A stretch of 64,000 bases of DNA from Hyphomonadaceae bacterium (GTDB lineage: Bacteria > Pseudomonadota > Alphaproteobacteria > Caulobacterales > Aquidulcibacteraceae). The notes under the pieces were generated by a model, which ran no database searches, was not told the origin of the DNA, and was given only the letters and a program-made list of their open reading frames with translations. Location: NCBI GenBank assembly GCA_016791365.1, contig JAEUMT010000036.1:1-64000 (forward strand). Reading direction: 5' to 3'. Each line of letters starts with the position of its first letter. The first letter of the stretch is position 1. Shown here piece after piece: positions 1 through 64,000 of this stretch. The translations under genes and the position numbers were made by a program.

Positions 1-13
1 GGGTGCTGTCTGG

Positions 14-1315
14 CTACGCCTTTCTGTGGGGGCGGTGCGCCTCGGCGTAATAAATTTGTGTCCCCGCGCCCCCACCGTCGCGAGCTTTGCTCGCGACACC
101 TCCCCCGTTCACGGGGGAGGAAACACCGTCGCGTAGCATTCGCGCCGCGTCTTCCGGCGGCGGCAGGCTCTGGGCCGCGCAGAGCCGCACCATCGCCATC
201 TCAACCGCGGCGATCGGATCGGGCGCCTTGCCGGCTTCCTCCAGCGCCTTGAGCAGCATCTGCCAGAGGCGCGATAGCTGGGCGGGCGAGAGGCCCGCCG
301 CCAGCCCGCGCACACGGCCAACCCAATCGGCGCCGCCGATGATCTTCGCTTCGGCGCCAAGCGCCTGCGCGCGCGCCGCTTCGTGGCCGATGTCCAACAA
401 ATCGCGCAGGATCAATGTCGGATCAGCGCCGCTATCATATTGCGAGCGCGCTTCGCTGATCGCCGTTTTCGCATCGCCCTTCGAGATCGCCTCGAAGAGA
501 TCGAGCACCCGCCCGCGATCGGCGAGGCCAAGCATCTCGCGCACGTCGGCCGCCGTGACGCTCTCGCCAGGCTTTTGCACCAAAGCTTGATCGAGCAACG
601 AGAGGCCATCGCGCGCTGAGCCTTCAGCCGCGCGCGCAATCAGCGCCAAGCCATCGGCGTCAACTTTCACGCCTTCCTTGGCGCAGATATTTCCCAAATG
701 CTCCGCCAGGCGCTCGCTATCGATGCGCTTCAGATCGAAGCGTTGGCAGCGTGAGAGCACCGTCACCGGCACTTTGCGGATTTCCGTCGTCGCGAACATG
801 AACTTCACGTGCGGCGGCGGTTCTTCCAGCGTCTTCAGCAGGCCGTTGAAGGCCTGTGTCGACAGCATGTGAACTTCGTCGATGATGTAAATCTTGAAGC
901 GCGCCATCACCGGCGCGTAGCGGACGCTGTCCAGGATTTCGCGAATGTCGTTGATGCCGGTGCGCGAGGCGGCGTCCATCTCGAACACGTCGGGATGGCG
1001 GCTCTCCATGATCGCCTGGCAATGCTCGCCTGGCGGGTCGAGTTCGATGCTGGGCCGATCGATGTCGCCGTTTTTGTAGTTGAGCGCGCGGGCGAGCAGG
1101 CGGGCGGTCGTGGTCTTGCCGACGCCGCGGACGCCGGTAAGCATCGTCGCGTGCGGAATGCGCCCCAGCGCGAACGAATTGGCGATGGTGCGCACCATCG
1201 CTTCCTGGCCGATCAGGTCCTCGAAGGTTCTCGGCCGGTATTTTCGCGCCAGAACGACATAGCCCGGACCGGTCGTATCGTCGCCGAAAAGGCCTGGGGG
1301 TGGGGATTCGCTCAC
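14..1315 (-). CDS. dnaX: DNA polymerase III subunit gamma/tau, short form
   Basis: Clamp-loader ATPase of the replicative polymerase. The start is GTG. The AAA+ module is intact: the N-terminal ARKYRPRTFEDLIGQE signature, Walker A GVRGVGKTTTAR, Walker B IDEVHMLS, and sensor 1 followed by LSRCQRFDLKR. The usual four zinc-binding cysteines are not evident; only one Cys is seen before the DEVH box. Domain III runs to about residue 395. The protein then enters a palindromic repeat translated as SSPVNGGGVASKARDGGG and stops at residue 433, where relatives usually run 550-650 residues. The tau C-terminal region that contacts the polymerase alpha subunit is therefore missing here. It could be lost, or lie past the stop beyond the window edge. 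Assignment is certain; full-length status is not. Confidence 0.93.
   Translation of the reverse strand: MSESPPPGLFGDDTTGPGYVVLARKYRPRTFEDLIGQEAMVRTIANSFALGRIPHATMLTGVRGVGKTTTARLLARALNYKNGDIDRPSIELDPPGEHCQAIMESRHPDVFEMDAASRTGINDIREILDSVRYAPVMARFKIYIIDEVHMLSTQAFNGLLKTLEEPPPHVKFMFATTEIRKVPVTVLSRCQRFDLKRIDSERLAEHLGNICAKEGVKVDADGLALIARAAEGSARDGLSLLDQALVQKPGESVTAADVREMLGLADRGRVLDLFEAISKGDAKTAISEARSQYDSGADPTLILRDLLDIGHEAARAQALGAEAKIIGGADWVGRVRGLAAGLSPAQLSRLWQMLLKALEEAGKAPDPIAAVEMAMVRLCAAQSLPPPEDAARMLRDGVSSPVNGGGVASKARDGGGAGTQIYYAEAHRPHRKA
66..121. repeat. Half copy of bipartite palindromic repeat (family A) inside dnaX
   Basis: Two nested hairpins are visible: an inner one with 9-base arms GTCGCGAGC/GCTCGCGAC, and an outer one with arms CTCCCCCG/CGGGGGAG around a 4-base loop, preceded by GCGCCCCC. 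The same architecture recurs at 12198-12318, 41721-41862 and 43157-43293. Here it lies within the last 35 codons of dnaX and is read in the same frame as the copies at 41.7 and 43.2 kb. Confidence 0.85.
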
Positions 1316-1431
1316 GTGAGAAACCTAAGACCTTTGCAGCGGATTACGACCCCTGGTCCAACGCCGTTTGTCAGCCATTTACCATCTTCCGGTTACCACA
1401 GGCGACCCTACGGCAGCGACGGATTGGGTTC

Positions 1432-2853
1432 ATGACTGCAGCAACCCCCTCACGCCGGACCTGGATCATGACGATCCGGCGATTCGCTGAGGTCGCCTGG
1501 ACCCGCCACGGGCCAACCCGTTACGCCTCCGTCGCCCTGACCCCCGTGCTGGTCGCCATTCTGGTGCCGGGATGGTGGTGGGCGTTGTGTTCGTTGGGAG
1601 CCATTGCCGGAGTGATCATTGACCTGCGCACGCAGAGCGCCTTCAACCGGCTCGCCGAGCAGGCGGAAACCCTCGACGAGGCGGGCCTGTCAAAGGCGGT
1701 GCAGCGCCATATCGCCAGCCTCGCTGTCATAACCGGCGTCTATGTCGCGCCATATGCGGCGCTGGCGTTCGCGCCGCAACCGGCGCCGGTGATTGGTCTG
1801 CTGTTCTGCGCCGGATCGGCTCTGATTTGCGCCACTCTACACGTGATGACGCGGACGATGATCTTCTACTCGGCGCCGGTCATTATTCTGGGTCTGATGC
1901 TGAACGCGTTCACGTTCGGGCGCGGCGTGGACGCGATCATTCTGACGGCGATGGCTGGCGTGCTGGGGGTGAATGCGATCGTCGCCGCGCGCGCCGGCGC
2001 CCGCAGTTTTGGCGATCTGATCGGCGCGCGTCAGAAGGCGGAGGAGGCCGCCGAAGACCTGGAGCGGCGCGTCAATGAACGCACCGCCCAGCTCGAAGTC
2101 GCAAGCCAGCGCGCGCACGCGGCGAACAAGGCCAAGTCGATGTTCCTGGCCAATATGAGCCATGAGCTGCGCACGCCGCTCAACGCTGTCATCGGCTATT
2201 CCGAAATCATCGAGGAAGATCTGGAAAGCGGCGACACTAGCGCCAGCGCCGCCGACCTCGCCAAGATCCGCGGCTCGGCTACGCATCTGCTGACTTTGAT
2301 CAGTGAAATTCTCGATCTGTCGCGCATCGAGTCCGGCAAGCTTGAGTTGAAGCCGACATCGTTCGATCTGCCGTCGCTGCTGCGCGGCGCGCTTGATACT
2401 GTAAAACCTACCGCTTCCAAGCAGCGCACGACGTGTCAGCTCAATTTCGCGCCAACAATCGCCGTGATGAAGTCGGACGAAACCCGCGTCCGCCAATGTG
2501 TGCTGAATCTGCTCTCCAACGCCGCCAAGTTCACGCACAACGGCGCCATCGCGCTCGATATGCGCGAGTGCCGTATCGGCCGCCTGCGCGGCGTCGCCAT
2601 TTCGGTAAAAGACACCGGCCCCGGCATCAGCGTCGAAAATCAGGCGCGGTTGTTTCGTCCGTTCACGCAAATCGATAGCACCAAGACGCGGGCGCACGAT
2701 GGCGCCGGCCTTGGGCTTGTCATCACGCGCCGCCTCGCGCGCGCGATGGGCGGCGACGTGCAGGTCTCAAGCAAGCTTGGTCACGGATCGACGTTCACGC
2801 TGTATCTGCCGCTCGATATGACCGAGGCGCCGCCTGCGGCGGCGGCGGCCTAA
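1432..2853 (+). CDS. Membrane-bound sensor histidine kinase
   Basis: A two-component kinase of 473 residues. The N-terminal half has about six hydrophobic segments (roughly residues 20-190), followed by a short coiled coil and a HisKA dimerisation helix with H-box MSHELRTPLNAVIGYSE; the phosphoacceptor is near His244. The N box LLSNAAKFT, G1 DTGPGISVENQARLF and G2 GAGLGLVITRRLARAMGG complete an intact ATP-binding domain. No extracytoplasmic sensing domain is obvious, so the membrane region may sense. The ATG at 1432 was chosen because the upstream 44 codons look non-coding; ATG 1468 is an alternative. No response regulator lies next to it. It sits between dnaX and the SRP RNA. Confidence 0.88.
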   Translation: MTAATPSRRTWIMTIRRFAEVAWTRHGPTRYASVALTPVLVAILVPGWWWALCSLGAIAGVIIDLRTQSAFNRLAEQAETLDEAGLSKAVQRHIASLAVITGVYVAPYAALAFAPQPAPVIGLLFCAGSALICATLHVMTRTMIFYSAPVIILGLMLNAFTFGRGVDAIILTAMAGVLGVNAIVAARAGARSFGDLIGARQKAEEAAEDLERRVNERTAQLEVASQRAHAANKAKSMFLANMSHELRTPLNAVIGYSEIIEEDLESGDTSASAADLAKIRGSATHLLTLISEILDLSRIESGKLELKPTSFDLPSLLRGALDTVKPTASKQRTTCQLNFAPTIAVMKSDETRVRQCVLNLLSNAAKFTHNGAIALDMRECRIGRLRGVAISVKDTGPGISVENQARLFRPFTQIDSTKTRAHDGAGLGLVITRRLARAMGGDVQVSSKLGHGSTFTLYLPLDMTEAPPAAAAA

Positions 2854-2878
2854 AGGCGCGCGACGCCCACGGGGCTCA

Positions 2879-2976
2879 GTGCAGACAGGACAGCGACCCG
2901 TACGCAACCCGTTACGGCTGCTTCCTTCCGGATCTGACCGGGTTGGCGGGGCGGCCGTCCGCCGCCTGCCTGCGCC
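2879..2976 (-). ncRNA. ffs: Signal recognition particle RNA (bacterial small SRP, 4.5S type)
   Basis: On the minus strand the invariant core GGTCAGATCCGGAAGGAAGC is followed by AGCCGTAACGGG, the conserved domain IV hairpin bound by Ffh (core at 2918-2938). The outer stem pairs positions 2965-2973 with 2881-2889 (GCAGGCAGG against CCTGTCTGC), giving a single long hairpin of about 95-98 nt, the usual size for this class. The exact ends are estimated from the pairing. It lies upstream of dnaX on the same strand, separated by the oppositely oriented kinase gene. It guides co-translational targeting of membrane proteins. Confidence 0.92.
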
Positions 2977-3088
2977 GCTCATATCGCCCTTGGGGAAGCG
3001 GTACGCAACCGGGAACGGGTGCGGCGGAAGCGCGTTCTCACCCCGTCCAACCACAAAAAGAGGCCGCCCAGACAGGGCGGAAACCGCG

Positions 3089-3403
3089 ATGCTGCGTACC
3101 CTGGTGTTTGCTCTGGCGATTGGTCTTCCCGGCGTGGCCGCGGCGGAGCAATTCCCGCACGCGGCCCAAGGCGTGGAGGTGCGCGGCGAGGACGGGACTG
3201 TGATCGGGCGCGTTTCCTCGGTCGAGCGCAATGCCGATGGCGAGATCGTCGCGGTGGAAATTCCCGGGCTTGAGCCCGGCGACGCGCCTGCCGCGTCGCA
3301 CGACCTCGTCGCCGAGGATTCCCGCAGCATGGTGATCCGGGTTCGCGAAAGCCGCGACCGTGAGGACCGGAACGGCGCTAGCGAGCGGCGCGTCCTACGC
3401 TAA
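3089..3403 (+). CDS. Small secreted protein, PRC-barrel-like
   Basis: A 104-residue protein with a clear signal peptide (MLRTLVFALAIGLPGVAAA, cleavage after AAA). The mature part contains VRGEDGTVIGRVSSVERN followed by GEIVAVEIPG, a pattern like PRC-barrel proteins (a short beta barrel with a G-x-x-I-G-x-V core). It ends in a charged tail rich in Arg, Asp and Glu. The ATG at 3089 is chosen because it begins the signal peptide; in-frame codons upstream run through the SRP RNA. Its 3' end overlaps the convergent membrane protein gene by 26 bases. Exact function unknown. Confidence 0.7.
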   Translation: MLRTLVFALAIGLPGVAAAEQFPHAAQGVEVRGEDGTVIGRVSSVERNADGEIVAVEIPGLEPGDAPAASHDLVAEDSRSMVIRVRESRDREDRNGASERRVLR

Positions 3404-3899
3404 CGCCAACCAGCGGCAGGCCGGCGAGGACGAAGCCCAATCCAAAGAGCGCCCCGGCGGCCGGCATGCCGTATGCCGCCAAAGGCTGAAGTGTGCCGAG
3501 CAGCCCCACAGCAACCACGCTCGCGAACCACGCCAGCGCCGGCCAAACCGGTTTTTCGCCCGCCCGCACCCACGCCATGCTGAGCCCAACCAGCGCAATC
3601 GCCAGCGCCGCCGCGCCTTGTTCATAGGTGCTGAATCCAAACGGATCGGAATCCGGCCCGCCGATGAATGAAAGCGCGGCGACCGCAACGCCAAAGCTCG
3701 TCAGCCCGAGAAATCCCAGGCGCTCCGCGCGCTGGAGATAAATGCCGATCAAGCCAAACAGCAGCAGGATATCAATTCCGGCATAAAGCCATTCCAGGCT
3801 TGCGGGATCTTGCGTGAGTGGGAAGGAACTCGCGATGCGCAATGCGCCGCCAGCGATCGCGGCGGCGCCGGAGAGGCGATAGAGAGTGGCGTGGTTCAT
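3378..3899 (-). CDS. Hypothetical integral membrane protein
   Basis: A 173-residue protein with about five hydrophobic segments and short polar loops. The N-terminus MNHATLYRLSGAAAIAGGAL starts within the first membrane segment. No family could be named. A partial paralogue of its N-terminus is found at 6735-6836, and a degraded copy of its start region at 8133-8170, so this gene family has been copied locally. It is convergent with the secreted protein gene at 3089, overlapping its last 26 bases. Confidence 0.75.
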   Translation of the reverse strand: MNHATLYRLSGAAAIAGGALRIASSFPLTQDPASLEWLYAGIDILLLFGLIGIYLQRAERLGFLGLTSFGVAVAALSFIGGPDSDPFGFSTYEQGAAALAIALVGLSMAWVRAGEKPVWPALAWFASVVAVGLLGTLQPLAAYGMPAAGALFGLGFVLAGLPLVGVSVGRAAR

Positions 3900-4040
3900 A
3901 CGCCGATTTAATCGCCATTGTCAGCGCCTTCCAGCGAGAAGCATCGTACCAGTCGATATTGAGCGCAAGTTCGTGCTGGCGCAGGATGTATTTTGGGCAT
4001 TGGCGGACTTGACGGCGACCGGAGCGGGCGCAGCCTCGCG

Positions 4041-5756
4041 CTAACGATTCAGCAGCTCATTCAATGCGTTTTGCGCGTTCTCGTTGCCTTGATCGGCGGC
4101 GAGGCGATAGAGCCGAATGGCCTCAGCATCGTCCTGGGTAACGCCCCAACCGTAGGCGTACATGTTGCCGAGATTGGCTTGTCCGAATGAATTTCCTTGA
4201 TCGGCAGCGAGGCGATAGAGGCGGATCGCCTCAGCGTAGTCCTGGGGCACTCCTTGACCTGTTTCGTACAAGACACCAAGGTTGACCTGGGCGTGGGTGT
4301 TTCCTTGGTCTGCCGCGAGCCGATACAGCCGGGCTGCTTCCCCGTAATCTTGCCTTACTCCAGTGCCCCTTTCATGTATCAAAGCAAGAGCAAATTGTGC
4401 TCCCGGATAGTTTTGAGTCACCGCGAGCCGGTAGAGTCGGATCGCTTCAGCGTAGTCCTGCGCAACACCCCACCCGTTTGCGTACATCCTGCCAAGACTG
4501 GACTGAGCGTTCGCATATCCCTGGTTGGCAGCTGCCCGAAAGAGTCGCAGCGCTTCGGAATAGTTCTGCGGCACGCCGTGACCATCGCGATACAAGATGC
4601 CCAAGTTGTGTTGAGCCACCGCATTTCCCCGGTCGACTGCAAGCTGATATAGCCGAGCTGCTTCCCCATAGTCCTGAGGTACGCCAAACCCATGGTCGTA
4701 TAAGAAGCCCACGTTAATTTGCCCGTACACATCACCTTGCGCAGCGGCGAGCCGGAAGAGGCGGAGCGCTTCGCCATAGTCGCGCGTCACGCCAAGTCCA
4801 TCCATGTATGCGTTGCCGAGAGCGTTTTGCGCGCGCGCGAACCCTTGGGCGGCTCCGCGACGGTACCAACGGACGGCCTCCACCGGGTCTTGCTGCAATC
4901 CTCGTTCGCCATATTGGTACATTCCTCCCAGCGCCCATTGGGCGCGCGGATCGCGCCCGGCCGCCGCCCGCAGTGATTCCATTGGAACCTCGGACAGATA
5001 ACCTGACCGAATGTCTGCGCCTGTCGGAGCGCCCCATTCTCTGTCGCTGATTTGATCTAACGCTCGCAGAGCGGCCGCCGCCGGATCGCGCGAACTAGGT
5101 GTTTGCGATGTCGCCGACGCCGATTGCGTAGGCGCTGAATGTGCGCAGAGATCGAAGCCGCGCCTCGCCGCCTCTAGGCTGCGCGCGCGCGTTGGATAGG
5201 TGCCTTCTCGCGTTTCCCGCAATCTCGTCAACAGGCTCTCCAACGCTGCCCAATCGCCGTTACCGGCGACCGCCACTGCGCAACCGGCGAACTGATCTGC
5301 GTCGGTCTCACGTTGGTTTCGCGCAAGCGTGTTACGTCCGGGGTAGAAGTCCCGATTTAGCAAATGCCCGAGTTCGTGGCCGAACAGTGCGATTGCTTGG
5401 TTTCGATCCGTGCCGATGACCTGGCGCACCCAGGTTTCGTTATAGAAAACGTATTCACCCGCTGGGACGCCCGGTATGGAGCCGTCTGTGGCGATCGTCT
5501 CAACCTGACGAACGACATGGCACGGCACCAATGTTGTGGACTCCACGCGCAATCCGATGGCCGATGCGATCTCGCGGATCAGGACTTCCGCCTCGGGCGC
5601 CGCAATGCCAAGAGTTTGCTGGCCCGCACTTTGAGCCTCCATGTGCTCCCTCGCGCAACGCTGCCACGGTTGCGCGTGAGACGGCATGACCAACGCGACC
5701 ATGGCCACAACAAAGAAAATGGCAAAGACGACAGGGCGGTGCGTTTGGTTCTGCAT
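4041..5756 (-). CDS. Secreted HExxH metallopeptidase-like protein with Sel1 repeats
   Basis: A 571-residue exported protein. After a signal peptide (residues 1-28) comes a peptidase-like domain with zinc motif HELGH (His127, Glu128, His131) and a likely third ligand Glu150 in RETDADQFAG, the arrangement of M48-like gluzincins. From about residue 280 there are eight complete 36-residue Sel1 (SLR) repeats of the form AQxxLGxxYxxGxGVxxDYxEAxRLYRLAA, plus a final partial repeat. Sel1 arrays mediate protein-protein contacts. The ATG at 5756 begins a good signal peptide; the open frame extends 53 codons upstream but that part is arginine-rich and overlaps the lysozyme gene. The GH24 gene lies 20 bases upstream, so the two are probably co-transcribed. 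A role in cell-wall or envelope turnover is inference. Confidence 0.85.
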   Translation of the reverse strand: MQNQTHRPVVFAIFFVVAMVALVMPSHAQPWQRCAREHMEAQSAGQQTLGIAAPEAEVLIREIASAIGLRVESTTLVPCHVVRQVETIATDGSIPGVPAGEYVFYNETWVRQVIGTDRNQAIALFGHELGHLLNRDFYPGRNTLARNQRETDADQFAGCAVAVAGNGDWAALESLLTRLRETREGTYPTRARSLEAARRGFDLCAHSAPTQSASATSQTPSSRDPAAAALRALDQISDREWGAPTGADIRSGYLSEVPMESLRAAAGRDPRAQWALGGMYQYGERGLQQDPVEAVRWYRRGAAQGFARAQNALGNAYMDGLGVTRDYGEALRLFRLAAAQGDVYGQINVGFLYDHGFGVPQDYGEAARLYQLAVDRGNAVAQHNLGILYRDGHGVPQNYSEALRLFRAAANQGYANAQSSLGRMYANGWGVAQDYAEAIRLYRLAVTQNYPGAQFALALIHERGTGVRQDYGEAARLYRLAADQGNTHAQVNLGVLYETGQGVPQDYAEAIRLYRLAADQGNSFGQANLGNMYAYGWGVTQDDAEAIRLYRLAADQGNENAQNALNELLNR

Positions 5757-5776
5757 CGAGCGTCTCCAAGCAATTC

Positions 5777-6481
5777 CTAGTTGGCGTCTTCGCCTAATTC
5801 CACGTCGATTAGTGGGCCAACGTCGTCCGCTATTCCCAATGAAACGCACGCGGCACGGTCGAAACGGCCGTAGATGTCGTACGTCAAGCGACCGTCGAAA
5901 AGCGACTCTTCGCACGCGCGCCTTGTGACTAGGCCGGGAAGAATTCTGCCGCGCGCCCTCACCCAGCGCCGTAGTTCCGCTGCGGCGAGTGCGTACTCAC
6001 CCATGTTGAGCAATTCCAACAAAGTGGAGCGCTCGAAGTTTCGTCTCCCTACATTGTACACAAAGTCGGAGAGAGCCCCGAACTGCTCGTCAGTAAGCGC
6101 GACAATCACTAGCTCTTGGACGGCAGCGCGCGCCCCCAGAGTGTCGCCCTCAAGCAGTAAGGCGCCGTCTGCTTCGGAGAGGCCGGCCGCAAATGAGCCA
6201 AGTTGAATTTGCTCGCACCTGTTCAGCGCAATGAGGTGTCCGTATCCGATCGTACAATAGCCAACCGGGTCGTTGTATGCGTTCGGAACCCACCCTTCGA
6301 AATGCTTCAAAATGTCGATGGCTAGAGGCGCCATCGGCGGGACTGATGCCTCCTCTGCGATTCCCAGGGGGCCGCCCATCTGCTCAATCAACAGCCGCGA
6401 AGCTACACGTTCCGGTGTCTGCGCGTGTGCCGCGCCCAAACCCAAAAGGACGAAAACCGCTGTCACCCACGTCAACCGCAT
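5777..6481 (-). CDS. Secreted GH24-family lysozyme (muramidase)
   Basis: A 234-residue protein with a signal peptide ending at AHA (residue 20). The GH24 catalytic triad is present with the spacing seen in T4 lysozyme: Glu62 in HFEGW, Asp71 in AYNDPVGYCTIGYGH and Thr77 (9 and 6 residues apart). NVGRRNFERSTLLELLN matches the C-terminal lobe of phage-type lysozymes. A tail of about 50 residues with two Cys is extra. The family cleaves the beta-1,4 bond between MurNAc and GlcNAc. The ATG at 6481 has GGGGAG just upstream; an in-frame GTG lies 12 bases earlier. No holin or other phage genes are nearby, so this is likely a cellular enzyme working with the downstream Sel1 protein. Confidence 0.87.
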   Translation of the reverse strand: MRLTWVTAVFVLLGLGAAHAQTPERVASRLLIEQMGGPLGIAEEASVPPMAPLAIDILKHFEGWVPNAYNDPVGYCTIGYGHLIALNRCEQIQLGSFAAGLSEADGALLLEGDTLGARAAVQELVIVALTDEQFGALSDFVYNVGRRNFERSTLLELLNMGEYALAAAELRRWVRARGRILPGLVTRRACEESLFDGRLTYDIYGRFDRAACVSLGIADDVGPLIDVELGEDAN

Positions 6482-6612
6482 GTGTCTCCCCACAAGCTGT
6501 CGTCGCCAAACCCTGTTGTTCAGGTCGCGCTATGCTATACCGCACTCTCAACAAAGAAAAGTCGGCGAGCGACTGCTTCTTCGGCCTTCGTGATCTCAAA
6601 AATGCTTATTTG

Positions 6613-6734
6613 CCCGCGGTGTGGCCTGTGATCCAGAGCCCGCGAAAGACTAGGCGGCGGAGCGGAGCCGATCGAGGTCGGCGCGCAACATCAGCTTGGC
6701 GCTCGTTCCGTGGTTGAGTTCGGACTCGATGATG
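6613..6734. repeat. 122-bp direct repeat, copy 1 (copy of kinase gene 3' end)
   Basis: Positions 6613-6734 match 8171-8292 in the same orientation with two mismatches. The source is clearly the 8.2 kb copy, which holds the last 84 bases of the histidine kinase gene plus 37 bases after its stop. Here the piece is fused to a fragment of a membrane-protein gene and encodes nothing complete. Confidence 0.93.
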
Positions 6735-6836
6735 CGTGACCGGATCGCTGATCAGCGGAAAGGCCGCGAAAATCCGAAGCAAGCCGCCCGCAATCGCGGC
6801 GACCCCGGACAAACCGAAAAGCTGCTGAGCATTCAT
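6735..6836 (-). pseudogene. N-terminal fragment of a membrane protein paralogue
   Basis: The first 34 codons (starting MNAQQLFGLSGVAAIAGGLL, ending near PLISDPVT) closely resemble residues 1-34 of the intact membrane protein encoded at 3378-3899. After residue 34 the frame runs out of the homology straight into the duplicated kinase 3' end, read in the wrong frame, and stops at 6606. It is therefore a truncated gene remnant created at a recombination junction. Confidence 0.8.
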
Positions 6837-7002
6837 CGTTGCGAGCTATGGCCGCTCAGGCAAATGCAAACAAGCATAGGCGGAATGTGGATTTCGCCAC
6901 TCGCGGCCGGTGACCGTTTTTCGCCAGGAGCGGACGTCAGGTTGCTCAGCGTCGATTGAACCGGCGCGGCTTCGCCGAAGGCACAATCATGCCATCAAAG
7001 CC

Positions 7003-7962
7003 TTACTCGTTACTCTGTTCAACGCGCGCGCTGCTGTTAGCCGCGGCGCGGGCTCTCATGTCTGCGACCATTCGTTCCGCAAGTTGGCGTAGTCGCGCCT
7101 CCTGCGCGGCTGTGTCTGGTGCAACCTGCTCGACGCTGGCAGCGCGGGAGCCGATAACTCGCACGTGACCGCCCGCGATCGGCAGCAGAGCGCTTCCGTC
7201 CCGCCGGAGCGACACGTTCATGGTCTGCGCTCCGCGAACGTCGCTGCCATTCACACGTAGGCTGCGTCGCACGTCCAAATCCGTTTCATCAAACTCCATG
7301 AATGTATAAACAAGCTCGAGTTGGGGAAGCTCGCGCGCCACCTCTGGGTCTTCGGTTACTGAGAAGGCCGAGGCTATCACTGGGTCAGTCATTGTCGTTG
7401 GCATGTATGGCGACGGGCGTGGCTCGGCGACGCGATATGATTGCCCGTTGGACAACGCGCAGTAAGCACTCTGTCCCGACGTGCTCTGCGCCACACCACA
7501 CCAAGCGTCGTAGCGGAGGGAATTTGTAGTCATGCCGCCATACATTATGTCGTACTGCATCGTGGTATGATAAACAGGTGTCCCAGCGGGCAAGACCACT
7601 GTTCCGCGATCGATGGGGCCCGAGCTCAACAAATCCTGGACGGCGTTTCCTCGCATTAGGTCATTGTCGAGCCGGCCGACGCGCGCCGGTCGCACGGAAA
7701 CCGACGCAATGACATCTCCTCTTCGAACGGTCTCAGCATTCGTTAAAACGACATCGCCGGTGACAAATCCGTCGCGCATGCGCTCGACGTGTCTCATGCG
7801 CTCCATCATTTCGTCGACAGTCGGAATTTCCTCCGTCGGCGCTACTAATTCGGGTTTGCCGCGTTCTACGCCGTTTTGCATCGCCGGCAGTTGAGCATCG
7901 GCACTCAGCGCGTAGCAGAAGACGGCCGCGGCCAGACCGACGACTCGTTTCATATTTTTCAT
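7003..7962 (-). CDS. Secreted protein of unknown function
   Basis: A 319-residue protein with a signal peptide (MKNMKRVVGLAAAVFCYALS, cleavage after ADA about residue 23). The ATG at 7962 follows a strong GGGAGAGG ribosome site. An acidic/Met-rich segment (residues 40-65) precedes a beta-rich central part. The C-terminus is a helical, charged tail (about residues 275-319). No catalytic motif or known domain was recognised. Its third-position GC looks lower than that of core genes here. It stands alone between the two copies of the 122-bp duplication, which suggests that it arrived, or was rearranged, with that segment. Confidence 0.75.
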   Translation of the reverse strand: MKNMKRVVGLAAAVFCYALSADAQLPAMQNGVERGKPELVAPTEEIPTVDEMMERMRHVERMRDGFVTGDVVLTNAETVRRGDVIASVSVRPARVGRLDNDLMRGNAVQDLLSSGPIDRGTVVLPAGTPVYHTTMQYDIMYGGMTTNSLRYDAWCGVAQSTSGQSAYCALSNGQSYRVAEPRPSPYMPTTMTDPVIASAFSVTEDPEVARELPQLELVYTFMEFDETDLDVRRSLRVNGSDVRGAQTMNVSLRRDGSALLPIAGGHVRVIGSRAASVEQVAPDTAAQEARLRQLAERMVADMRARAAANSSARVEQSNE

Positions 7963-8132
7963 ATTTGCCTCTCCCGCTGGACGAACCTAGCAAGGTTGCG
8001 CACGGCGGCAAGCCGATGAGATGCGGCGAGATTTGGGGCAATGGTGCGCCGCTCGCGCGGTTCACAAGCGCCGAATGCCGATTCAACAGCCTCAGCGATC
8101 GGCCGGATCGTCCGCTCGCGCGCGCGGATCGG

Positions 8133-8170
8133 GCTTCCGGAGCGATACAGCGTGGCGTGCGCCGATCTAA
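8133..8170 (-). pseudogene. Degraded start region of a membrane-protein paralogue
   Basis: Read against 3866-3912 (start codon and flank of the intact membrane protein gene), this stretch matches with gaps: CCGGAG, CGATA, GTGGCGTG and CGCCGAT-TAA are shared in order. The start codon itself is lost in a small deletion. It abuts the 122-bp repeat at 8171. It is too short to be sure on its own, but it fits the second fragment at 6735. Confidence 0.45.
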
Positions 8171-8292
8171 CCCGCGGCGTGGCCTGTGATCCAGAGTCCG
8201 CGAAAGACTAGGCGGCGGAGCGGAGCCGATCGAGGTCGGCGCGCAACATCAGCTTGGCGCTCGTTCCGTGGTTGAGTTCGGACTCGATGATG
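8171..8292. repeat. 122-bp direct repeat, copy 2 (parent copy)
   Basis: Parent of the 6613-6734 copy. It spans the last 85 bases of the histidine kinase gene and 37 bases downstream. The two copies bracket about 1.4 kb containing one intact gene (7003-7962) and remnants. No transposase or terminal inverted repeats accompany them. Confidence 0.93.
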
Positions 8293-9158
8293 ATGTCGCC
8301 ACCGAGCAGTCTTGCGATCTGCTGCGTGATTGTTAGTCCGAGGCCGGTTCCGCCGTACTTGCGAGTGATGGAGCCGTCGCCTTGCTCGAACGGCGAAAGC
8401 ACGCGCGCCAATTGCTCGGGGGACATGCCGATACCAGTATCGGTTATGACGATGTTGAAAAACGAACCGCTTGCCTGCTCCTCGCGCCAGACGCGCAGGG
8501 TAACGCGTCCGTCCGCGGTGAACTTCACGGCATTGGACAATAGGTTGCGCAGGCATTGACTGAGACGATAGGGGTCGGAGCGCAGCGTCATGTCGCTATC
8601 GGCGATCTCGACAATCAGCTCCGTTCCGTTCGCGGCCGCGGCCGGACGCACGTCGGCGATGGCGTCGAACACCACTTCGCCGACGTGAAACTCTTCAATC
8701 TCGATGTTGAGTTTTCCGGATTCGATCTTTGAGAGATCGAGCACTTCGTTGATCAGGCGCAGCAGGCCCTGGGCGGAGCGAAGGATGTTCTCGTGGTCGC
8801 TGAGCTGACGCTCGCGTCCCTCCGCGACGGCTTCCTCGATCAGCATTTCGGTGTAGCCGATGATTGCGTTCAGCGGCGTCCGCAGTTCGTGGCTCATGTT
8901 GGCGATGAACTGCGACTTCGCCAGGTTCGCGGATTCGGCCACGCGCTTGGCGGTCTCCAAGCTGGTCGCGCGTTCCTTGATGGCGAGCATTTCCGATAGC
9001 TCGTCGGCCATGACCTCATTGGCCCGATCGGCGCGCGCGCGGTTGGCTTCGTTCTCGCGATAAGCGTCGTTCACCAGCTTGAGCAGCCGCTCGTAGGACA
9101 CGCCGCTGCCGTCCGGATTGCGGGCTTGATTGAGCTGGCGCTTCAACAGCCGATGCAT
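8208..9158 (-). CDS. Soluble histidine kinase partnered with FIST protein
   Basis: A 316-residue kinase without membrane segments. An N-terminal helical region with coiled coil (about residues 25-85) leads to the H-box MSHELRTPLNAIIGYTE with phosphoacceptor His90. The ATPase domain has N box LLSNAVKFTADG, G1 DTGIGMSPEQLARV, and G2 YGGTGLGLTITQQIARLLGG. The ATG at 9158 lies 6 bases after the stop of the upstream FIST gene; the open frame reaches back to 9218 but would overlap it. AGGAGG is found 13 bases before this ATG. FIST proteins are known as small-ligand sensors coupled to signalling proteins, so the FIST gene product is the likely input. No receiver gene is adjacent. Its 3' end was copied to 6613-6734. 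Confidence 0.87.
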   Translation of the reverse strand: MHRLLKRQLNQARNPDGSGVSYERLLKLVNDAYRENEANRARADRANEVMADELSEMLAIKERATSLETAKRVAESANLAKSQFIANMSHELRTPLNAIIGYTEMLIEEAVAEGRERQLSDHENILRSAQGLLRLINEVLDLSKIESGKLNIEIEEFHVGEVVFDAIADVRPAAAANGTELIVEIADSDMTLRSDPYRLSQCLRNLLSNAVKFTADGRVTLRVWREEQASGSFFNIVITDTGIGMSPEQLARVLSPFEQGDGSITRKYGGTGLGLTITQQIARLLGGDIIIESELNHGTSAKLMLRADLDRLRSAA

Positions 9159-9163
9159 CGCGA

Positions 9164-10297
9164 CTACGCGGCCTCCTGGATCGTCACGACCGTCATCGTC
9201 TGGTTGTGAAGACCGCATCGCTGATCGCTCGAAGAGGTGGAAATTTCGCCATGCGAGTAGAAGCCGGCCTGTAACAGGCCCGAGAAGAACTGGCTGGAGA
9301 CCGCCTCGACTTCGTCCGCTGTTTCCTGGCCCATGACCACGCGCCGGCCGACGCAGCTGATCAGCAGCGCCAATCCGCCGTCATTGTTGAGCGATCGGCC
9401 CGCGGCCTGCCCGGCCGCGACGCGCGCGCCCTCTGTCAAATGATCGATGGCCCCGCGCATCAGGCGTGCGCTCCAGCCCTCCGGGATAGGGGAGGCGAAC
9501 GTCATGGAGCGTTTTTGGTAATCAACGTCCAGAACGGTCCGGACGACCTGTTCGCTGGCGTTGTCCGGATTTTCGATCAGCAACGGAAACCGCAGCGCCG
9601 CCGCCGGCAATTCCGCCGCGTCCGGGCCAAGGTAACGCTCATAAAGATCGAGCGCCGGTTTGCCGTCGAGTTCGAAGAGTTCGAGTCCGGCCGCCTTGGT
9701 GATGCGTCGCGGCGGGCCGAAAACGTCCCAGCCGTGGGCGCAACCCTGATTGATCACCATGCCGGCGCCGTAAAGGCCAAGCGCGGCGACAAATCGTTCG
9801 CGCGGAGCGCAATCGGCGCCAACAATCGTGCGTTCAAATGCGGAGCCGTCGGAGGCAAGGCCGCCCGCGATCACAACGCCGTTCGGCAGGCGCGAGCGGA
9901 CGCCCTCAAGCAAGGCGATGCCATCGACATTGAGGCTGTCGCAAAACAACAGCACGCCGGCGAGATCGGGGCCGTCCAGATCCCTGGCAAGCGCTGCCCC
10001 TGCGTCATGCGAACTTTCGCGGGAGATGTCTGACTGCGCCAGTTTGACCGTTCCGTGATCGAGCGAGCAGGCCAGGGCGAACGCTGCGTCATCGCACAAA
10101 TCTATGCCGCAGATCGCGGTGCCCGTGGTGCACCCGACAATGCGCGCGCCGGGATACAAGGTGCGTAGAGCGCTCTGAAAGCGATCATCGCTGATTGTCG
10201 CGTTCGGTCCGAAATAGAGAACAAAATCAGCGTTCGAGTGCGTTTCGCAATCAAAGGCGCCAGCTTCGTCGCGCCAGCGCATCAGGACGGTTTGCAT
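9164..10297 (-). CDS. FIST-domain sensory protein
   Basis: A 377-residue cytosolic protein with a FIST_N domain (about residues 25-215; IVGCTTGTAICG near 53-64, then NGVVIAGGLASDG and VINQGCAHGWDVFGP) and a FIST_C domain (about 220-355, ending in ...GFYSHGEIS). The FIST_C hallmarks include the late CVGRR and GFYSHGEI segments. FIST domains are thought to bind small ligands such as amino acids. The histidine kinase gene follows after 5 bases, so the two are almost certainly one transcription unit acting in one pathway. The start codon ATG 10297 gives a family-typical N-terminus. Confidence 0.88.
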   Translation of the reverse strand: MQTVLMRWRDEAGAFDCETHSNADFVLYFGPNATISDDRFQSALRTLYPGARIVGCTTGTAICGIDLCDDAAFALACSLDHGTVKLAQSDISRESSHDAGAALARDLDGPDLAGVLLFCDSLNVDGIALLEGVRSRLPNGVVIAGGLASDGSAFERTIVGADCAPRERFVAALGLYGAGMVINQGCAHGWDVFGPPRRITKAAGLELFELDGKPALDLYERYLGPDAAELPAAALRFPLLIENPDNASEQVVRTVLDVDYQKRSMTFASPIPEGWSARLMRGAIDHLTEGARVAAGQAAGRSLNNDGGLALLISCVGRRVVMGQETADEVEAVSSQFFSGLLQAGFYSHGEISTSSSDQRCGLHNQTMTVVTIQEAA

Positions 10298-10520
10298 TGC
10301 GGCAGGTCTCTTTTTTGGAGCGCCGAGGATTCCATAAACAGCATAAAGAGTTGGTTAGCCTTCCGGCCGGTGCACATTTCTGTCGCATAGGCCGAACGAA
10401 CTAGCGCGCGCTTTTTTTGCGTGTCGTCATCGCGCTGGATGCGTACGCGTTGAATCCTTGGCGTACGGCTGCCCAATCCCGGCAGCCGTCTGATGCGAAG
10501 AAACGTTTTGGCAAGAAACA

Positions 10521-10730
10521 ATGAAGCGAGCGCGAGACGTGCGGGACGCTGAGCTTTGCGAGATCTTCGATGCGCTGTATCGCGGCGGCGCATTCGCGGG
10601 TTGGCGTCTTGAGGATGTCTCCGATGCGCAATTGTTGATTTCCAACGCCGGTCAGATTTGGGCGCGCCGGATTGACGGCGAGGGGATCGCGGGCGCGTGG
10701 GTGCTGCTGCCGGGCGGCGCCAATGCGTGA
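10521..10730 (+). CDS. Small hypothetical protein, 69 residues
   Basis: A short open frame with balanced, protein-like composition (MKRARDVRDAELCEIFDALY..., then DAQLLISNAGQIWARRIDG). The reverse frame gives only arginine/proline-rich shadow sequence, which favours this strand. A weak purine-rich site (GGCAAGAAAC) precedes the ATG. The product is predicted soluble, with an N-terminal helix followed by a small beta sheet. No family recognised. It lies alone between the FIST gene and def, in about 560 bases that otherwise hold nothing identifiable. Confidence 0.45.
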   Translation: MKRARDVRDAELCEIFDALYRGGAFAGWRLEDVSDAQLLISNAGQIWARRIDGEGIAGAWVLLPGGANA

Positions 10731-10859
10731 GAGACGCCGTCGTCACCCCGCGCCGAGCGGCCTTTTGCGCGCATAACGCCTAGCATTTAGTAGGTTTTGA
10801 CTGCGCCCGGAGCGGGCGTTTGCTTGACGGGCCGCGCGGCGCTTCATACCTCAGGGGCC

Positions 10860-11396
10860 ATGGCACTGCGTTCCATCCTCATCGCGCCCGATGCGCGTCT
10901 GAAAGAGAAATCCAAGCCCGTCGAAGGTCCGGTGACGGACGAGCATCGCCGGCTGATGGATGACATGCTGGAGACGATGTACGACGCGCCCGGCATTGGT
11001 CTTGCCGCCATTCAAATCGGCGAGCCGCTGCGCATTATCGTGATGGACCTCGCGCCGGACGGCGAACCGAAAAAGCCGCGCTACTTTGTGAACCCGGAAA
11101 TCCTGTCGCGTTCCGAAGAGATGTTCGCGTACGAGGAAGGCTGCCTCTCAGTCCCGGAGATTTACGACGACGTCGAGCGCCCCGCGCGCGTTCGGCTTCG
11201 TTATATGGATTACAACGGCAAGCAGATCGAAGAGGATTGCGAAGGGCTTTACGCTGTCTGCATCCAGCACGAGATGGATCATCTCGAAGGCGTATTGTTC
11301 ATCGACCATCTGTCGCGCCTGAAAAAAGAGAAGGCGCTGGCTAAATTGAAGAAGGCCAAGAAACTCGCCGAAGAGAATAAGGAACACCGCCTGTAA
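10860..11396 (+). CDS. def: Peptide deformylase
   Basis: A 178-residue metalloenzyme that removes the formyl group from the initiator methionine of new proteins. All three family motifs are present: [10 protein letters not shown] (residues 45-54), EGCLSVP with metal ligand Cys95, and QHEMDHLEG with ligands His137 and His141 and catalytic Glu138. The C-terminus is a lysine-rich helix, common in this family. The ATG at 10860 gives the standard N-terminus [11 protein letters not shown]. fmt, which adds the formyl group, lies 2.1 kb downstream on the same strand, separated by the CADD-like and YihY genes. Confidence 0.97.
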
Positions 11397-11498
11397 TTCG
11401 CGGTTTTTCGCCGCGCAGGCCTTTCGCCTCACGCCAAAAACTCTATTCTGCGGCCCGATTTGACGGCGCGCTCCTCGCGCCTCTTCCCGGGGGTCTCC

Positions 11499-12194
11499 AT
11501 GACAGAAGCGTTTCGCGGTTATGTCTGCACATCTGCGGCGATTGACGCGGCCATCGCCGAGCGTTCGATGCTGTCGCATCCGTTCTATCAGGCCTGGGAA
11601 GAAGGCGCGCTGACGAAGGACGCGCTGCGCGCCTACGCCCGCCAATACTTCCATCACGTCGAAGCCTTCCCGCGCGCCGTCAGCGCCGTGCATGCCAATT
11701 GCCCGAGCGCACAAGGGCGCCGCTTGCTGGCCGAAAACCTCGCCGAAGAAGAAGGCGTCGCCGAAGGCAAGGACGATCACGCAAAGCTGTGGCTTGATTT
11801 CGCCGCCGGTATGGGCGCGGGCGAAGCTGAGGTGCGCGCTGTTGCGGTGAACCCGGAAACGCAAGTTTTGATCGACGCGTTTCGCACTCTCTCGCGCAAG
11901 TCGTACGCGTCGGGCCTCGGTGCGCTTTACGCGTATGAGAGCCAGCTGCCGGCGATCGCGAAGACCAAGATCGAAGGTCTCGTCGAGCGTTACGACGTCA
12001 GCGAGGAAGCCACGCTGAAGTTCTTCCAGGTGCACGAATACGCCGACGTTGAGCACTCGGACGTGTGCCGCGAATTGTTGGATGCGCTGCCGGAAGCGGA
12101 TCGCGCCGAAGCGCACGCGGCCGCCTGCGAACTCGCGGAAGCTCTGCGCACGGTCCTTTCCGGCATGCAGCGTGAGACCGGCATGGTTTGCTGA
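11499..12194 (+). CDS. CADD-like diiron protein (putative 4-aminobenzoate synthase)
   Basis: A 231-residue all-helical protein of the TenA/PqqC-like fold. The pattern matches the CADD family: YFHHVEAFPRAVSAVHANCP, ENLAEEEG, an early HPFYQAW (Tyr30), metal-ligand candidates Glu147 in YESQLP, His179, Asp183 and His186 in VHEYADVEHSD, and Lys157 ten residues after Glu147. In Chlamydia CADD the same spacing (Glu142, Lys152, His174, Asp178, His181) builds the diiron site, and an internal tyrosine is consumed to make p-aminobenzoate. That this protein does the same is inference. The ATG at 11499 is preferred over an upstream in-frame start without support. It follows def by 102 bases on the same strand. 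Confidence 0.78.
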   Translation: MTEAFRGYVCTSAAIDAAIAERSMLSHPFYQAWEEGALTKDALRAYARQYFHHVEAFPRAVSAVHANCPSAQGRRLLAENLAEEEGVAEGKDDHAKLWLDFAAGMGAGEAEVRAVAVNPETQVLIDAFRTLSRKSYASGLGALYAYESQLPAIAKTKIEGLVERYDVSEEATLKFFQVHEYADVEHSDVCRELLDALPEADRAEAHAAACELAEALRTVLSGMQRETGMVC

Positions 12195-12197
12195 AAT

Positions 12198-12318
12198 CCC
12201 CCCCCGCAAGCGGGGGCGGTGGCGAGCGTGAGCGAGCCGGAGGGGGAAAGTCCGTCAGCCGTCGCGCTGCGCCCCCTCAGTCAGCTTCGCTGACAGCTCC
12301 CCCGTAAACGGGGGAGCA
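12198..12318. repeat. Bipartite palindromic repeat (family A), intergenic copy
   Basis: Complete two-armed copy between convergent genes. The left arm has CCCCCGCAAGCGGGGG followed by an inner hairpin near GGCGAGCGTGAGCGAGCC. The right arm reads CCCCCTCAGTCAGC...GCTGACAGCTCCCCC and ends CCCCCGTAAACGGGGGAGCA, nearly identical to the right arms at 41.8 and 43.25 kb. Unlike those copies, it lies outside genes. It may also act as a bidirectional terminator. Confidence 0.85.
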
Positions 12319-12319
12319 A

Positions 12320-13288
12320 CTAGCGCGCCGTGACTTGTTTCGGGCCACCATCCGAAGCCGTGCGTGGCTCGATTGTTTCATCAGGGGAGACCGGCGCCGC
12401 TGGTTTTCCCTGCGCGAAAAATTCCAGTTCCGCGTTGAGCGCGCCGCCGAGTAAGAACACCAGCGCTGTTACATAAAGCCAGAGCAGCAACGCCACCACG
12501 CTCGCGAGCGAGCCGTAGGCCGCGCCAAAGCCCGGAAACTCGCGTAGCGCGAAAGTGAGCGCGCTCGAAGCCAGCAGCCACATGATTGGCGTGATGATCG
12601 CGCCCGGCCACAACCACTTCCACGGGGGCGGCCGCCGTCTCGGTCCCCAGCGGTAGAGGATCAGCGTCACCGCCACCGCCGCGCCGCCCAACACCGGCCA
12701 GCGCAACGCCAACAATAAAATCTCCGCGCCGCTATCGGCATTGATGAACGCCAGCGCCACTGGCGCGACGCCCATCAGCATGATCGCAAAAACGCTGAGC
12801 CCAAGGCCGTAGAGCGTGAACATGCCGGCCGCGATGTAGCGCCCCAACGCGCGGCGCTTCTCCGCGCGGCGGTTTACGGCGGTGAGCGCCATCAGCACCC
12901 AGCGCGTGCCCTGCAGCGCGCTCCACAAGGCCAGCACCAGGTTGAACAGCGCGCCCCATGCCAAGGTGTCGCCGCTTTGACTGAGCAAGCGCATCACCTG
13001 ATCGTGGATGATTGTGACTACCGCGTCGGGTGCGACGCCGCCGAGCGCGGTTATCTGGTCGCCGATCCAAGAGGGATCGCCAAAAATGCCGACGAACGCG
13101 ACGACGGCCGCGATCCCTGGGATCACCGCCATCAGCCCAAAAAACGCAACGCCCGCTGAGATCAGCGCCAGATTGGCGCGCTCGGCGGTCGCCATGACAC
13201 CGCGCAGAACGCACCACCATTGCGCGGGCGTGAGCGAGAAGGGGTCGGTCGCCGGCGTGGGCGAAGTGGGGCAGGCGTCTGTACTCAC
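12320..13288 (-). CDS. YihY/BrkB-family inner membrane protein
   Basis: A 322-residue protein with six predicted membrane segments, the hallmark topology of this family. The N-terminal signature WWCVLRGVMATAERANLALI is followed by ISAGVAFFGLMAVIPGIAA, the conserved first membrane region. A polar Pro/Thr-rich C-tail follows the last segment. Family members are often annotated as ribonuclease BN or virulence factor BrkB, but a transport-like role is more likely and unproven. The GTG at 13288 is chosen because the open frame upstream is a translated palindromic repeat (13321-13423) and not family sequence. Confidence 0.87.
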   Translation of the reverse strand: MSTDACPTSPTPATDPFSLTPAQWWCVLRGVMATAERANLALISAGVAFFGLMAVIPGIAAVVAFVGIFGDPSWIGDQITALGGVAPDAVVTIIHDQVMRLLSQSGDTLAWGALFNLVLALWSALQGTRWVLMALTAVNRRAEKRRALGRYIAAGMFTLYGLGLSVFAIMLMGVAPVALAFINADSGAEILLLALRWPVLGGAAVAVTLILYRWGPRRRPPPWKWLWPGAIITPIMWLLASSALTFALREFPGFGAAYGSLASVVALLLWLYVTALVFLLGGALNAELEFFAQGKPAAPVSPDETIEPRTASDGGPKQVTAR

Positions 13289-13320
13289 ATTGGAAAAACG
13301 GAACTTGGCATCGCCAGTTC

Positions 13321-13423
13321 CGTCATCCTGGACGCGTGGAGCGCGGCCGGGATCCAGGAATCTCAAGACTACAGTGTTTGTCCCCTGGATCCCGATTCTC
13401 GCTACGCGAGCCCCAGGATGACG
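13321..13423. repeat. Dispersed palindromic repeat, family B
   Basis: Begins CGTCATCCTGG and ends CCAGGATGACG, which are perfect terminal inverted repeats, with internal GGGATCCAGG and CCTGGATCCCG. A second copy is at 22949-23054. The element sits between the YihY gene and fmt. Such CCTGGATCCCGG elements are widely dispersed in alphaproteobacterial genomes. Confidence 0.85.
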
Positions 13424-13471
13424 GAAAGGGGCTAGGATGACGGTGCATCGGAATATGGGCATACGGACCCA

Positions 13472-14392
13472 ATGACGCTTCGCCTCGCCTTCATGGGTTC
13501 ACCTGCGTTCGGCTTGCCGACGCTTGAGGCGCTGATCGCCGCCGGGCACGAGATTGCGTGCGTCTATTCGCAGCCGCCGCGTCCAGCGGGACGTGGCAAG
13601 CAGGAGCGGCCGACGCCCGTGCATGCCTTCGCGGCGTCGCGTGGCATCGAAGTGCGCACGCCGAAGAGTTTGAAGAAGCCGCCGGAGCAGGAAGCGTTCG
13701 CCGCGCTCAACCTCGATCTTGCGATCGTGGTCGCCTACGGGCTCATTTTGCCGAAGGCGATTCTCGATGCGCCAAAGCGCGGCGCGCTCAACTTGCATGG
13801 CTCGTTGCTGCCACGCTGGCGCGGCGCCGCTCCGATTCAGCGCGCGATCATGGCGGGCGATAGCCGCACCGGCGTGCAAGTGATGCGCATGGAAGAGGGG
13901 CTCGACACCGGCGCCGTGCTTGCGAGCGTTGAAACGCCGATCGCGTTCGATGACACCACGCAGACGCTTCACGACCGCCTCTCAACGCTCGGCGCCGTGT
14001 TGATGCGCGACACGTTGGAAAGACTTGAGCGAAGCGAAATCATCGAGACGCCGCAGTCCGAGGAAGGCGTCACCTACGCCCACAAGATTACGCCGGCGGA
14101 AGCGCGGATCGATTGGAGCCGTCCGGCACGCGAAGTCGATTTCATGATCCGAGGTCTCTCGCCCGCCCCAGGCGCCTGGTTTGAATTCGAAGGCGCGCGG
14201 GTGAAGGCGCTGCTCTCCCGGCTTGGCCAGGGGGCGGGCGCGCCCGGTGAAGTCTTGGATGACAATCTGCTTGTCGCCTGTGGAGAGGGCGCTGTGCGTT
14301 TGCTCACAGTCCAGCGCGAAGGGCGTGGCCCGCTTGCCGCACAAGCGTTTTTGCGTGGTCAGGCGGTTCCCGTGGGCGCGCGGCTTGCTTGA
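13472..14392 (+). CDS. fmt: Methionyl-tRNA formyltransferase
   Basis: A 306-residue enzyme that formylates initiator Met-tRNA using 10-formyltetrahydrofolate. The N-terminal Rossmann domain has [14 protein letters not shown] and the catalytic Asn107, His109 and Asp145 in [18 protein letters not shown] and EEGLDTG. The C-terminal OB-like domain (about residues 205-306) binds tRNA. Length is normal. It is the partner of def, and truA follows 600 bases later. Confidence 0.97.
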
Positions 14393-14436
14393 GCCCGGCC
14401 CGCGCGGCGGCTAAGTAACGCGTAAGAGGGTGTTGT

Positions 14437-14991
14437 ATGATGTTACGCGTTGTCCTGGTTGCTTTGGCGCTGGCTGTGGCTGGCTGCAATCAGCAATCCT
14501 CCAGCACGGATGCGGCTGACTCCGGCCCGCAGCTTGATGCGCCGGCGCCGGAAAGCGAACCGTCGCGCACCTTCGCCGCATCGAATGATGCAGCGCGCGC
14601 GGTCGCGGGCGAACTCACCGTGTCCGTGACGCAAGAACTTCCAGACGCCGCCGACGCCGACATTCAAGAGCGTTTGTCGCTGCGCGGCGGCAACGGCCTC
14701 AATGTCAACGCCGCCGTCACCGGCGCGATTTCGCCGGCGACCATGGTCGGCGGTCAGACGCTGCGCGCGTTGCTTGGGCTCGCCGTCGAGGAGCCGCAGG
14801 TTCTAGTCTATCGCGTCAGCGATGCGGCAGGCTCGCCCGGGCTCTGCACCGAGGGCGCGCCGACTTATGTCGTCGTCTGGGAGCCGACGACGCCCGGCGA
14901 CGTGTCGATGAAGATTCTTGGCGTCACCGGCGGAGCGCCGGGGGCCGGTGATTCCCGCGCTTGCCAATTGCTCGAGTACCGGCGCTCCTAA
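14437..14991 (+). CDS. Putative lipoprotein of unknown function
   Basis: A 184-residue protein with a lipoprotein signal: hydrophobic [13 protein letters not shown] with lipobox Cys18, followed by a Ser/Asp-rich linker. The rest is a soluble domain with a Gly-rich stretch ([13 protein letters not shown]) and two Cys (CTEG and ACQL) that could pair. No family recognised. Two ATG codons are tandem at 14437. It sits between fmt and truA in the same direction, 8 bases before the truA start, so probably co-transcribed with truA. Confidence 0.75.
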
Positions 14992-14999
14992 GCGCCCGC

Positions 15000-15734
15000 A
15001 TGCGCTATAAACTCACGATCGAGTACGACGGCGGCCCCTATCAAGGCTGGCAGCGTTTGCCTGATGCGCCGAGCGTCCAGGGCGCGTTGGAGGACGCGGT
15101 TGAAAAGCTCGTGGGCGTGCGCAGTGAAGTTATCGGCGCAGGCCGCACGGATTCGGGCGTGCACGCCACGGGCCAGGTCGCGCACGTCGATATCGAAAAG
15201 CCGTTCGAGGGGTTCAGGCTTTCGGAGGCTCTGAACGCGCATATCCGCCCGCATCCCATCTCTGTGCTGCACGCGGAGGCGGTTGCTCCGGATTTCCATG
15301 CGCGCTTCGATGCTGTGCGCCGTTATTATACGTACACTATCGTGAATCGGCGCGCGCCATTGGCGCTTGAGCGTGGCAAGGCCTGGCGTATCGGCTTGCC
15401 TCTGGATGTCGACGCCATGAACCGCGCCGCCGTGCATCTTATTGGCAAGCACGATTTCACCACCTTCCGCGATGGCCGCTGCCAGGCCAAGAGCCCGATC
15501 AAGACGCTCGACGCCGTCAACGCTGAACGCCGCGGCGATAAGGTCGCGTTCCATTTCGTCGCCCAGAGCTTCCTGCATCGCCAGGTGCGCTCGATGGTTG
15601 GCACGCTGGTGGAAGTCGGACTCGGAAAGATGACGGCCGACGATGTCGCCGCGGCGCTTGGCGCCAAGGACCGTGCGCACTGTGGACCGGTCGCGCCCCC
15701 GGATGGCTTGTGCCTGACGCGCGTCGATTATTAG
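15000..15734 (+). CDS. truA: tRNA pseudouridine(38-40) synthase
   Basis: A 244-residue enzyme that makes pseudouridine at positions 38-40 of the tRNA anticodon stem. The catalytic motif [17 protein letters not shown] carries the nucleophile Asp51. Further family marks are [18 protein letters not shown] at the N-terminus, [11 protein letters not shown], and [18 protein letters not shown] near the C-terminus. The ATG at 15000 gives the family-standard start and lies 8 bases after the upstream lipoprotein stop. Confidence 0.97.
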
Positions 15735-15740
15735 GCCGCA

Positions 15741-15865
15741 CCCATCCCCGGATGCGAGCGAAGCGAGCAGTCCGGGGCCCATAATCCCAACTGCCTAGCG
15801 CTTACATTCCGACAAACGTGTCTATGGGTCCCGGGCTCGATGCTGCGCATCGCCCCGGGAATGGG
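15741..15865. repeat. Dispersed palindromic repeat, family C
   Basis: Starts CCCATCCCCGG and ends CCGGGAATGGG, so the outer ends pair. Inside are GCGAGCGAAGCGAGC, GGGTCCCGGG and GATGCTGCGCATC. A related element lies at 62938-63014. It separates the convergent genes truA and dapE. Confidence 0.8.
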
Positions 15866-15871
15866 TGGAAG

Positions 15872-17017
15872 TTAACCGGCAAAATATTTTTGCAACACCG
15901 CCTCATAGCAATGCGCCAGTTTGCGCACGTCTTCCACGGCGCAATGCTCATCGACCATGTGAGCGGTTTCGTTGCGCAGTCCGAGTTCGGCGACGGGGCA
16001 GTAGAGGCGGAAGAAACGCGCGTCTGACGTGCCGCCTGTGGTCGCCAGTACAGGATTGATGCCGAAGGCTTCCTTCACGCTCTCACGGATCAGATCGGTG
16101 AATGGGCCTGGATTGGTGTAAAACGCCAGGCTCTGTGAACTGATCGTGCGCGAGTAGGTCGTGCCGGCCTTTGCGGCCTCGGCGCTGGCTGTTTCGTCGA
16201 TCCAGGCGAGCAGTGTTTCCGCCGTGTGATTGGTGTTGAAGCGGATGTTGAGCTTCGCGACGGCGCGTTGCGGGATGACGTTGTGAGGGGCGTTGCCGAC
16301 GTCGATGCTGGTGACTTCCAGGTTCGAGGGATCGAAGCCCGGCGCGCCATCATCGAGGCGCCGCGCTTTTAGCGCAGCCAATGTGTCCACCAGCGGCGAT
16401 ACGGGATTGTGTGCGCGTCGGGGGTAAGCGACGTGTCCCTGCTTGCCGTCCATGGTGATGACGACGTTCAGGCTGCCGCGCCGGCCGTTCTTGATCGTAT
16501 CGCCGACGCGATCCTCGCTCGTTGGCTCGCCCACGAGGCAGTGATCGATCTTCTCGCCTTCAAGCGTGAGCGCTTCCAGTACGCGCTTGGTGCCGTCGAC
16601 GGCGGGACCTTCTTCGTCGCACGTCAGCAGAAACGAAATCGAACCTTTCGGTGCGCCGTTGCGTAGAAAGTTCTCTGTCGCGGCGATCATTGCGGCGATG
16701 GCGGTTTTCATGTCGGTGGCGCCGCGGCCATAGAGCCGGCCGTCGCGCACTTGCGCGGCGAACGGATCGCTGGCCCAGCCGGCGCCTGGCGGCACGACAT
16801 CGAGGTGTCCGGCGAAACACAAGTTTGGCGCGGCGCCGCCGAGGCGCGCGTAGAGATTGTCCACCAGCCCGAATTTATAGCGCTTCACGCGGAACCCGAG
16901 CACTTCCAGCGTCGTCTGCGCCAGATCCATGACGCCGGCCTCGTCGGGCGTAACAGAAGGCCGTCGTATTAGGGCTTGGGCGAGCGGGAGCGGGTCAGTA
17001 AGAGTGCGGGCGTCCAT
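15872..17017 (-). CDS. dapE: Succinyl-diaminopimelate desuccinylase
   Basis: A 381-residue M20-family dinuclear zinc amidohydrolase. It hydrolyses N-succinyl-LL-diaminopimelate in lysine and peptidoglycan synthesis. Metal and catalytic motifs are in place: CFAGHLDVVPPG (ligand His, catalytic Asp), YGRGATDMKT (bridging Asp), LLTCDEEGPAVDG (catalytic Glu and ligand Glu), VGEPTSED, and a late ligand His in MVDEHCAVEDV. Length is normal for the family. dapD, which makes the succinylated precursor, lies 1.7 kb away on the same strand. Confidence 0.96.
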   Translation of the reverse strand: MDARTLTDPLPLAQALIRRPSVTPDEAGVMDLAQTTLEVLGFRVKRYKFGLVDNLYARLGGAAPNLCFAGHLDVVPPGAGWASDPFAAQVRDGRLYGRGATDMKTAIAAMIAATENFLRNGAPKGSISFLLTCDEEGPAVDGTKRVLEALTLEGEKIDHCLVGEPTSEDRVGDTIKNGRRGSLNVVITMDGKQGHVAYPRRAHNPVSPLVDTLAALKARRLDDGAPGFDPSNLEVTSIDVGNAPHNVIPQRAVAKLNIRFNTNHTAETLLAWIDETASAEAAKAGTTYSRTISSQSLAFYTNPGPFTDLIRESVKEAFGINPVLATTGGTSDARFFRLYCPVAELGLRNETAHMVDEHCAVEDVRKLAHCYEAVLQKYFAG

Positions 17018-17063
17018 GCACCTGCTCTAACCGCGTGCGCGGCGGTGCAAAAGGGGGAACGCC

Positions 17064-18305
17064 ATGAGCGATGTCGCGCCAGCTGAAATTGCGCCGATTG
17101 AAGCCGCCCGGCGGATCAAAACGCTGGATGTCCTGCGCGGGCTCGCGATCCTTGGCATCCTGGTTGTGAACGCGCCTTTCTTTTCAGCGCCTTGGCAGAC
17201 CGCGATCAACCCGACCCTGCAGCCGCTCGCAATCGATCAAACCAATGCCTGGACCTGGTTTGTGCCGCATGTGTTTTTCGAGGTGAAGTTCATCACCCTG
17301 TTCTCGTTGCTGTTCGGCGCCAGCCTCTTTCTGGTTGGCGGTGAGCGCAGCGATCCGGAGCGCGGCAAGGTGCTGCGCCGCCGTTTGGGCTGGATGCTGT
17401 TGTTTGGCGTCATTCACGGCGCCGCGATTTGGTATGGCGATATTCTCCTGGTCTATGCCGTTTCAGGACTGGTCGTCATGTTCGCGCGCTCGTGGAGGGC
17501 GCGGACATTGATGATGGTCGGCGGCGTGCTCTACGCAGTTTTGTGTGCATTCGCGTTTCTCGTCGGCGCGGCGATTTCATTCGCGCCGGCGGAAGTCTTG
17601 GCGGAAGTGCGCACACAAGTCTGGACGCCAGAGGCGCCGACGCTTGCAGCGACGATCGCCGGCTTTGGCGGTTCGTTTGCAGAGTCACTGAGCGCCAATT
17701 TCGACGTCTGGTCCTATTTCATCGTTCATGAGCTGACGAACACCGTGCCGCGCACGATCGCGGTCATGATGATTGGCCTGGCGCTGTTCAAATGGGGCTT
17801 CTTTAGCGGCAATGCGCGCGCCTGGGTGTATTGGCTCGTCGTTGTGGTGGGCGCGGCGGCGCTTGCGGCAGTGGCGTACCAGGCGCAGATCAACTACGCC
17901 GCCGGCTTCGATTTCATGCACATGCAGTCGCGCGGGGCGCTGCTCAATCCGGCGCTCTCGATCCTGATCACGCTCATGTATGCGAGCCTGCTCATTCTCT
18001 GCGTGAAGTCCGGCGTGCTGGGCTTTGTCACCAATGCGCTGGCGCCTGTCGGCCAGATGGCGTTCACCAACTACATCGCGCAAAGCCTCATCATGACCGC
18101 GATTTTCTATGGCGGGCGCGGCCTGGGCCTCTATGGCGAGGTCAATCGCGAAACGCTGCTGATGATCGTCGCCGGCGTTTGGGCGGCGCAGCTTGTCTGG
18201 TCGCCGCTTTGGCTTTCGAAGTTCCGGATGGGGCCTCTTGAGTGGGTGTGGCGGCGCCTCAGTTACGGCAAGCCGCTTGCCATCACCAAAGCCGCCGCAG
18301 CATAA
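17064..18305 (+). CDS. DUF418-family membrane protein (YeiB-like)
   Basis: A 413-residue protein with about nine or ten membrane segments. The N-terminus has the family motif RIKTLDVLRGLAILGILVVN, followed by FITLFSLLFGASLFLV and the DILLVYAVSG segment. The C-terminal DUF418 domain carries PVGQMAFTNYIAQSLIM and WSPLWLSKFRMGPLEWVWR. Members are related to acyltransferase-type membrane proteins, but no activity is established. The GGGGGAAC purine stretch precedes the ATG. A secreted small protein gene follows after 23 bases. Confidence 0.9.
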   Translation: MSDVAPAEIAPIEAARRIKTLDVLRGLAILGILVVNAPFFSAPWQTAINPTLQPLAIDQTNAWTWFVPHVFFEVKFITLFSLLFGASLFLVGGERSDPERGKVLRRRLGWMLLFGVIHGAAIWYGDILLVYAVSGLVVMFARSWRARTLMMVGGVLYAVLCAFAFLVGAAISFAPAEVLAEVRTQVWTPEAPTLAATIAGFGGSFAESLSANFDVWSYFIVHELTNTVPRTIAVMMIGLALFKWGFFSGNARAWVYWLVVVVGAAALAAVAYQAQINYAAGFDFMHMQSRGALLNPALSILITLMYASLLILCVKSGVLGFVTNALAPVGQMAFTNYIAQSLIMTAIFYGGRGLGLYGEVNRETLLMIVAGVWAAQLVWSPLWLSKFRMGPLEWVWRRLSYGKPLAITKAAAA

Positions 18306-18328
18306 TTCGATCAACAAGGGAGGAATGA

Positions 18329-18694
18329 ATGAAGACGTTTATCGCAGCGATCGCCGTCGGCGCAGCCATGTTCGCGGCGCCCGCTTTCGCGGACACGATG
18401 CAAAATACCTATGGCAACACCATCGTCGTGACCTATGCGAGCGGCGCCGTGGCGCATTACCACTTCAATGCTGACGGCACATTCAGCGGCGTTGCGCCGG
18501 GCGGCTCTCACATGGCTGGTCGCTACACCGCCGAGGGCGATCAGCTCTGTCTCATTCCGCCGAGCGGGCAGGCGCCGCAATGCACGCAAATCCAGACCGA
18601 TAAGAACATCGGCGATACCTGGACGCAGCTTGGCGCGGACGGGTCGCAAATCACGGTTGAACTCCGCGCCGGCCGCGAGGAGCACGCGCACTAA
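18329..18694 (+). CDS. Small secreted protein of unknown function
   Basis: A 121-residue protein with a clear signal peptide ([20 protein letters not shown], cut after AFA). The mature part is beta-rich with [20 protein letters not shown] and two Cys ([12 protein letters not shown]) that may form a disulfide. A strong GGGAGGA site precedes the ATG. The segment [15 protein letters not shown] resembles small lipocalin-like or META-like beta proteins, but this is not secure. Its stop overlaps the convergent dapD stop by four bases. Confidence 0.75.
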
Positions 18695-19539
18695 TCGCGC
18701 AACAACTCGTTCACCCCGGTCTTCGCGCGCGTTTGTGCATCGACACGTTTGACGATCACGACGCACGCGAGGCTCGGGCCGCCTTTGGGATCGGGCAGCG
18801 CGCCGGGGACGACGACTGAGTAGGCCGGTACTTCGCCGCGAAATTGTTCGCCGGTGGCGCGGTCGATGATCTTGGTCGATTGGCTGATGAACGTGCCCAT
18901 CGCCAGCACGGCGCCCTCGCGCACGATCACGCCTTCGGCCACTTCCGAGCGTGCGCCGATGAAGCACCCGTCCTCGATGATGGTTGGATTGGCCTGCAGC
19001 GGCTCAAGCACGCCGCCGATGCCGGCGCCGCCGGAGATATGCACGTTCTTGCCGATCTGCGCGCACGAGCCGACTGTCGCCCAGGTGTCGACCATCGTGC
19101 CTTCATCGACATAGGCGCCGATGTTCACGAAGGACGGCATCAGCACGACGTTTTTTCCGATGAAGCTGCCGCGCCGAACGACAGCGCCAGGCACGCTGCG
19201 GAAGCCTGCTTCTTCGAATTCGCCAGCGCCCCATGCCGCGGTCTTGAGAAGGACTTTGTCCCAGTGGTTCGGAAGCGCTGCTATCGAGACATTGTCTTCG
19301 CGAAACAGCATGTTTGGCGAGAGACGGAAGGACAGCAGGACCGCCTTCTTCAGCCAATCATGGGTTGTCCAGAGGCCGTTAGAATCGCGCGTCGCAACGC
19401 GGGCTTCACCGCGATCAAGCAGGGTCAGCGCCTCGTAAACGGCCTCGCCGATCTTGCCGCTCTTTTGCGACGGCGAAAGCTCGGCGCGCTTTTCCCAGCC
19501 GGCTTCGATTTCGGATTTGATTTCGTCGATCTGCATCAT
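18691..19539 (-). CDS. dapD: Tetrahydrodipicolinate N-succinyltransferase
   Basis: A 282-residue trimeric acyltransferase of the left-handed beta-helix class. It succinylates 2,3,4,5-tetrahydrodipicolinate from succinyl-CoA in the lysine/meso-diaminopimelate pathway. The helical N-terminal domain has [20 protein letters not shown]; the hexapeptide domain follows ([19 protein letters not shown], then [20 protein letters not shown] and [15 protein letters not shown]). It ends with a short C-terminal domain. Length is standard. The HAD nucleotidase gene lies 10 bases upstream on the same strand. Confidence 0.97.
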
Positions 19540-19549
19540 GGCGCCAGAG

Positions 19550-20203
19550 CTAGCGCGTTTGACCGTCCAATGCCAAGCGCAGCAGCGCCTTGACGTGCGG
19601 CGCCCAGTGATCGAGGTAGGGTGGGCGCGGCGCCGGATGGACCACGCCGACGAGCGCCGTTTGAAATCCCATGTCGTGCGCGGGTTCGAGATTGTGGAGC
19701 GTGTCTTCGATCAGGAGTGCGCCCCGCGCATCGAAGCCGCAATGCGTCAATAGCCGTTCGTAGCAGGCGCGCTGCGGCTTTGGCGTCAGGGCCGCCGTTT
19801 CGATGTCGAACACGGTATCGAACAGATCATCGAGTTTGAGGCTCGCGAGCACGCGTTGGGCGTGGCCGCCGCCGCCATTGGTGAAAATGATGCGCCGGCC
19901 CGGGAGGCTCCCGATCAGCGCACGTAGCTCGGCGTCGGGTTCGAGCACCGAGTGATCCGCTTCGTGTACGTCCAGCAGAAAGTCGCGCGCGTCGATATCG
20001 TGGTGGCGCATGAGGCCAACGACTGTCGCGCCGTATTGATGGAAATAGCGCTCGCGGATTTCGAGCGCGCCCGCTGTGTCGAACCCGGTGGCGCGCTCGA
20101 TGTAGCGCGTCATCCGCTCGCCGATCTCATCGTAGAGCGCGCGGGCGGGGTAGAGTGTGTTGTCGAGATCGAACACCCAGGTGCGGATGCCCGCGAAGCT
20201 CAT
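19550..20203 (-). CDS. HAD-family pyrimidine 5'-nucleotidase-like phosphatase
   Basis: A 217-residue haloacid dehalogenase-type hydrolase. Motif I is FDLDNTLYP (nucleophile and acid/base Asp), motif II IIFTNGG, motif III Lys in [10 protein letters not shown], and motif [18 protein letters not shown]. The DLDNTLYP signature and YIERATGF cap region match the Sdt1/pyrimidine 5'-nucleotidase subfamily, which dephosphorylates UMP and CMP-like substrates. Substrate is inferred. Its start overlaps the stop of the upstream DUF1036 gene by four bases, so they are translationally coupled. Confidence 0.87.
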
Positions 20204-21375
20204 TCTTCGCGGTTCTGGGTTGGCGCGGCGGGCGCGCTTGGCGGATCGAAGCCGCGCCTTGGCGCCGTCGCGCCTGTCGCGTCGGCCGCATCATCCGCCG
20301 CCGGCGTCAATTGCCTCGGCATGACGCCCGCTTCGAGGAAATCGCGCTCTTCAAAGTCGACGACCAGACCGTCGCGATTGCGCGCGCCGATGCGTGTGAA
20401 CAGCGCGGTTTGATAGTAACGCGTATCGCAGTGCTCCCGGCCAAGGATCGCGAAGCGCGCGGGGCTGGTGCAGAACGGCTCGCCGCCGGCCGCGAGGTAA
20501 CGCGGGCCGTTCGGCGAATCCAGTGAAGCGTAAACGTAATAGACTTCCTGGATGAGCACTTCATCGATGGTGCGCACGCACCCGGCAGGCGCCAGCGCCC
20601 ACCAACCGCGGCTTTCCCAGCCTTCGCCGCGACGGCGCGCAATCGCCGTCCATACGCGTCCGCGCGTGCGGTTGCAGAGCGTCAAGCCGACTTGTCCGGC
20701 GCGGCGGCGTGCTGCTGTTTCAAGGGCGTCGATCAGTTGATCCTGGCTCGCGCTGGGCGCGAGGCGCGCGGTGGTGCGAAACTGGGCTATGGCGCTGGCG
20801 ATGCGGCGCGGATCGACGCCGCCGCGGCCTTCGCGCACGTCAAAGCCCGCATCTTCCAACAGACGTTGGAGTCCCAATTGGCGTGAGCGTGATTGCGAAT
20901 ATTGATTGGCTTCCGAGAACGACGTGCGCCAGCTGTCGCGCTTGTTGATTTGCACGCGGCGGAAGCGGCGCTCTTCGTAGCTGTCGCTGCAGCGCGGCGG
21001 ATTTTCGATCTGGAATTGGCGCGTAGGGTCGACGCAGAGGCGCGCATCGCCCGTCCATTGCTGGCGCCCGCCACGGTGAGCGGAGGAGGTGCGGGCGTAG
21101 AGGTAGTGCGTACCACGCGCGAGCGGCGCGCCGATGGCGACACGGCATTCGCCGGGGCGCAGGCGCGTCCAGCCTTGCACCTGGATCGCGCGGCCATCCG
21201 GGCGGCCGGTTGCCGCTTCGAGCACGTATGTCGTCTCGTTGCAGATTTGCCAGCCGTTCGGCGCGCGCTGCTGCTGCGCGACGGCGCTACCCGCGAACGC
21301 GAGCGCTGCAACGCCACCAACCGCCGCCAACGCGGCGAGTGCGACGCGTTTACTGAATAAGCGTGCCAGCGCCAT
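20200..21375 (-). CDS. Exported protein with two DUF1036 modules
   Basis: A 391-residue protein with a signal peptide or anchor ([22 protein letters not shown], about residues 12-33). Two DUF1036-like units follow: residues about 40-130 ([17 protein letters not shown] ... [14 protein letters not shown] ... HYLYARTSS) and about 225-320 ([18 protein letters not shown] ... [14 protein letters not shown] ... YYVYASLDS). Each has the CN-T and P-G-C patterns of this family, known mostly from alphaproteobacteria and of unknown function. The tail is Pro/Ala-rich. The ATG overlaps the argB 3' end by 26 bases, so it belongs to the argB operon. Confidence 0.85.
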
Positions 21376-22282
21376 GTTCGGTGAACAATTCCATGAGCAG
21401 GACGTGCGGCGTGCGCCCGTCGAGAATGACAGCTGCTTCGACGCCCTGGTCGAGGGCGGCGATGCAGGTTTCGAGTTTCGGGATCATGCCGCCAGTGGCG
21501 GTTCCGTCGTCTATCAGTTTGCGCGCGTCGGCGACGCTCATCTCGCGGATGAGGTTGCCGTCCTTGTCGAGCACGCCCGGAATATCCGAGAGCAGCAAGA
21601 AACGTTTCGCGGAAAGCGCCTTGGCGATCGCGCCGGCGGCGGTGTCAGCGTTGATGTTGTAGGTGCGGCCATCTTCCGCGACGCCGATCGGCGCAACGAC
21701 TGGAATGTAGTCTTCCGGCGCGTTGATCAGAGCTTGGATCAAAGTCGGATCGACATCGCTGGGTTCGCCGACATAGCCGAGATCGACGACCTGTTCGATC
21801 ATGCTGTCGGGATCTTTGCGCGTGCGCACGGCTTTCTCGCACGTGATCAGCCGCGCATCTTTGCCGGAGAGGCCAACGCCGCGCACGTCGGCTTCGCGCC
21901 CCGCGGACGTGATTAAGTGCGCGAGTTCCTTGTTGACGCTGCCTGACAGCACCATCTCCGCGACTTCCATTGTCTCGGCGTCGGTCACACGGAGCCCGTC
22001 CACGAATTGCGATTTCACGCCTGCCCGGTCGAGCATGCGGCTGATCTGCGGCCCGCCGCCGTGAACGACGACAGGATGCAAGCCCACGAGTTTCAAAAGG
22101 ACGACGTCTGCGGCGAATTTGCGGGCAGTTTCCGTATCGCCCATGGCGTGGCCGCCATATTTCACCACAACGATCTCGCGATCGTAGATCTGAATGTAGG
22201 GAAGGGCCTCCGCGAGTGTCTTCGCGGCGGTCAAACCTTCTTCCAGCGCCGCCATGCGGTCTTTAGGGGGAAGCTTGCTCAC
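21350..22282 (-). CDS. argB: Acetylglutamate kinase
   Basis: A 310-residue amino acid kinase catalysing the second step of arginine synthesis, ATP-dependent phosphorylation of N-acetylglutamate. Signatures are [32 protein letters not shown], the NAG-binding [15 protein letters not shown], and [18 protein letters not shown]. The start is GTG at 22282. An N-terminal helix of about 25 residues precedes the kinase core, typical of arginine-sensitive hexameric enzymes, which would allow feedback inhibition; this is inference. It lies 26 bases after engB. Confidence 0.97.
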
Positions 22283-22308
22283 CCGCGGTTCCTAAGCGGT
22301 AACGCGCG

Positions 22309-22941
22309 TCAGGCCAAGGCCGCGATTTCAGCGCGCAGAAGCTCAATCCCCAGGCCTTTTTCGCTGGACGTTGCGATAATCTCCGGGTGCGCGGCGGGGC
22401 GTTTGGCGAGTGCGGCGCGCGTTGCGGCAAGCGTCTCCGCGATTTCGCTTGGCTTCACTTTGTCAGCCTTGGTGAGCACGACTTGATAGATCACAGCCGA
22501 GGTGTCGAGCGCGTCCATGACAGTCTTGTCATCCGCCTTGAGGCCGTGGCGGCCATCGATCAGCAGAATCACGCGCTGCAGCGTTGGGCGTCCGCGAAGA
22601 TAGTCGCGCGTCAGCGTCGTCCAGCGGCCGATCTCGGCCTTGGGGGCCTTGGCGTAGCCGTAGCCGGGAAGGTCGACGAGGCGCAGGCGATCGCCCATGC
22701 GGAAGAAGTTGAGCTCGCGCGTGCGGCCCGGCTCTGTCGATGCGCGTGCGAGCTTGTTGCGGCCGGTGAGCGCGTTGATCAGTGATGACTTGCCGACGTT
22801 CGAGCGCCCCGCGAACGCAATTTCGGGCAAGCTCGCGTCAGGCAAATGCTCCATGCCGGCGACACCGCGCTCGAACTCGATCGGTCCGGCGAACAGCAAT
22901 CTGCCGGCTTCGAGGCGTTCTTCTTGTTCTTGCGCGGTCAT
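22309..22941 (-). CDS. engB: Ribosome biogenesis GTPase EngB/YsxC
   Basis: A 210-residue TRAFAC GTPase needed for late large-subunit assembly. The G1 loop is GRSNVGKSS (residues 45-53), G3 DLPGYGYAKAP, and G4 LTKADKVKPSE; STEPGRTRELNFF is the switch region typical of this subfamily. Length is normal. It lies between argB and yidC on the same strand; the family B repeat fills the gap to yidC. Confidence 0.96.
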   Translation of the reverse strand: MTAQEQEERLEAGRLLFAGPIEFERGVAGMEHLPDASLPEIAFAGRSNVGKSSLINALTGRNKLARASTEPGRTRELNFFRMGDRLRLVDLPGYGYAKAPKAEIGRWTTLTRDYLRGRPTLQRVILLIDGRHGLKADDKTVMDALDTSAVIYQVVLTKADKVKPSEIAETLAATRAALAKRPAAHPEIIATSSEKGLGIELLRAEIAALA

Positions 22942-22948
22942 CTCAAAC

Positions 22949-23054
22949 CGTCATCCTGGGCCGAGCGTTAGCGAGACCCGGGATCCAGGGCTAACACGCT
23001 CACTCTACGATCCCCTGGATCCCGGATCACGCGTTCCGCGTGTCCAGGATGACG
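22949..23054. repeat. Dispersed palindromic repeat, family B (second copy)
   Basis: Terminal arms CGTCATCCTGG and CCAGGATGACG match the copy at 13321-13423, with internal GGGATCCAGGG and CCCCTGGATCCCGG. It sits between yidC and engB in the same operon direction, so it is probably transcribed and could fold as a stable hairpin pair that separates mRNA segments. Confidence 0.85.
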
Positions 23055-23058
23055 AGGA

Positions 23059-24966
23059 CTAACTCGTTGCTGTCGGTTCTCGCCCAAATCTCTTGGCCAA
23101 AAACTTATCCAACTGCGTTTCCACGCCTTGCCTGCGCATGATCACGTATTGCTGGAGGATCGAGAGCGTGTTGGACCAGGTCCAGTAGATCACGAGGCCT
23201 GCAGGGAACGCGGCGAACATCACGGTGAACAGGATCGGCAGGAAGCGGAAGATTTGCGCTTGCACCGGATCGGTTGGCGGCGGCGACAGCGCCTGCAGCG
23301 CCATCATCGAGATGCCGTAGAAGATCGGCCACAGGCCAATCATCAGGAAGGCCGGCACGCTGTACGGCAGCAAACCAAACAGATTGAAAAGCGAGGTTGG
23401 ATCCTGCGCTGAGAGATCGTGAATCCAACCGACGAACGGCTCGTGACGCATTTCGATGGTCACGGTCAGTGTCTTGTAGAGGGCGAAGAACACCGGGATT
23501 TGCAGCAGGATGGGCACGCAACCCGCAACCGGATTGATCTTCTCGGTCTGGTATAGCTTGAGGATTTCCTGCTGCTGGCGCTGCTTGTCGGCGGCGTAGC
23601 GTTCCTGCACTTCCTTCATCTTCGGCTGCAGGCCGCGCATCTTCGCCATCGCCTTGAACGATTGATAGACGAGCGGAAACATCAGCGCCTTGATGACGAC
23701 AGTGGACGCCAAGATCGCCAGGCCGAAATTGAAGACGATGCCCCAGCTGGCGAAGACCTGACCGAAATAGTGCAGCATCGCGAAGAACGGGCGGGTCAGG
23801 AACCAGAAATTGCCCCAGTCGATCGCGTCGTCGAAGCGCGGGATCGCGGCGCCGCCGCCGGTCTCATCGCCGCCGCGCTCATAGGCGCGGAGCAATTCGT
23901 AGCGCTTGGCGCCGGCGAAGAAGCGCTGGGTGTAGGTGATTTCGCCGCCGACGGGCACCTCGCGCCAGTTGCCGCGATAGGCGGCGCGATAATCGTTGCG
24001 GCCGTCTTCGGTGTTGCTGTCGAAATAGACGGACACGCGCTCGCTTTGATCGGGGATGATCGCGGCCAGCCAATAGTGTTCGGTGACGCCGAGCCAGCCG
24101 CCCGTGCCTTGCGCTTCATCGATGCGCTCGTCTTCGCCGACGCGGCCGCGCACGCGATCACGCGCGTGCTTGTCTGCGTCCTTGAAGGTGGTCTGATGGC
24201 GCGTGTTGTTCGGGCCGAAGGCGCCGATCAGGCCTTGGTGAACGATCGGCTGATTGCGGTAGTGATCCGGCAGGCCGTCGCGGCGCACCGTGCCAAACGG
24301 GCGCACCTGGATCGGCGCGCCACTCGTGTTGCGCACCGTATCGGTGATCGTGAACATGAAATGCTCATCGACGGCGATGGTGCGTTCGATGGCGCGGCCG
24401 TCGCCGGCGTTGAAGGTCAGCGTCACCGGCGTGGTTGGCGTCAGGCGTGAGCCTTCGGCCGCCGTCCACTGGCTGCGCGAATCCGAGAGCGTGCTGGTTG
24501 CGTCGCCCGATTGAGCTTCCCAGCCAAAGAAAGCGTCGTGCCCGAACTCGGTGTTGATCGGCGAGAGCAGCGTCACTTCCGGACTCGTCGGGTCGATCGT
24601 TTGGCGATATTGGCGCAGGCTGAGATCGTCGATCCGCGCGCCTTCGAGCGAGATTGAGCCGTCGACCTCTTGGGTGTCGATAGCGACGCGCGCTGTTGAG
24701 GCGCTGAGCGCCTGCTCGCGCGTTACGGGGCCGCCCGTGGCCGGGGCGACCGCGGGCGCGCTGGCGTCCGCCGCGGCGCTTGGCGCGGCTTCGCGCTCTT
24801 GTTGCTGTTGCTGCTCGGCCTGCGCGCGCTGTTGCTCGGCGATCCGCTCGCGGTTCGGGCCGTTATAGAGAAACTCGAAGCCCAGCATGATCCCGATCGA
24901 CAACACGATCGCGAGGATCACATTGCGGGTCTCGTTCGGACCCATGCCGCCGCCTGGATTCTGCAT
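23059..24966 (-). CDS. yidC: Membrane protein insertase YidC
   Basis: A 635-residue Oxa1-superfamily insertase that inserts and folds inner membrane proteins, alone or with Sec. The N-terminal anchor is NVILAIVLSIGIMLGFEFLY. A large periplasmic beta-sandwich domain spans about residues 90-390. The conserved five-helix core begins near residue 400, including VVIKALMFPLVYQSFKAMAK with the positively charged groove, KINPVAGCVPILLQIPVFFA and the final VIYWTWSNTLSILQQYVIMR. Length and order are typical. It follows rnpA by 6 bases. Confidence 0.97.
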   Translation of the reverse strand: MQNPGGGMGPNETRNVILAIVLSIGIMLGFEFLYNGPNRERIAEQQRAQAEQQQQQEREAAPSAAADASAPAVAPATGGPVTREQALSASTARVAIDTQEVDGSISLEGARIDDLSLRQYRQTIDPTSPEVTLLSPINTEFGHDAFFGWEAQSGDATSTLSDSRSQWTAAEGSRLTPTTPVTLTFNAGDGRAIERTIAVDEHFMFTITDTVRNTSGAPIQVRPFGTVRRDGLPDHYRNQPIVHQGLIGAFGPNNTRHQTTFKDADKHARDRVRGRVGEDERIDEAQGTGGWLGVTEHYWLAAIIPDQSERVSVYFDSNTEDGRNDYRAAYRGNWREVPVGGEITYTQRFFAGAKRYELLRAYERGGDETGGGAAIPRFDDAIDWGNFWFLTRPFFAMLHYFGQVFASWGIVFNFGLAILASTVVIKALMFPLVYQSFKAMAKMRGLQPKMKEVQERYAADKQRQQQEILKLYQTEKINPVAGCVPILLQIPVFFALYKTLTVTIEMRHEPFVGWIHDLSAQDPTSLFNLFGLLPYSVPAFLMIGLWPIFYGISMMALQALSPPPTDPVQAQIFRFLPILFTVMFAAFPAGLVIYWTWSNTLSILQQYVIMRRQGVETQLDKFLAKRFGREPTATS

Positions 24967-24972
24967 CGGATT

Positions 24973-25386
24973 TCAGTCGCTTTCGGTTGATTTTGCGGAG
25001 GCTTTGGCGCGTTTCGCGCCTTCCAGATCGGCGCGGAGCCTTATCAGTGCGTTTCCAAGATCGTCAAGCAAAGCAGGCCAAGCGGCAGATGGGGTCTGTT
25101 GCCGCGCCACCAAGACATAATCGACACCGGAAACGCCGTGTTCCGGCAGAAGGCGACGAGCGGCCTCGCGTAATCGACGCTTCGCGCGGTTGCGCTCGAC
25201 CGCGCCGCCAACCTTTTTCGAGGCCGTAAAGCCGAGCCCAATGGGCCCCTCCGCCTCGCGTCGGCGCGCCTCTACCAGCACCGCGGGTCTGGATGCGCGA
25301 AACCCCGCCCGCACGAACAAGAATTGCGCGCGCTTGGTCAGCTTTTGGATGGGATGGGCAGTGGGCAATGGGGCAATGGGCGGCAA
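24973..25386 (-). CDS. rnpA: Ribonuclease P protein component
   Basis: A basic protein of about 137 residues that assists the RNase P RNA in tRNA 5' maturation. The family signature is VERNRAKRRLREAARRLLP; LTKRAQFLFVRAG at the N-terminus and GLGFTASKKVGGA precede it. The start is uncertain: the longest frame begins with a TTG at 25386 and a second TTG is at 25368, in a repetitive CATTGCCC tract; no ATG is available. The rpmH stop lies 49 bases upstream. The order rpmH-rnpA-yidC is nearly universal. Confidence 0.9.
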   Translation of the reverse strand: MPPIAPLPTAHPIQKLTKRAQFLFVRAGFRASRPAVLVEARRREAEGPIGLGFTASKKVGGAVERNRAKRRLREAARRLLPEHGVSGVDYVLVARQQTPSAAWPALLDDLGNALIRLRADLEGAKRAKASAKSTESD

Positions 25387-25435
25387 AAGGGGCGCAGCAG
25401 GCTTACCGCCTACCGCGAAACGCCCACTGCCTCAA

Positions 25436-25576
25436 TTAAGCGGAGAGCTTCTTGCGGCCCTTGGCGCGTCGGCGCGACAGCACCTTTTGGCCGCCCTTGG
25501 TGGCCATACGGGCGCGGAAGCCATGGCGACGCTTACGAACGAGCCGGCTCGGCTGGTAGGTCCGCTTGGTGCTCAC
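25436..25576 (-). CDS. rpmH: 50S ribosomal protein L34
   Basis: A short gene read directly from the minus strand: 46 residues starting from GTG, sequence beginning [20 protein letters not shown] and ending GRKKLSA with a TAA stop. The pattern [38 protein letters not shown] is the complete L34 signature. It heads the rpmH-rnpA-yidC-engB-argB cluster. GTG initiation is likely, as no ATG is near. Confidence 0.97.
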
Positions 25577-25662
25577 GACGACGCCTCAATGCTGAATGGG
25601 CCCGCGTGGGGCCGGAAAATGAAGGGGCGGGGATTACCCCAGGCCCTTGGAAGCGTCAAGGA

Positions 25663-25770
25663 TCAGGGCGGGACAAAAGCTCTGGCGACAACAAACAGGA
25701 TCGCGAGGGCCCAAAGCGACCCCAAGAAGACGAGGGCGTGCCGCTGTCGCGGCGTTATCGGAGGTATCAT
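25663..25770 (-). CDS. Putative 35-residue single-pass membrane microprotein
   Basis: A short frame beginning MIPPITPRQRHALVFLGSLW and ending in AFVPP, with one strongly hydrophobic segment after a basic N-terminus (positive-inside topology). The ATG has an ideal ribosome site, AAGGAG seven bases upstream, which is better than many neighbours. It lies 86 bases upstream of rpmH on the same strand, so it could be the first gene, or a leader peptide, of that operon. No known family. Conservation in relatives would settle it. Confidence 0.55.
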   Translation of the reverse strand: MIPPITPRQRHALVFLGSLWALAILFVVARAFVPP

Positions 25771-25962
25771 GGAGAGGCTCCTTCCTGGGAGGAGGCGGGA
25801 GTGCAGCAGAGCTCTCAGTCGCTGGCGGCCAAAGTTCCCCGTGCCAACGATATCCACAGCGTACGGCCGCATGCCCGATCAGCCGAATGAATTCGCGGTT
25901 TGGTTCCGAAACGGGACCTCGCGCCTGACAAAAACCCCGCCCTTAGGCTAGGGCTTGGGTGA

Positions 25963-27408
25963 ATGAGCTCCCCTGACGATCCGGCGCGGCGCACGAGCGA
26001 CCCTTGGCGGCGCGCCCGGGAGTTCGTCGATAGCCTGGCCGGCCGGCTGCTTGGGCTGACGGCGCTGGCGGTGATCGCCGGGGAGATATTCGTCTTCGCC
26101 CCGGCGCTGGCGGGCTTCCACGAGGGGTGGCTGCGCGAACGCATCAATCTGGCCCAGATCGCCGCGATCGCGCTCGAAGTCTCGCCTGATCTCAATATCA
26201 CCGACACGCTCGAATACGACTTGCTCGAGAATGCGCAGGTTCAGCGCGTCGCGATCCAGCGCGAAGGCGAGCGCATCCTGCTGCTCGAAGACCCCAACGC
26301 CGCCAACGACGAAGTGCTCGTGCTCTATGATTATACGCGCGCCAGCGGCTGGCAGCGGTTCAAGTGGGCGCTTGAGACGTTCTTTGCGCCGCGCGGGCGC
26401 GTGTTGCGAGTTCTCTCGCGACCGCGTTTTGAAAGCGGGGAATTCGTCGAGATCGTTTTGAACGAGGCGCCATTGAAGGATGCGGTGACGCGTTTTGCCG
26501 AGCGCTTCGCGCGCGTCTCAATGCTGATCCTCATGGCCGCGGGCGCGTTGATCTATTTCGCATTGAGCGCCGCGTTCGTGCGTCCAATGCGTGATCTCAC
26601 CGAAGCCATCGAACGCTTTCGCGATAAGCCCGAAGACGTTTCGATCGCTTTCCCGCGTAGTCAGCGCGGCGACGAAATCGGCCGGGCGCAACGCGCGGCC
26701 GCGGACATGGCTGAACAGGTGCGCAATTCGCTGCGTCAGAAAGAGCGCCTCGCCGCGCTCGGCGCTGCTGTCGCGCGCATTGGTCATGATCTGCGCAACA
26801 TGCTTTCAACGGCGCAATTGGTGGCCGATCGCCTCGCGCAATCGGAAGACCCGGCCGTGCGCCAGCTTGCGCCGCGCCTGGAGCGGACGATTGACCGCGC
26901 CGCGGGCCTTGCGTCTTCAACTTTGAAATACGGCCGCGCCGACGAAGATCCGCCCGTGCTGGGGCGCGTGGATGTGAGTGAGTCCGTGGAGGAGGCGGCG
27001 GCTGAATCGCTGATCGGTTTTACGGGCGTGGAATATCGCGCCGATATCGAAGCCGATCTGGCGTGTGTCGCCGATCCCGATCACCTGCACCGCATTCTGG
27101 GCAATCTCATCCGTAACGCCGCTCAAGCCATGAAAGACCACCCGCGCCGCGACAAGACCCTCATTGTTCGCGCCGCCCGCGTTGAAGGGCGTTGCGAGAT
27201 CGATGTGGTCGATCATGGTCCCGGCGTCCGCGAAAATCTCCGCGAGCGTTTGTTTGAACCCTTCGTCTCTGCGGCGCCGGAGGCCGGGGGCACCGGACTT
27301 GGTCTCGCCATTGCGCGCGAACTTACGCGCGCGATGGGCGGCGAACTTGAGCTGACACGCACCGGCGCGGAAGGCACGACGTTCCGCATCACGCTTCCCG
27401 CGGCCTGA
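25963..27408 (+). CDS. Transmembrane sensor histidine kinase with HAMP domain
   Basis: A 481-residue kinase. The first membrane helix is near residues 27-50 (LLGLTALAVIAGEIFVFAPA), a periplasmic domain follows to about 180, and a second helix (LILMAAGALIYFALSAAFV) leads into a HAMP linker RPMRDLTEAIERFRDKPED. The dimerisation helix has GAAVARIGHDLRNMLSTAQL with phosphoacceptor near His275; N box GNLIRNAAQAM, G1 VDHGPGV, G2 GGTGLGLAIARELTRAMGG. The HDLRN H-box is a variant of the usual HELR(T/N)P. No response regulator gene is adjacent. It starts the plus-strand block after a 190-base gap opposite the rpmH operon. Confidence 0.88.
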   Translation: MSSPDDPARRTSDPWRRAREFVDSLAGRLLGLTALAVIAGEIFVFAPALAGFHEGWLRERINLAQIAAIALEVSPDLNITDTLEYDLLENAQVQRVAIQREGERILLLEDPNAANDEVLVLYDYTRASGWQRFKWALETFFAPRGRVLRVLSRPRFESGEFVEIVLNEAPLKDAVTRFAERFARVSMLILMAAGALIYFALSAAFVRPMRDLTEAIERFRDKPEDVSIAFPRSQRGDEIGRAQRAAADMAEQVRNSLRQKERLAALGAAVARIGHDLRNMLSTAQLVADRLAQSEDPAVRQLAPRLERTIDRAAGLASSTLKYGRADEDPPVLGRVDVSESVEEAAAESLIGFTGVEYRADIEADLACVADPDHLHRILGNLIRNAAQAMKDHPRRDKTLIVRAARVEGRCEIDVVDHGPGVRENLRERLFEPFVSAAPEAGGTGLGLAIARELTRAMGGELELTRTGAEGTTFRITLPAA

Positions 27409-27458
27409 AATAAGCACGAAACATTGAACCGCTAAGGCGTAAGGCCAAGGAGGCGCTT

Positions 27459-27926
27459 ATGCGTACAGTACTTATCGCCGTGTTGTTGCTGGCCGCGTGC
27501 TCGGGCAGCGCGCAATCCGAGACGCGCTACGACCTTTACATTTTCCATCCGCGCGACGGCGGCGCGCAGACCTACGCCTTTGCGGCCGACAATGCCGCCG
27601 TGGCGATCGAAGTGCGCGGCTGTGGCGATATCCATTTGCTTCCCAATGCAAATGTCGTGGCGGGCGATTTACGCGCACGCCGCCATGCCGACGGCGTCAG
27701 CGTCGTCACTGTCGAAGCGCGCGGTTCGCGTGTGGACCTTGGAAACTGCGGCGCGGACGAGGTTCCGGAGGATCCGGAGGATGTCGAAGAAGATGGCGTC
27801 AACGAACAAGACAGCCTGGTCGTCATCGAAAACGCCAGTGCGCGGCAGATGCGCCGGATGGTTGAAACTCTCAATGCGCCCGCGGAGGTGCGGAGCGAGA
27901 TTATCTCGACGCTCGGCCTGAGCTAG
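27459..27926 (+). CDS. Putative lipoprotein of unknown function
   Basis: A 155-residue protein with a short lipoprotein signal (MRTVLIAVLLLAACSGS, lipobox Cys14). The mature region begins YDLYIFHPRDGG and has a central beta-rich part with Cys54 and Cys101 (GCGDIHL, NCGADEV), then an acidic stretch rich in Asp/Glu and Pro, and a C-terminal helix. No family recognised. It follows the histidine kinase by 50 bases, with an AAGGAGG site before the ATG. Its last 26 bases overlap the convergent GGT gene. Confidence 0.75.
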   Translation: MRTVLIAVLLLAACSGSAQSETRYDLYIFHPRDGGAQTYAFAADNAAVAIEVRGCGDIHLLPNANVVAGDLRARRHADGVSVVTVEARGSRVDLGNCGADEVPEDPEDVEEDGVNEQDSLVVIENASARQMRRMVETLNAPAEVRSEIISTLGLS

Positions 27927-29694
27927 GCGCGGGCGCGGCGGCCGGCGCGGGGACGCGCCCAACCGCGCCTTCGCGCCGCGGGTCAGCGCCGCCTTCAAGC
28001 CCGCGCGGCGTCACGCGAATGGCGTGAATGCCGCTGACTTCGCCGAGGCTGGTTTGCTGCAAGGTCCAGCCGCGCGCGGTGAGTGCTTCGGCGATGCCGG
28101 GCGGAAAGCGGTTGATTTCCGCCGCCACCGTTTCCGTGCGCGCCGTTGCGTTGCCGACGTTGATCGCCTCCTGCACCGGCAAATTCCAATCCAGAATGCC
28201 GATCGTGGTGCGCGCGGTGTAGGCGATGATCGAGGAGCCGCCAGGCGAACCAACCACCAATTCCAGATCGCCATCGCGATCCGTGACGATCACCGGCGTC
28301 ATCGATGAACGCGGACGTTTTCCCGGCGCCACGGCGTTGGCGACGGGGCGTCCGTTCAGCGTCGGCTGAAACGAAAAGTCTGTCAGCTGGTTGTTGAGGA
28401 AGAAGCCATTGGTCATGCGCTGGGAGCCGAACAGGCTCTCAACCGTGGCCGTCATCGACACCGCATTGCCCCAGCCGTCGACGATGGCGAGATGCGTGGT
28501 GCCGTGATCGTCGCCAAGATCGGTGCCCCACATGTCGTAGATGCCTTGCGTGCCTGTCGGTGCGCCCGGGTTGATGCGGCCGGCGGGCGCATGCGCGGGG
28601 TCGATGAGCAAGGCGCGCGCACCGAGATAATCGGGCGAGATCAATTCCTGCGCTGGCACGGGTCCGAATTGATCGTCGGCCATGTAGTGGTCGCGATCAG
28701 CGTAGGCGAGGCGGCTCGCCCACAGAAATGCCGACCAGTCATCGGCGCTGTTGACGCCTTCGGGACGCGGCCGGGCGCGTTCGTACATGCCGAGAATAGC
28801 GATCAGTGCGTTGCCGGAGGCCGGCGGCGCGGTGGAGCAGACGTGATGCGCGCGGTACGGGCCGCAGACCGGCTCGAACCGCCGCGCCTGCGCCGCGCTG
28901 AGATCGGACAACGCCAAACTGCCGCCGCGCGGATTGCGGCGTGCGGCGGCAACGATGCCTTCCGCGATGGCGCCTTCGCTCATCGCGCGTGGGCCTTGTT
29001 CGGCGATCGCGCGCAGTGTCGCGGCGTAGTCCGGATTGCGCAGCGTGTCGCCCGCCTGCAGCGGATTGCCTTGCCGATCGAAGAAATACGCGCGCGCCGT
29101 GAAGTCGGCGCGCAGGCGCCCGCCGGGGCCGCCGGCATAGGTGATGAAACCGGCGAGGCGTGGCGAGATGACAAAGCCGTTTTCCGCGAGCCGGATCGCA
29201 GGCTCGAACAAGCGCGCCCACGGCAAGCGGCCATGGTCCTCATGCGCAAGCTTCATCATCGAGATGAGCAGAGGTGTTCCGATTGAGCGCCCGCTGGCTT
29301 GTGCGTCCATGAACGGAATGGGCCGTCCGCGCGCGTCGAGGAACATGGCCGGCGATGCGCCCGCCGGCGCCAGTTCGCGCCCGTCGTAGCCGCTAATGTT
29401 TTCGTTTGACGCATCGTAGAAGAGCATGAAGCCGCCGCCGCCAATGCCCGATGATTGCGGCTCCACCAAACCGAGCACGAGTTCAGCCGCGATCGCGGCG
29501 TCAACGGCGCTGCCGCCTTCGCGCAAGATCTCAACGGCGGCGTTGACCGCGTGCGGGTTCGCTGCTGTCGCCATCGCTTCGCCGCGCGGTGGGCTCTGTT
29601 GCGACACGCCGGGCATCGAGCCGGATGCGCACGCCGCCAGCGCTAGTGCGAACAACGGCGCGGCAAGGCGCTTCAACGATAGCTTGTCAAACAT
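27901..29694 (-). CDS. ggt: Gamma-glutamyltransferase (lipoprotein form)
   Basis: A 597-residue Ntn hydrolase precursor. It cleaves gamma-glutamyl bonds such as in glutathione after self-processing into two subunits. The autocleavage site is DDHGTTHLAIVDGWGNAVSM with nucleophile Thr399. Substrate-binding features include SGIGGGGFMLFYD, YDGRELAPAGASP and SPGGSSIIAYTARTTIGI. The ATG at 29694 starts a lipoprotein signal, LFALALAACASG with lipobox Cys, so the enzyme is membrane-tethered in the periplasm. The open frame continues 68 codons upstream over the divergent gene and is rejected. The C-terminus is a Pro/Ala tail. Confidence 0.93.
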   Translation of the reverse strand: MFDKLSLKRLAAPLFALALAACASGSMPGVSQQSPPRGEAMATAANPHAVNAAVEILREGGSAVDAAIAAELVLGLVEPQSSGIGGGGFMLFYDASNENISGYDGRELAPAGASPAMFLDARGRPIPFMDAQASGRSIGTPLLISMMKLAHEDHGRLPWARLFEPAIRLAENGFVISPRLAGFITYAGGPGGRLRADFTARAYFFDRQGNPLQAGDTLRNPDYAATLRAIAEQGPRAMSEGAIAEGIVAAARRNPRGGSLALSDLSAAQARRFEPVCGPYRAHHVCSTAPPASGNALIAILGMYERARPRPEGVNSADDWSAFLWASRLAYADRDHYMADDQFGPVPAQELISPDYLGARALLIDPAHAPAGRINPGAPTGTQGIYDMWGTDLGDDHGTTHLAIVDGWGNAVSMTATVESLFGSQRMTNGFFLNNQLTDFSFQPTLNGRPVANAVAPGKRPRSSMTPVIVTDRDGDLELVVGSPGGSSIIAYTARTTIGILDWNLPVQEAINVGNATARTETVAAEINRFPPGIAEALTARGWTLQQTSLGEVSGIHAIRVTPRGLEGGADPRREGAVGRVPAPAAAPAPSSGRASR

Positions 29695-29743
29695 CAGGAC
29701 GCTTCCTACCAGGAGTGGATCAAACAACGCGAAAGACCACGCC

Positions 29744-30754
29744 ATGGCGCGTCCCGGCCCCAGCAATTCATTGAGTGATGTGGCCGGTTTGTCCATAGGT
29801 TGCGCCGAAGATGCGAGCGCGCTGACGGGCGTCACCGTGATCGTTCCGGATATGCGTGCGGTATGTGCGGTCGATGTGCGCGGCGGCGGCCCGGGCACGC
29901 GCGAGACCGACGCGCTCGCGCCGGAAAACCTGGTCGATGCGATCGATGCGCTCGTGCTGAGTGGCGGTTCGGTTTATGGGCTTGCCGCCGCGGATGGTGT
30001 CGCGGCGGCGATGGGCGCCGAAGGCAAGGGCTTTGGGCTTGTCGATCTTCCCGGCGTGCCGCGCTCGCCGGTGATCCCGGCCGCCATCCTCTATGATCTC
30101 GCCAATGGCGCCGCAAAGAACTGGGGTGATGCGCCGCCCTACAATGCGCTCGGCCGTGCGGCGTACGCCGCGCGCGGCAAGACCGTCGCGCTCGGCAATG
30201 CGGGCGCGGGCGCTGGCGCCGTCGCGGGCGCGTTGAAGGGCGGGCAGGGCAGCGCCAGCATTGTCGCCCAGGATGGCTACACGGTCGCGGCGCTTGCCTG
30301 CGTGAATTGTTGGGGCTCGACCACGATGCCGAACCAGCGCACATTCTGGGCGCAGCCGTTCGAGATCGATGGTGAGTTCGGCGCTGTTGCGCCGAGCGGG
30401 CAGAGCTTCGATGCGGAAGATTGGGGCGGCGCCAAGTTCAACCCGCAACCGCGCGCCAACACCACGATCGCGTGCGTCGCGACGGATGCGGCGCTGACGC
30501 CCGCCGAAGCCAAGCGCGTTGCGCAAATGGCGAGCGCCGGCCTGGCGCGCGCGATCCGCCCCGTGTTCGCGCCGTTCGACGGCGATGTTGTTTTTGCGCT
30601 CTCAACCGGCATGCGTGAAACCTCGGCGCCGCGCGCGCTCACCATAGCGCGGCTTGGCGCGCTCGCCGCCGATTGCCTCGCCCGCGCCGTCGCGCGCGGG
30701 GTGTATTCGGCGCACAGCGTTGGTCCGCACCGCGCCTGGCGCGACGTGATCTGA
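29744..30754 (+). CDS. P1-family (S58/NylC-like) self-processing peptidase
   Basis: A 336-residue Ntn-type hydrolase of the DmpA/NylC superfamily. Early motifs DVAGLSIGCAED and DVRGGGPGTRETDAL, then NLVDAIDALVLSGGSVYGLA, match P1-family peptidases. The predicted autocleavage point is Asn239-Thr240 in PRANTTIACVATDAALT, as in the 6-aminohexanoate-oligomer hydrolase NylC, leaving an N-terminal Thr nucleophile. Natural substrates could be beta-peptides or N-terminal aminopeptides; this is inference. The ATG at 29744 gives the family-typical start and leaves 49 bases to the divergent ggt gene. The YdeI gene follows immediately. Confidence 0.88.
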   Translation: MARPGPSNSLSDVAGLSIGCAEDASALTGVTVIVPDMRAVCAVDVRGGGPGTRETDALAPENLVDAIDALVLSGGSVYGLAAADGVAAAMGAEGKGFGLVDLPGVPRSPVIPAAILYDLANGAAKNWGDAPPYNALGRAAYAARGKTVALGNAGAGAGAVAGALKGGQGSASIVAQDGYTVAALACVNCWGSTTMPNQRTFWAQPFEIDGEFGAVAPSGQSFDAEDWGGAKFNPQPRANTTIACVATDAALTPAEAKRVAQMASAGLARAIRPVFAPFDGDVVFALSTGMRETSAPRALTIARLGALAADCLARAVARGVYSAHSVGPHRAWRDVI

Positions 30755-30755
30755 A

Positions 30756-31355
30756 ATGGCGCCGATCCCCGTTGATCCAAACAAGGTCCGCAGCTTCAAG
30801 ACCGCCGACGCCTTCTACACATGGCTCAGCAAAAACCACGCCCGCGAAGATGAACTCTGGATCAAGATCCACAAAGCCGGATCGGGCTTGACGTCGATCA
30901 CCGCCAAGGAGGCGATCGATGTCGTGCTCTGCTGGGGCTGGATCGATGGCGTGCGCAAGAGCTTCGACGACCAAAGCTTCCTGCAGCGTTATACGCCGCG
31001 AACGAAGAAGAGCATCTGGAGCAAGATCAACGTCGACAATGTCGCCCGCCTCATCCGCGAACAGCGCATGACCGCGCATGGGCTGCGCGAAGTCGAAGCG
31101 GCCAAAGCGGATGGCCGTTGGAGGCGCGCGTATGCGGGCGGCAAGGAGATGACGATCCCGCCGGACCTTCAGGCGGCTGTCGACGGCGAACCCAAAGCCC
31201 GCGCCACGTTCAAAACGCTGAGCGCCCAGAACCGCTACGCGCTGGCTTTCCGCCTCCACAACATGAAGACGCCGGCCGGCCGCGCCAAGAAGATCGCGAC
31301 CTTCGTCGCCATGCTGAAACGCGGCGAAACGATCTATCCGCAGGGGGAGAAGTAG
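30756..31355 (+). CDS. YdeI/OmdA-family protein
   Basis: A 199-residue cytosolic protein. Signatures of the YdeI (OmpD-associated) family are visible: VRSFKTADAFYTWLSKNH, ELWIKIHKAGSG, VVLCWGWIDGVRKSFDD, RYTPRTKKSIWSKINVDNV, and a C-terminal PPDLQAAVDGEPKARATFKT region with a helical Lys-rich end. Members of this family are implicated in peptide and stress resistance in some enterobacteria, but biochemical function is unknown. The start lies one base after the P1 peptidase stop, so the genes are coupled. The tRNA-Arg gene follows 104 bases later. Confidence 0.88.
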   Translation: MAPIPVDPNKVRSFKTADAFYTWLSKNHAREDELWIKIHKAGSGLTSITAKEAIDVVLCWGWIDGVRKSFDDQSFLQRYTPRTKKSIWSKINVDNVARLIREQRMTAHGLREVEAAKADGRWRRAYAGGKEMTIPPDLQAAVDGEPKARATFKTLSAQNRYALAFRLHNMKTPAGRAKKIATFVAMLKRGETIYPQGEK

Positions 31356-31459
31356 GGCCGGGGAGCGGGGCGCCCGGGCCAATTTCGGCTTCTACCCGCG
31401 CTTTGACCCCGACCCGCCTTGCCAGCGCCCCGGTCGGGCGCTATGCACCCCGCCTTCGC

Positions 31460-31536
31460 GCGCCCTTAGCTCAGCTGGATAGAGCACCAGACTACGAATC
31501 TGGGGGTCAGGAGTTCGAATCTCTTAGGGCGCGCCA
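31460..31536 (+). tRNA. tRNA-Arg (anticodon ACG)
   Basis: A 77-base cloverleaf. The acceptor stem GCGCCCT pairs with AGGGCGC, followed by discriminator G and an encoded CCA. The D arm is GCTCAGCTGGATAGAGC. The anticodon stem CCAGA/TCTGG encloses loop CTACGAA (anticodon ACG). The T loop is GTTCGAATC. ACG is normally edited to ICG by the tRNA adenosine deaminase TadA, whose gene is also in this window at 51643-52095. Confidence 0.97.
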
Positions 31537-31667
31537 TTTTCTCTGCGAATTGCTGTCTCGTGATCGGGGACGTGCGGCGGACGGCGCCGCGCGGTGAGCC
31601 GCCGCCTCTCCAGGCGCCGCCGCCCGGATGGTTTTCGCGTGAGTGAGATTTTTTGCGGGAGGTCGGG

Positions 31668-32951
31668 ATGTCACAATCGATCGGCCTCGATTTCGGCACC
31701 ACGAACACCGTCGCGACGATGGTCAACGCCAAGGGCGAGGCCGAGGCGGTGCACTTCGCGCACGGCCAGGATGTGTTCGACGCGTTTCGCTCGGTGCTCT
31801 GTTTCTGGGAAACCCATGAAGGCCAGACGCGGCGCACGAATGTCGAAGCCGGGCCTTGGGCGATTGATGAGTTTCTCGAATTGGCGGGCGAATGCCGCTT
31901 CATCCAGTCGTTCAAGACATTCGCCGCCAGTCCGCTCTTCTCCGACACGCTGATCTATAATCGCCGGCTGAAGTTCGAAGATTTGCTATCGAGCTTCTTG
32001 CGCCGCGTGCGCGCGCACGCCGGCATGGAGTTTCCGAGGCGCGTCGTTATCGGCCGGCCCGTGAAGTTCGCGGGCGCGGGGCCGGATGAGGCGCTGGCGC
32101 GGACGCGTTACGAAGCGGCGCTGCGGGCTGTCGGGTTCGAGGAAATCCATCACGTCTATGAGCCGGTGGCCGCGGCGTACTTCTTCGCGCAGCGGCTCAA
32201 TGCCGAGGCGACGATCCTGGTTGCCGATTTCGGCGGCGGCACGAGCGATTTTTCGGTCGTGCGGTTCTCGCGTGGGCCTGATGGCTTGAACTACACGCCG
32301 CTGGCGCATGCCGGCGTTGGAGTCGCCGGCGACGCGTTCGACTATCGGATTGTCGACCAGGTCGTCGCGCGCGCGTTCGGCAAGGGCTCCGAGTACAAAA
32401 GCTGGGACAAAATCCTTCCAGTGCCCAATGGCTACTTCACCAAATTCAGCCGCTGGAACGAACTCTCGATCATGCGCCACAGCCGCGACTATCGCGACTT
32501 GCAGCAATTGGTGCGCAGCAGCCTCGATCCCGATCGCATCCGCGCCTTCATCGCCTTTCTTGACGCTGACGCCGGGTACGCCATGAACCGCGCCGTGTCC
32601 GAGGTGAAGGCGGAATTGTCGCGCGCGGACGAGGGCACGCTTTCGTTTCACGCAGCGGGCGTCGATATCGAGCGCAAGATCAAACGCAGCGAGTTCGAGA
32701 AATGGATCGCGCCCGAGCTTGAGGAGATCGGCGCGTGTGTTGACCGCGCCTTGCGCGACGCGGGTCTGCGGGAAACCGATATCGACCGCGTGTTTCTGAC
32801 AGGCGGCTCATCGTTTGTCCCGGCGGTGCGCGCGCAGTTCGAGAGCCGCTTCGGCGCCGGCAAGATCGAGACCGGCGATCAATTGGTCTCGATCGCCTAC
32901 GGCCTGGCGCTGATCGCGCGCGAGCAGGACATCAGCCGCTGGGCGGCGTGA
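31668..32951 (+). CDS. Hsp70-family ATPase-domain protein (YegD-like)
   Basis: A 427-residue protein consisting of the actin/Hsp70 nucleotide-binding fold only. PHOSPHATE 1 is SIGLDFGTTNTVATMV, PHOSPHATE 2 ILVADFGGGTSDFSVVRF, and ADENOSINE VFLTGGSSFVPAVRAQFESR. A region typical of YegD proteins, VYEPVAAAYFFAQRL, lies between. The usual DnaK substrate-binding domain and lid are absent, and the insert at about residues 230-330 is longer than in DnaK. It likely is a specialised chaperone-like ATPase of unknown client. The ATG 31668 has GGGAGG upstream. It is co-oriented with the membrane/VWA-like operon beyond the TadG-like gene. Confidence 0.87.
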   Translation: MSQSIGLDFGTTNTVATMVNAKGEAEAVHFAHGQDVFDAFRSVLCFWETHEGQTRRTNVEAGPWAIDEFLELAGECRFIQSFKTFAASPLFSDTLIYNRRLKFEDLLSSFLRRVRAHAGMEFPRRVVIGRPVKFAGAGPDEALARTRYEAALRAVGFEEIHHVYEPVAAAYFFAQRLNAEATILVADFGGGTSDFSVVRFSRGPDGLNYTPLAHAGVGVAGDAFDYRIVDQVVARAFGKGSEYKSWDKILPVPNGYFTKFSRWNELSIMRHSRDYRDLQQLVRSSLDPDRIRAFIAFLDADAGYAMNRAVSEVKAELSRADEGTLSFHAAGVDIERKIKRSEFEKWIAPELEEIGACVDRALRDAGLRETDIDRVFLTGGSSFVPAVRAQFESRFGAGKIETGDQLVSIAYGLALIAREQDISRWAA

Positions 32952-32958
32952 GCCAATG

Positions 32959-34797
32959 TCAGTGCGTGAGCCTGAGTTGTGAGATGGACTGGCCGATATT
33001 GCGGAACGCCTCCTGGAGCGTTGCGCGGTCATCGGCAAGGTAGAAGTGATCGTCATTGGTGGCGCACTGGCGGAACACCGACATGGCCGTTGCGTCGTTG
33101 TCGATGTGGAAGCCGACCGTATAGACGATGATGTTGCGGTTCTTCATCGCGTTGCAGATCGCGATTGTTTGCGATGCGGAAGAACCGTTGGTGGCGTTGC
33201 AGTTTGTGTGATCGGCGGATGAGCCCGAACCGGTGAGCGCATCGCGCGCGATGACCCCGTTGCAGAACGGCGAATTGAACGCGCCGTCCGTCATGAGCAC
33301 GACGATCTTTTGTGTTTCCGGCGTGTTGTAGGCGGCCGGCGTTGAGGCGCCGCCCCAGATATCGCCCCAGTTTGGCGACACCGCGTACCAACCCCAGGCC
33401 GCGCCGATCTGACCGGCGGTGGAGCCGGTTGCTGTGAGGCTGTTGATGCGGTTGTGCAGAGCTGTCGTGTTTGTGGTCAGCGGGATGATGCCGGTCGCCG
33501 CATCGCATGGATTCGACGTGCCCGCGTAATTGTAGCCGACGGGCGCGCCCGCGGGCGCGGTGTCAGTGAGGGCGTTGCCGCCGATGCGTTCGGATACGCA
33601 TGTTGTGATTGTCAGAATCCGCGTTGAGTTCGCGGCGCTGGTAAAGCGATAATATTGGCAGCCGAGCGTCGTGCAGTAGCCCGTGCCATTGTTCGTGTAG
33701 GCGCCGTAGTTCGGGCCGACCGAGCCGACGAGCGTGTAAGCATTGGCGGCGACGTTCGTGACTTGCCATGCGGTGTCCGTGGTTGAGTTGATCTGCGTCA
33801 TGCCGCTGACGCCCGAAATCCAAACCCAATCATTGTTGGCGAGGCCGTGGCTGTTGGACGTGACGCGCACCTGGCACGCGGCTTCAAGACAGCGCGTGAG
33901 CGTTCCGCCGCCAGGATAGGAGCCGCTATAGCCGGAGGTGCTAACGATGTTGCCGCTGGAATTGCGCAGCTGGAATGTGCCCGCGCCGGTGTTGGTGTTG
34001 GCGATCGTGTACCAGCGGCCATTAAGATTGTTCGCCCAATTGCCCGAGCCGCTGATCCCGGCAAGCCACACGACTTCGTTGTTCGCGTAGGTGTGGCCGG
34101 CGGAGGTGAAGACGGCTGGATTGGCTTTTGTCACCGCGCTGACGGCGCGGGCCGTACCGTTTGCCCAGGCGGCGGCGCTGATGCCGCGGCCTGGTGTGAT
34201 GGCGCCGCGCGCTTGCGTCGCGTAGGAGCCGGCATTGACGCCCATCGCCCATGTCACAAGCGCCATTTTCGAGTAGTAGGGCGTCTGGTTGGTTTGAACG
34301 ATGAGATCAACCAGATCGCCGGCCGAGTTGCGCAAATCGGTGATGCGCTGGCCGGCCATCGAGCCCGTGGTGTCGAGCACAAGCGCGACCTCAAGATTGA
34401 CGCCGCCGCGAACCGCTTCGGCGTCAACGCCGACGGTCCAATCATCGGGCGCGACCAGTTGGGCCAGCGTGGTGTGCAACGGCGCTGTCGCATGCAGGCG
34501 ATAGCCGTTATTGCCGATGTCGGTCAGCGTGACGGTTGCGTTGCCGGCAAATTGCGGCGCCTCGGCGTCGAAGAAGGCGCGCGCGCGCGCGGCGCGATCT
34601 TCCAATGTCACGTTCGCAGGTTGGCGTGCGGCGGCGAGAACGGCGCTGTCGGCGGCGTTCTGCAACTCCGTGCGCACCATGACGGCGCGCGTGAAGTCGA
34701 CGGTGAGACCCAGCAGGCCAACGAGGACGGTGCCCATCAAGGCCCACATCATGGCGACGTTGCCGCCTCGTGCGCGCGTGAACTTAGAAGTGAACAT
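32959..34797 (-). CDS. TadG-like pilus-associated VWA protein with FCCH-like repeats
   Basis: A 612-residue protein. The N-terminal membrane helix RARGGNVAMMWALMGTVLVG is the TadE/TadG signature (residues 9-35). A VWA domain begins at LVLDTTGSMAGQRITDLRNS with MIDAS residues Asp142 and Ser146, and resumes at IVVLMTDGAFN (about residue 500) to the end. Between them, residues about 220-305 and 308-376 form two repeats rich in Gly, Asn and Thr (AVFTSAGHTYANNEVVWLAG, and VTSNSHGLANNDWVWISGVS, then SGYSGSYPGGGTLTR), resembling the E1 FCCH-type beta repeats of phage and bacterial surface proteins. The protein likely sits on the periplasmic face and contributes to pilus assembly or adhesion; the repeats may bind other surface partners. 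No tad operon genes are nearby. Confidence 0.82.
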   Translation of the reverse strand: MFTSKFTRARGGNVAMMWALMGTVLVGLLGLTVDFTRAVMVRTELQNAADSAVLAAARQPANVTLEDRAARARAFFDAEAPQFAGNATVTLTDIGNNGYRLHATAPLHTTLAQLVAPDDWTVGVDAEAVRGGVNLEVALVLDTTGSMAGQRITDLRNSAGDLVDLIVQTNQTPYYSKMALVTWAMGVNAGSYATQARGAITPGRGISAAAWANGTARAVSAVTKANPAVFTSAGHTYANNEVVWLAGISGSGNWANNLNGRWYTIANTNTGAGTFQLRNSSGNIVSTSGYSGSYPGGGTLTRCLEAACQVRVTSNSHGLANNDWVWISGVSGMTQINSTTDTAWQVTNVAANAYTLVGSVGPNYGAYTNNGTGYCTTLGCQYYRFTSAANSTRILTITTCVSERIGGNALTDTAPAGAPVGYNYAGTSNPCDAATGIIPLTTNTTALHNRINSLTATGSTAGQIGAAWGWYAVSPNWGDIWGGASTPAAYNTPETQKIVVLMTDGAFNSPFCNGVIARDALTGSGSSADHTNCNATNGSSASQTIAICNAMKNRNIIVYTVGFHIDNDATAMSVFRQCATNDDHFYLADDRATLQEAFRNIGQSISQLRLTH

Positions 34798-35109
34798 ACT
34801 GACCTCTGCGATCGGTCAGTCTGGCAAAACACGCTTAAATCGAGGTGCACGCCTCGGCAAAAGCCCTTGTTTTTCTGTAATGCGGGTTTTCAGCGTTAAC
34901 GCGCGCGGCGTCGGCGTTAACGCTTGCGGCGCTTTGGCTTACATAATCCCGGATTGGCGCACGCAGTGCGCGTGAGGCGCCATGTTTCCGCCGCACACAT
35001 TGCAGCTTCGAAACCTTTCAACGCAGCCCTTGCCCAGAAATTACCCTTAACAGGTCGTGGAACTCGCGCCGCCGTTCGTGCGTTCACGGGCGCTGCACGT
35101 AACACGCGA
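34798..35109. other. 312-base divergent intergenic region
   Basis: It separates the TadG-like gene (minus) from the two-gene membrane operon (plus), so it should hold promoters for both. The stretch near 34838-34905 is AT-richer than its surroundings. In-frame codons upstream of 35110 exist but look non-coding. No RNA gene, clear operator or terminator was recognised. Confidence 0.5.
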
Positions 35110-36645
35110 ATGGAGGGCGCCATTCCTAAGCTTACCGCTGACGACCTTGAGTCTGACCTGAAGCTGACCGCACGCGGCGAGGCTGACGGCGCAAAAAATA
35201 TCCCCGCATCCGACGAGACGCGTCTTTCCGCCGTCGAAGCTATGGTGGTGAGCCGCGTGGAAGGCGCGCTGTCGCAGAAATCCAACGAAATACTGGGCGT
35301 TGGTTCGGGTCAGGACTTCACGACGCTGCCGCAGGATCTCGAAACGCTTGCCGGTGAGCCGCAAACGATCCTTACGAATTTCCGCGCGCGCAAGGCCCGC
35401 GCCCAGGCCGCGCTCGGTCTCGAACTCAATGCGGCGCAAACCGATTATGCGCGCGCCTATCGCGATTATCGTTCGTTCCGCATCCAGCATCAGCTTACCG
35501 ACACCGAGCCGAGCTACGACAACGTGTTCTGGCGCAAGGTCTTTTGGCTCGCGTTGCTGTTCATCGTCGAAGTCGTCGCGAACGGCTGGATGATCGGCCA
35601 GGCCAGCCCCGGCGGCTTGGTGCAAGGTTGGACGACGGCGTTGATGATTTCAGTGCTGGTGGTGCTCACCGGCTCGCTGATTGGCGCCGGCCCGTGGCGC
35701 TATTTGAATTATCGCGGCGCCGACGGGCGGGGAAACATGCACAGGATTTGGGCCGTGCCCGCGCTCGCGGTTGGCAGCGCGCTGCTGCTGTTGTTCGCGT
35801 TTTACATCGCGCACTATCGGTATGAACTTTCGCACAGCTCGCTCGACGCGCCGGCGCCGGACAACATCCTGACTTCGGTGATGACGCAGCCGTTCCAGCC
35901 GTTCCAGCAATTGGAATCGCTGTTGCTGTTCATCATCGCGCTCCTGATTGGCATCTTCGCGATTCATCGCGGCGCCAATTGGGATGATCCATACCCGGGC
36001 TATGGACCGCGCCATCGGCGTGTCGAGGAAGCGCGCGAACGCTCGCAGGATATCGCGCAGCGTCTTGCCGGCGATGTCGACGCCGCCAAGGGCGACGCGG
36101 ACCGCTTGCTGAACGAGGTCGCCGTCACCAGCACCAGCGCTGTCAGCGCGCTGCGTCAGGCCATCGCGCGCACGCAGGATAACGCGGCGATCTGGGACTA
36201 CACCGCAGCCGAGATCATTACGCAGGGCCGGGACGCCATCGAAGTCTATCGCGACGCCAATCGCGATGCGCGCAGCACGCGTGCGCCCGCCTACTTCGAT
36301 AAAGACGCGTTCGACGATGCTGAACCGCCGTCATCGGCCGAAATTATCGAGACGCTCACCACGGCGTTCGGTCGCGCCACATCGAACATCACGATGTGCA
36401 AGAGTCAGCTTGCAGGCGCCCGCGCGCAACTCGAAGCCGAGTACCATTCGTTCTACGATGACGAACTGACGCCGTTCCTCAAGAACATCGAAAACAACGC
36501 TACGGTGGCGGTTCGCGGCGAGTTCGCCGATGTCAAACGCCCCGTGCCGCTGGAGCCGGTGGAACTCGTGGACGAGAGCGGTGCGGGCGACGATGTCGGG
36601 CAGGCCGAAGCGGTTTCGTTCCGTCATCGCCGGAGGTCACGCTAG
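35110..36645 (+). CDS. Uncharacterised four-helix membrane protein with long C-terminal domain
   Basis: A 511-residue protein of unrecognised family. The N-terminal 140 residues are cytosolic and helical, with EAMVVSRVEGALSQKSNEIL. Four membrane segments follow: VFWLALLFIVEVVANGWMIG, TTALMISVLVVLTGSLIGAG, PALAVGSALLLLFAFYIAHY and LESLLLFIIALLIGIFAIH. The C-terminal 200 residues (from about 310) are strongly helical and charged, with a coiled-coil look (RVEEARERSQDIAQRLAGDV, later LETLTTAFGR-type helices). The ATG at 35110 begins a domain-like sequence (MEGAIPKLTADDLESDLKL); earlier ATGs look spurious. The next gene starts at the base after its stop, so the pair is one operon. Confidence 0.8.
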   Translation: MEGAIPKLTADDLESDLKLTARGEADGAKNIPASDETRLSAVEAMVVSRVEGALSQKSNEILGVGSGQDFTTLPQDLETLAGEPQTILTNFRARKARAQAALGLELNAAQTDYARAYRDYRSFRIQHQLTDTEPSYDNVFWRKVFWLALLFIVEVVANGWMIGQASPGGLVQGWTTALMISVLVVLTGSLIGAGPWRYLNYRGADGRGNMHRIWAVPALAVGSALLLLFAFYIAHYRYELSHSSLDAPAPDNILTSVMTQPFQPFQQLESLLLFIIALLIGIFAIHRGANWDDPYPGYGPRHRRVEEARERSQDIAQRLAGDVDAAKGDADRLLNEVAVTSTSAVSALRQAIARTQDNAAIWDYTAAEIITQGRDAIEVYRDANRDARSTRAPAYFDKDAFDDAEPPSSAEIIETLTTAFGRATSNITMCKSQLAGARAQLEAEYHSFYDDELTPFLKNIENNATVAVRGEFADVKRPVPLEPVELVDESGAGDDVGQAEAVSFRHRRRSR

Positions 36646-37416
36646 ATGCGCCGCGATCGCGAGGCCGCCAACCGGCGCTATGCGGGCTTTACCGCGGGCG
36701 TGCTGTTCAGCGTCCTGGCTCTGAGTGTCAGCGTGTGGCTGCTGCGGCCGGCAGAGCTTGACGCTGCAACGCTCTGCCCGAAGGATCGTCAGCTCGCCGG
36801 CCACACCGTCGTCATCGTCGATCGCACTGATCGCTGGACACAGGCGATGGGTTCAGCGCTGACGCAGCTCGTCGAGAACGCACAGCGTGATACGGATCGA
36901 TACGAAAAGTTCTCGATCGTTGCGCTGGATTCAGAGAACTCGGTCCACCCGCTGTTCTCGATCTGCAATCCTGGTGAGCCGACGTTCTGGTCCGATCTTT
37001 ATCGCGGCCGCCGCTACACCACGCGCGATTTCGAACAGCGCTTCGTCGGCGCCGCCGAGCGCGTGATCGAAGATGTGCGTGAGCCTGCCGAAGCCAACAC
37101 CAGCCCGATCGTGGAATACGTGCACCGCTGGCTCGGCAGCGACGATTTCAGTCCGGAGGTGCGCCAGCGCCGTCTCATCCTGGTGTCCGACATGCGCCAG
37201 AACTCGGCGCTGTTCAGCATCTATACCGGCGCTGAGGATCAACTGAGCGACGTCGTCGAGCGGCAGTTCGGGCCGTCCGCGCAGGGCGTGGCGTTCGACG
37301 TGTATTTCGTCGCCCACGGCCGCGATCACAATGTGAGCGAGGACGAGGTGCGCACTGCCTGGGATCATGCCTTCGGCCGTATCGGCGCGGATTATTCCTG
37401 GCGTCAGATCAGCTGA
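36646..37416 (+). CDS. Membrane-anchored VWA-like protein, partner of upstream gene
   Basis: A 256-residue protein. One membrane anchor (YAGFTAGVLFSVLALSVSVW, residues 12-31) precedes a periplasmic domain. The pattern HTVVIVDRTDRWTQAM (strand plus DxTD-like metal site), EKFSIVALDSEN, the loop TSPIVEYVHRWL and the strand RRLILVSDMRQNSA followed by a helix match the order of a von Willebrand A fold with a possible MIDAS. Two Cys occur (LCPKD, SICNPG). The ATG is adjacent to the stop of the preceding gene, indicating translational coupling, and the proteins probably form a membrane complex. Function unknown. Confidence 0.75.
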   Translation: MRRDREAANRRYAGFTAGVLFSVLALSVSVWLLRPAELDAATLCPKDRQLAGHTVVIVDRTDRWTQAMGSALTQLVENAQRDTDRYEKFSIVALDSENSVHPLFSICNPGEPTFWSDLYRGRRYTTRDFEQRFVGAAERVIEDVREPAEANTSPIVEYVHRWLGSDDFSPEVRQRRLILVSDMRQNSALFSIYTGAEDQLSDVVERQFGPSAQGVAFDVYFVAHGRDHNVSEDEVRTAWDHAFGRIGADYSWRQIS

Positions 37417-37641
37417 GGCGCCCCGGACGTCCTTTGCTGCAGCGCAACAGCAAGGAATTTCTGCCGTTAGCGAAAAACAGGGTTGTTTGATCCCTGTACA
37501 GGATTGAATAGGGCAACGAATTTCCGGCAATCAAGCGATTGTTGCCAAGAATCCGCGCCTGAGTATTTTCCCGCCGCAATCAAAGCGGTGCGTGCTTGGA
37601 CACGCGCCCGAAACTCGTCTCTCAGGGAGCGAAGCGTCCAC

Positions 37642-39425
37642 ATGAATACATCGCGCCGCCGGGTCGTCCTCGCACTCGGATCAAGCCTGCTCGTCCCGCT
37701 CATGGGCGCCGACGCCCTCGCGCAAACTGCAAGCCGCGCTGATCGCACCTTTGAAGCGCTCGGCAATCGCTGGCTCGATCGTTCGATGCGCTTTTCGCCG
37801 GTCTCGGCGACCGCCATTGGCGATCACCGCTTTGACCGCAATGTCGACGACGTCAGCGCCGCCGGCCGCAACGCCTCGCTGCGGTTCACGCGCGACACGC
37901 TTCGCCAGCTTGAAGCCATCGACAAGTCGCAGCTCTCGCGCGCCAATCAGGTCGACTACGAACTGCTCGCCAATTCGCTGCGTGCGCAAATCTGGCAAAC
38001 TGAAACCTGGCAGACCTGGGCCTGGAACCCGATGGGCTACCAGTCGATCGCGGGCGGCGCGCTTTATGGTTTGATGGCGCGCGAGTTCGCGCCGCTGCCA
38101 CAGCGCCTCGAAAGCGCGATCTATCGTCTCGAAAAGATGCCGCGGCTTCTGGAGCAAGCGCGTGCGGCGCTCGTGCCGTCGCGCGTGCCGGCGCCGCATG
38201 CGGCGACCTACGCCGCGCAGAACCCAGGCTTGAAGTCGATCGTCTCGGGGATGATCGAACCGCACAAGGGCGAACTCTCAGCCTCGAAGCAACGCCGCCT
38301 CGAGCGCGCGATCGCGGCGTTCAACACTGCTGTCGATGAGCACCAGACCTGGATCACGCAAACGCTCGTGCCTGCCGCGCAGGCCGATTTCCGCGCCGGC
38401 GCCGAAGTGTTCGACACGCAGCTTGGCTACACGCTGCTCTCCAACCTTTCGCGCCAGGACATTCGCCGCCGCGCCGACGCCGCTGTCGCCAGCGTGCGCG
38501 AGGAGATGTACCGGGTTTCGAAAACCGCGCTTGCCGGCCACCCTGGCGCCCCCGCAACGCCGGACACGCCAACGGCCGAGCAGCAGCAGGCCGTCATCCG
38601 CGCGGCGCTGGATATCGCCGCCGCCGATCGCCCCGCGCGCAACCGCCTGGTGGAGGACGCGACGGCCGCAACCGAAGAAGCGCGGCGTTTCCTCATTGAG
38701 CGCGATCTCATCACGCTGCCGGAAGGGCCGGTGCGCGTGATCATGATGCCGGAATTCCAGCGCGGCGTCGCCGTTGCGTATTGCGATTCACCGGGTCCGC
38801 TTGAGCGCAATCTCGACACGTTCTACGCGATCTCGCCGATTCCGGACGATTGGTCCGAGGAGCAGGCGACGTCGTTCCTGCGCGAATACAACAGCCGCGC
38901 CATTCTCGACATTGGCGTCCACGAGGCGATGCCGGGTCACTACGTGCAGATCTATCACTCGAACCGCTACCCCTCGACGCTGCGCGCGGTGCTGGGTTCC
39001 GGATCGTTCGTTGAAGGTTGGGCCGTCTATGCCGAAGAGATGATGATCGAGAACGGCTTCCGCGCCAACGATCCGCTCTATCGTCTCTCGCAGCTCAAGG
39101 TTCAGTTGCGCACCATCACCAACGCCATCATCGATCAGGCGATCCATGTCGACGGCATGACCCAGGACCAGATGATGACGTTCCTCACGCAGACCGCGTT
39201 CCAGGAAGAGCGGGAAGCCGCCGGCAAATGGCGCCGCGCGCAGCTTTCCGTGACCCAGCTCTCGACCTATTTCGTGGGGTTCCAGGAGCATCTCGAAACC
39301 CGCGTCGCCGCCCGCCAAAAGCAAGGCGCCGCGTTCAATTTGAAGGCGTACCACGACGGCGTGCTTTCATTCGGCTCGCCTCCAGGCCGCTTTGCCCGTC
39401 AACTCCTGCTGGATGAGCCGATCCA

Positions 39426-39429
<4 letters not shown>
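37642..39429 (+). CDS. Secreted DUF885-family zinc metallopeptidase-like protein
   Basis: A 595-residue protein with a twin-arginine-like signal (NTSRRRVVLALGSSLLVPLM, cleavage after ALA). The DUF885 domain fills the rest. The zinc motif is HEAMPGHYVQ with His427, Glu428 and His433, followed by EGWAVYAEEMM as the downstream conserved Glu region, and LRTITNAIIDQAIHVDGM. Such proteins are predicted metallocarboxypeptidase-like; no activity is established. The start at 37642 is preceded by CTCAGGGAGCG. Its last four bases overlap the start of the leucine dehydrogenase gene (ATGA), so it belongs to the branched-chain operon. Confidence 0.9.
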
Positions 39430-41697
<2,268 letters not shown>

Positions 41698-41698
<1 letters not shown>

Positions 41699-41886
41699 TG
41701 CGCCGGCGCAGCACTTTTTCTTCCCCCGTGAACGGGGGAAGTGTCATTGGCGCAGCCAATGACGATGGGGGCGCGACCGCGCAAACGTTCGACGACGTGG
41801 CGCACCGCCCCCTCAGTCATCACGCTACGCGTGCTGACAGCTCCCCCGTAAACGGGGGAGCAAAACGCGTGGCCGGAGACGCCTGA
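41698..41886 (+). other. Repeat-derived mini-ORF bridging E1-alpha and E1-beta
   Basis: An open frame of 62 codons. Its ATG overlaps the E1-alpha stop and its TGA (41884-41886) overlaps the E1-beta start, so ribosomes could travel from one gene to the other. Most of it is the family A repeat (41721-41862), translated as FSSPVNGGSVIGAANDDGGA and later RADSSPVNGGAKR. The frame equals that in the E2 and DnaX copies. It is probably not a functional protein; its openness may preserve coupling. Confidence 0.45.
41721..41862. repeat. Bipartite palindromic repeat (family A), between E1 genes
   Basis: Left arm: CCCCCGTGAACGGGGG, then inner hairpin GTCATTGGCGCAGCCAATGAC, then GGGGGCGC. Right arm: CCCCCTCAGTCA, inner ACGCTACGCGT, GCTGACAGCTCCCCCG and CGGGGGAGCA. 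The order of parts equals the 43.2 kb copy. The inner hairpin differs in sequence but keeps pairing, which points to selection on structure. Confidence 0.88.
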
Positions 41887-42899
41887 TGCCCAGCATGACC
41901 ATGATCCAAGCGCTCAACTCGGCGCTCGACACCATGATGGGACGCGATCCGAACGTGCTGACGTTCGGCGAGGACGTTGGCTATTTCGGCGGCGTGTTCA
42001 AAGTCACCGAACACCTGCAGCAGAAGTACGGCGCCAAACGCTGCTTCGATGCGCCGATCAGCGAGAATGGCATCACCGCCACCGCCATCGGCATGGCCGT
42101 TTATGGCTTGCGCCCTGTCGTTGAGATCCAATTCGCCGATTATATGTATCCGGGCTACGATCAGCTCGTGAACGAAGCTTCGCGCATACGCTACCGCTCG
42201 GCGGGCGACTTCACGGTGCCGCTCACCGTGCGCATGCCCTATGGCGGCGGCATTCGCGGCGGCCAAACGCACAGCCAATCGCCGGAGACGCTGTTCACGC
42301 ACGTCGCTGGTTTGAAGACGGTGATCCCGTCGACGCCGTACGACGCGAAGGGTCTGCTGATTTCTGCGATTGAAGACGACGACCCGGTGATCTTCATGGA
42401 GCCGAAGCGCATCTATAACGGCCCGTTCGACGGCTTCCACGATCGCCAGGTTTCGCCGTGGTCGAAGCACGCGGCCAGCGAAGTGCCGGAAGGCTATTAC
42501 AAAATTCCGCTCGGCAAGGCGAATGTCGTCAAGGAGGGTGAAGCGCTCACCGTGCTCGCTTACGGCACCATGGTTCACGTCGCGCTCGCCGCGGCTGCTG
42601 AAGCCGGCATTGACGCCGAAGTGATCGATCTGCGCACGCTCGTGCCGATCGACATCGAGACCATCGTCGCCTCCGTCGAAAAAACCGGCCGCTGCGTCAT
42701 CGTCCACGAAGCGACCCGCACATCCGGTTTCGGCGGCGAACTCAGCGCTCTCGTGCAAGAACATTGCTTCTACAAGCTGGAAGCGCCGATCGAACGTGTG
42801 ACAGGCTACGACACGCCCTATCCTCACTCCCAGGAATGGGAGTACTTCCCGACACCGCCGCGCATCATCAAAGCCATGCGCCGCGTATTGGAGTCCTGA
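41886..42899 (+). CDS. bkdA2: Branched-chain 2-oxoacid dehydrogenase E1 beta subunit
   Basis: A 337-residue subunit that completes the E1 heterotetramer. The transketolase pyrimidine-binding domain (LTFGEDVGYFGGVFKVTEHL, then RCFDAPISENGITATAIGMA, EIQFADYMYPGYDQLVNEAS and RMPYGGGIRGGQTHSQSPE) is followed by the C-terminal transketolase domain (VLAYGTMVHVALAAAAEAGI and IVHEATRTSGFGGEL). The signatures match BCKDH more than pyruvate dehydrogenase. ATG 41886 overlaps the stop of the repeat-derived mini-ORF. E2 follows after one base. Confidence 0.95.
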   Translation: MPSMTMIQALNSALDTMMGRDPNVLTFGEDVGYFGGVFKVTEHLQQKYGAKRCFDAPISENGITATAIGMAVYGLRPVVEIQFADYMYPGYDQLVNEASRIRYRSAGDFTVPLTVRMPYGGGIRGGQTHSQSPETLFTHVAGLKTVIPSTPYDAKGLLISAIEDDDPVIFMEPKRIYNGPFDGFHDRQVSPWSKHAASEVPEGYYKIPLGKANVVKEGEALTVLAYGTMVHVALAAAAEAGIDAEVIDLRTLVPIDIETIVASVEKTGRCVIVHEATRTSGFGGELSALVQEHCFYKLEAPIERVTGYDTPYPHSQEWEYFPTPPRIIKAMRRVLES

Positions 42900-42900
42900 C

Positions 42901-44367
42901 TTGGGCCAGTTCGTTTTCAAACTCCCTGACGTGGGCGAAGGCACCGCCGAAGCCGAGATCGTCGCTTGGCACGTGCGCGTGGGCGACGTCGTCAAGGAAG
43001 ACGCCCCGCTCGTCGATGTGATGACGGACAAAGCGACGGTGGAGATGACATCTCCCGTCGCCGGCAGGATCGTGTCGCTGAACGGCGAACCGGGCGATAT
43101 GGCCCCGGTCGGCGGGCCGATCGTGGTGTTCGAAACCGAAGCTGACGAAGGCGTTTCCTCCCCCGCGAGCGGGGGAGGTGGCGCGAGCAACGCTCGCGAC
43201 GGAGGGGGCGCAACGGCGCAGCCTTCTAACGTTAGCGCCTCGCCTGCCCCCTCAGTCAGCTCCGCTGACAGCTCCCCCGCGAACGGGGGAGCAAAAGCGC
43301 CTGCGCCGAAGCCAAAGATCAAAGCGCCGGCCGGCGCCACGTGGTCGGAAGATCAAGTGCAAGCCGCCATGCAAGGCGCAGCGCCAAAAGCCACCGCCGT
43401 GCCCGCCGCCGCGATGCCAACAAGTGCCGCACCGAAGGCGCAAGCTGTGGCGAAGCCCGCGGCGCGCGACGCTTCAGTTCGCGAGTGGTCACAAGCGCAA
43501 GCTTCGCCCGCAGTGCGCGCTCGGGCGCAGAAGCTCGGGCTTGATCTCGGCCAGGTGCGCGGCACCGGCCCTGATGGCCGCATCACGCATGAAGACTTGG
43601 ATGCTGTGCTCGTCCCCGCTGTAGGCGGCTCACGCCGTGGCGCGGGTTCAGCGCTCGCGACCAAGAACGGCATCGAGCCGGTCAAAGTCATCGGCTTGCG
43701 TCGCAAGATCGCGGAGAAGATGCAGGACGCCAAGCGCCGCATCCCGCACTTCGCCTATGTCGAAGAAGCCGATCTCACCGAGCTTGAAGAACTCCGCGCG
43801 CATTTGAACGCCACCAAGCGCAACGATCAGCCGAAGCTCACCATGCTCCCGTTCCTGATGCGCGCTTTGGTGCTGGCGCTGCCGGACTTCCCGCAGATCA
43901 ACGCCCGCTACGATGACGAGCAGGGCGTCGTCTATCGCCACGAGAACGTCGACATCGGCATCGCCACCCAAACCGATAACGGCCTGATCGTCCCCGTCGT
44001 GCGCCACGTCGAGGCGCGCGATGTCTGGGATAGCGCTCTCGAAGTCTCGCGCTTGGCCGCCGCCGTGCGTAACAACAGCGCCGGCAAGGACGAACTCTCG
44101 GGCTCGACCATCACCATCACTTCGCTCGGCGCCCTTGGCGGCATCGTGACGACGCCGGTGATCAATCACCCCGAAGTGGCGATCATCGGGGTGAACAAGC
44201 TGGTCGAACGCCCAGTGGTGAAGAACGGCCAGATCGTCGTCCGCAAGATGATGAACCTCAGCTCGTCCTTCGATCACCGTGTGGTCGATGGCTATGACGC
44301 AGCAGCGTTCATTCAGCGGGTGAAGGGCTTGCTGGAACATCCCGCCGCGCTGTTCATCGAGCGCTGA
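42901..44367 (+). CDS. bkdB: Dihydrolipoyl acyltransferase E2 of branched-chain complex, with repeat insert
   Basis: A 488-residue E2 subunit starting from TTG with GGAG seven bases upstream. Lipoyl domain: residues 1-82 with lipoyl Lys44 in VMTDKATVEMTSP. Then a linker of which residues 86-131 are a translated palindromic repeat (SSPASGGGGASNARDGGGAT, later ADSSPANGGAKAP). The E1/E3-binding domain is at about 201-235 (ASPAVRARAQKLGLDLGQV), and the catalytic domain from about 255 to the end contains SFDHRVVDGYDAAAFI with the active-site His and Asp. The insert extends an already flexible Ala/Pro linker. No lpd (E3) gene follows. Confidence 0.95.
   Translation: MGQFVFKLPDVGEGTAEAEIVAWHVRVGDVVKEDAPLVDVMTDKATVEMTSPVAGRIVSLNGEPGDMAPVGGPIVVFETEADEGVSSPASGGGGASNARDGGGATAQPSNVSASPAPSVSSADSSPANGGAKAPAPKPKIKAPAGATWSEDQVQAAMQGAAPKATAVPAAAMPTSAAPKAQAVAKPAARDASVREWSQAQASPAVRARAQKLGLDLGQVRGTGPDGRITHEDLDAVLVPAVGGSRRGAGSALATKNGIEPVKVIGLRRKIAEKMQDAKRRIPHFAYVEEADLTELEELRAHLNATKRNDQPKLTMLPFLMRALVLALPDFPQINARYDDEQGVVYRHENVDIGIATQTDNGLIVPVVRHVEARDVWDSALEVSRLAAAVRNNSAGKDELSGSTITITSLGALGGIVTTPVINHPEVAIIGVNKLVERPVVKNGQIVVRKMMNLSSSFDHRVVDGYDAAAFIQRVKGLLEHPAALFIER
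43157..43293. repeat. Bipartite palindromic repeat (family A) inside the E2 gene
   Basis: A full two-armed copy in the coding sequence. Left arm: CTCCCCCGCGAGCGGGGGAG, then GCGCGAGCAACGCTCGCGAC, then GGAGGGGGCGC; right arm: CCCCCTCAGTCAGCTCCGCTG and CTCCCCCGCGAACGGGGGAG. Left and right arms are inverted relative to each other. The insert preserves the reading frame on both sides and falls in a linker where it should be tolerated. Confidence 0.93.
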
Positions 44368-44371
44368 GGCC

Positions 44372-44776
44372 TCAATCCTTCACGAAGGCGGCGCGGTGTT
44401 GCTTGCCGTCATCGCCGATTTCGTCCCATGCGGCGCGTGAATCGACGAAGATGTGATGCGCGACGCGAAGGTTTTCACCACCGTTTGCGATCAATCCTAC
44501 CGGGACGAAGGTGCGGGCGGGGTCGTTTATGCCGGGGAGTGACGAGCCGCACACGCTGCAGAATGCGCTGTGCCAATCGGCGTCCGGCTTTTTCCATCTC
44601 GTGATTTTGTCTTCGCCGCGCACCCAGCGGAACGCGCCGTTGTCGACAACGACGACCGAAATGCCGTTGCTGCCGGTGAACCGGCGGCAGATCGAGCAAT
44701 GACAGATGAACACGTCGGAAATTTCCGCCGTGATCTCAAACGCCACCGCGCCGCAATTGCACACTCCGCCCGCCAT
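44372..44776 (-). CDS. GFA-family (CENP-V/GFA) zinc-binding protein
   Basis: A 134-residue protein of the glutathione-dependent formaldehyde-activating family. Zinc-binding cysteines are visible: GGVCNCGAVAFEI (Cys6 and Cys8), FICHCSICRRFTG (Cys25, Cys27 and Cys30) and FCSVCGSSLPG. The order and spacing match the three-site GFA fold. The specific substrate is not known, as few members truly act on formaldehyde-glutathione adducts. It stands alone between the E2 gene and the VOC gene. Confidence 0.9.
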   Translation of the reverse strand: MAGGVCNCGAVAFEITAEISDVFICHCSICRRFTGSNGISVVVVDNGAFRWVRGEDKITRWKKPDADWHSAFCSVCGSSLPGINDPARTFVPVGLIANGGENLRVAHHIFVDSRAAWDEIGDDGKQHRAAFVKD

Positions 44777-44885
44777 CGTCTGTCCTCGTCGTTAGCGGGG
44801 CACACAATGTCATGCGTCTTAAAATCCGCAAAGTTCCTTAGCAAAGGTCGGCGGAACCGTTCGCCGCGCGAAGGCCTTGTCTTGC

Positions 44886-45278
44886 ATGCTCGATCACACA
44901 GGCATCGTCGTCACCGATCTCGCCAAAGCGCGCCGCTTCTATGATGCGATCGCCAAGCCGCTTGGCTTGATGACGGCGGACAATTTCGAAGGCTCGTTCC
45001 TGCTCGGGAAAGGCCCGTCGGCGTATCCTTATCTTTGGATCGGCACGCTCATTCCATCGTATTGGGTCGCGGGTTCGCGCGCGGGCATCAATCAGATGCA
45101 TGTCGCGTTTCGCGCCGCGAGTACGCAGGCGGTGGATGAGTTTTACAAGGCCGCGCTCGAAGCGGGCGGGCGCGACAATGGCAGGCCGGGGCCGCGTGAG
45201 GGTGTCGCAAATTATTATGGGGCCTTCGTCCTCGACCCGGACGGCAACAATATCGAGGCCGCCTTCCGCACGGCCTAG
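44886..45278 (+). CDS. VOC-superfamily (glyoxalase-like) protein
   Basis: A 130-residue vicinal-oxygen-chelate fold protein with two beta-alpha-beta modules. Marks are MLDHTGIVVTDLAKARRFYD (metal ligand His in LDHTG), GINQMHVAFRAAS (second module His) and FVLDPDGNNIEAAF (ligand Glu). Typical activities are glyoxalase, dioxygenase or antibiotic-resistance binding; none can be assigned. The ATG 44886 is chosen over the in-frame TTG at 44877. It is divergent from the GFA gene. Confidence 0.85.
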   Translation: MLDHTGIVVTDLAKARRFYDAIAKPLGLMTADNFEGSFLLGKGPSAYPYLWIGTLIPSYWVAGSRAGINQMHVAFRAASTQAVDEFYKAALEAGGRDNGRPGPREGVANYYGAFVLDPDGNNIEAAFRTA

Positions 45279-45447
45279 CGGCTGACCCGCGCCGACACTG
45301 CCTATTTAAGCGCCAGTGCGGACTAGGATTTTTCCGCTACCCACGCATCCGTGACCACGGTCATCTTCCCGCCGCGCCCCGGAGGGCCTAATAGGCTCTA
45401 AGGGACAACAAGGCCGGCGTGAGAACGCGCCGGGCAGGGGTGCGCGC

Positions 45448-47004
45448 ATGGCGGACATCTTCATTTCTTACGCCAGCGAAGATCGCGACCGCGTCCGTCC
45501 GCTCGCCGAGGCGCTGCAGTCGCGCGGCTTCAACATCTGGTGGGATCGTTCGCTCGCGGCGGGGCAGGACTACACCGCGATCATCGAGAAGGAATTGAAG
45601 AGCGCCAAAGCCGTGATTGTGCTGTGGACGCAGGCTTCGGCCAACTCGACGTTCGTGCGCGACGAAGCCGGCCGCGCCCGCGATGAGGGCCGTCTCGTTC
45701 CTGTTCTGCTCGATCAGGTGCAATTGCCGCTCGGCTTCGGCGCTTTCCAGGCTGAGGATTTCACCCGCTGGAATGGCGGCGCCAACGCGCCGCAAATGCA
45801 GCTGCTGGTCGAAGTGCTGAGCGCCAAGCTGTCGGGCCGCGAGGTCAACACAAGCGAGATCGAACGCCGCCGGCGCCGCTTGGGCACGCGCATCCGCATC
45901 GTGTCGCTGCTCACCGTCATCGCGCTTATCGCAGGCATCGCCTGGGTGGTGAACGATTTCGTGCGTCCTGATCCGCCGCAGCCGGACTTGCGCGCCGAGT
46001 TGTTGCGCTTGTTGGCCGAGGGGCAGCTCACGCCCGAGCAGGCTATCCAACTCGCGACCATTCTTGAATCCGGCGCGCTTGGGGAGACTGCTTCGAGCGA
46101 AACTTTAGGCGCGCCGCAGCCGGGGGCGACCGACGCCGCCAGAGACCTGGAGCCGGCTGGCACAGTGAGCGAGGCCTCGTTTGACGCGACCGCGAGCGCC
46201 GCCTATCGCGCCGCGTTCGTGGCGTTGGCCGCGCACCCTGTCGAAGACGTCCGCCTCGCCGTCGCGCAAATGTCGACCGAATCCACGCGTGATGGGGCGA
46301 TGCAAACGCTGTGGGCGTACGCCAACGCCCACCCGGAAGATCCGCTGCGCGATCAGATTTTTCTGCTCTGCGGCTCGGTCGGCGAAGTGAACAACAACCC
46401 GCTCGGCCAGCGCGCTCTTGAGCAAGCGACGACCTTGCGTGCGCGCGATCCGGCGGTTTGGCGCATGCTGTCGCGTTCGTATCAGCGCGCGAACCGCACC
46501 GGTGAAGCCGAGGCGGCCGCCCAAGTGTCCGAAGGCGTGGAGGCGCAGAACAACGGCGACACCGCGGTGGCCGAACAACAGCTGCAACAAGCGTTGCCGC
46601 ACCTCACCGCGCCGCAGCTGCGTGCGCCGGTTGCGTCGGAGCTTGGGCAGATTGCCGAAGCGCGTGGTGATTTCAGCGCCGCCAGCGCCCGCTTCTCGCA
46701 AGCCTATACGGCGCGCGAAGAGGTGGCCGAGGCCGCGCCTGACTCCGTCGCCGCCGGTGCGATCGAGGCCGATGCGCAACAGCTCGTCCGCGCGCTCGAT
46801 CGGTCGGGGCGGACGCGTGAAGCGTGCGATCGCCTGCGTCAGGCGCAGGAGCAGCATGACGTCGCCGCGCCGGATCAGGAATTGCTGCAGCGCTGCCAGA
46901 CGCAGTTCCGCACCAATTTGCGCAACGACGTGCAACTCGCGCCGCAATTGCAGCGCCGTTCGATCGAGACGCGGCCGCGTGTAACGCCGACACCGACGCC
47001 GTAA
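45448..47004 (+). CDS. TIR-domain protein with membrane helix and TPR-like C-terminus
   Basis: A 518-residue protein. A TIR domain covers residues 1-135: MADIFISYASEDRDRVRPLA, the WWDRSLAAGQDY loop, then VIVLWTQASANSTFVRDEAG with the likely NADase Glu73, and RLVPVLLDQVQLP. One transmembrane helix lies at about residues 150-170 (IVSLLTVIALIAGIAWVV). The remainder is alanine-rich helices forming TPR-like units (about 245-470). This topology places the TIR domain in the cytosol. TIR proteins with intact Glu hydrolyse NAD in bacterial immunity; whether this one does is inference. It is followed by an amidohydrolase gene after 19 bases. Confidence 0.85.
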   Translation: MADIFISYASEDRDRVRPLAEALQSRGFNIWWDRSLAAGQDYTAIIEKELKSAKAVIVLWTQASANSTFVRDEAGRARDEGRLVPVLLDQVQLPLGFGAFQAEDFTRWNGGANAPQMQLLVEVLSAKLSGREVNTSEIERRRRRLGTRIRIVSLLTVIALIAGIAWVVNDFVRPDPPQPDLRAELLRLLAEGQLTPEQAIQLATILESGALGETASSETLGAPQPGATDAARDLEPAGTVSEASFDATASAAYRAAFVALAAHPVEDVRLAVAQMSTESTRDGAMQTLWAYANAHPEDPLRDQIFLLCGSVGEVNNNPLGQRALEQATTLRARDPAVWRMLSRSYQRANRTGEAEAAAQVSEGVEAQNNGDTAVAEQQLQQALPHLTAPQLRAPVASELGQIAEARGDFSAASARFSQAYTAREEVAEAAPDSVAAGAIEADAQQLVRALDRSGRTREACDRLRQAQEQHDVAAPDQELLQRCQTQFRTNLRNDVQLAPQLQRRSIETRPRVTPTPTP

Positions 47005-47023
47005 CACTTTGGGGAGCAGTGTG

Positions 47024-49066
47024 ATGAAGCGACTACTGGCCATTATCTTTGCGGCGGCCTGTTTCGCCATCGCGCCCGCCACCCGCGCGCAGGATGTCAC
47101 CGCCGCACTGGCGCGTGCGCCCGCGAGCGCCGAGACCTGGGCGATCATTTCAACGGCTGGTCGTCACGGGACGTCACAACGCTGGACCGCCGATGGCGTG
47201 CGCTGGTCGCGCGAGAGCATCCTGCTGCGCGGTTTTGTTACCGAGATCGATCAGCAAATGAGCGTCGGCGCCGACGGCGCGGTGCAGAGCCTCACTATTC
47301 GCGGCGTGACGCCGTCCGGCGATGCCGGCGAAACGTTCACCGCCGCCAATGGCCGTTACCAATTCCGTTCACCGGTCGATACCGGCGAGGCGGCGTTGCC
47401 GGCGGGCGCGTTCTATTCGGCGTTTGGCGGCACGATCGACAGCACCATTGCGTTCGTCGACTATTTGCGCTCGCGCCCGGATCACACCATGCAATTGCTG
47501 CCGTCCGGCCGTGCCGAGATTGTGCAGATTGCAACCCGCACCGTCACCAATGGCGGCCAGAGCAAGAACCTGACCGCCTATGCCATCGTTGGCGTTGGCC
47601 TTTCGCCGTTCCCCGTCTGGTACGAGGGCGATCGCTTCTTCGCCTTCGCCGGTTTTCTTTCGTGGATCCCCGAAGGCTGGGAAGGCGTCGCCAACGAGCT
47701 GAGCGCTGCGCAGGACGAAGCGCTCTCGGGCCGCGCCACTGCGTTGGTCAACGAGATCGGCCCGCGCGCAACCGCGCCAATCTACTTCCAGAACGTTCGC
47801 ATCTATGACGCCGAGGCGCGCCGCTTCCGCAACAACCGGAATGTTGTCGTCACCGATGGCCGCATCAGCGCTGTCGGCGGGCGCAATGTTCGCGCGCCGG
47901 AGAACGCACAAGTGATCCCGGGCGCGGGCCGCACCTTGGTGCCTGGTCTGTGGGATAGCCACCAGCACTTTAGCGGCGACGATTCCGGCCCGCTGCTGTT
48001 GTCGCAAGGCATCACCAACATTCGCGATCCGGGCAACCGCGATGTGGAGCTGATCGCGCGGCGCGCGCGGATAAATAGCGGCCAATTGCTTGGCCCGCGC
48101 ATTATCGCTTCGTTGCTGATTGACGGCGAGGGTCCGAACACGGCGCAAATGGCGTCGGTTGCGCGCAATGCCGAAGAGGGTGTCGCCGCCGTCCGCCATG
48201 CGCACGAAGCCGGCTATTTTGGCGTGAAGCTTTACGGCACGCTGGATTCTTCGCTTGTCGCGCCGATCGCCGCCGAAGCGCATCGCCTTGGGTTGCATGT
48301 GCAGGGCCACATCCCGCACGGCATGCGCCCGCTTGAGGCCGTTCGCGCCGGGTATAATGAAATCACCCACATCAATTTCGTGATGATGCAGGCGATGCCG
48401 GACGAGGTCGTGCAGAACTCGAACGGCCTGCCGCGCTTTTATGGCACCGCACGCTACGCGCCGGACGTCAACCTGCGCTCACCGGAAATGCGGGCCTATC
48501 TCGATGAACTCGCCAGCCGCCACATCGCTGTCGATCCCACTCTGGTGACGTTCGAAGGCGGTTATGTGCCGAACATGGGCGAGATCGCCGCCGCCTATGC
48601 GCCGTTCATGGGCACGATGCCGCCGGCGGTTGAGCGGGGCTTCCGCGCCGCAAGCTTCGGCCCTTCCGCCGAGGTCTCGCGTGAGCAAATGCGGCGCGCG
48701 CAGGCGGCGCTGCAGAACCTCGTCGGTGAACTCCATCGCCGCCGCATCACAATCGTGGCGGGCACTGACGGTTCGGGTCTCGAATTGGTGCGCGAACTTG
48801 AGCTCTACGTGGCGGCGGGCTTCACGCCCGCTGATGCATTGGCGGCGGCGACGATCGTGCCGGCGCAACTTTTCGGCGTTGGCGAAGAGACCGGTTCGAT
48901 CCGTGTTGGCAAAGCCGCCGATCTGGCGCTCGTCGAAGGTGATCCAAGCCGCAATATCGGCGATCTCCGCAACGTCGTCATGGTGATGCGCGATGGCCGC
49001 TTGATGCAGGCGGATGCGCTGCGCCGCGCCATTGGCATTTCCGGCCCGCCGCGCCGCGCCAATTAA
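47024..49066 (+). CDS. Secreted amidohydrolase-superfamily protein
   Basis: A 680-residue protein with a signal peptide (MKRLLAIIFAAACFAIAPA, cleavage after TRA). About 240 residues of unrecognised domain precede the amidohydrolase barrel. Metal-binding motifs: LVPGLWDSHQHFSGD (HxH), VKLYG with the potential bridging Lys, HVQGHIPHG, ITHINF, and IVAGTDGSG (Asp). The ending GVGEETGSIRVGKAADLALVEGDP is the standard small beta-domain return. Related proteins act on imides, dipeptides or prolidase substrates. The gene follows the TIR gene closely with GGGGAG before the ATG. Its stop overlaps the convergent rsmD stop by four bases. Confidence 0.88.
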   Translation: MKRLLAIIFAAACFAIAPATRAQDVTAALARAPASAETWAIISTAGRHGTSQRWTADGVRWSRESILLRGFVTEIDQQMSVGADGAVQSLTIRGVTPSGDAGETFTAANGRYQFRSPVDTGEAALPAGAFYSAFGGTIDSTIAFVDYLRSRPDHTMQLLPSGRAEIVQIATRTVTNGGQSKNLTAYAIVGVGLSPFPVWYEGDRFFAFAGFLSWIPEGWEGVANELSAAQDEALSGRATALVNEIGPRATAPIYFQNVRIYDAEARRFRNNRNVVVTDGRISAVGGRNVRAPENAQVIPGAGRTLVPGLWDSHQHFSGDDSGPLLLSQGITNIRDPGNRDVELIARRARINSGQLLGPRIIASLLIDGEGPNTAQMASVARNAEEGVAAVRHAHEAGYFGVKLYGTLDSSLVAPIAAEAHRLGLHVQGHIPHGMRPLEAVRAGYNEITHINFVMMQAMPDEVVQNSNGLPRFYGTARYAPDVNLRSPEMRAYLDELASRHIAVDPTLVTFEGGYVPNMGEIAAAYAPFMGTMPPAVERGFRAASFGPSAEVSREQMRRAQAALQNLVGELHRRRITIVAGTDGSGLELVRELELYVAAGFTPADALAAATIVPAQLFGVGEETGSIRVGKAADLALVEGDPSRNIGDLRNVVMVMRDGRLMQADALRRAIGISGPPRRAN

Positions 49067-49626
49067 GCGCGCGGCCTGAGGAAGAAAACCTTGGCGGCGC
49101 CGTAGCTGCGCTCGTCGAGGATTTCGAATGCAGGCAGGTTCGGCGTCTCGTCAGCGCCGACCTCGAGCATGATCAGGGCGTCGGGCGCGATCCAAGCGCC
49201 TTTGCCCAACCCATCCATGGCGCGCTCGCCCAGGCCTTTGCCGTACGGCGGATCCAGGAAGACGATTTCAAACGGCCCGCCAAGACCAGCGGGCTTCGGC
49301 CCAAGGTCCGTTGCGTCGCGCCGATGGATGCGCGTGTTTCCGAACAAGCCCAGCGCCTCGATATTGTCTCGGATGGCGCCGCGCGCGGCGGTGTCGGTTT
49401 CAACGAAAAGCGCAAACGCGGCGCCGCGCGACATCGCTTCAAATCCCAGCGCGCCAGAGCCGGCGAAAAGATCGAGAACCCGCCGCCCTTCAACCCCGGG
49501 TGACCAGTCCGCGTGCGCCAGCACGTTGAAAATGCTCTCCCGCGCGCGGTCGGATGTCGGGCGCGTGTCGCGACCTTGCGGCGCCACAATGGCGCGCCCC
49601 TTGAATTGGCCCCCGACGATCCGCAT
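49063..49626 (-). CDS. rsmD: 16S rRNA (guanine966-N2)-methyltransferase
   Basis: A 187-residue SAM-dependent methyltransferase acting on G966 of 16S rRNA. Hallmarks: MRIVGGQFKGRAIVAPQG at the N-terminus, TRPTSDRARESIFNVL, the SAM-binding VLDLFAGSGALGFEAMSRG, and catalytic EIVFLDPPYGKG. Length is normal. Confidence 0.95.
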   Translation of the reverse strand: MRIVGGQFKGRAIVAPQGRDTRPTSDRARESIFNVLAHADWSPGVEGRRVLDLFAGSGALGFEAMSRGAAFALFVETDTAARGAIRDNIEALGLFGNTRIHRRDATDLGPKPAGLGGPFEIVFLDPPYGKGLGERAMDGLGKGAWIAPDALIMLEVGADETPNLPAFEILDERSYGAAKVFFLRPRA

Positions 49627-49764
49627 CGCGATCCTTCAATCTCTCCGGTTGAGACGCCATATGTCGCGCTATTGGCCCGCCGCCAAGCGCTTGACCTTCG
49701 CGTCAGCCTTCGTGAACAAGGGCTTCCCTCGCGGGGTGAGGGGAAAACAGGGAGCTACGCCGCC

Positions 49765-50469
49765 GTGGACGGATTGATCGCCAGCATTGTCGACGTTTTC
49801 AATCCGGACCATGCAGTCGCAAATTTCGCGGCGCTCTTTCAGGTCATTCTCATCGATCTGGCGCTCGCAGGCGATAATGCGGTCGCTGTCGGTTTGGCGG
49901 CGGCGGCTTTGCCCGCCGTGCAGCAGCGGCGCGCGATCTTCTGGGGCATCGTGATGGCCCTGGTGCTGCGGATCGCATTCGCGAGCGTCACCATCCACCT
50001 TCTGAACATTCCAGGTCTTCTTCTGGCCGGCGGCTTGCTGCTCTTTTGGGTGGCGTGGCGCATGTGGTCCGATCTTCAAGCGCACCGGCCCATCCAAGTT
50101 GGCGATCCTATTGCTGGGGAGCACGCGGCCGAAGCCGTCGTCACCGGCGGCAAGCAACCCAAGACCTTCGCCAGCGCATTGCTGACGATCGTCATCGCCG
50201 ACGTTTCGATGTCGCTGGACAACGTGCTCGCTGTCGCGGCTGTGTCGCGCCACAACGAAGTGATCATGTGGTTCGGCCTCATCTTGTCGGTGGTGCTGAT
50301 GGGCGTTGCGGCTTCGGTGATCGCGCGCGTGATCGATCGCTATCGCTGGATCGCGGTGCTCGGCATCATCATTATTCTGATCGCGGGCGCGCGTATGATC
50401 TGGGAAGACGGGCACAATTTCTTCCCGCTGTATATTCCGGCGATCCCGGGCTTTTTGGGCGGCCACTAG
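49765..50469 (+). CDS. TerC/YjbE-family integral membrane protein
   Basis: A 234-residue protein with seven predicted membrane helices. Family signatures: LIDLALAGDNAVAVGLAAAA (metal-binding Asp/Asn motif), LLFWVAWRMWSDLQ, and a second motif TIVIADVSMSLDNVLAVAAV, then ARMIWEDGHNF. The TerC superfamily includes manganese exporters such as MntY/YkoY. The GTG at 49765 has GGGAG upstream and gives a family-length product; the frame runs back over rsmD but looks non-coding there. A 23-base hairpin-like segment (CCTCGCGGGGTGAGG region, 49727-49743) lies just before it; no yybP-ykoY riboswitch was recognisable. Confidence 0.88.
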   Translation: MDGLIASIVDVFNPDHAVANFAALFQVILIDLALAGDNAVAVGLAAAALPAVQQRRAIFWGIVMALVLRIAFASVTIHLLNIPGLLLAGGLLLFWVAWRMWSDLQAHRPIQVGDPIAGEHAAEAVVTGGKQPKTFASALLTIVIADVSMSLDNVLAVAAVSRHNEVIMWFGLILSVVLMGVAASVIARVIDRYRWIAVLGIIIILIAGARMIWEDGHNFFPLYIPAIPGFLGGH

Positions 50470-50527
50470 CGTCCGGCGCGGAAGCATTGGGAAGCGCTCC
50501 GCCCAGCAGGCAGAGCGCGCTCAGGCC

Positions 50528-50551
50528 GCCTTCGACAGGCTCAGGCTGACG
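50528..50551. repeat. Dispersed GCCTTCGACAGGCTC-type repeat (family D), single copy
   Basis: The sequence GCCTTCGACAGGCTCAGG followed by CTGACG occurs between terC and rluB, and again at 54184-54208, with its reverse complement at 54127-54150. This short element is common in alphaproteobacterial intergenic regions. Confidence 0.75.
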
Positions 50552-50576
50552 CTTGCTGGTCACCGCTCTCGTGACG

Positions 50577-51325
<749 letters not shown>

Positions 51326-51326
<1 letters not shown>

Positions 51327-51646
51327 TGTTCGCGGTGATCTATAGGTGGCAGGTCGTACCAGGGCTGGAGACGCAATTCGAGGCCGGTTGGCGTCGCGGC
51401 ACCGAGCGGATCGCCGCTGAGTTCGGCGGCTGGGGATCGCGCCTGCACAAAGAGGACAACGGCGTCTATATCGCCTACGCGCAATGGCCGAACGAAGACG
51501 CCTGGAAGAAGGCCATGGAAACGCGAATGAACCATTCCGACGACGAGGCGCGCAAAATGTATCGCGACGCGATCGTGCCCGGCTCATTCGAGACCATCGC
51601 CAAGGGCGAGGTGGTGGCGGACCTGTTGGAGCTGCGCCGGCCGTGA
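51326..51646 (+). CDS. Antibiotic-biosynthesis-monooxygenase-like protein (ABM fold)
   Basis: A 106-residue single-domain protein of the dimeric alpha/beta-barrel type. The pattern FAVIYRWQVVPGLETQFEAG, RTERIAAEFGGWG, VYIAYAQWPNEDAWKKAM is typical of ABM domains, which oxidise small aromatic compounds or bind haem; the substrate is unknown. The start is TTG with GGAGGAGGT seven bases before, preferred to a downstream GTG at 51335. The last codons overlap the tadA GTG start by four bases, suggesting coupling. Confidence 0.8.
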
Positions 51647-52095
51647 AAGATGTGGCGCACATGGCGCGCGCTTTGGCGTTGGCGCGCGGCGCCGCCGGAG
51701 CAGGCGAGGCGCCGATTGGCTGCGTGATTGTCGATGCTGACGGGCGCGTTCTCGGCGAAGGCGCCAACGCCCCGATTGGCTCGCACGATCCAACCGCGCA
51801 TGCGGAGATCGTGGCGCTGCGCCAGGCGGCGGCGGCTCTCCAGAATTACCGGCTCGCGCCCAACCTTACGCTCTATGTTACGCTGGAGCCGTGCGCGATG
51901 TGCGCGGGCGCCATCAGTCAGGCCCGCATTGCGCGCGTCGTGTATGGCGCGAGCGATCCCAAAAGCGGCGGCGTCGCGCACGGGGCGCGGGTGTGGGATC
52001 ATCCGCAATGTCATTGGAAGCCTGAGGTCACCGCCGGCGTCGAAGCGGATGCCGCAGGCACTCTTCTCAGAGAATTTTTCAAAGCGCGACGCTGA
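51643..52095 (+). CDS. tadA: tRNA-specific adenosine deaminase
   Basis: A 150-residue zinc deaminase that converts A34 to inosine in tRNA-Arg(ACG). Motifs: PTAHAEIVALR with zinc ligand His53 and catalytic Glu55, and TLEPCAMCAGAISQARIA with Cys84 and Cys87. The start is GTG at 51643, overlapping the previous stop; ATG 51661 is the alternative. Its substrate tRNA gene is at 31460-31536. Confidence 0.93.
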   Translation: MKDVAHMARALALARGAAGAGEAPIGCVIVDADGRVLGEGANAPIGSHDPTAHAEIVALRQAAAALQNYRLAPNLTLYVTLEPCAMCAGAISQARIARVVYGASDPKSGGVAHGARVWDHPQCHWKPEVTAGVEADAAGTLLREFFKARR

Positions 52096-52105
52096 ACGGA
52101 GCACC

Positions 52106-52540
52106 ATGTCCGAGTTTCAAACTGTCTATTTCGAAGACCTAAGCATCGGCATGCGCGAGACGTCGCGCAATCAGGTCACCAGGGAAAAGGTGAAGGCGTT
52201 CGCCGACATCAGCGGCGATCACAATCCTATTCACTTGGATGATTCCTATGCGGCCACGACGCCATTTGGCGGCTGCATCGCGCATGGCATCTTCACCGCA
52301 AGCTTCGTCTCCGCAGTGATCGCAACACGCCTTCCGGGGCCGGGTTCGATCTACATTTCGCAGAACCTCAGCTTCCGGGCGCCGGTGATGATCGGCGACA
52401 CGGTCGACACAACGATCGAAGTGCTGGAACTGGTCGAGCGCGGACGCCGCGTGAAGCTGAAGTGCGAGTGCCGTGTTGGCGACAAAGTCGTGCTCTCGGG
52501 CGAAGCCGAAGTGAAGGCGACGGCGAAGCCGGCCGGCTAG
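52106..52540 (+). CDS. MaoC-like (R)-specific enoyl-CoA hydratase family protein
   Basis: A 144-residue hot-dog fold protein. The hydratase motif FADISGDHNPIHLDD carries Asp38 and His43, and GGCIAHGIFTASFVSAVI follows. SIYISQNLSFRAPVMIGDTV is the second conserved segment. It probably hydrates trans-2-enoyl-CoA or a related thioester; the substrate is inferred. The ATG 52106 has GGAG six bases upstream. It lies 10 bases after tadA and its stop overlaps the convergent ribF stop by four bases. Confidence 0.87.
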   Translation: MSEFQTVYFEDLSIGMRETSRNQVTREKVKAFADISGDHNPIHLDDSYAATTPFGGCIAHGIFTASFVSAVIATRLPGPGSIYISQNLSFRAPVMIGDTVDTTIEVLELVERGRRVKLKCECRVGDKVVLSGEAEVKATAKPAG

Positions 52541-53466
52541 GCGCCGATCAGCGCGCGGCGGGCGTCGATGACGTCCTGGGTCATCTGACGCTTCAATTCG
52601 CCGAGGCTGTCGAAGCGCGCCTCCTCGCGGAGAAACGCGATGAGTTCGACTTCGATGGTCTTGCCGTAGAGGTCGCCGCTGAAATCGAAAAGATGCGCTT
52701 CAAGCAGGGGCTCCGGCAGGGCGCCGACTGTGGGGTTCACGCCGACGCTCGCGACCCCCGGCAGCAATGAGTCATCGCCGACATCCACCCGCACGGCATA
52801 GACGCCGAGTTTGGGGCGCACGTAATCGCCGAGCGATACGTTCGCGGTCGGGAAGCCGAGCGTGCGCCCGCGCTGGAAGCCCTGCAGCACTTCACCTTCG
52901 ATCGCCCACGGGCGCGTCAGCAATTCGGTGGCTTCGCCCATGTCGCCGCGCGCAAGGGCGTCGCGAATGGCGCTGGATGACACTTTTTGCGCGCCGCCCA
53001 CCGGTTGAACGGCGTCCACGCTGAACCCAAGCTCTTCGCCGAGCTTGGCAAGACTGGCCGCGTTTCCGCAGCGGCCCTTGCCGAACTGAAAATCGGCGCC
53101 GACGCTGACGTGGGTGATGCCGATGAGATCGCGCAGAACGCGTTCGGCGAATTCGCGGTCGGTTGAACCTGCGATGCCGGCGTCAAAGCCGATCTCGAAC
53201 ACTTCTTCGACGCCGAGTTGGCTCAACACGCGCGCGCGCTGTTTCGGGCTTTGGAGCCGGAAGGGTGCGCTGTCGGGTTTGAAGAAGCGGCGCGGGTGCG
53301 GTTCGAACACGGCCACACCGAGCGCAACCTCCCGGGCGTGCGCAACCGCACGTGCGCTTTCAATCACGGCTTGGTGACCGGCGTGCACGCCATCGAAATT
53401 TCCAAGCGCAATGGCGGCGCCGCGCGCATCATTAGGAATTGTTGAGGAAGGGCCGGAAGGCGGCAT
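52537..53466 (-). CDS. ribF: Bifunctional riboflavin kinase/FAD synthetase
   Basis: A 309-residue enzyme that makes FMN and FAD. The N-terminal nucleotidyltransferase domain has AIALGNFDGVHAGHQAVIES and FEPHPRRFF, then VGADFQFGKGRCGN and VSSSAIRDAL. The C-terminal flavokinase domain has GFQRGRTLGFPTANV, LGVYAVRV, GVNPT and HLFDFSGDLYGKTI. Length is normal. It faces a 263-base divergent region shared with the cheY-like gene. No FMN riboswitch was seen upstream. Confidence 0.96.
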   Translation of the reverse strand: MPPSGPSSTIPNDARGAAIALGNFDGVHAGHQAVIESARAVAHAREVALGVAVFEPHPRRFFKPDSAPFRLQSPKQRARVLSQLGVEEVFEIGFDAGIAGSTDREFAERVLRDLIGITHVSVGADFQFGKGRCGNAASLAKLGEELGFSVDAVQPVGGAQKVSSSAIRDALARGDMGEATELLTRPWAIEGEVLQGFQRGRTLGFPTANVSLGDYVRPKLGVYAVRVDVGDDSLLPGVASVGVNPTVGALPEPLLEAHLFDFSGDLYGKTIEVELIAFLREEARFDSLGELKRQMTQDVIDARRALIGA

Positions 53467-53644
53467 TCGTTCACAAAGTCTTTCGCGTTTGCGCCAAATC
53501 CGGCGCTATCCGTTTCCAAACTCTAAGCATGAGGCGCACGCGCGGCCTCATCTTCATTCATACTTAAGCGCTGTTTTACCGAAAATTCTCAGCTCTTTGC
53601 TACTGATTGTTCCACGACACGGCGCACTCGAGCCGGAAACGTCT

Positions 53645-53678
53645 CACCACCGAGCCGCCGCACCCCGGCTCGGTGGTG
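53645..53678 (+). promoter_or_regulatory. Strong hairpin upstream of the CheY-like gene
   Basis: A perfect 13-base-pair stem (CACCACCGAGCCG with CGGCTCGGTGGTG) around an 8-base loop, starting 85 bases before the ATG at 53730. There is no U-run after it, so it is not a classical terminator. If the promoter lies to its left, the hairpin would be in the 5' leader and could affect stability or access of regulators. Function is inference. Confidence 0.6.
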
Positions 53679-53729
53679 TGGCGCCTTCCAGCTAATAACA
53701 AGCGCCGGTCTTGGGAAAGGCTGGCGCAG

Positions 53730-54104
53730 ATGTCCGTTTCGATGACGATGCCGATTTTGATCGTGGATGACTACAACACCATGATCCGCATCATGCGAAA
53801 CCTGCTCCGCCAACTCGGCTTCACCAACATCGACGAAGCAAATGACGGGGCCGCCGCCTTGGCGAAGATGCGCAACAAGGATTATGCGCTGGTGATCTCG
53901 GACTCGCACATGCGCCCGATGACCGGCATGGAATTCCTAAAGCGCGTGCGCGCCGAAGAACGGATTGCGCGGACGCCATTTGTGATGGTCGCCAACGACA
54001 ATGCGGAAGGCGCCGAAGCGGCGGGCGCTTCCAGCTTCATCGTGAAGCCGTTCAGCGCCCAGGCGCTGAAATCGACGCTCGTGCCGGTGATCGGCGCGTT
54101 CTGA
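53730..54104 (+). CDS. CheY-like response regulator with atypical switch region
   Basis: A stand-alone receiver domain of 124 residues, very close to alphaproteobacterial CheY in its first 80 residues (ILIVDDYNTMIRIMRNLLRQ; acid pocket Asp13 and Asp14; phosphoacceptor Asp58 in VISDSHMRPMTGMEF; Lys106 in FIVKPF). The beta4/alpha4 region PFVMVANDNAEGAEAAG is four residues shorter than in ordinary CheY and has Ala88 where the conserved Thr/Ser switch is expected. SHMR also replaces the usual WNM after the Asp. It can probably be phosphorylated, but signalling through the switch would be altered. The ATG 53730 begins the receiver. No chemotaxis genes are nearby. Confidence 0.87.
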   Translation: MSVSMTMPILIVDDYNTMIRIMRNLLRQLGFTNIDEANDGAAALAKMRNKDYALVISDSHMRPMTGMEFLKRVRAEERIARTPFVMVANDNAEGAEAAGASSFIVKPFSAQALKSTLVPVIGAF

Positions 54105-54126
54105 TCACGTCCGTCAGAAGTGGCGT

Positions 54127-54208
54127 CACCCTGAGCTTGTCGAAGGGCGGCGCCACGCACAATTGTCGGACGCGAACTCACGCCGCCTTCGACAGGCTCA
54201 GGCTGACG
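54127..54208. repeat. Family D repeats in inverted pair
   Basis: CACCCTGAGCTTGTCGAAGG at 54127 faces GCCTTCGACAGGCTCAGGCT at 54184, forming a long imperfect inverted repeat between the convergent cheY-like and M28 genes. Likely a bidirectional transcription stop or simply a dispersed element. Confidence 0.75.
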
Positions 54209-54258
54209 CTGGTGGATGGCCGTCCTGGCGGCAAGCGCGCTCTGCGCAGCGTCGGAAT

Positions 54259-55890
54259 TTAGCGACCTTGTGCCGTTCGCGCCGCACGGAATTCGCTGCT
54301 CTCATTCCATTGCGGCCACGCGTCGCTGTCGGCGACACCGCGTCCGACGGCGTAGAGCGCTTGCAGGTCCTGCGTCGCGCCGCTCATGTCCCAGTCGTCG
54401 CTGATTTCGTCATCCGGCTTGTGATAGGCGTTGGCGATGTAGGCCTCCGCCAGTTGGCGTGAGCGTTCGCGCCCGCCATTGACGAGATCATCGCCGGCGC
54501 CAGCGTAGAGAACCGGAACGCCGGTACGCGCCAGATTGAAGTGGTCGGAGCGATAAAAGCTGCCGCGCTCGGGATAGGTTTCCGGCGAGATCGTACGGTC
54601 TTGGCCGAGCAGAACCGTCGCGAGCGTATCTTGCAGGTCGTTTTGCCCGAACCCGACGACGCTCATATTGCGTGATGGCCCGACGGTGGACAGGCCATCC
54701 ATGTTGATCATCATCGCGGTGTTGCGCGGCTCGAAGATCTGATGCTCGCCGTAATATTGCGAACCTAGAAGACCGCTCTCTTCCGCCGTGAAGGCGATGA
54801 AGGCGACGCTGCGCTCCGGCGCGCCGTGGCGCTGATATTCGCGCGCAAGCTCGATAAGGCCGGCGACGCCGGTCGCGTTGTCGCGCGCGCCGTTGCAGAT
54901 ATCGTCGCCATCGACGGCCGTGCAGCGGCCGAGGTGATCCCAGTGCGCGCCGTAGAGCACCGCCTCTTGCGGACGTGCGCGGCCTGGTAGAACGCCGATC
55001 ACGTTGCGCGATGCGTGCCGCTCGATCGTTGTCTCCAGCGTCACCGATGCACGTTGGCGCAGTGATACCGGCGTGAAGCCACGGTTCTGCGCACGGGCGC
55101 GTTCGCGATCGAAATCGAGACCGGCGCGGGTGAAGAGTTCGCGCGCGACGCGGTTCGTGATCCAGCCCTCGACCTGCGCGCGGTCGGCGCCGTTGTCGGC
55201 GCGGGCGAGATCGTGCTGCGGGCCTGTCCAGGAGGAATTCACCACCGGCCATGGATAGGCAGCCGCGGCGTCTTCGTGGACGATCAATGCGCCGGCCGCG
55301 CCGCGGCGCGCCGCTTCTTCAAACTTGTAGGTCCAGCGACCGTAATAGGTCATGCGGCGGCCGCCGAAGCCGCGATCGTCGCCGGTGTCGAAGTCCGGAT
55401 CGTTGATCAGCATGACGATGACTTTGCCGCGCACGTCGACGCCGGCGAAATCGTCCCAGTTATTTTCAGGCGCGGTGACGCCGTAACCTACGAACACCAG
55501 TTCGGCGTTGCTGAGATCGATGCGCGGCGCGTTTTGCCGCTTGGTCCAGCCCACCCAATCCGCGCCGTAGGCGTAGGCGCTTGAGCCGACGCGCAGCGTT
55601 GGGTTGTTGGTGACTTCCGCCGTGGCAAGCGGGACGTCCTGCACCCAGTCGCCATTCACTCCGGGTTGCAGACCCGCCGCGGCGAAGGCGCGCGAAATAT
55701 AGGCGACGGTCAGCTCTTCGCCGTGTGTGCCAGGCGAGCGCCCTTCGTACTCGTCCGAGGCCAGCACGCGCACGTGCGAGACAAGCGCGTCGTGCGAGAG
55801 CGGCGCAGGGCCGGTCGCTGTGCCCGTTGTGGCGGTGGAGGAGGCGCACGCGGCCAATAGCGCCGCGGCGGCAAATCCGAGCTTCTTCAT
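54259..55890 (-). CDS. M28-family zinc peptidase lipoprotein
   Basis: A 543-residue exported peptidase. The N-terminus is a lipoprotein signal, MKKLGFAAAALLAACASST, with lipobox Cys. A PA-like insert (about residues 130-230) precedes the catalytic core. Metal and active-site motifs: YGAHWDHLGRC (His, Asp), NGARDNATGVAGLIELARE (bridging Asp), AFTAEESGLLGSQYYGEH (catalytic Glu, ligand Glu), INMDGLSTVG (Asp) and YRSDHFNLARTGVPVLY (His). It probably acts as an aminopeptidase in the periplasm. The in-frame TTG 12 bases upstream was rejected in favour of ATG 55890. The following 54105-54258 region holds only the family D repeats. Confidence 0.92.
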   Translation of the reverse strand: MKKLGFAAAALLAACASSTATTGTATGPAPLSHDALVSHVRVLASDEYEGRSPGTHGEELTVAYISRAFAAAGLQPGVNGDWVQDVPLATAEVTNNPTLRVGSSAYAYGADWVGWTKRQNAPRIDLSNAELVFVGYGVTAPENNWDDFAGVDVRGKVIVMLINDPDFDTGDDRGFGGRRMTYYGRWTYKFEEAARRGAAGALIVHEDAAAAYPWPVVNSSWTGPQHDLARADNGADRAQVEGWITNRVARELFTRAGLDFDRERARAQNRGFTPVSLRQRASVTLETTIERHASRNVIGVLPGRARPQEAVLYGAHWDHLGRCTAVDGDDICNGARDNATGVAGLIELAREYQRHGAPERSVAFIAFTAEESGLLGSQYYGEHQIFEPRNTAMMINMDGLSTVGPSRNMSVVGFGQNDLQDTLATVLLGQDRTISPETYPERGSFYRSDHFNLARTGVPVLYAGAGDDLVNGGRERSRQLAEAYIANAYHKPDDEISDDWDMSGATQDLQALYAVGRGVADSDAWPQWNESSEFRAARTAQGR

Positions 55891-55953
55891 GATCGTCCCC
55901 AAGGTCTCGCTTTTGGATTTAAAGACCGAAGCGGCGGCGTCAAACGAAGATCG

Positions 55954-56724
55954 TCAGGACGCCATCACGCCGCCGTCGATTATGATGGTCTGGCCTGTGA
56001 CGAATGCGCCCGCCTTCGACGCCAACAAGACAGCCATGCCTGCGATCTCATCGGGCTGGCCGATCCGTTTGAGCGCCGCGCGCTGGGTGGAGGCCTTGAG
56101 GATATCGGGGTTTTCCCACAGCGCCTTGGCGAAGTCGGTTTGCACCAGGCCAGGCGCAATGGTGTTGACGCGCACGTTGTCGGCGCCGAACTCGACCGCG
56201 AGATTGCGTGCGAGCTGCATGTCGGCGGCTTTTGAAATGTCGTAGGCGCCGATGACAGGCGAGCCCTTCAAGCCGCCAACCGACGAGATGATGATGATCG
56301 CGCCATCCTTGCGCGCGCGCATTTGCGGCGCACACATGTTGATCAGCCAATGGTTGGAGATGATGTTGTTCTGCAGGATTTTCGTGAACTGATCGTCGCT
56401 GATACCGCTCATTGGCCCAAAGTAGGGGTTCGACGCGGCGTTGCAGATGCAGATGTCAATCTTGCCGAACGCGCGATTGGTTTCATCGACGAGATTTTGC
56501 AGCGCCTCCTTCGCGGCGATATTGCAGGCAACCGAAATCGCCGCTTTCCGGCCCACGGTGTCATTGATCTCCGCGACGGCCGCTTCGCAGGCGTCCGCTT
56601 TCCGCGACGACACAACGACATTGGCGCCGTGTTCCGCCAGTCGCAGCGCGATCTGCTTGCCGATGCCGCGCGAGGAGCCTGTGACGATGGCGCTCTTGCC
56701 TGAGAGATCGAACAAATTGGCCAT
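55954..56724 (-). CDS. Short-chain dehydrogenase/reductase
   Basis: A 256-residue classical SDR. The cofactor motif TGSSRGIGKQIALRLAEHG (Gly16-Gly22) and the Ser/Tyr/Lys catalytic set (Ser147, Tyr161, Lys165 in IGAYDISKAA) are complete. The CNAASNPYFGPM region resembles enzymes close to human DHRS4. The ending TGQTIIIDGG is standard. Substrate unknown. The ATG 56724 begins the domain; a long upstream frame overlaps the divergent TPR gene and is rejected. Confidence 0.93.
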   Translation of the reverse strand: MANLFDLSGKSAIVTGSSRGIGKQIALRLAEHGANVVVSSRKADACEAAVAEINDTVGRKAAISVACNIAAKEALQNLVDETNRAFGKIDICICNAASNPYFGPMSGISDDQFTKILQNNIISNHWLINMCAPQMRARKDGAIIIISSVGGLKGSPVIGAYDISKAADMQLARNLAVEFGADNVRVNTIAPGLVQTDFAKALWENPDILKASTQRAALKRIGQPDEIAGMAVLLASKAGAFVTGQTIIIDGGVMAS

Positions 56725-56804
56725 CGCCGCGCTCCCTGTTATGTGGAGGCAGTCTAGGCAGGCCTCCGACGGCCGGTCCAGACCGACTTTGAGGAGGGCG
56801 GGTG

Positions 56805-57728
56805 ATGCGCGGGATTTGGCTCGCTGGTGCGATGTTGGCCGTGGCGCTGGGCGCCTGCGGACGCCAAAGCGCCGAGGTGGATGATATCGGCGCGTGCATG
56901 GCGGCGGAAGAAGCCGAGGCCAAGATCGAAGCATGTACGGTCGCGACGCAAAACCAGGAGCTGACGCCGGAGCAACGCTCGCTGGCTTTCAGCACACGCG
57001 CCGATGCGCAGGATGAAGCGGGCGATGTGACGGCGGCGTTGCGCGACTACGGCGCCGCGCTTGAGCTGGACGAGGAAAATCCAGCGGCGTTGCTTGGCCG
57101 CGGACGGATCCTGTTGGCGAGCGGTCAACTCGATGCTGCCGAGCCGGTGTTGCGGCGCGCCGTTGAACTGAACCAACTCGGCGAGGCCAACCAATTGCTC
57201 GGGCAGATCGCGGTTCGCCGCGGCGAGTTCTCCGAAGCAATCACGCTCTTCAATGCGGCGCTCGACCACGAACCGCGTTCCGCGGTGGCGCTCGCGGGGC
57301 GCGCACGCGCCAAGCAGCGGCTGGGCGATATCGAGGGCGCGGCCAATGATTATAGCGCCGCCATTCGCGCCGATGACCATTTGGCCGAGGCGCGCGCCGG
57401 GCGGTGCTGGCTCGATCTGAATGAGGGGCGCGAGTTCGAGCGCGCGCGTCGGGACGCGGACGCCGCTGTCGCGGCCAACCCGAACTATGTCGAAGGTCAA
57501 CTTTGCCGCGGCGTGCTGCAATTGCGCGAGAGCCAATGGGCCGAAGCGAAGGCGTCGTTCGATGCGGCGTTGGCGGTTGAGTCAGGCAATCCGATCGCGC
57601 TTTTCGGGCGCGGCGTGGCGCGCCGGCGCAGCGGCGATCGCGATGGCACCGAGGATATGAATCAGGCCCGCGATTTCGATGGCAATATCGGCGCTCAGTT
57701 CGATAAGTTTGGCGTGCGCACCTACTAG
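56805..57728 (+). CDS. TPR-repeat lipoprotein
   Basis: A 307-residue exported protein with lipoprotein signal (MRGIWLAGAMLAVALGACGR, lipobox Cys). The mature part has seven or eight TPR motifs from about residue 55 to 290, for example DVTAALRDYGAALELDEENP, GEFSEAITLFNAALDHEPRS and SQWAEAKASFDAALAVESGN, so it is a scaffold in the periplasm or envelope. GAGGAGGG precedes the ATG; a GTG lies three bases earlier. It is convergent with the HAD gene, overlapping its end by four bases. Confidence 0.83.
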   Translation: MRGIWLAGAMLAVALGACGRQSAEVDDIGACMAAEEAEAKIEACTVATQNQELTPEQRSLAFSTRADAQDEAGDVTAALRDYGAALELDEENPAALLGRGRILLASGQLDAAEPVLRRAVELNQLGEANQLLGQIAVRRGEFSEAITLFNAALDHEPRSAVALAGRARAKQRLGDIEGAANDYSAAIRADDHLAEARAGRCWLDLNEGREFERARRDADAAVAANPNYVEGQLCRGVLQLRESQWAEAKASFDAALAVESGNPIALFGRGVARRRSGDRDGTEDMNQARDFDGNIGAQFDKFGVRTY

Positions 57729-58579
57729 GCGAGCGCCGCCATGGCGTACGTTGCGCGTGCATTCTCGGCTGCCAGCGCGGCGTCGACTTTCGCCGGATCG
57801 AGCGTGCCGTTGGTCTGCAGCGCGACGCCGTGAATGCCGGCGGCGATGAAGAGCACGTCGAGGCCTTGCGCGTTGGCGCCCAGGATATCGGTAACGACTC
57901 CGTCGCCGATACACAAAATGCGGCGCGCCTCGATGTCGCGCCCGGCGAGTGTGGCCATCTCTTTGCGCGCGAGATCGTAGATTGGCGCGTACGGTTTTCC
58001 GGCCATGATCACCTTGCCGCCGATCGCTTCGTAGTCGCGCGCGATGGCGCCGGCGCACCAGATCATGCGGTCGCCGTACTGCACTACAATGTCCGGGTTG
58101 GCGCAGATGAGGTCGAGGCCGCGCGCCCGCGCGTCGCCGAGAGTCTCGGCGTAGTCGGCGGGGGTCTCGTCGTCGCGATTGAGCCCGGAGATGGCGAAGA
58201 ACGCCGCTTCGGTTAACGGCGCCTGCGCAAGACCAAGGCCTTCCCAGAGCGTGCTGTCGTAATCGTCCGGCCCGATCTTGAACATCGGCCCCGGCGCGCG
58301 CGCGCTCAGTTCGGCGCGGATGGCGTCGCCCGAGGTGACGATCGCGTCCCACGCATCGCGCGGCACGCCGGCGCGATCGAGTTGGCCGGGTATCGGCCCG
58401 CGCGGTTTCGGCACGTTGGTGATCAGGATGACGTGTGTGCCGAGGGCCTTGAGCCGCTGCAGCGCCGCGCAGGCGGCGGGGTAGGCGGTGCGGCCATTGT
58501 GCAGGACGCCCCATACGTCGCAGAACACCGCGTCGTAGCGATCGGCGATGTCATCGATGCTGTTGATGATCCGTGTCAC
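57725..58579 (-). CDS. HAD-superfamily hydrolase, class IIA (NagD/TIGR01459-like)
   Basis: A 284-residue phosphatase-like protein. Motif I is FCDVWGVLHNGRTAYPAA (nucleophile Asp in DVWG), motif II ILITNVPKPRG, motif III Lys in AGKPYAPIYDLA and motif IV ILCIGDGVVTDILGANAQGL. The DVWGVLHNG form is the signature of a proteobacterial subfamily with unknown substrate. Its start overlaps the stop of the uridine kinase-like gene by four bases, indicating a coupled pair; a role in nucleotide metabolism is inference. Confidence 0.9.
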   Translation of the reverse strand: MTRIINSIDDIADRYDAVFCDVWGVLHNGRTAYPAACAALQRLKALGTHVILITNVPKPRGPIPGQLDRAGVPRDAWDAIVTSGDAIRAELSARAPGPMFKIGPDDYDSTLWEGLGLAQAPLTEAAFFAISGLNRDDETPADYAETLGDARARGLDLICANPDIVVQYGDRMIWCAGAIARDYEAIGGKVIMAGKPYAPIYDLARKEMATLAGRDIEARRILCIGDGVVTDILGANAQGLDVLFIAAGIHGVALQTNGTLDPAKVDAALAAENARATYAMAALA

Positions 58580-59187
58580 TTCAGACGCTCCGCGATAGTG
58601 GCGGCGCTGGCGTCCGCGTGATCCGGGCCGGCATCGTAAGGGCAGACGAGCACGATGTCCGCGCGTGCGCGTTGCGGCTCGACATAGGTCTCGTGCATTT
58701 GCCGCACATGATTGAAAAATTGCGCCATCACCGAACGCGGCGTGCGCCCGCGTTCGTCAATATCGCGCACCATGCGCCGGCCGAGGCGTAGCGCTTCGTC
58801 GGCGTGCATGAAGACGCTGACATCGAAGATATCGCGCAGTTCCGCCGCTTCGAGCAGGTGGATGCCTTCGACGATGACATAATCGGCTTGGACGATGCGC
58901 TCCACTTCTGGCGTGCGGCGATGGGTGACAAGATCATAGACCGGCTTATCGAAGGCCGCGCCGCTCTTGGCTAGCGCGAGATGATCGCGCAACAGGCTGT
59001 GCTCCTTGGTGGACGGCAGATCGAAATTGTACGTGGCGGGATCGAAGCCGGACACCGTCGATGAACAGCGATAATAGTCGTCCTCGGCGATGACGATTGC
59101 GCCGGTCCCGAGTCGCCGGGCAAGCGCGCGCGCGACAGTGGTCTTGCCGGCGCCCGATCCACCGGTGATGGCGATGAGTTTCGTCAT
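58576..59187 (-). CDS. udk: Uridine kinase-like P-loop kinase
   Basis: A 203-residue kinase. The Walker A loop is ITGGSGAGKTTVARALA, and AEDDYYRCSS with FDPATYNFDLP matches the substrate-binding region of uridine/phosphoribulokinase family enzymes. YVIVEGIHLLEAAELRDIFD and VRDIDERGRTPRSVMAQFFN follow, the usual lid arginines. It likely phosphorylates uridine or cytidine. It is coupled to the HAD gene. Confidence 0.88.
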   Translation of the reverse strand: MTKLIAITGGSGAGKTTVARALARRLGTGAIVIAEDDYYRCSSTVSGFDPATYNFDLPSTKEHSLLRDHLALAKSGAAFDKPVYDLVTHRRTPEVERIVQADYVIVEGIHLLEAAELRDIFDVSVFMHADEALRLGRRMVRDIDERGRTPRSVMAQFFNHVRQMHETYVEPQRARADIVLVCPYDAGPDHADASAATIAERLK

Positions 59188-59262
59188 TGGCTGCTAGGTG
59201 CAGAGCGCCTGTGCAAATTGCAAGCGCTGGCGTGCAGGTGCGGGCGTGCTAATCTTGATGTC

Positions 59263-60216
59263 ATGAAATATGTGCTCGACAGGATGGTCGTCACGATGCG
59301 CGATCGAGGCGATGATATCAGTCTGATCGATGCGATTTCCAACTGGTTCTATGAGATACACGAGGAAATTGGCCGCGTAGAGATCGAGCCACGCTGCCGC
59401 GCTATCGGTAAGATGATGATGTTCGAGGGGCCGGTCAGCAACGGCGGCATCGAATCTTACGTGTCACTCTATGGCTGGTCGGAGAACGACGCGGATGACA
59501 TTTTGGCGGGCTATACCCTCATCAACTCGCCGAAGCGCGCTGCGGCATTCTTGCGCGTGCGCGAGATCATGTCGGCGACGACTGAGCTCGAACGGCGAGG
59601 CATGGCGAGCCGACAGGGGTTTATGGACATCGGCTCCGGCAAGCCGAACGAGGAGCTGAATGCCGAAGTCGAGAAGTTCTATCGCTTGGACGAAGAGGAC
59701 GGTGACGTTCATACGCTGACGCTGCGCTATCTGCGTCGGCATGGGCTGATCAAGATTGTGCTATCCGATGCGGGGATCGACCGCGAACGCGAAGCGATTA
59801 TGGCGCGCAGCCCGTGGTATGCGGCGCTGGAAGCGCATCGGGCCGAGCAGAGCGCGCGAAATCAAGAAAGCGCGCGATTGCGAGGTGATGTGATCACGCA
59901 GCTAGCGAAGCTTGCAAGCCTTCGCGTGAATTTATCTTCTGGCTATGGGGTGCGGACCGCCGACGAAATTCCGAAGGCGGGCTACGTACACGGCATCATC
60001 ACGCCGTTTGATGCGAACGTCGACCCTGTGCCGAAAACGGTTCACGTAACAGAGGACGGTGTCTCGCGACGCTACGCTCTGCTCGGCGAAGTGATCTACT
60101 ACGAGGACGGAGATCGCGGTGTGCTGGCGCGGCACCCGGATGGCGAGGTGCTCGCCGAAGTCGCCGTCAAACCCGGATCGACAAATTTCCAGCCGAACTG
60201 GAAGCTGCCTAGCTGA
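59263..60216 (+). CDS. DUF4375 (DMP19-like) N-terminal protein with extra C-terminal domain
   Basis: A 317-residue cytosolic protein. Residues about 15-115 resemble DUF4375: AISNWFYEIHEEIGRVEIEP, then FEGPVSNGGIESYVSLYGWS (the NGG signature) and DILAGYTLINSPKRAAAFLR. A helical linker (about 115-215) and a separate C-terminal domain of 100 residues (from about AKLASLRVNLSSGYGVR) have no match I recognise. GC looks lower than in neighbouring core genes, suggesting an acquired gene. DUF4375 proteins are found next to immunity or toxin genes in some bacteria, but no partner is seen here. It is convergent with tipF, overlapping by eight bases. Confidence 0.7.
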   Translation: MKYVLDRMVVTMRDRGDDISLIDAISNWFYEIHEEIGRVEIEPRCRAIGKMMMFEGPVSNGGIESYVSLYGWSENDADDILAGYTLINSPKRAAAFLRVREIMSATTELERRGMASRQGFMDIGSGKPNEELNAEVEKFYRLDEEDGDVHTLTLRYLRRHGLIKIVLSDAGIDREREAIMARSPWYAALEAHRAEQSARNQESARLRGDVITQLAKLASLRVNLSSGYGVRTADEIPKAGYVHGIITPFDANVDPVPKTVHVTEDGVSRRYALLGEVIYYEDGDRGVLARHPDGEVLAEVAVKPGSTNFQPNWKLPS

Positions 60217-61507
60217 CGCGGCCCGCGTGCTTGAGGAAGAACTCGCGTGGCGGCGCGGTCTCCTCCATCAGGCTCTCTTTGATCGCGCGCGGCGCGCCGA
60301 AGAGGTGACCCTGTGCGTAGGGCACGTCGAGGTCGAGCACTTCGAGCACAGAATCCTCCGACTCGATGCGTTCGGCGATCAAGTCGATGCCGTAGCGCTG
60401 GAACACCGCCGCAATATCCGATGCGGAAATCTCGCGCGTAATCGCCGAGCGCGGGCGCATGCCGCGATTGACGATCTGATCGGTCAAGATGCCGGCCGCC
60501 ACTTTCACGTAGCGCACGCCGGAGCGTTCAAGGTCAGGCAGGTCGATTTCGGTGTTGGTGACGCGGTCGATGGAGAAACGGAAGCCGAGGTCGACAAGCT
60601 TTGCCATGGCGCGCGCTTCGATCGACGTGCGGTTTTCGTAGGAATCCTGCGGGATTTCAAAAATCACGCTGCCTGCCAGGTCGCGGTTCTCGCGCATGAA
60701 GTCGAGGAACTGCGGGAAGAAGTGCTCGTCCGCCAAGGCAGCGGGCGCAAGATTGCAGAAAATTCCAATGCGGCGATCCTGCTTCATCAATTTGCGCACG
60801 ATCTGCACGCAGCGGAACAGCAGGACGTTGTCGATCGTGCCCATGAGGCCGGCCTGCTCGGCCGCCGGAATAAATTCCGTCGGGAGAATGAGGCGTCCGC
60901 TGGCGTCCTTGAGGCGGGTGAAGCCTTCGTAGAATGCGGTCTTGCGCTGCGGCAATTGCACGATTGGTTGCAGGTGCAGCTCGACGCGGTTCTCCATCAG
61001 GGCTTCGCGCACGAGATCCATCGGTCCGCGCGCGGCGGTCGGGTTGATTGCCGTGATGTTGCCGGCGCTTTGTAGCGTGCCGAGGCGCGCATCCATGGCG
61101 GCGCCGAGCTTATCGACGATTTGATCGATCAGCTTCAGTTCGATCGGCGCATTGCTTGAAGTGGACGCGGCAATTTGCGGTTGCTGCGGCGGCGCGCCGA
61201 ACGCGATCTGTGTTTCCATTTGGTCGAGGCGCGTCTGCACGGCGTCGATGTCGGCCGCGACTTCGCGATGCGCGACGCGCAGGCGATCCATGTCGATCTT
61301 GATCTTCTTTTCGGCCTGACCAATCCGGCCGGCCGCCGCGCTCGCGGAGATGCCCGCGTGCGTCACGGCGCATGCCGAGAAGAGTGCGATGCCGCCCAGG
61401 ATCGACGAGCCCAGGTCCTGGCCGCCGACCTGGTTCAGCGCGAGCCCCACGGTGAGTGAGACCATCGCGTAGGCCGCGTAGAGCAGGATGTGCGTGATGA
61501 TGGGCAT
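60209..61507 (-). CDS. tipF: Degenerate EAL-domain protein, TipF-like flagellar factor
   Basis: A 432-residue protein. Two membrane helices (IITHILLYAAYAMVSLTVGL, and LGSSILGGIALFSACAVTHA), a coiled coil (about residues 62-100) and an EAL domain (about 165-425) give the architecture of Caulobacter TipF. EAL motifs are partly kept: YEGFTRL for ExLxR, CNLAPAAL, FEIPQ, KVAAG with Lys, AERIES and QGHLFGAP. But DDFGTG is replaced by SIDRVTN, losing one metal-binding Asp, so phosphodiesterase activity is unlikely while c-di-GMP binding may remain. TipF helps place the flagellum; the present match is by architecture and the gene name is moderate confidence. Confidence 0.8.
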   Translation of the reverse strand: MPIITHILLYAAYAMVSLTVGLALNQVGGQDLGSSILGGIALFSACAVTHAGISASAAAGRIGQAEKKIKIDMDRLRVAHREVAADIDAVQTRLDQMETQIAFGAPPQQPQIAASTSSNAPIELKLIDQIVDKLGAAMDARLGTLQSAGNITAINPTAARGPMDLVREALMENRVELHLQPIVQLPQRKTAFYEGFTRLKDASGRLILPTEFIPAAEQAGLMGTIDNVLLFRCVQIVRKLMKQDRRIGIFCNLAPAALADEHFFPQFLDFMRENRDLAGSVIFEIPQDSYENRTSIEARAMAKLVDLGFRFSIDRVTNTEIDLPDLERSGVRYVKVAAGILTDQIVNRGMRPRSAITREISASDIAAVFQRYGIDLIAERIESEDSVLEVLDLDVPYAQGHLFGAPRAIKESLMEETAPPREFFLKHAGRVS

Positions 61508-61586
61508 TATTTGCCGTTCCGAATCTCTGGTTCTCCATGGGACCGGCGCCCTGGTTGCCAGGGCCTTAACCATCGCGCTTTGCCGC

Positions 61587-61623
61587 TTGACAGAATTATT
61601 GTAATACGATAATTGATTATCGT
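61587..61623 (+). promoter_or_regulatory. Promoter with operator palindrome for the DUF2975-HTH operon
   Basis: A -35 element TTGACA (61587-61592), a 17-base spacer, and a -10-like TAATTG (61610-61615). A perfect 18-base palindrome ACGATAATTGATTATCGT (61606-61623) overlaps the -10 and is strikingly AT-rich in this genome. The operon it faces ends with an XRE-type regulator, so autorepression is likely. The palindrome has 8-base arms and a two-base centre. An additional related ATTAT/ATAAT pair begins at 61595. Confidence 0.7.
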
Positions 61624-61644
61624 CTTACTTGAGGGTGTTCCCGA

Positions 61645-62178
61645 ATGACTGAAGCCGCACTCGCGCCGCTCCAGCGCGCGCAGCAACTTGCCGGAGGCGC
61701 CGCTACGGCAGCCGTCGTTGGCGCCGTCCTGATTGCGATGGCCGCCGTGGCCGAAGGCGCGTCGCCCGCTTTGGCGGCGCTCGCCAACCACGAGGTCACG
61801 TTTGATCTGCCGGGCGCGCTCGCGGTGCTGCGGGCGTTCGGGCTGTTCTGGGTGCTGGCGTTGCCGAGCTTCTTCATGGCCGGCGCGCTGCTCGACCTCA
61901 GCAAGGTGCTGGACGAATACGGCAAGGGGCAGTTCTTCACGCTGAAAGCCAGCGCCGGCGTGCGCAAAGCCGCCGAAGGCGCGCTCTGGGCGCTTGGTTT
62001 CAAGATCGTCGGCTCGCCCACGATCTATGCATGGATCACGCAAGAGGGTCGCGGCTTCGAATGGCATATGGAGCCGTTCGATCTTGGCCTTATCGGCTTC
62101 GCGGCGTTCGTGGCGGTGCTTGGGCGCGTGCTCGAAGCGGCTGCGAAAATCAAACAAGAGAACGATGAGATCGTCTGA
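61645..62178 (+). CDS. DUF2975-like membrane protein 1
   Basis: A 177-residue protein with four predicted membrane helices (first near residues 17-37, second around 60-85) and a C-terminal stretch LGRVLEAAAKIKQENDEIV, the typical end of DUF2975 proteins. The family is usually encoded beside a small XRE regulator, exactly as here. The role is unknown; membrane stress or toxin-like functions have been suggested for relatives. Start ATG 61645 has GAGGG upstream. Its stop overlaps the next ATG by one base. Confidence 0.8.
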   Translation: MTEAALAPLQRAQQLAGGAATAAVVGAVLIAMAAVAEGASPALAALANHEVTFDLPGALAVLRAFGLFWVLALPSFFMAGALLDLSKVLDEYGKGQFFTLKASAGVRKAAEGALWALGFKIVGSPTIYAWITQEGRGFEWHMEPFDLGLIGFAAFVAVLGRVLEAAAKIKQENDEIV

Positions 62179-62696
62179 TGAGTAAAGCAGATATCCGTAT
62201 TCAAAAGGCGCGCGCGCAAGCCGGGCAGATGCGCGTGATGGGCGCGGTGCTGATCCCAATGCTCGCGGCGGCGATCGGATTGCCGTTGATCGGTGAGGTG
62301 TACCTCGTATCATTCGAACCTGCGCCATGGGCGGTTGAAGTCGGCGCGCCGTCCGCGGTCTTGATCAAGCTTCTGAGCTATGCGCCTGCCATGGCGGCGG
62401 CTGCCGCTGTCGTTATGCTGCAGCCTGCACTCGTCGAATATCATGAAGGCCGGTTCGTCTCCGACAAAGCCAGCGCCGCGTTTCAACTCGCGGGTATCTG
62501 GGCGCTTGCGGCGTTCTTCTTGAAGCTGCTTGTTGCTCCGCTCGTGATCTCTTTGCTGGGCGGGGCGCCGTTCACATGGCGCTTCGATCCGCTGGACATC
62601 GCGCTGATGGTATTTGCCGCTTCCGTTATGATGATTGGCGGCGTGCTTGATGCGGCGGTGGCTGCGCTCAAAGCCGAGAACGATCAGATCGTGTGA
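62178..62696 (+). CDS. DUF2975-like membrane protein 2
   Basis: A 172-residue paralogue-like partner of the preceding protein: it has the same ending, MMIGGVLDAAVAALKAENDQIV-like region, and four hydrophobic segments. An Arg/Gln-rich N-terminus (SKADIRIQKARAQAGQMR) is cytosolic. Its start overlaps the first gene's stop and its TGA overlaps the HTH gene start, so the three genes are fully coupled. Having two such proteins is less common than one. Confidence 0.78.
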   Translation: MSKADIRIQKARAQAGQMRVMGAVLIPMLAAAIGLPLIGEVYLVSFEPAPWAVEVGAPSAVLIKLLSYAPAMAAAAAVVMLQPALVEYHEGRFVSDKASAAFQLAGIWALAAFFLKLLVAPLVISLLGGAPFTWRFDPLDIALMVFAASVMMIGGVLDAAVAALKAENDQIV

Positions 62697-62932
62697 TGCT
62701 GCGGATCGTGGTCACCCTCGATGTGATGCTTGCGCGCCGCAAGATGAAGTCGAAAGACTTGGCCGAGCGCGTGGGCATTACGGAAGCGAACCTGTCGCTG
62801 CTGCGCACCGGCAAGGTGAAGGGCGTGCGGTTCGAAACGCTGGCGAAGATTTGCGAAGTGCTGGAGTGCAAGCCTTCGGATTTGCTGGATGTGGAAGAGG
62901 GCGTGGCGGTGAGTGAGGGCGGGGACGTCTAG
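62696..62932 (+). CDS. XRE-family small HTH regulator (YozG-like)
   Basis: A 78-residue DNA-binding protein. The HTH is SKDLAERVGITEANLSLLRT, followed by VKGVRFETLAKICEVLECKP SDLLDVEEG, a standard Cro/CI pattern for regulators paired with DUF2975 genes. The ATG 62696 overlaps the previous TGA; the GTG three bases upstream is also in frame. It probably binds the palindrome at 61606-61623 to control its own operon. Confidence 0.88.
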   Translation: MLRIVVTLDVMLARRKMKSKDLAERVGITEANLSLLRTGKVKGVRFETLAKICEVLECKPSDLLDVEEGVAVSEGGDV

Positions 62933-62937
62933 CATCA

Positions 62938-63014
62938 CCCATTCCCGGGGCGAGGCGGAGCCGAGAGCCCGGGACCCGGCTCGCACCCCGGCCTTCGCCG
63001 GGGTCGCGTCCGGG
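62938..63014. repeat. Dispersed palindromic repeat, family C (second copy)
   Basis: CCCATTCCCGGGG, then CCCGGGACCCGG, and CCCCGGCCTTCGCCGGGG, related to 15741-15865. It sits between the HTH gene and the TauE/SafE gene stops. Hairpins could terminate both transcripts. Confidence 0.75.
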
Positions 63015-63020
63015 AAGCGC

Positions 63021-63764
63021 TTAGCTCGTGGCGAACAGGACTGCTGCTTGGATGAGATACACGGCGCCGAGCGCCGTTACGATCCAGCGCGTGTACTTCA
63101 AGAAGTTCACGTCGCTCATCCGGTCGAGCACTTTGCCGCCCAGCCATGCGCCGATCATCGCCAGGGGCGCGGCGACCAGGAAGAACCACCAGGGCGGCAG
63201 GCCTGTTTCAACGGCGGTGATCAGCGGCACGCCGTAGAACACCATCTTGACTGTGTGACTGAACGCCTGCGTTGCGGCCTTCGTCGCGACGATGGCGTGG
63301 CGCGGCAGGCCGGTGCGGACGAAGAAGACGTCGAGCAGCGGGCCGGAGACGCCGGCGATGACGTTGAGGCCGGTCACCGTCAGCCCGCACGCCACCGCAT
63401 GGGCGGGCTTGGCGGCATCGAGATGAAACGCGCGCTTCGGCAGCCATGCGAGGCCGGGCACCAGACCGAGCATCAGATAGACCCACGCCTTGGTTGGATC
63501 ATAGGTGACTGACGCCAGCAGCCCCGCCGCGATCGCCGAGCCCGCGCCGTAGAGCACGATGATCCGCCAATCGATGTGGGCCCGATGCAGAAACGCGCGC
63601 CAACCGTTCGATACGAACTGCAACGCCCCATGCGTGACCATCGCGGCGGAGACAGGCATGGCGAGTGTCAGCCCGCCCATCAGCATGAGGCCACCCGCCA
63701 TGCCGAAAACGCCGGACACGGTGGCGGTGACGAGGACGAGAAGGAGGAGAGCGAACTGGGTCAT
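63021..63764 (-). CDS. TauE/SafE-family sulfite exporter-like permease
   Basis: A 247-residue protein with about seven or eight membrane helices. The first (TQFALLLLVLVTATVSGVFG) is followed by MAGGLMLMGGLTLAMPVSA, the signature loop of the family, and a repeat-like second half beginning GLTVTGLNVIAGVSGPLLDV. Substrates of the family include sulfite, sulfoacetate and related anions; not determinable here. The ATG 63764 begins at the first helix; an upstream in-frame start adds 13 residues without support. Confidence 0.88.
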   Translation of the reverse strand: MTQFALLLLVLVTATVSGVFGMAGGLMLMGGLTLAMPVSAAMVTHGALQFVSNGWRAFLHRAHIDWRIIVLYGAGSAIAAGLLASVTYDPTKAWVYLMLGLVPGLAWLPKRAFHLDAAKPAHAVACGLTVTGLNVIAGVSGPLLDVFFVRTGLPRHAIVATKAATQAFSHTVKMVFYGVPLITAVETGLPPWWFFLVAAPLAMIGAWLGGKVLDRMSDVNFLKYTRWIVTALGAVYLIQAAVLFATS

Positions 63765-63861
63765 AGCGCAGCAGAGGGCGCCGGCGGTCCATATTGGGAG
63801 CAACGATTGTGCATTCCTGGAGCGGCAGCGATCAGTGGCACGCGCGTCTCCTCCGCAAGTA

Positions 63862-63999
63862 TCAGCCTAAGACCAGGAGCCGCTTTTCCAGCCCCGCCTT
63901 CACTTCCGGCCACTCTTCGCGGATCACTGAGAACCAGGCGGTGTCGCGCAGGCTGCCGTCGGCGCGGCGCATGTGTTTGCGGTGGATGCCTTCAAACCG
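63862..63999 (-). CDS. GNAT acetyltransferase, C-terminal fragment (cut by window edge)
   Basis: Read from the minus strand: 45 residues beginning RFEGIHRKHMRRADGSLRDT and ending GLEKRLLVLG, followed by TGA at 63862. The pattern G-x-H-R-K/R-H-M-R-R-x-D-G-x-x-R-D-T-A-W-F-S matches the C-terminal end of RimJ/RimL-type GNAT N-acetyltransferases. The rest of the gene lies beyond 64000. No further statement on substrate is possible. Confidence 0.8.
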   Translation of the reverse strand, partial: RFEGIHRKHMRRADGSLRDTAWFSVIREEWPEVKAGLEKRLLVLG

Positions 64000-64000
64000 C

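Follow-up and report, generated by a model that had tools for sequence, protein, structure and literature searches.

The window, the whole stretch of 64,000 nucleotides analysed here, carries an intact gene for the E2 subunit of a branched-chain 2-oxoacid dehydrogenase (Table 1), in whose product Pfam models place the lipoyl, E3-binding and catalytic domains at residues 6–76, 200–233 and 259–485, respectively. Between the first two of these domains lies an insert of 138 nt, or 46 codons, which encodes the peptide SSPASGGG...DSSPANGGA. In a preliminary description of this DNA, the insert had been read as a complete repeat of a palindromic family, family A, occupying residues 86–131 in frame in the linker that follows the lipoyl domain. 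Both points are borne out, the position by the 46 codons at these residues and by the Pfam domain limits, the completeness by a layout of five hairpins on one strand: terminal hairpin, inner hairpin, central stem, inner hairpin and terminal hairpin. The coordinates proposed there, 43157..43293, capture the element itself, although the start was set one base late (the true start is 43156). Folding of the element yields z-scores of −7.3 as DNA and −6.3 as RNA, and none of 200 shuffled sequences folds as well.

Table 1. Family A elements in the window and the parts of the copy that interrupts the E2 gene
Feature	Position	Strand	Remarks
Branched-chain 2-oxoacid dehydrogenase E2 gene	42901..44364	+	Open frame, TTG start, 488 aa, intact
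Family A palindromic element, E2 residues 86–131	43156..43293	+	In frame, sense orientation
Left terminal hairpin CCTCCCCCGCGAGCGGGGGAGG	43157..43178	+	Fold, hairpin pattern
Left inner hairpin CGCGAGCAACGCTCGCG	43182..43198	+	Sequence and length differ among copies
Central stem GAGGGGGC (43202–43209) / GCCCCCTC (43246–43253)	43202..43253	+	Middle variable
Right inner hairpin GTCAGCTCCGCTGAC	43255..43269	+	Fold, covariation
Right terminal hairpin GCTCCCCCGCGAACGGGGGAGC	43271..43292	+	Fold, hairpin pattern
Two-ended family A copy between E1-alpha and E1-beta, same operon as E2	41718..41863	+	Second copy
Two-ended family A copy outside the operon	12196..12319	+	Model/pattern match
One-ended family A piece near the left contig end	66..127	-	BLAST match

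Aligned copies of family A display a fixed polarity, with the left end running TCCTCCCCCG..CGGGGGAGGT and the right end GACAGCTCCCCCG..CGGGGGAGCA. The alignment, on which covariation was also measured, comprised 19 hand-picked two-ended copies from the source genome; the irregular copy at the start of contig C38 was omitted and that of C20 was never included. In this set, the covariation score for local hairpins was 0.092 vs 0.052 in shuffled alignments and was reached by none of 500 shuffles, the count of pairs with both partners changed was reached by 6 of 500 and further pair types showed no excess (200 of 500 reached the observed value), counts that should not be taken as probabilities, because the copies are related and this inflates the scores. 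Terminal inverted repeats are present in the 19 copies, with 18 terminal pairs and 93% of the cells paired. RNAalifold prefers to pair one end of the element with the other and covariation favours the local hairpins more; both arrangements are possible, the end-to-end one on the weaker evidence.

The status of the element as a repeat rests on the full element and on its genome-wide count, because the loose hairpin pattern (up to three mismatches) is near chance within the window, with 9 matches vs 6.15 expected and 16 of 100 shuffles reaching that number. In the source genome, CTCCCCCGNNNNCGGGGGAG occurs with at most two mismatches at 53 places and its reversed control at none, and BLAST finds at least 34 matches to the E2 element (40 of 71 candidates scored), some places being counted on both strands. 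Similarity by chance, arising from low complexity in a GC-rich linker of Ala and Pro, would agree with the high GC content and with the near-chance number of loose patterns, but it is refuted by the full-element matches, the control counts and the plain linkers of relatives described below, and we give it virtually no credence. At the gathering threshold of Rfam, the window yields tRNA and SRP RNA only. It also contains a direct repeat of 122 bp (6613–6734 and 8171–8292; 98% identical, 1558 bp apart), an inverted pair with a CCCGGG core (15826–15867 and 62936–62977; 88% complementary) that looks like another dispersed repeat family, and a 39-bp repeat containing CCTTCGACAGGCTCAGGCTGACG (50515–50553 and 54172–54210), which we take to resemble a CGTC-tagged REP. 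Elsewhere in the assembly, six contigs (C20, C25, C28, C38, C44 and C51) have a family A hairpin no more than about 200 bp from one end, so that the assembly may break at family A.

A covariance model (E up to 0.001) matches family A in 28 out of 30 genomes of the genus, with 0 (G004 and G015) to 70 matches each, the true numbers being lower because both strands of a palindrome are often counted. By DNA similarity, with up to 14 candidates scored per genome, the family is detected in at least 27 of these 30 genomes, in at least 4 of 7 others of the family and in at least 16 of 24 others of the order; outside the genus, among the matches listed, it is mostly the right half of the element that is covered. 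A strict 47-nt pattern of the right half is found in only one out of 385 genomes of the class, the source genome itself, which shows only that close copies are rare, because two of the four other members of the order in this sample have looser DNA matches. The best named relatives are metagenome assemblies labelled Hyphomonadaceae, Caulobacteraceae, Caulobacterales or wider, and the host is probably free-living. Plasmid and phage collections returned one weak match each, over about 30% of the query.

As the preliminary description had proposed, the E2 proteins of related genomes were compared. Of the 28 linkers read, 17 are without any element, including that of the closest relative, G004, whose E2 is 95% identical over residues 165–488 and whose 93%-complete assembly gives no match to the family A model. 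A full element is present in seven linkers (the source genome, G000, as well as G022, G005, G018, G014, G008 and G012), G020 retains a remnant consisting of a single terminal hairpin, G013 and G011 contain other palindromes and G023 has a decayed other repeat, judged by eye. The linker is thus a site for family A, as had been claimed, but other palindromic families also occupy it in other species. The seven full copies are identical in orientation and frame, are 37–48 codons long and fold with z-scores of −3.9 to −6.2; the 17 plain linkers, five of which contain a hairpin with arms of at least 6, range from +0.9 to −1.9, and the values for G023, G013, G020 and G011 are −3.7, −3.0, −1.7 and −1.4, respectively. 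In the linker alignment, the plain linkers of the closest species share a Pro-rich stretch of about 30 residues that is absent from the element-bearing E2, which argues that the insertion went with loss of older linker sequence. The earlier view of the insert as added linker length therefore holds for the in-frame insertion but not for pure addition.

On a tree built from E2 (linker removed) and E1-beta, 8 of whose 24 inner branches have good support, presence of the element in E2 requires eight changes for eight carriers (seven full, one remnant) among 27 species. All eight carriers fall among the ten species with at least 30 model matches (8/0 against 2/17 for the species lacking the insert; Fisher p = 2e-5, uncorrected for kinship and with a cut-off chosen after the counts had been seen), and an independent-pairs test of the same association on this weakly supported tree is not significant (5 pairs, median p 0.125). 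A single ancient insertion into E2, followed by vertical descent, by many losses or overwriting events and by gene conversion from local copies as the origin of the present differences, would explain why the seven full copies agree in position, orientation and frame and why those of G000 and G022 are 82% alike. However, the carriers are scattered, each beside non-carriers (with weak tree support), and the E2 copies differ in subfamily, by reading. Moreover, in six of the seven the best match is a copy from outside E2 (the seventh is a tie), although many more such copies entered the comparison, and the sister species G018 and G023 have different palindromes in the E2 linker (G023 by eye). We regard an ancient origin as unlikely; the E2 copy would most simply have been gained after the split from the closest relatives, replacing the older Pro-rich linker.

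Family A is also found in frame in other genes. We collected 112 two-ended elements from 29 loci of the source genome, 80 chosen stretches and 17 other loci; these are high-scoring picks, not a random sample, and include two overlapping pairs (L026 and L281). Most of the copies examined lie outside any detectable coding frame. A coding frame spans 24 of the 112, and 22 were retained as in frame inside genes after two antisense candidates with weak coding scores (L273 and L090) had been dropped. Seventeen of the 22 sit in proteins with a family-model match or E2 orthology, namely, E2 (three copies), UvrC (two), UbiG, acyl-CoA ligase, MutL, PdhB, ThiC, PutA, ligase-associated helicase, PriA, LeuRS, chromate transporter, MnmA and DnaX, with L228 and L277 each falling short of the curated cut-off of the best family (442 vs 476 and 844.7 vs 850 bits). 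Of the remaining five, four belong to a single unnamed protein in four species and the fifth to a different unnamed protein; L288 was retained despite having no family match. Orthologues that lack the insert occur in relatives, as checked for E2, UbiG, ThiC, UvrC and PdhB. For example, the UbiG insert is absent in all 13 relatives with a UbiG match (14 were searched, and G024 gave no match), the loop having been read in 12 of them.

The preference for particular frames, which the preliminary description had made a test of its interpretation, is evident among these copies, and so is a preference for one strand. Twenty of the 22 are in sense orientation and two are antisense (p = 1e-4), or 20 of 24 with the two dropped antisense rows restored (p = 0.0015); the two antisense entries, L279 and L286, are nearly symmetric, and the strand of several rows differed under an earlier, less strict orientation scoring. 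As judged by eye, the upstream end is read in the SSP frame in 12 copies, in the PPP frame in ten (L228 was placed here) and in the third frame in none, a bias that is partly forced because the right inner hairpin has a TGA. In the 85 other oriented copies, open frames are nearly equally frequent on both strands (means of 1.14 and 1.09). The encoded peptides are rich in Ser, Pro, Gly and Ala and read SSPxxGGG...DSSPxxGGA or PPPxAGEV...SSPxxGGA. A possible reason for the strand bias is that, read in sense, the peptide makes a flexible linker that does no harm.

Several of the loops that hold family A in one species hold other palindromes in another. The ThiC loop (RENMRR..RDGESFGA) was read in 11 out of 13 genomes: G005 and G006 have family A there, G008 has a variant, G014 a GGAGCGCGGGCG-type repeat and G022 a shorter piece of this type (z only −0.9), and in G029, G018, G020, G023 and G017 the loop comprises only 6–8 residues. 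The ThiC of the source genome (contig C39, L322) carries another repeat, GGACCGCCGGCGCC..GGCGCCGGCGGTCC, as an inverted pair in frame; its type resembles that which flanks two RAYT genes of the same genome. The UvrC loop, read in 25 out of 30 genomes, carries family A or a CCCTCCCC-type palindrome in 18 (17 by pattern, G027 by its hairpin) and is short or plain in the other seven; the PdhB lipoyl linker, read at 23 of 28 loci, carries one or the other in 12 by pattern, the two labels overlapping because the families look alike. In PdhB, folding does not separate the groups cleanly: the pattern-matching linkers of G022 (+0.8), G018 (−1.2) and G008 (−1.8) have weak folds, and those of G013 (−6.6) and G014 (−3.1), which match no pattern, have good ones. 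The source genome itself has in-frame CCCTCCCC-type palindromes in UvrC (L386; peptide PSPLVGEGWEGGRSD...RPPPPAPAPQG) and PdhB (L367; peptide SPPPRGAGAGGGGRSD...RPPTPTPPPQG). In the UvrC of G022 (L393), a second palindrome, GTCATCCCGGATCAAGTCCGGGATGAC, is nested in frame within a family A insert. The spacer between E1-alpha and E1-beta holds family A in the source genome and, by reading, other palindromes in G004 and G022; it is absent in G029, G024, G027 and G019, and in 26 of 27 species the stretch read upstream of E1-beta is free of family A hairpins.

Because ThiC, UvrC, PdhB and E2 hold different palindromic families across species, these loops have the appearance of landing pads common to several families. 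It is conceivable, if somewhat doubtful, that the genus maintains them as a fixed set of recurrent docking sites in housekeeping proteins, at which unrelated palindromic families supplant each other in frame, and that the loops change mainly through palindromic elements rather than through point mutation. That several families recur in the same loops, together with the sense-strand bias and the strong folding retained in the E2 copies, could also suggest that the inserts are kept because they are useful, as linkers, as mRNA hairpins slowing translation between domains or as regulatory structures. However, relatives manage without them and the survivorship of harmless insertions would yield the same pattern, and we consider retention for a function to be as improbable as the single ancient insertion. 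The tolerance of the inserts as neutral passengers is the more probable reading.

The flanks of the elements are A/T-rich, and no target-site duplication was detected in 107 elements, the best of many offset and length tests giving z 2.8. No cognate transposase for family A was found among the Y1 matches and loci of the genus. Since neither was found, mobility is deduced from distribution alone. Hairpin ends, the lack of target duplication and a dimer-like layout would be expected if a resident RAYT (Y1) transposase moved family A as its REP, and repeats of the RAYT-flanking type do occur in the same loops. Nevertheless, of the 34 Y1 matches that the genus contains, 30 RAYT loci were examined and family A flanks none of them (at L347, the distance between a family A hairpin and the Y1 match exceeds 1 kb), whereas 17 of the 30 (among L046–L048 and L328–L354) have one identical hairpin type other than family A on both sides, the types differing between loci and species. 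Furthermore, there is no PF01797 match in G018, G020 and G023, which are 92–99% complete, or in the incomplete G028, despite 34–64 model matches in these genomes. A resident RAYT was accordingly rejected as the mover, and the view of family A as its REP is very unlikely.

We therefore conclude with considerable confidence that family A is a mobile element of one Hyphomonadaceae genus, self-folding and non-autonomous, and that the E2 copy is one of its in-frame insertions into a linker. An element of about 100–150 bp would spread within the genomes of this genus, copied in trans, as we infer, by an enzyme that acts on folded single-stranded hairpin ends and leaves no target duplication. A copy inside a gene would persist if the site of insertion is a flexible loop or linker and if no stop codon arises in that orientation and frame; judging by its sequence, it would then be translated as a Ser/Pro/Gly/Ala-rich, probably disordered segment, and selection would remove harmful insertions.

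The preliminary description had likened the insert to the Rickettsia palindromic elements (RPE), as a protein-compatible repeat of another alphaproteobacterial order, and this interpretation is largely supported, neither of the two outcomes that it had named as refuting having been observed; the host indeed belongs to Caulobacterales. RPE are reported to be, like family A, palindromic, dispersed and about 100–150 bp long and to occur in frame in conserved genes as well as in intergenic regions (PMC2229807, PMC10969869). The two are set side by side by description, not by sequence, and family A differs in being a GC-rich, two-ended hairpin composite, in the use of one loop by several families across species and in its host, which belongs to Caulobacterales and, as far as records tell, is not obligately intracellular. 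WPE-like palindromes of Wolbachia are reported in frame in addA, addB and priA (PMC4224334), a likeness again of description and not of sequence, with an endosymbiont as host; in-frame cases are also reported for Coxiella MITEs (PMC5896051). Of the MITE criteria, terminal inverted repeats are present in family A and a target-site duplication was not found in 107 elements.

Family A resembles the CcrM-associated intergenic repeats (CIR) of Caulobacter and relatives, which are about 110 bp long with two arms and a linker. CIR carry GANTC and are reported as not intragenic (PMC2229807), whereas family A occurs inside genes and has GANTC in 4 of 107 copies only; membership in CIR was rejected on the latter ground. 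The GTAG/CGTC REPs are described as tagged stems of 20–40 bp, often dimers, that are found within ORFs of several bacteria, many of them repair- or tRNA-related genes (Di Nocera et al. 2013, PMC3733652). By contrast, family A is a composite of 100–150 bp with no tag established: CGTC or its complement is found in 67 of 107 copies and GTAG or its complement in 21, any position being counted. The same source reports CGTC families in all alphaproteobacterial orders and different REPs at about one site of Xanthomonas recB genes, a small-scale precedent for one site used by different families; its text never mentions Caulobacter (PMC3733652). RPE, WPE and intragenic REPs appear to be the same kind of element as family A. 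A search of the open-access literature by sequence strings yielded one unrelated paper, and among the titles and abstracts listed on repeats of Caulobacter, Hyphomonadaceae or Caulobacterales none describes this repeat; within this literature, the family, the group of its hosts and the recurrent occupation of loops by different families are new.

In-frame palindromic insertions were first described in Rickettsia and later, as short REPs, in other bacteria. Here, a single genus displays empty, filled, decayed and differently filled loops side by side in conserved genes of many species. Such states allow tests of how the elements reach their sites, why one strand is favoured and whether the peptides are neutral.
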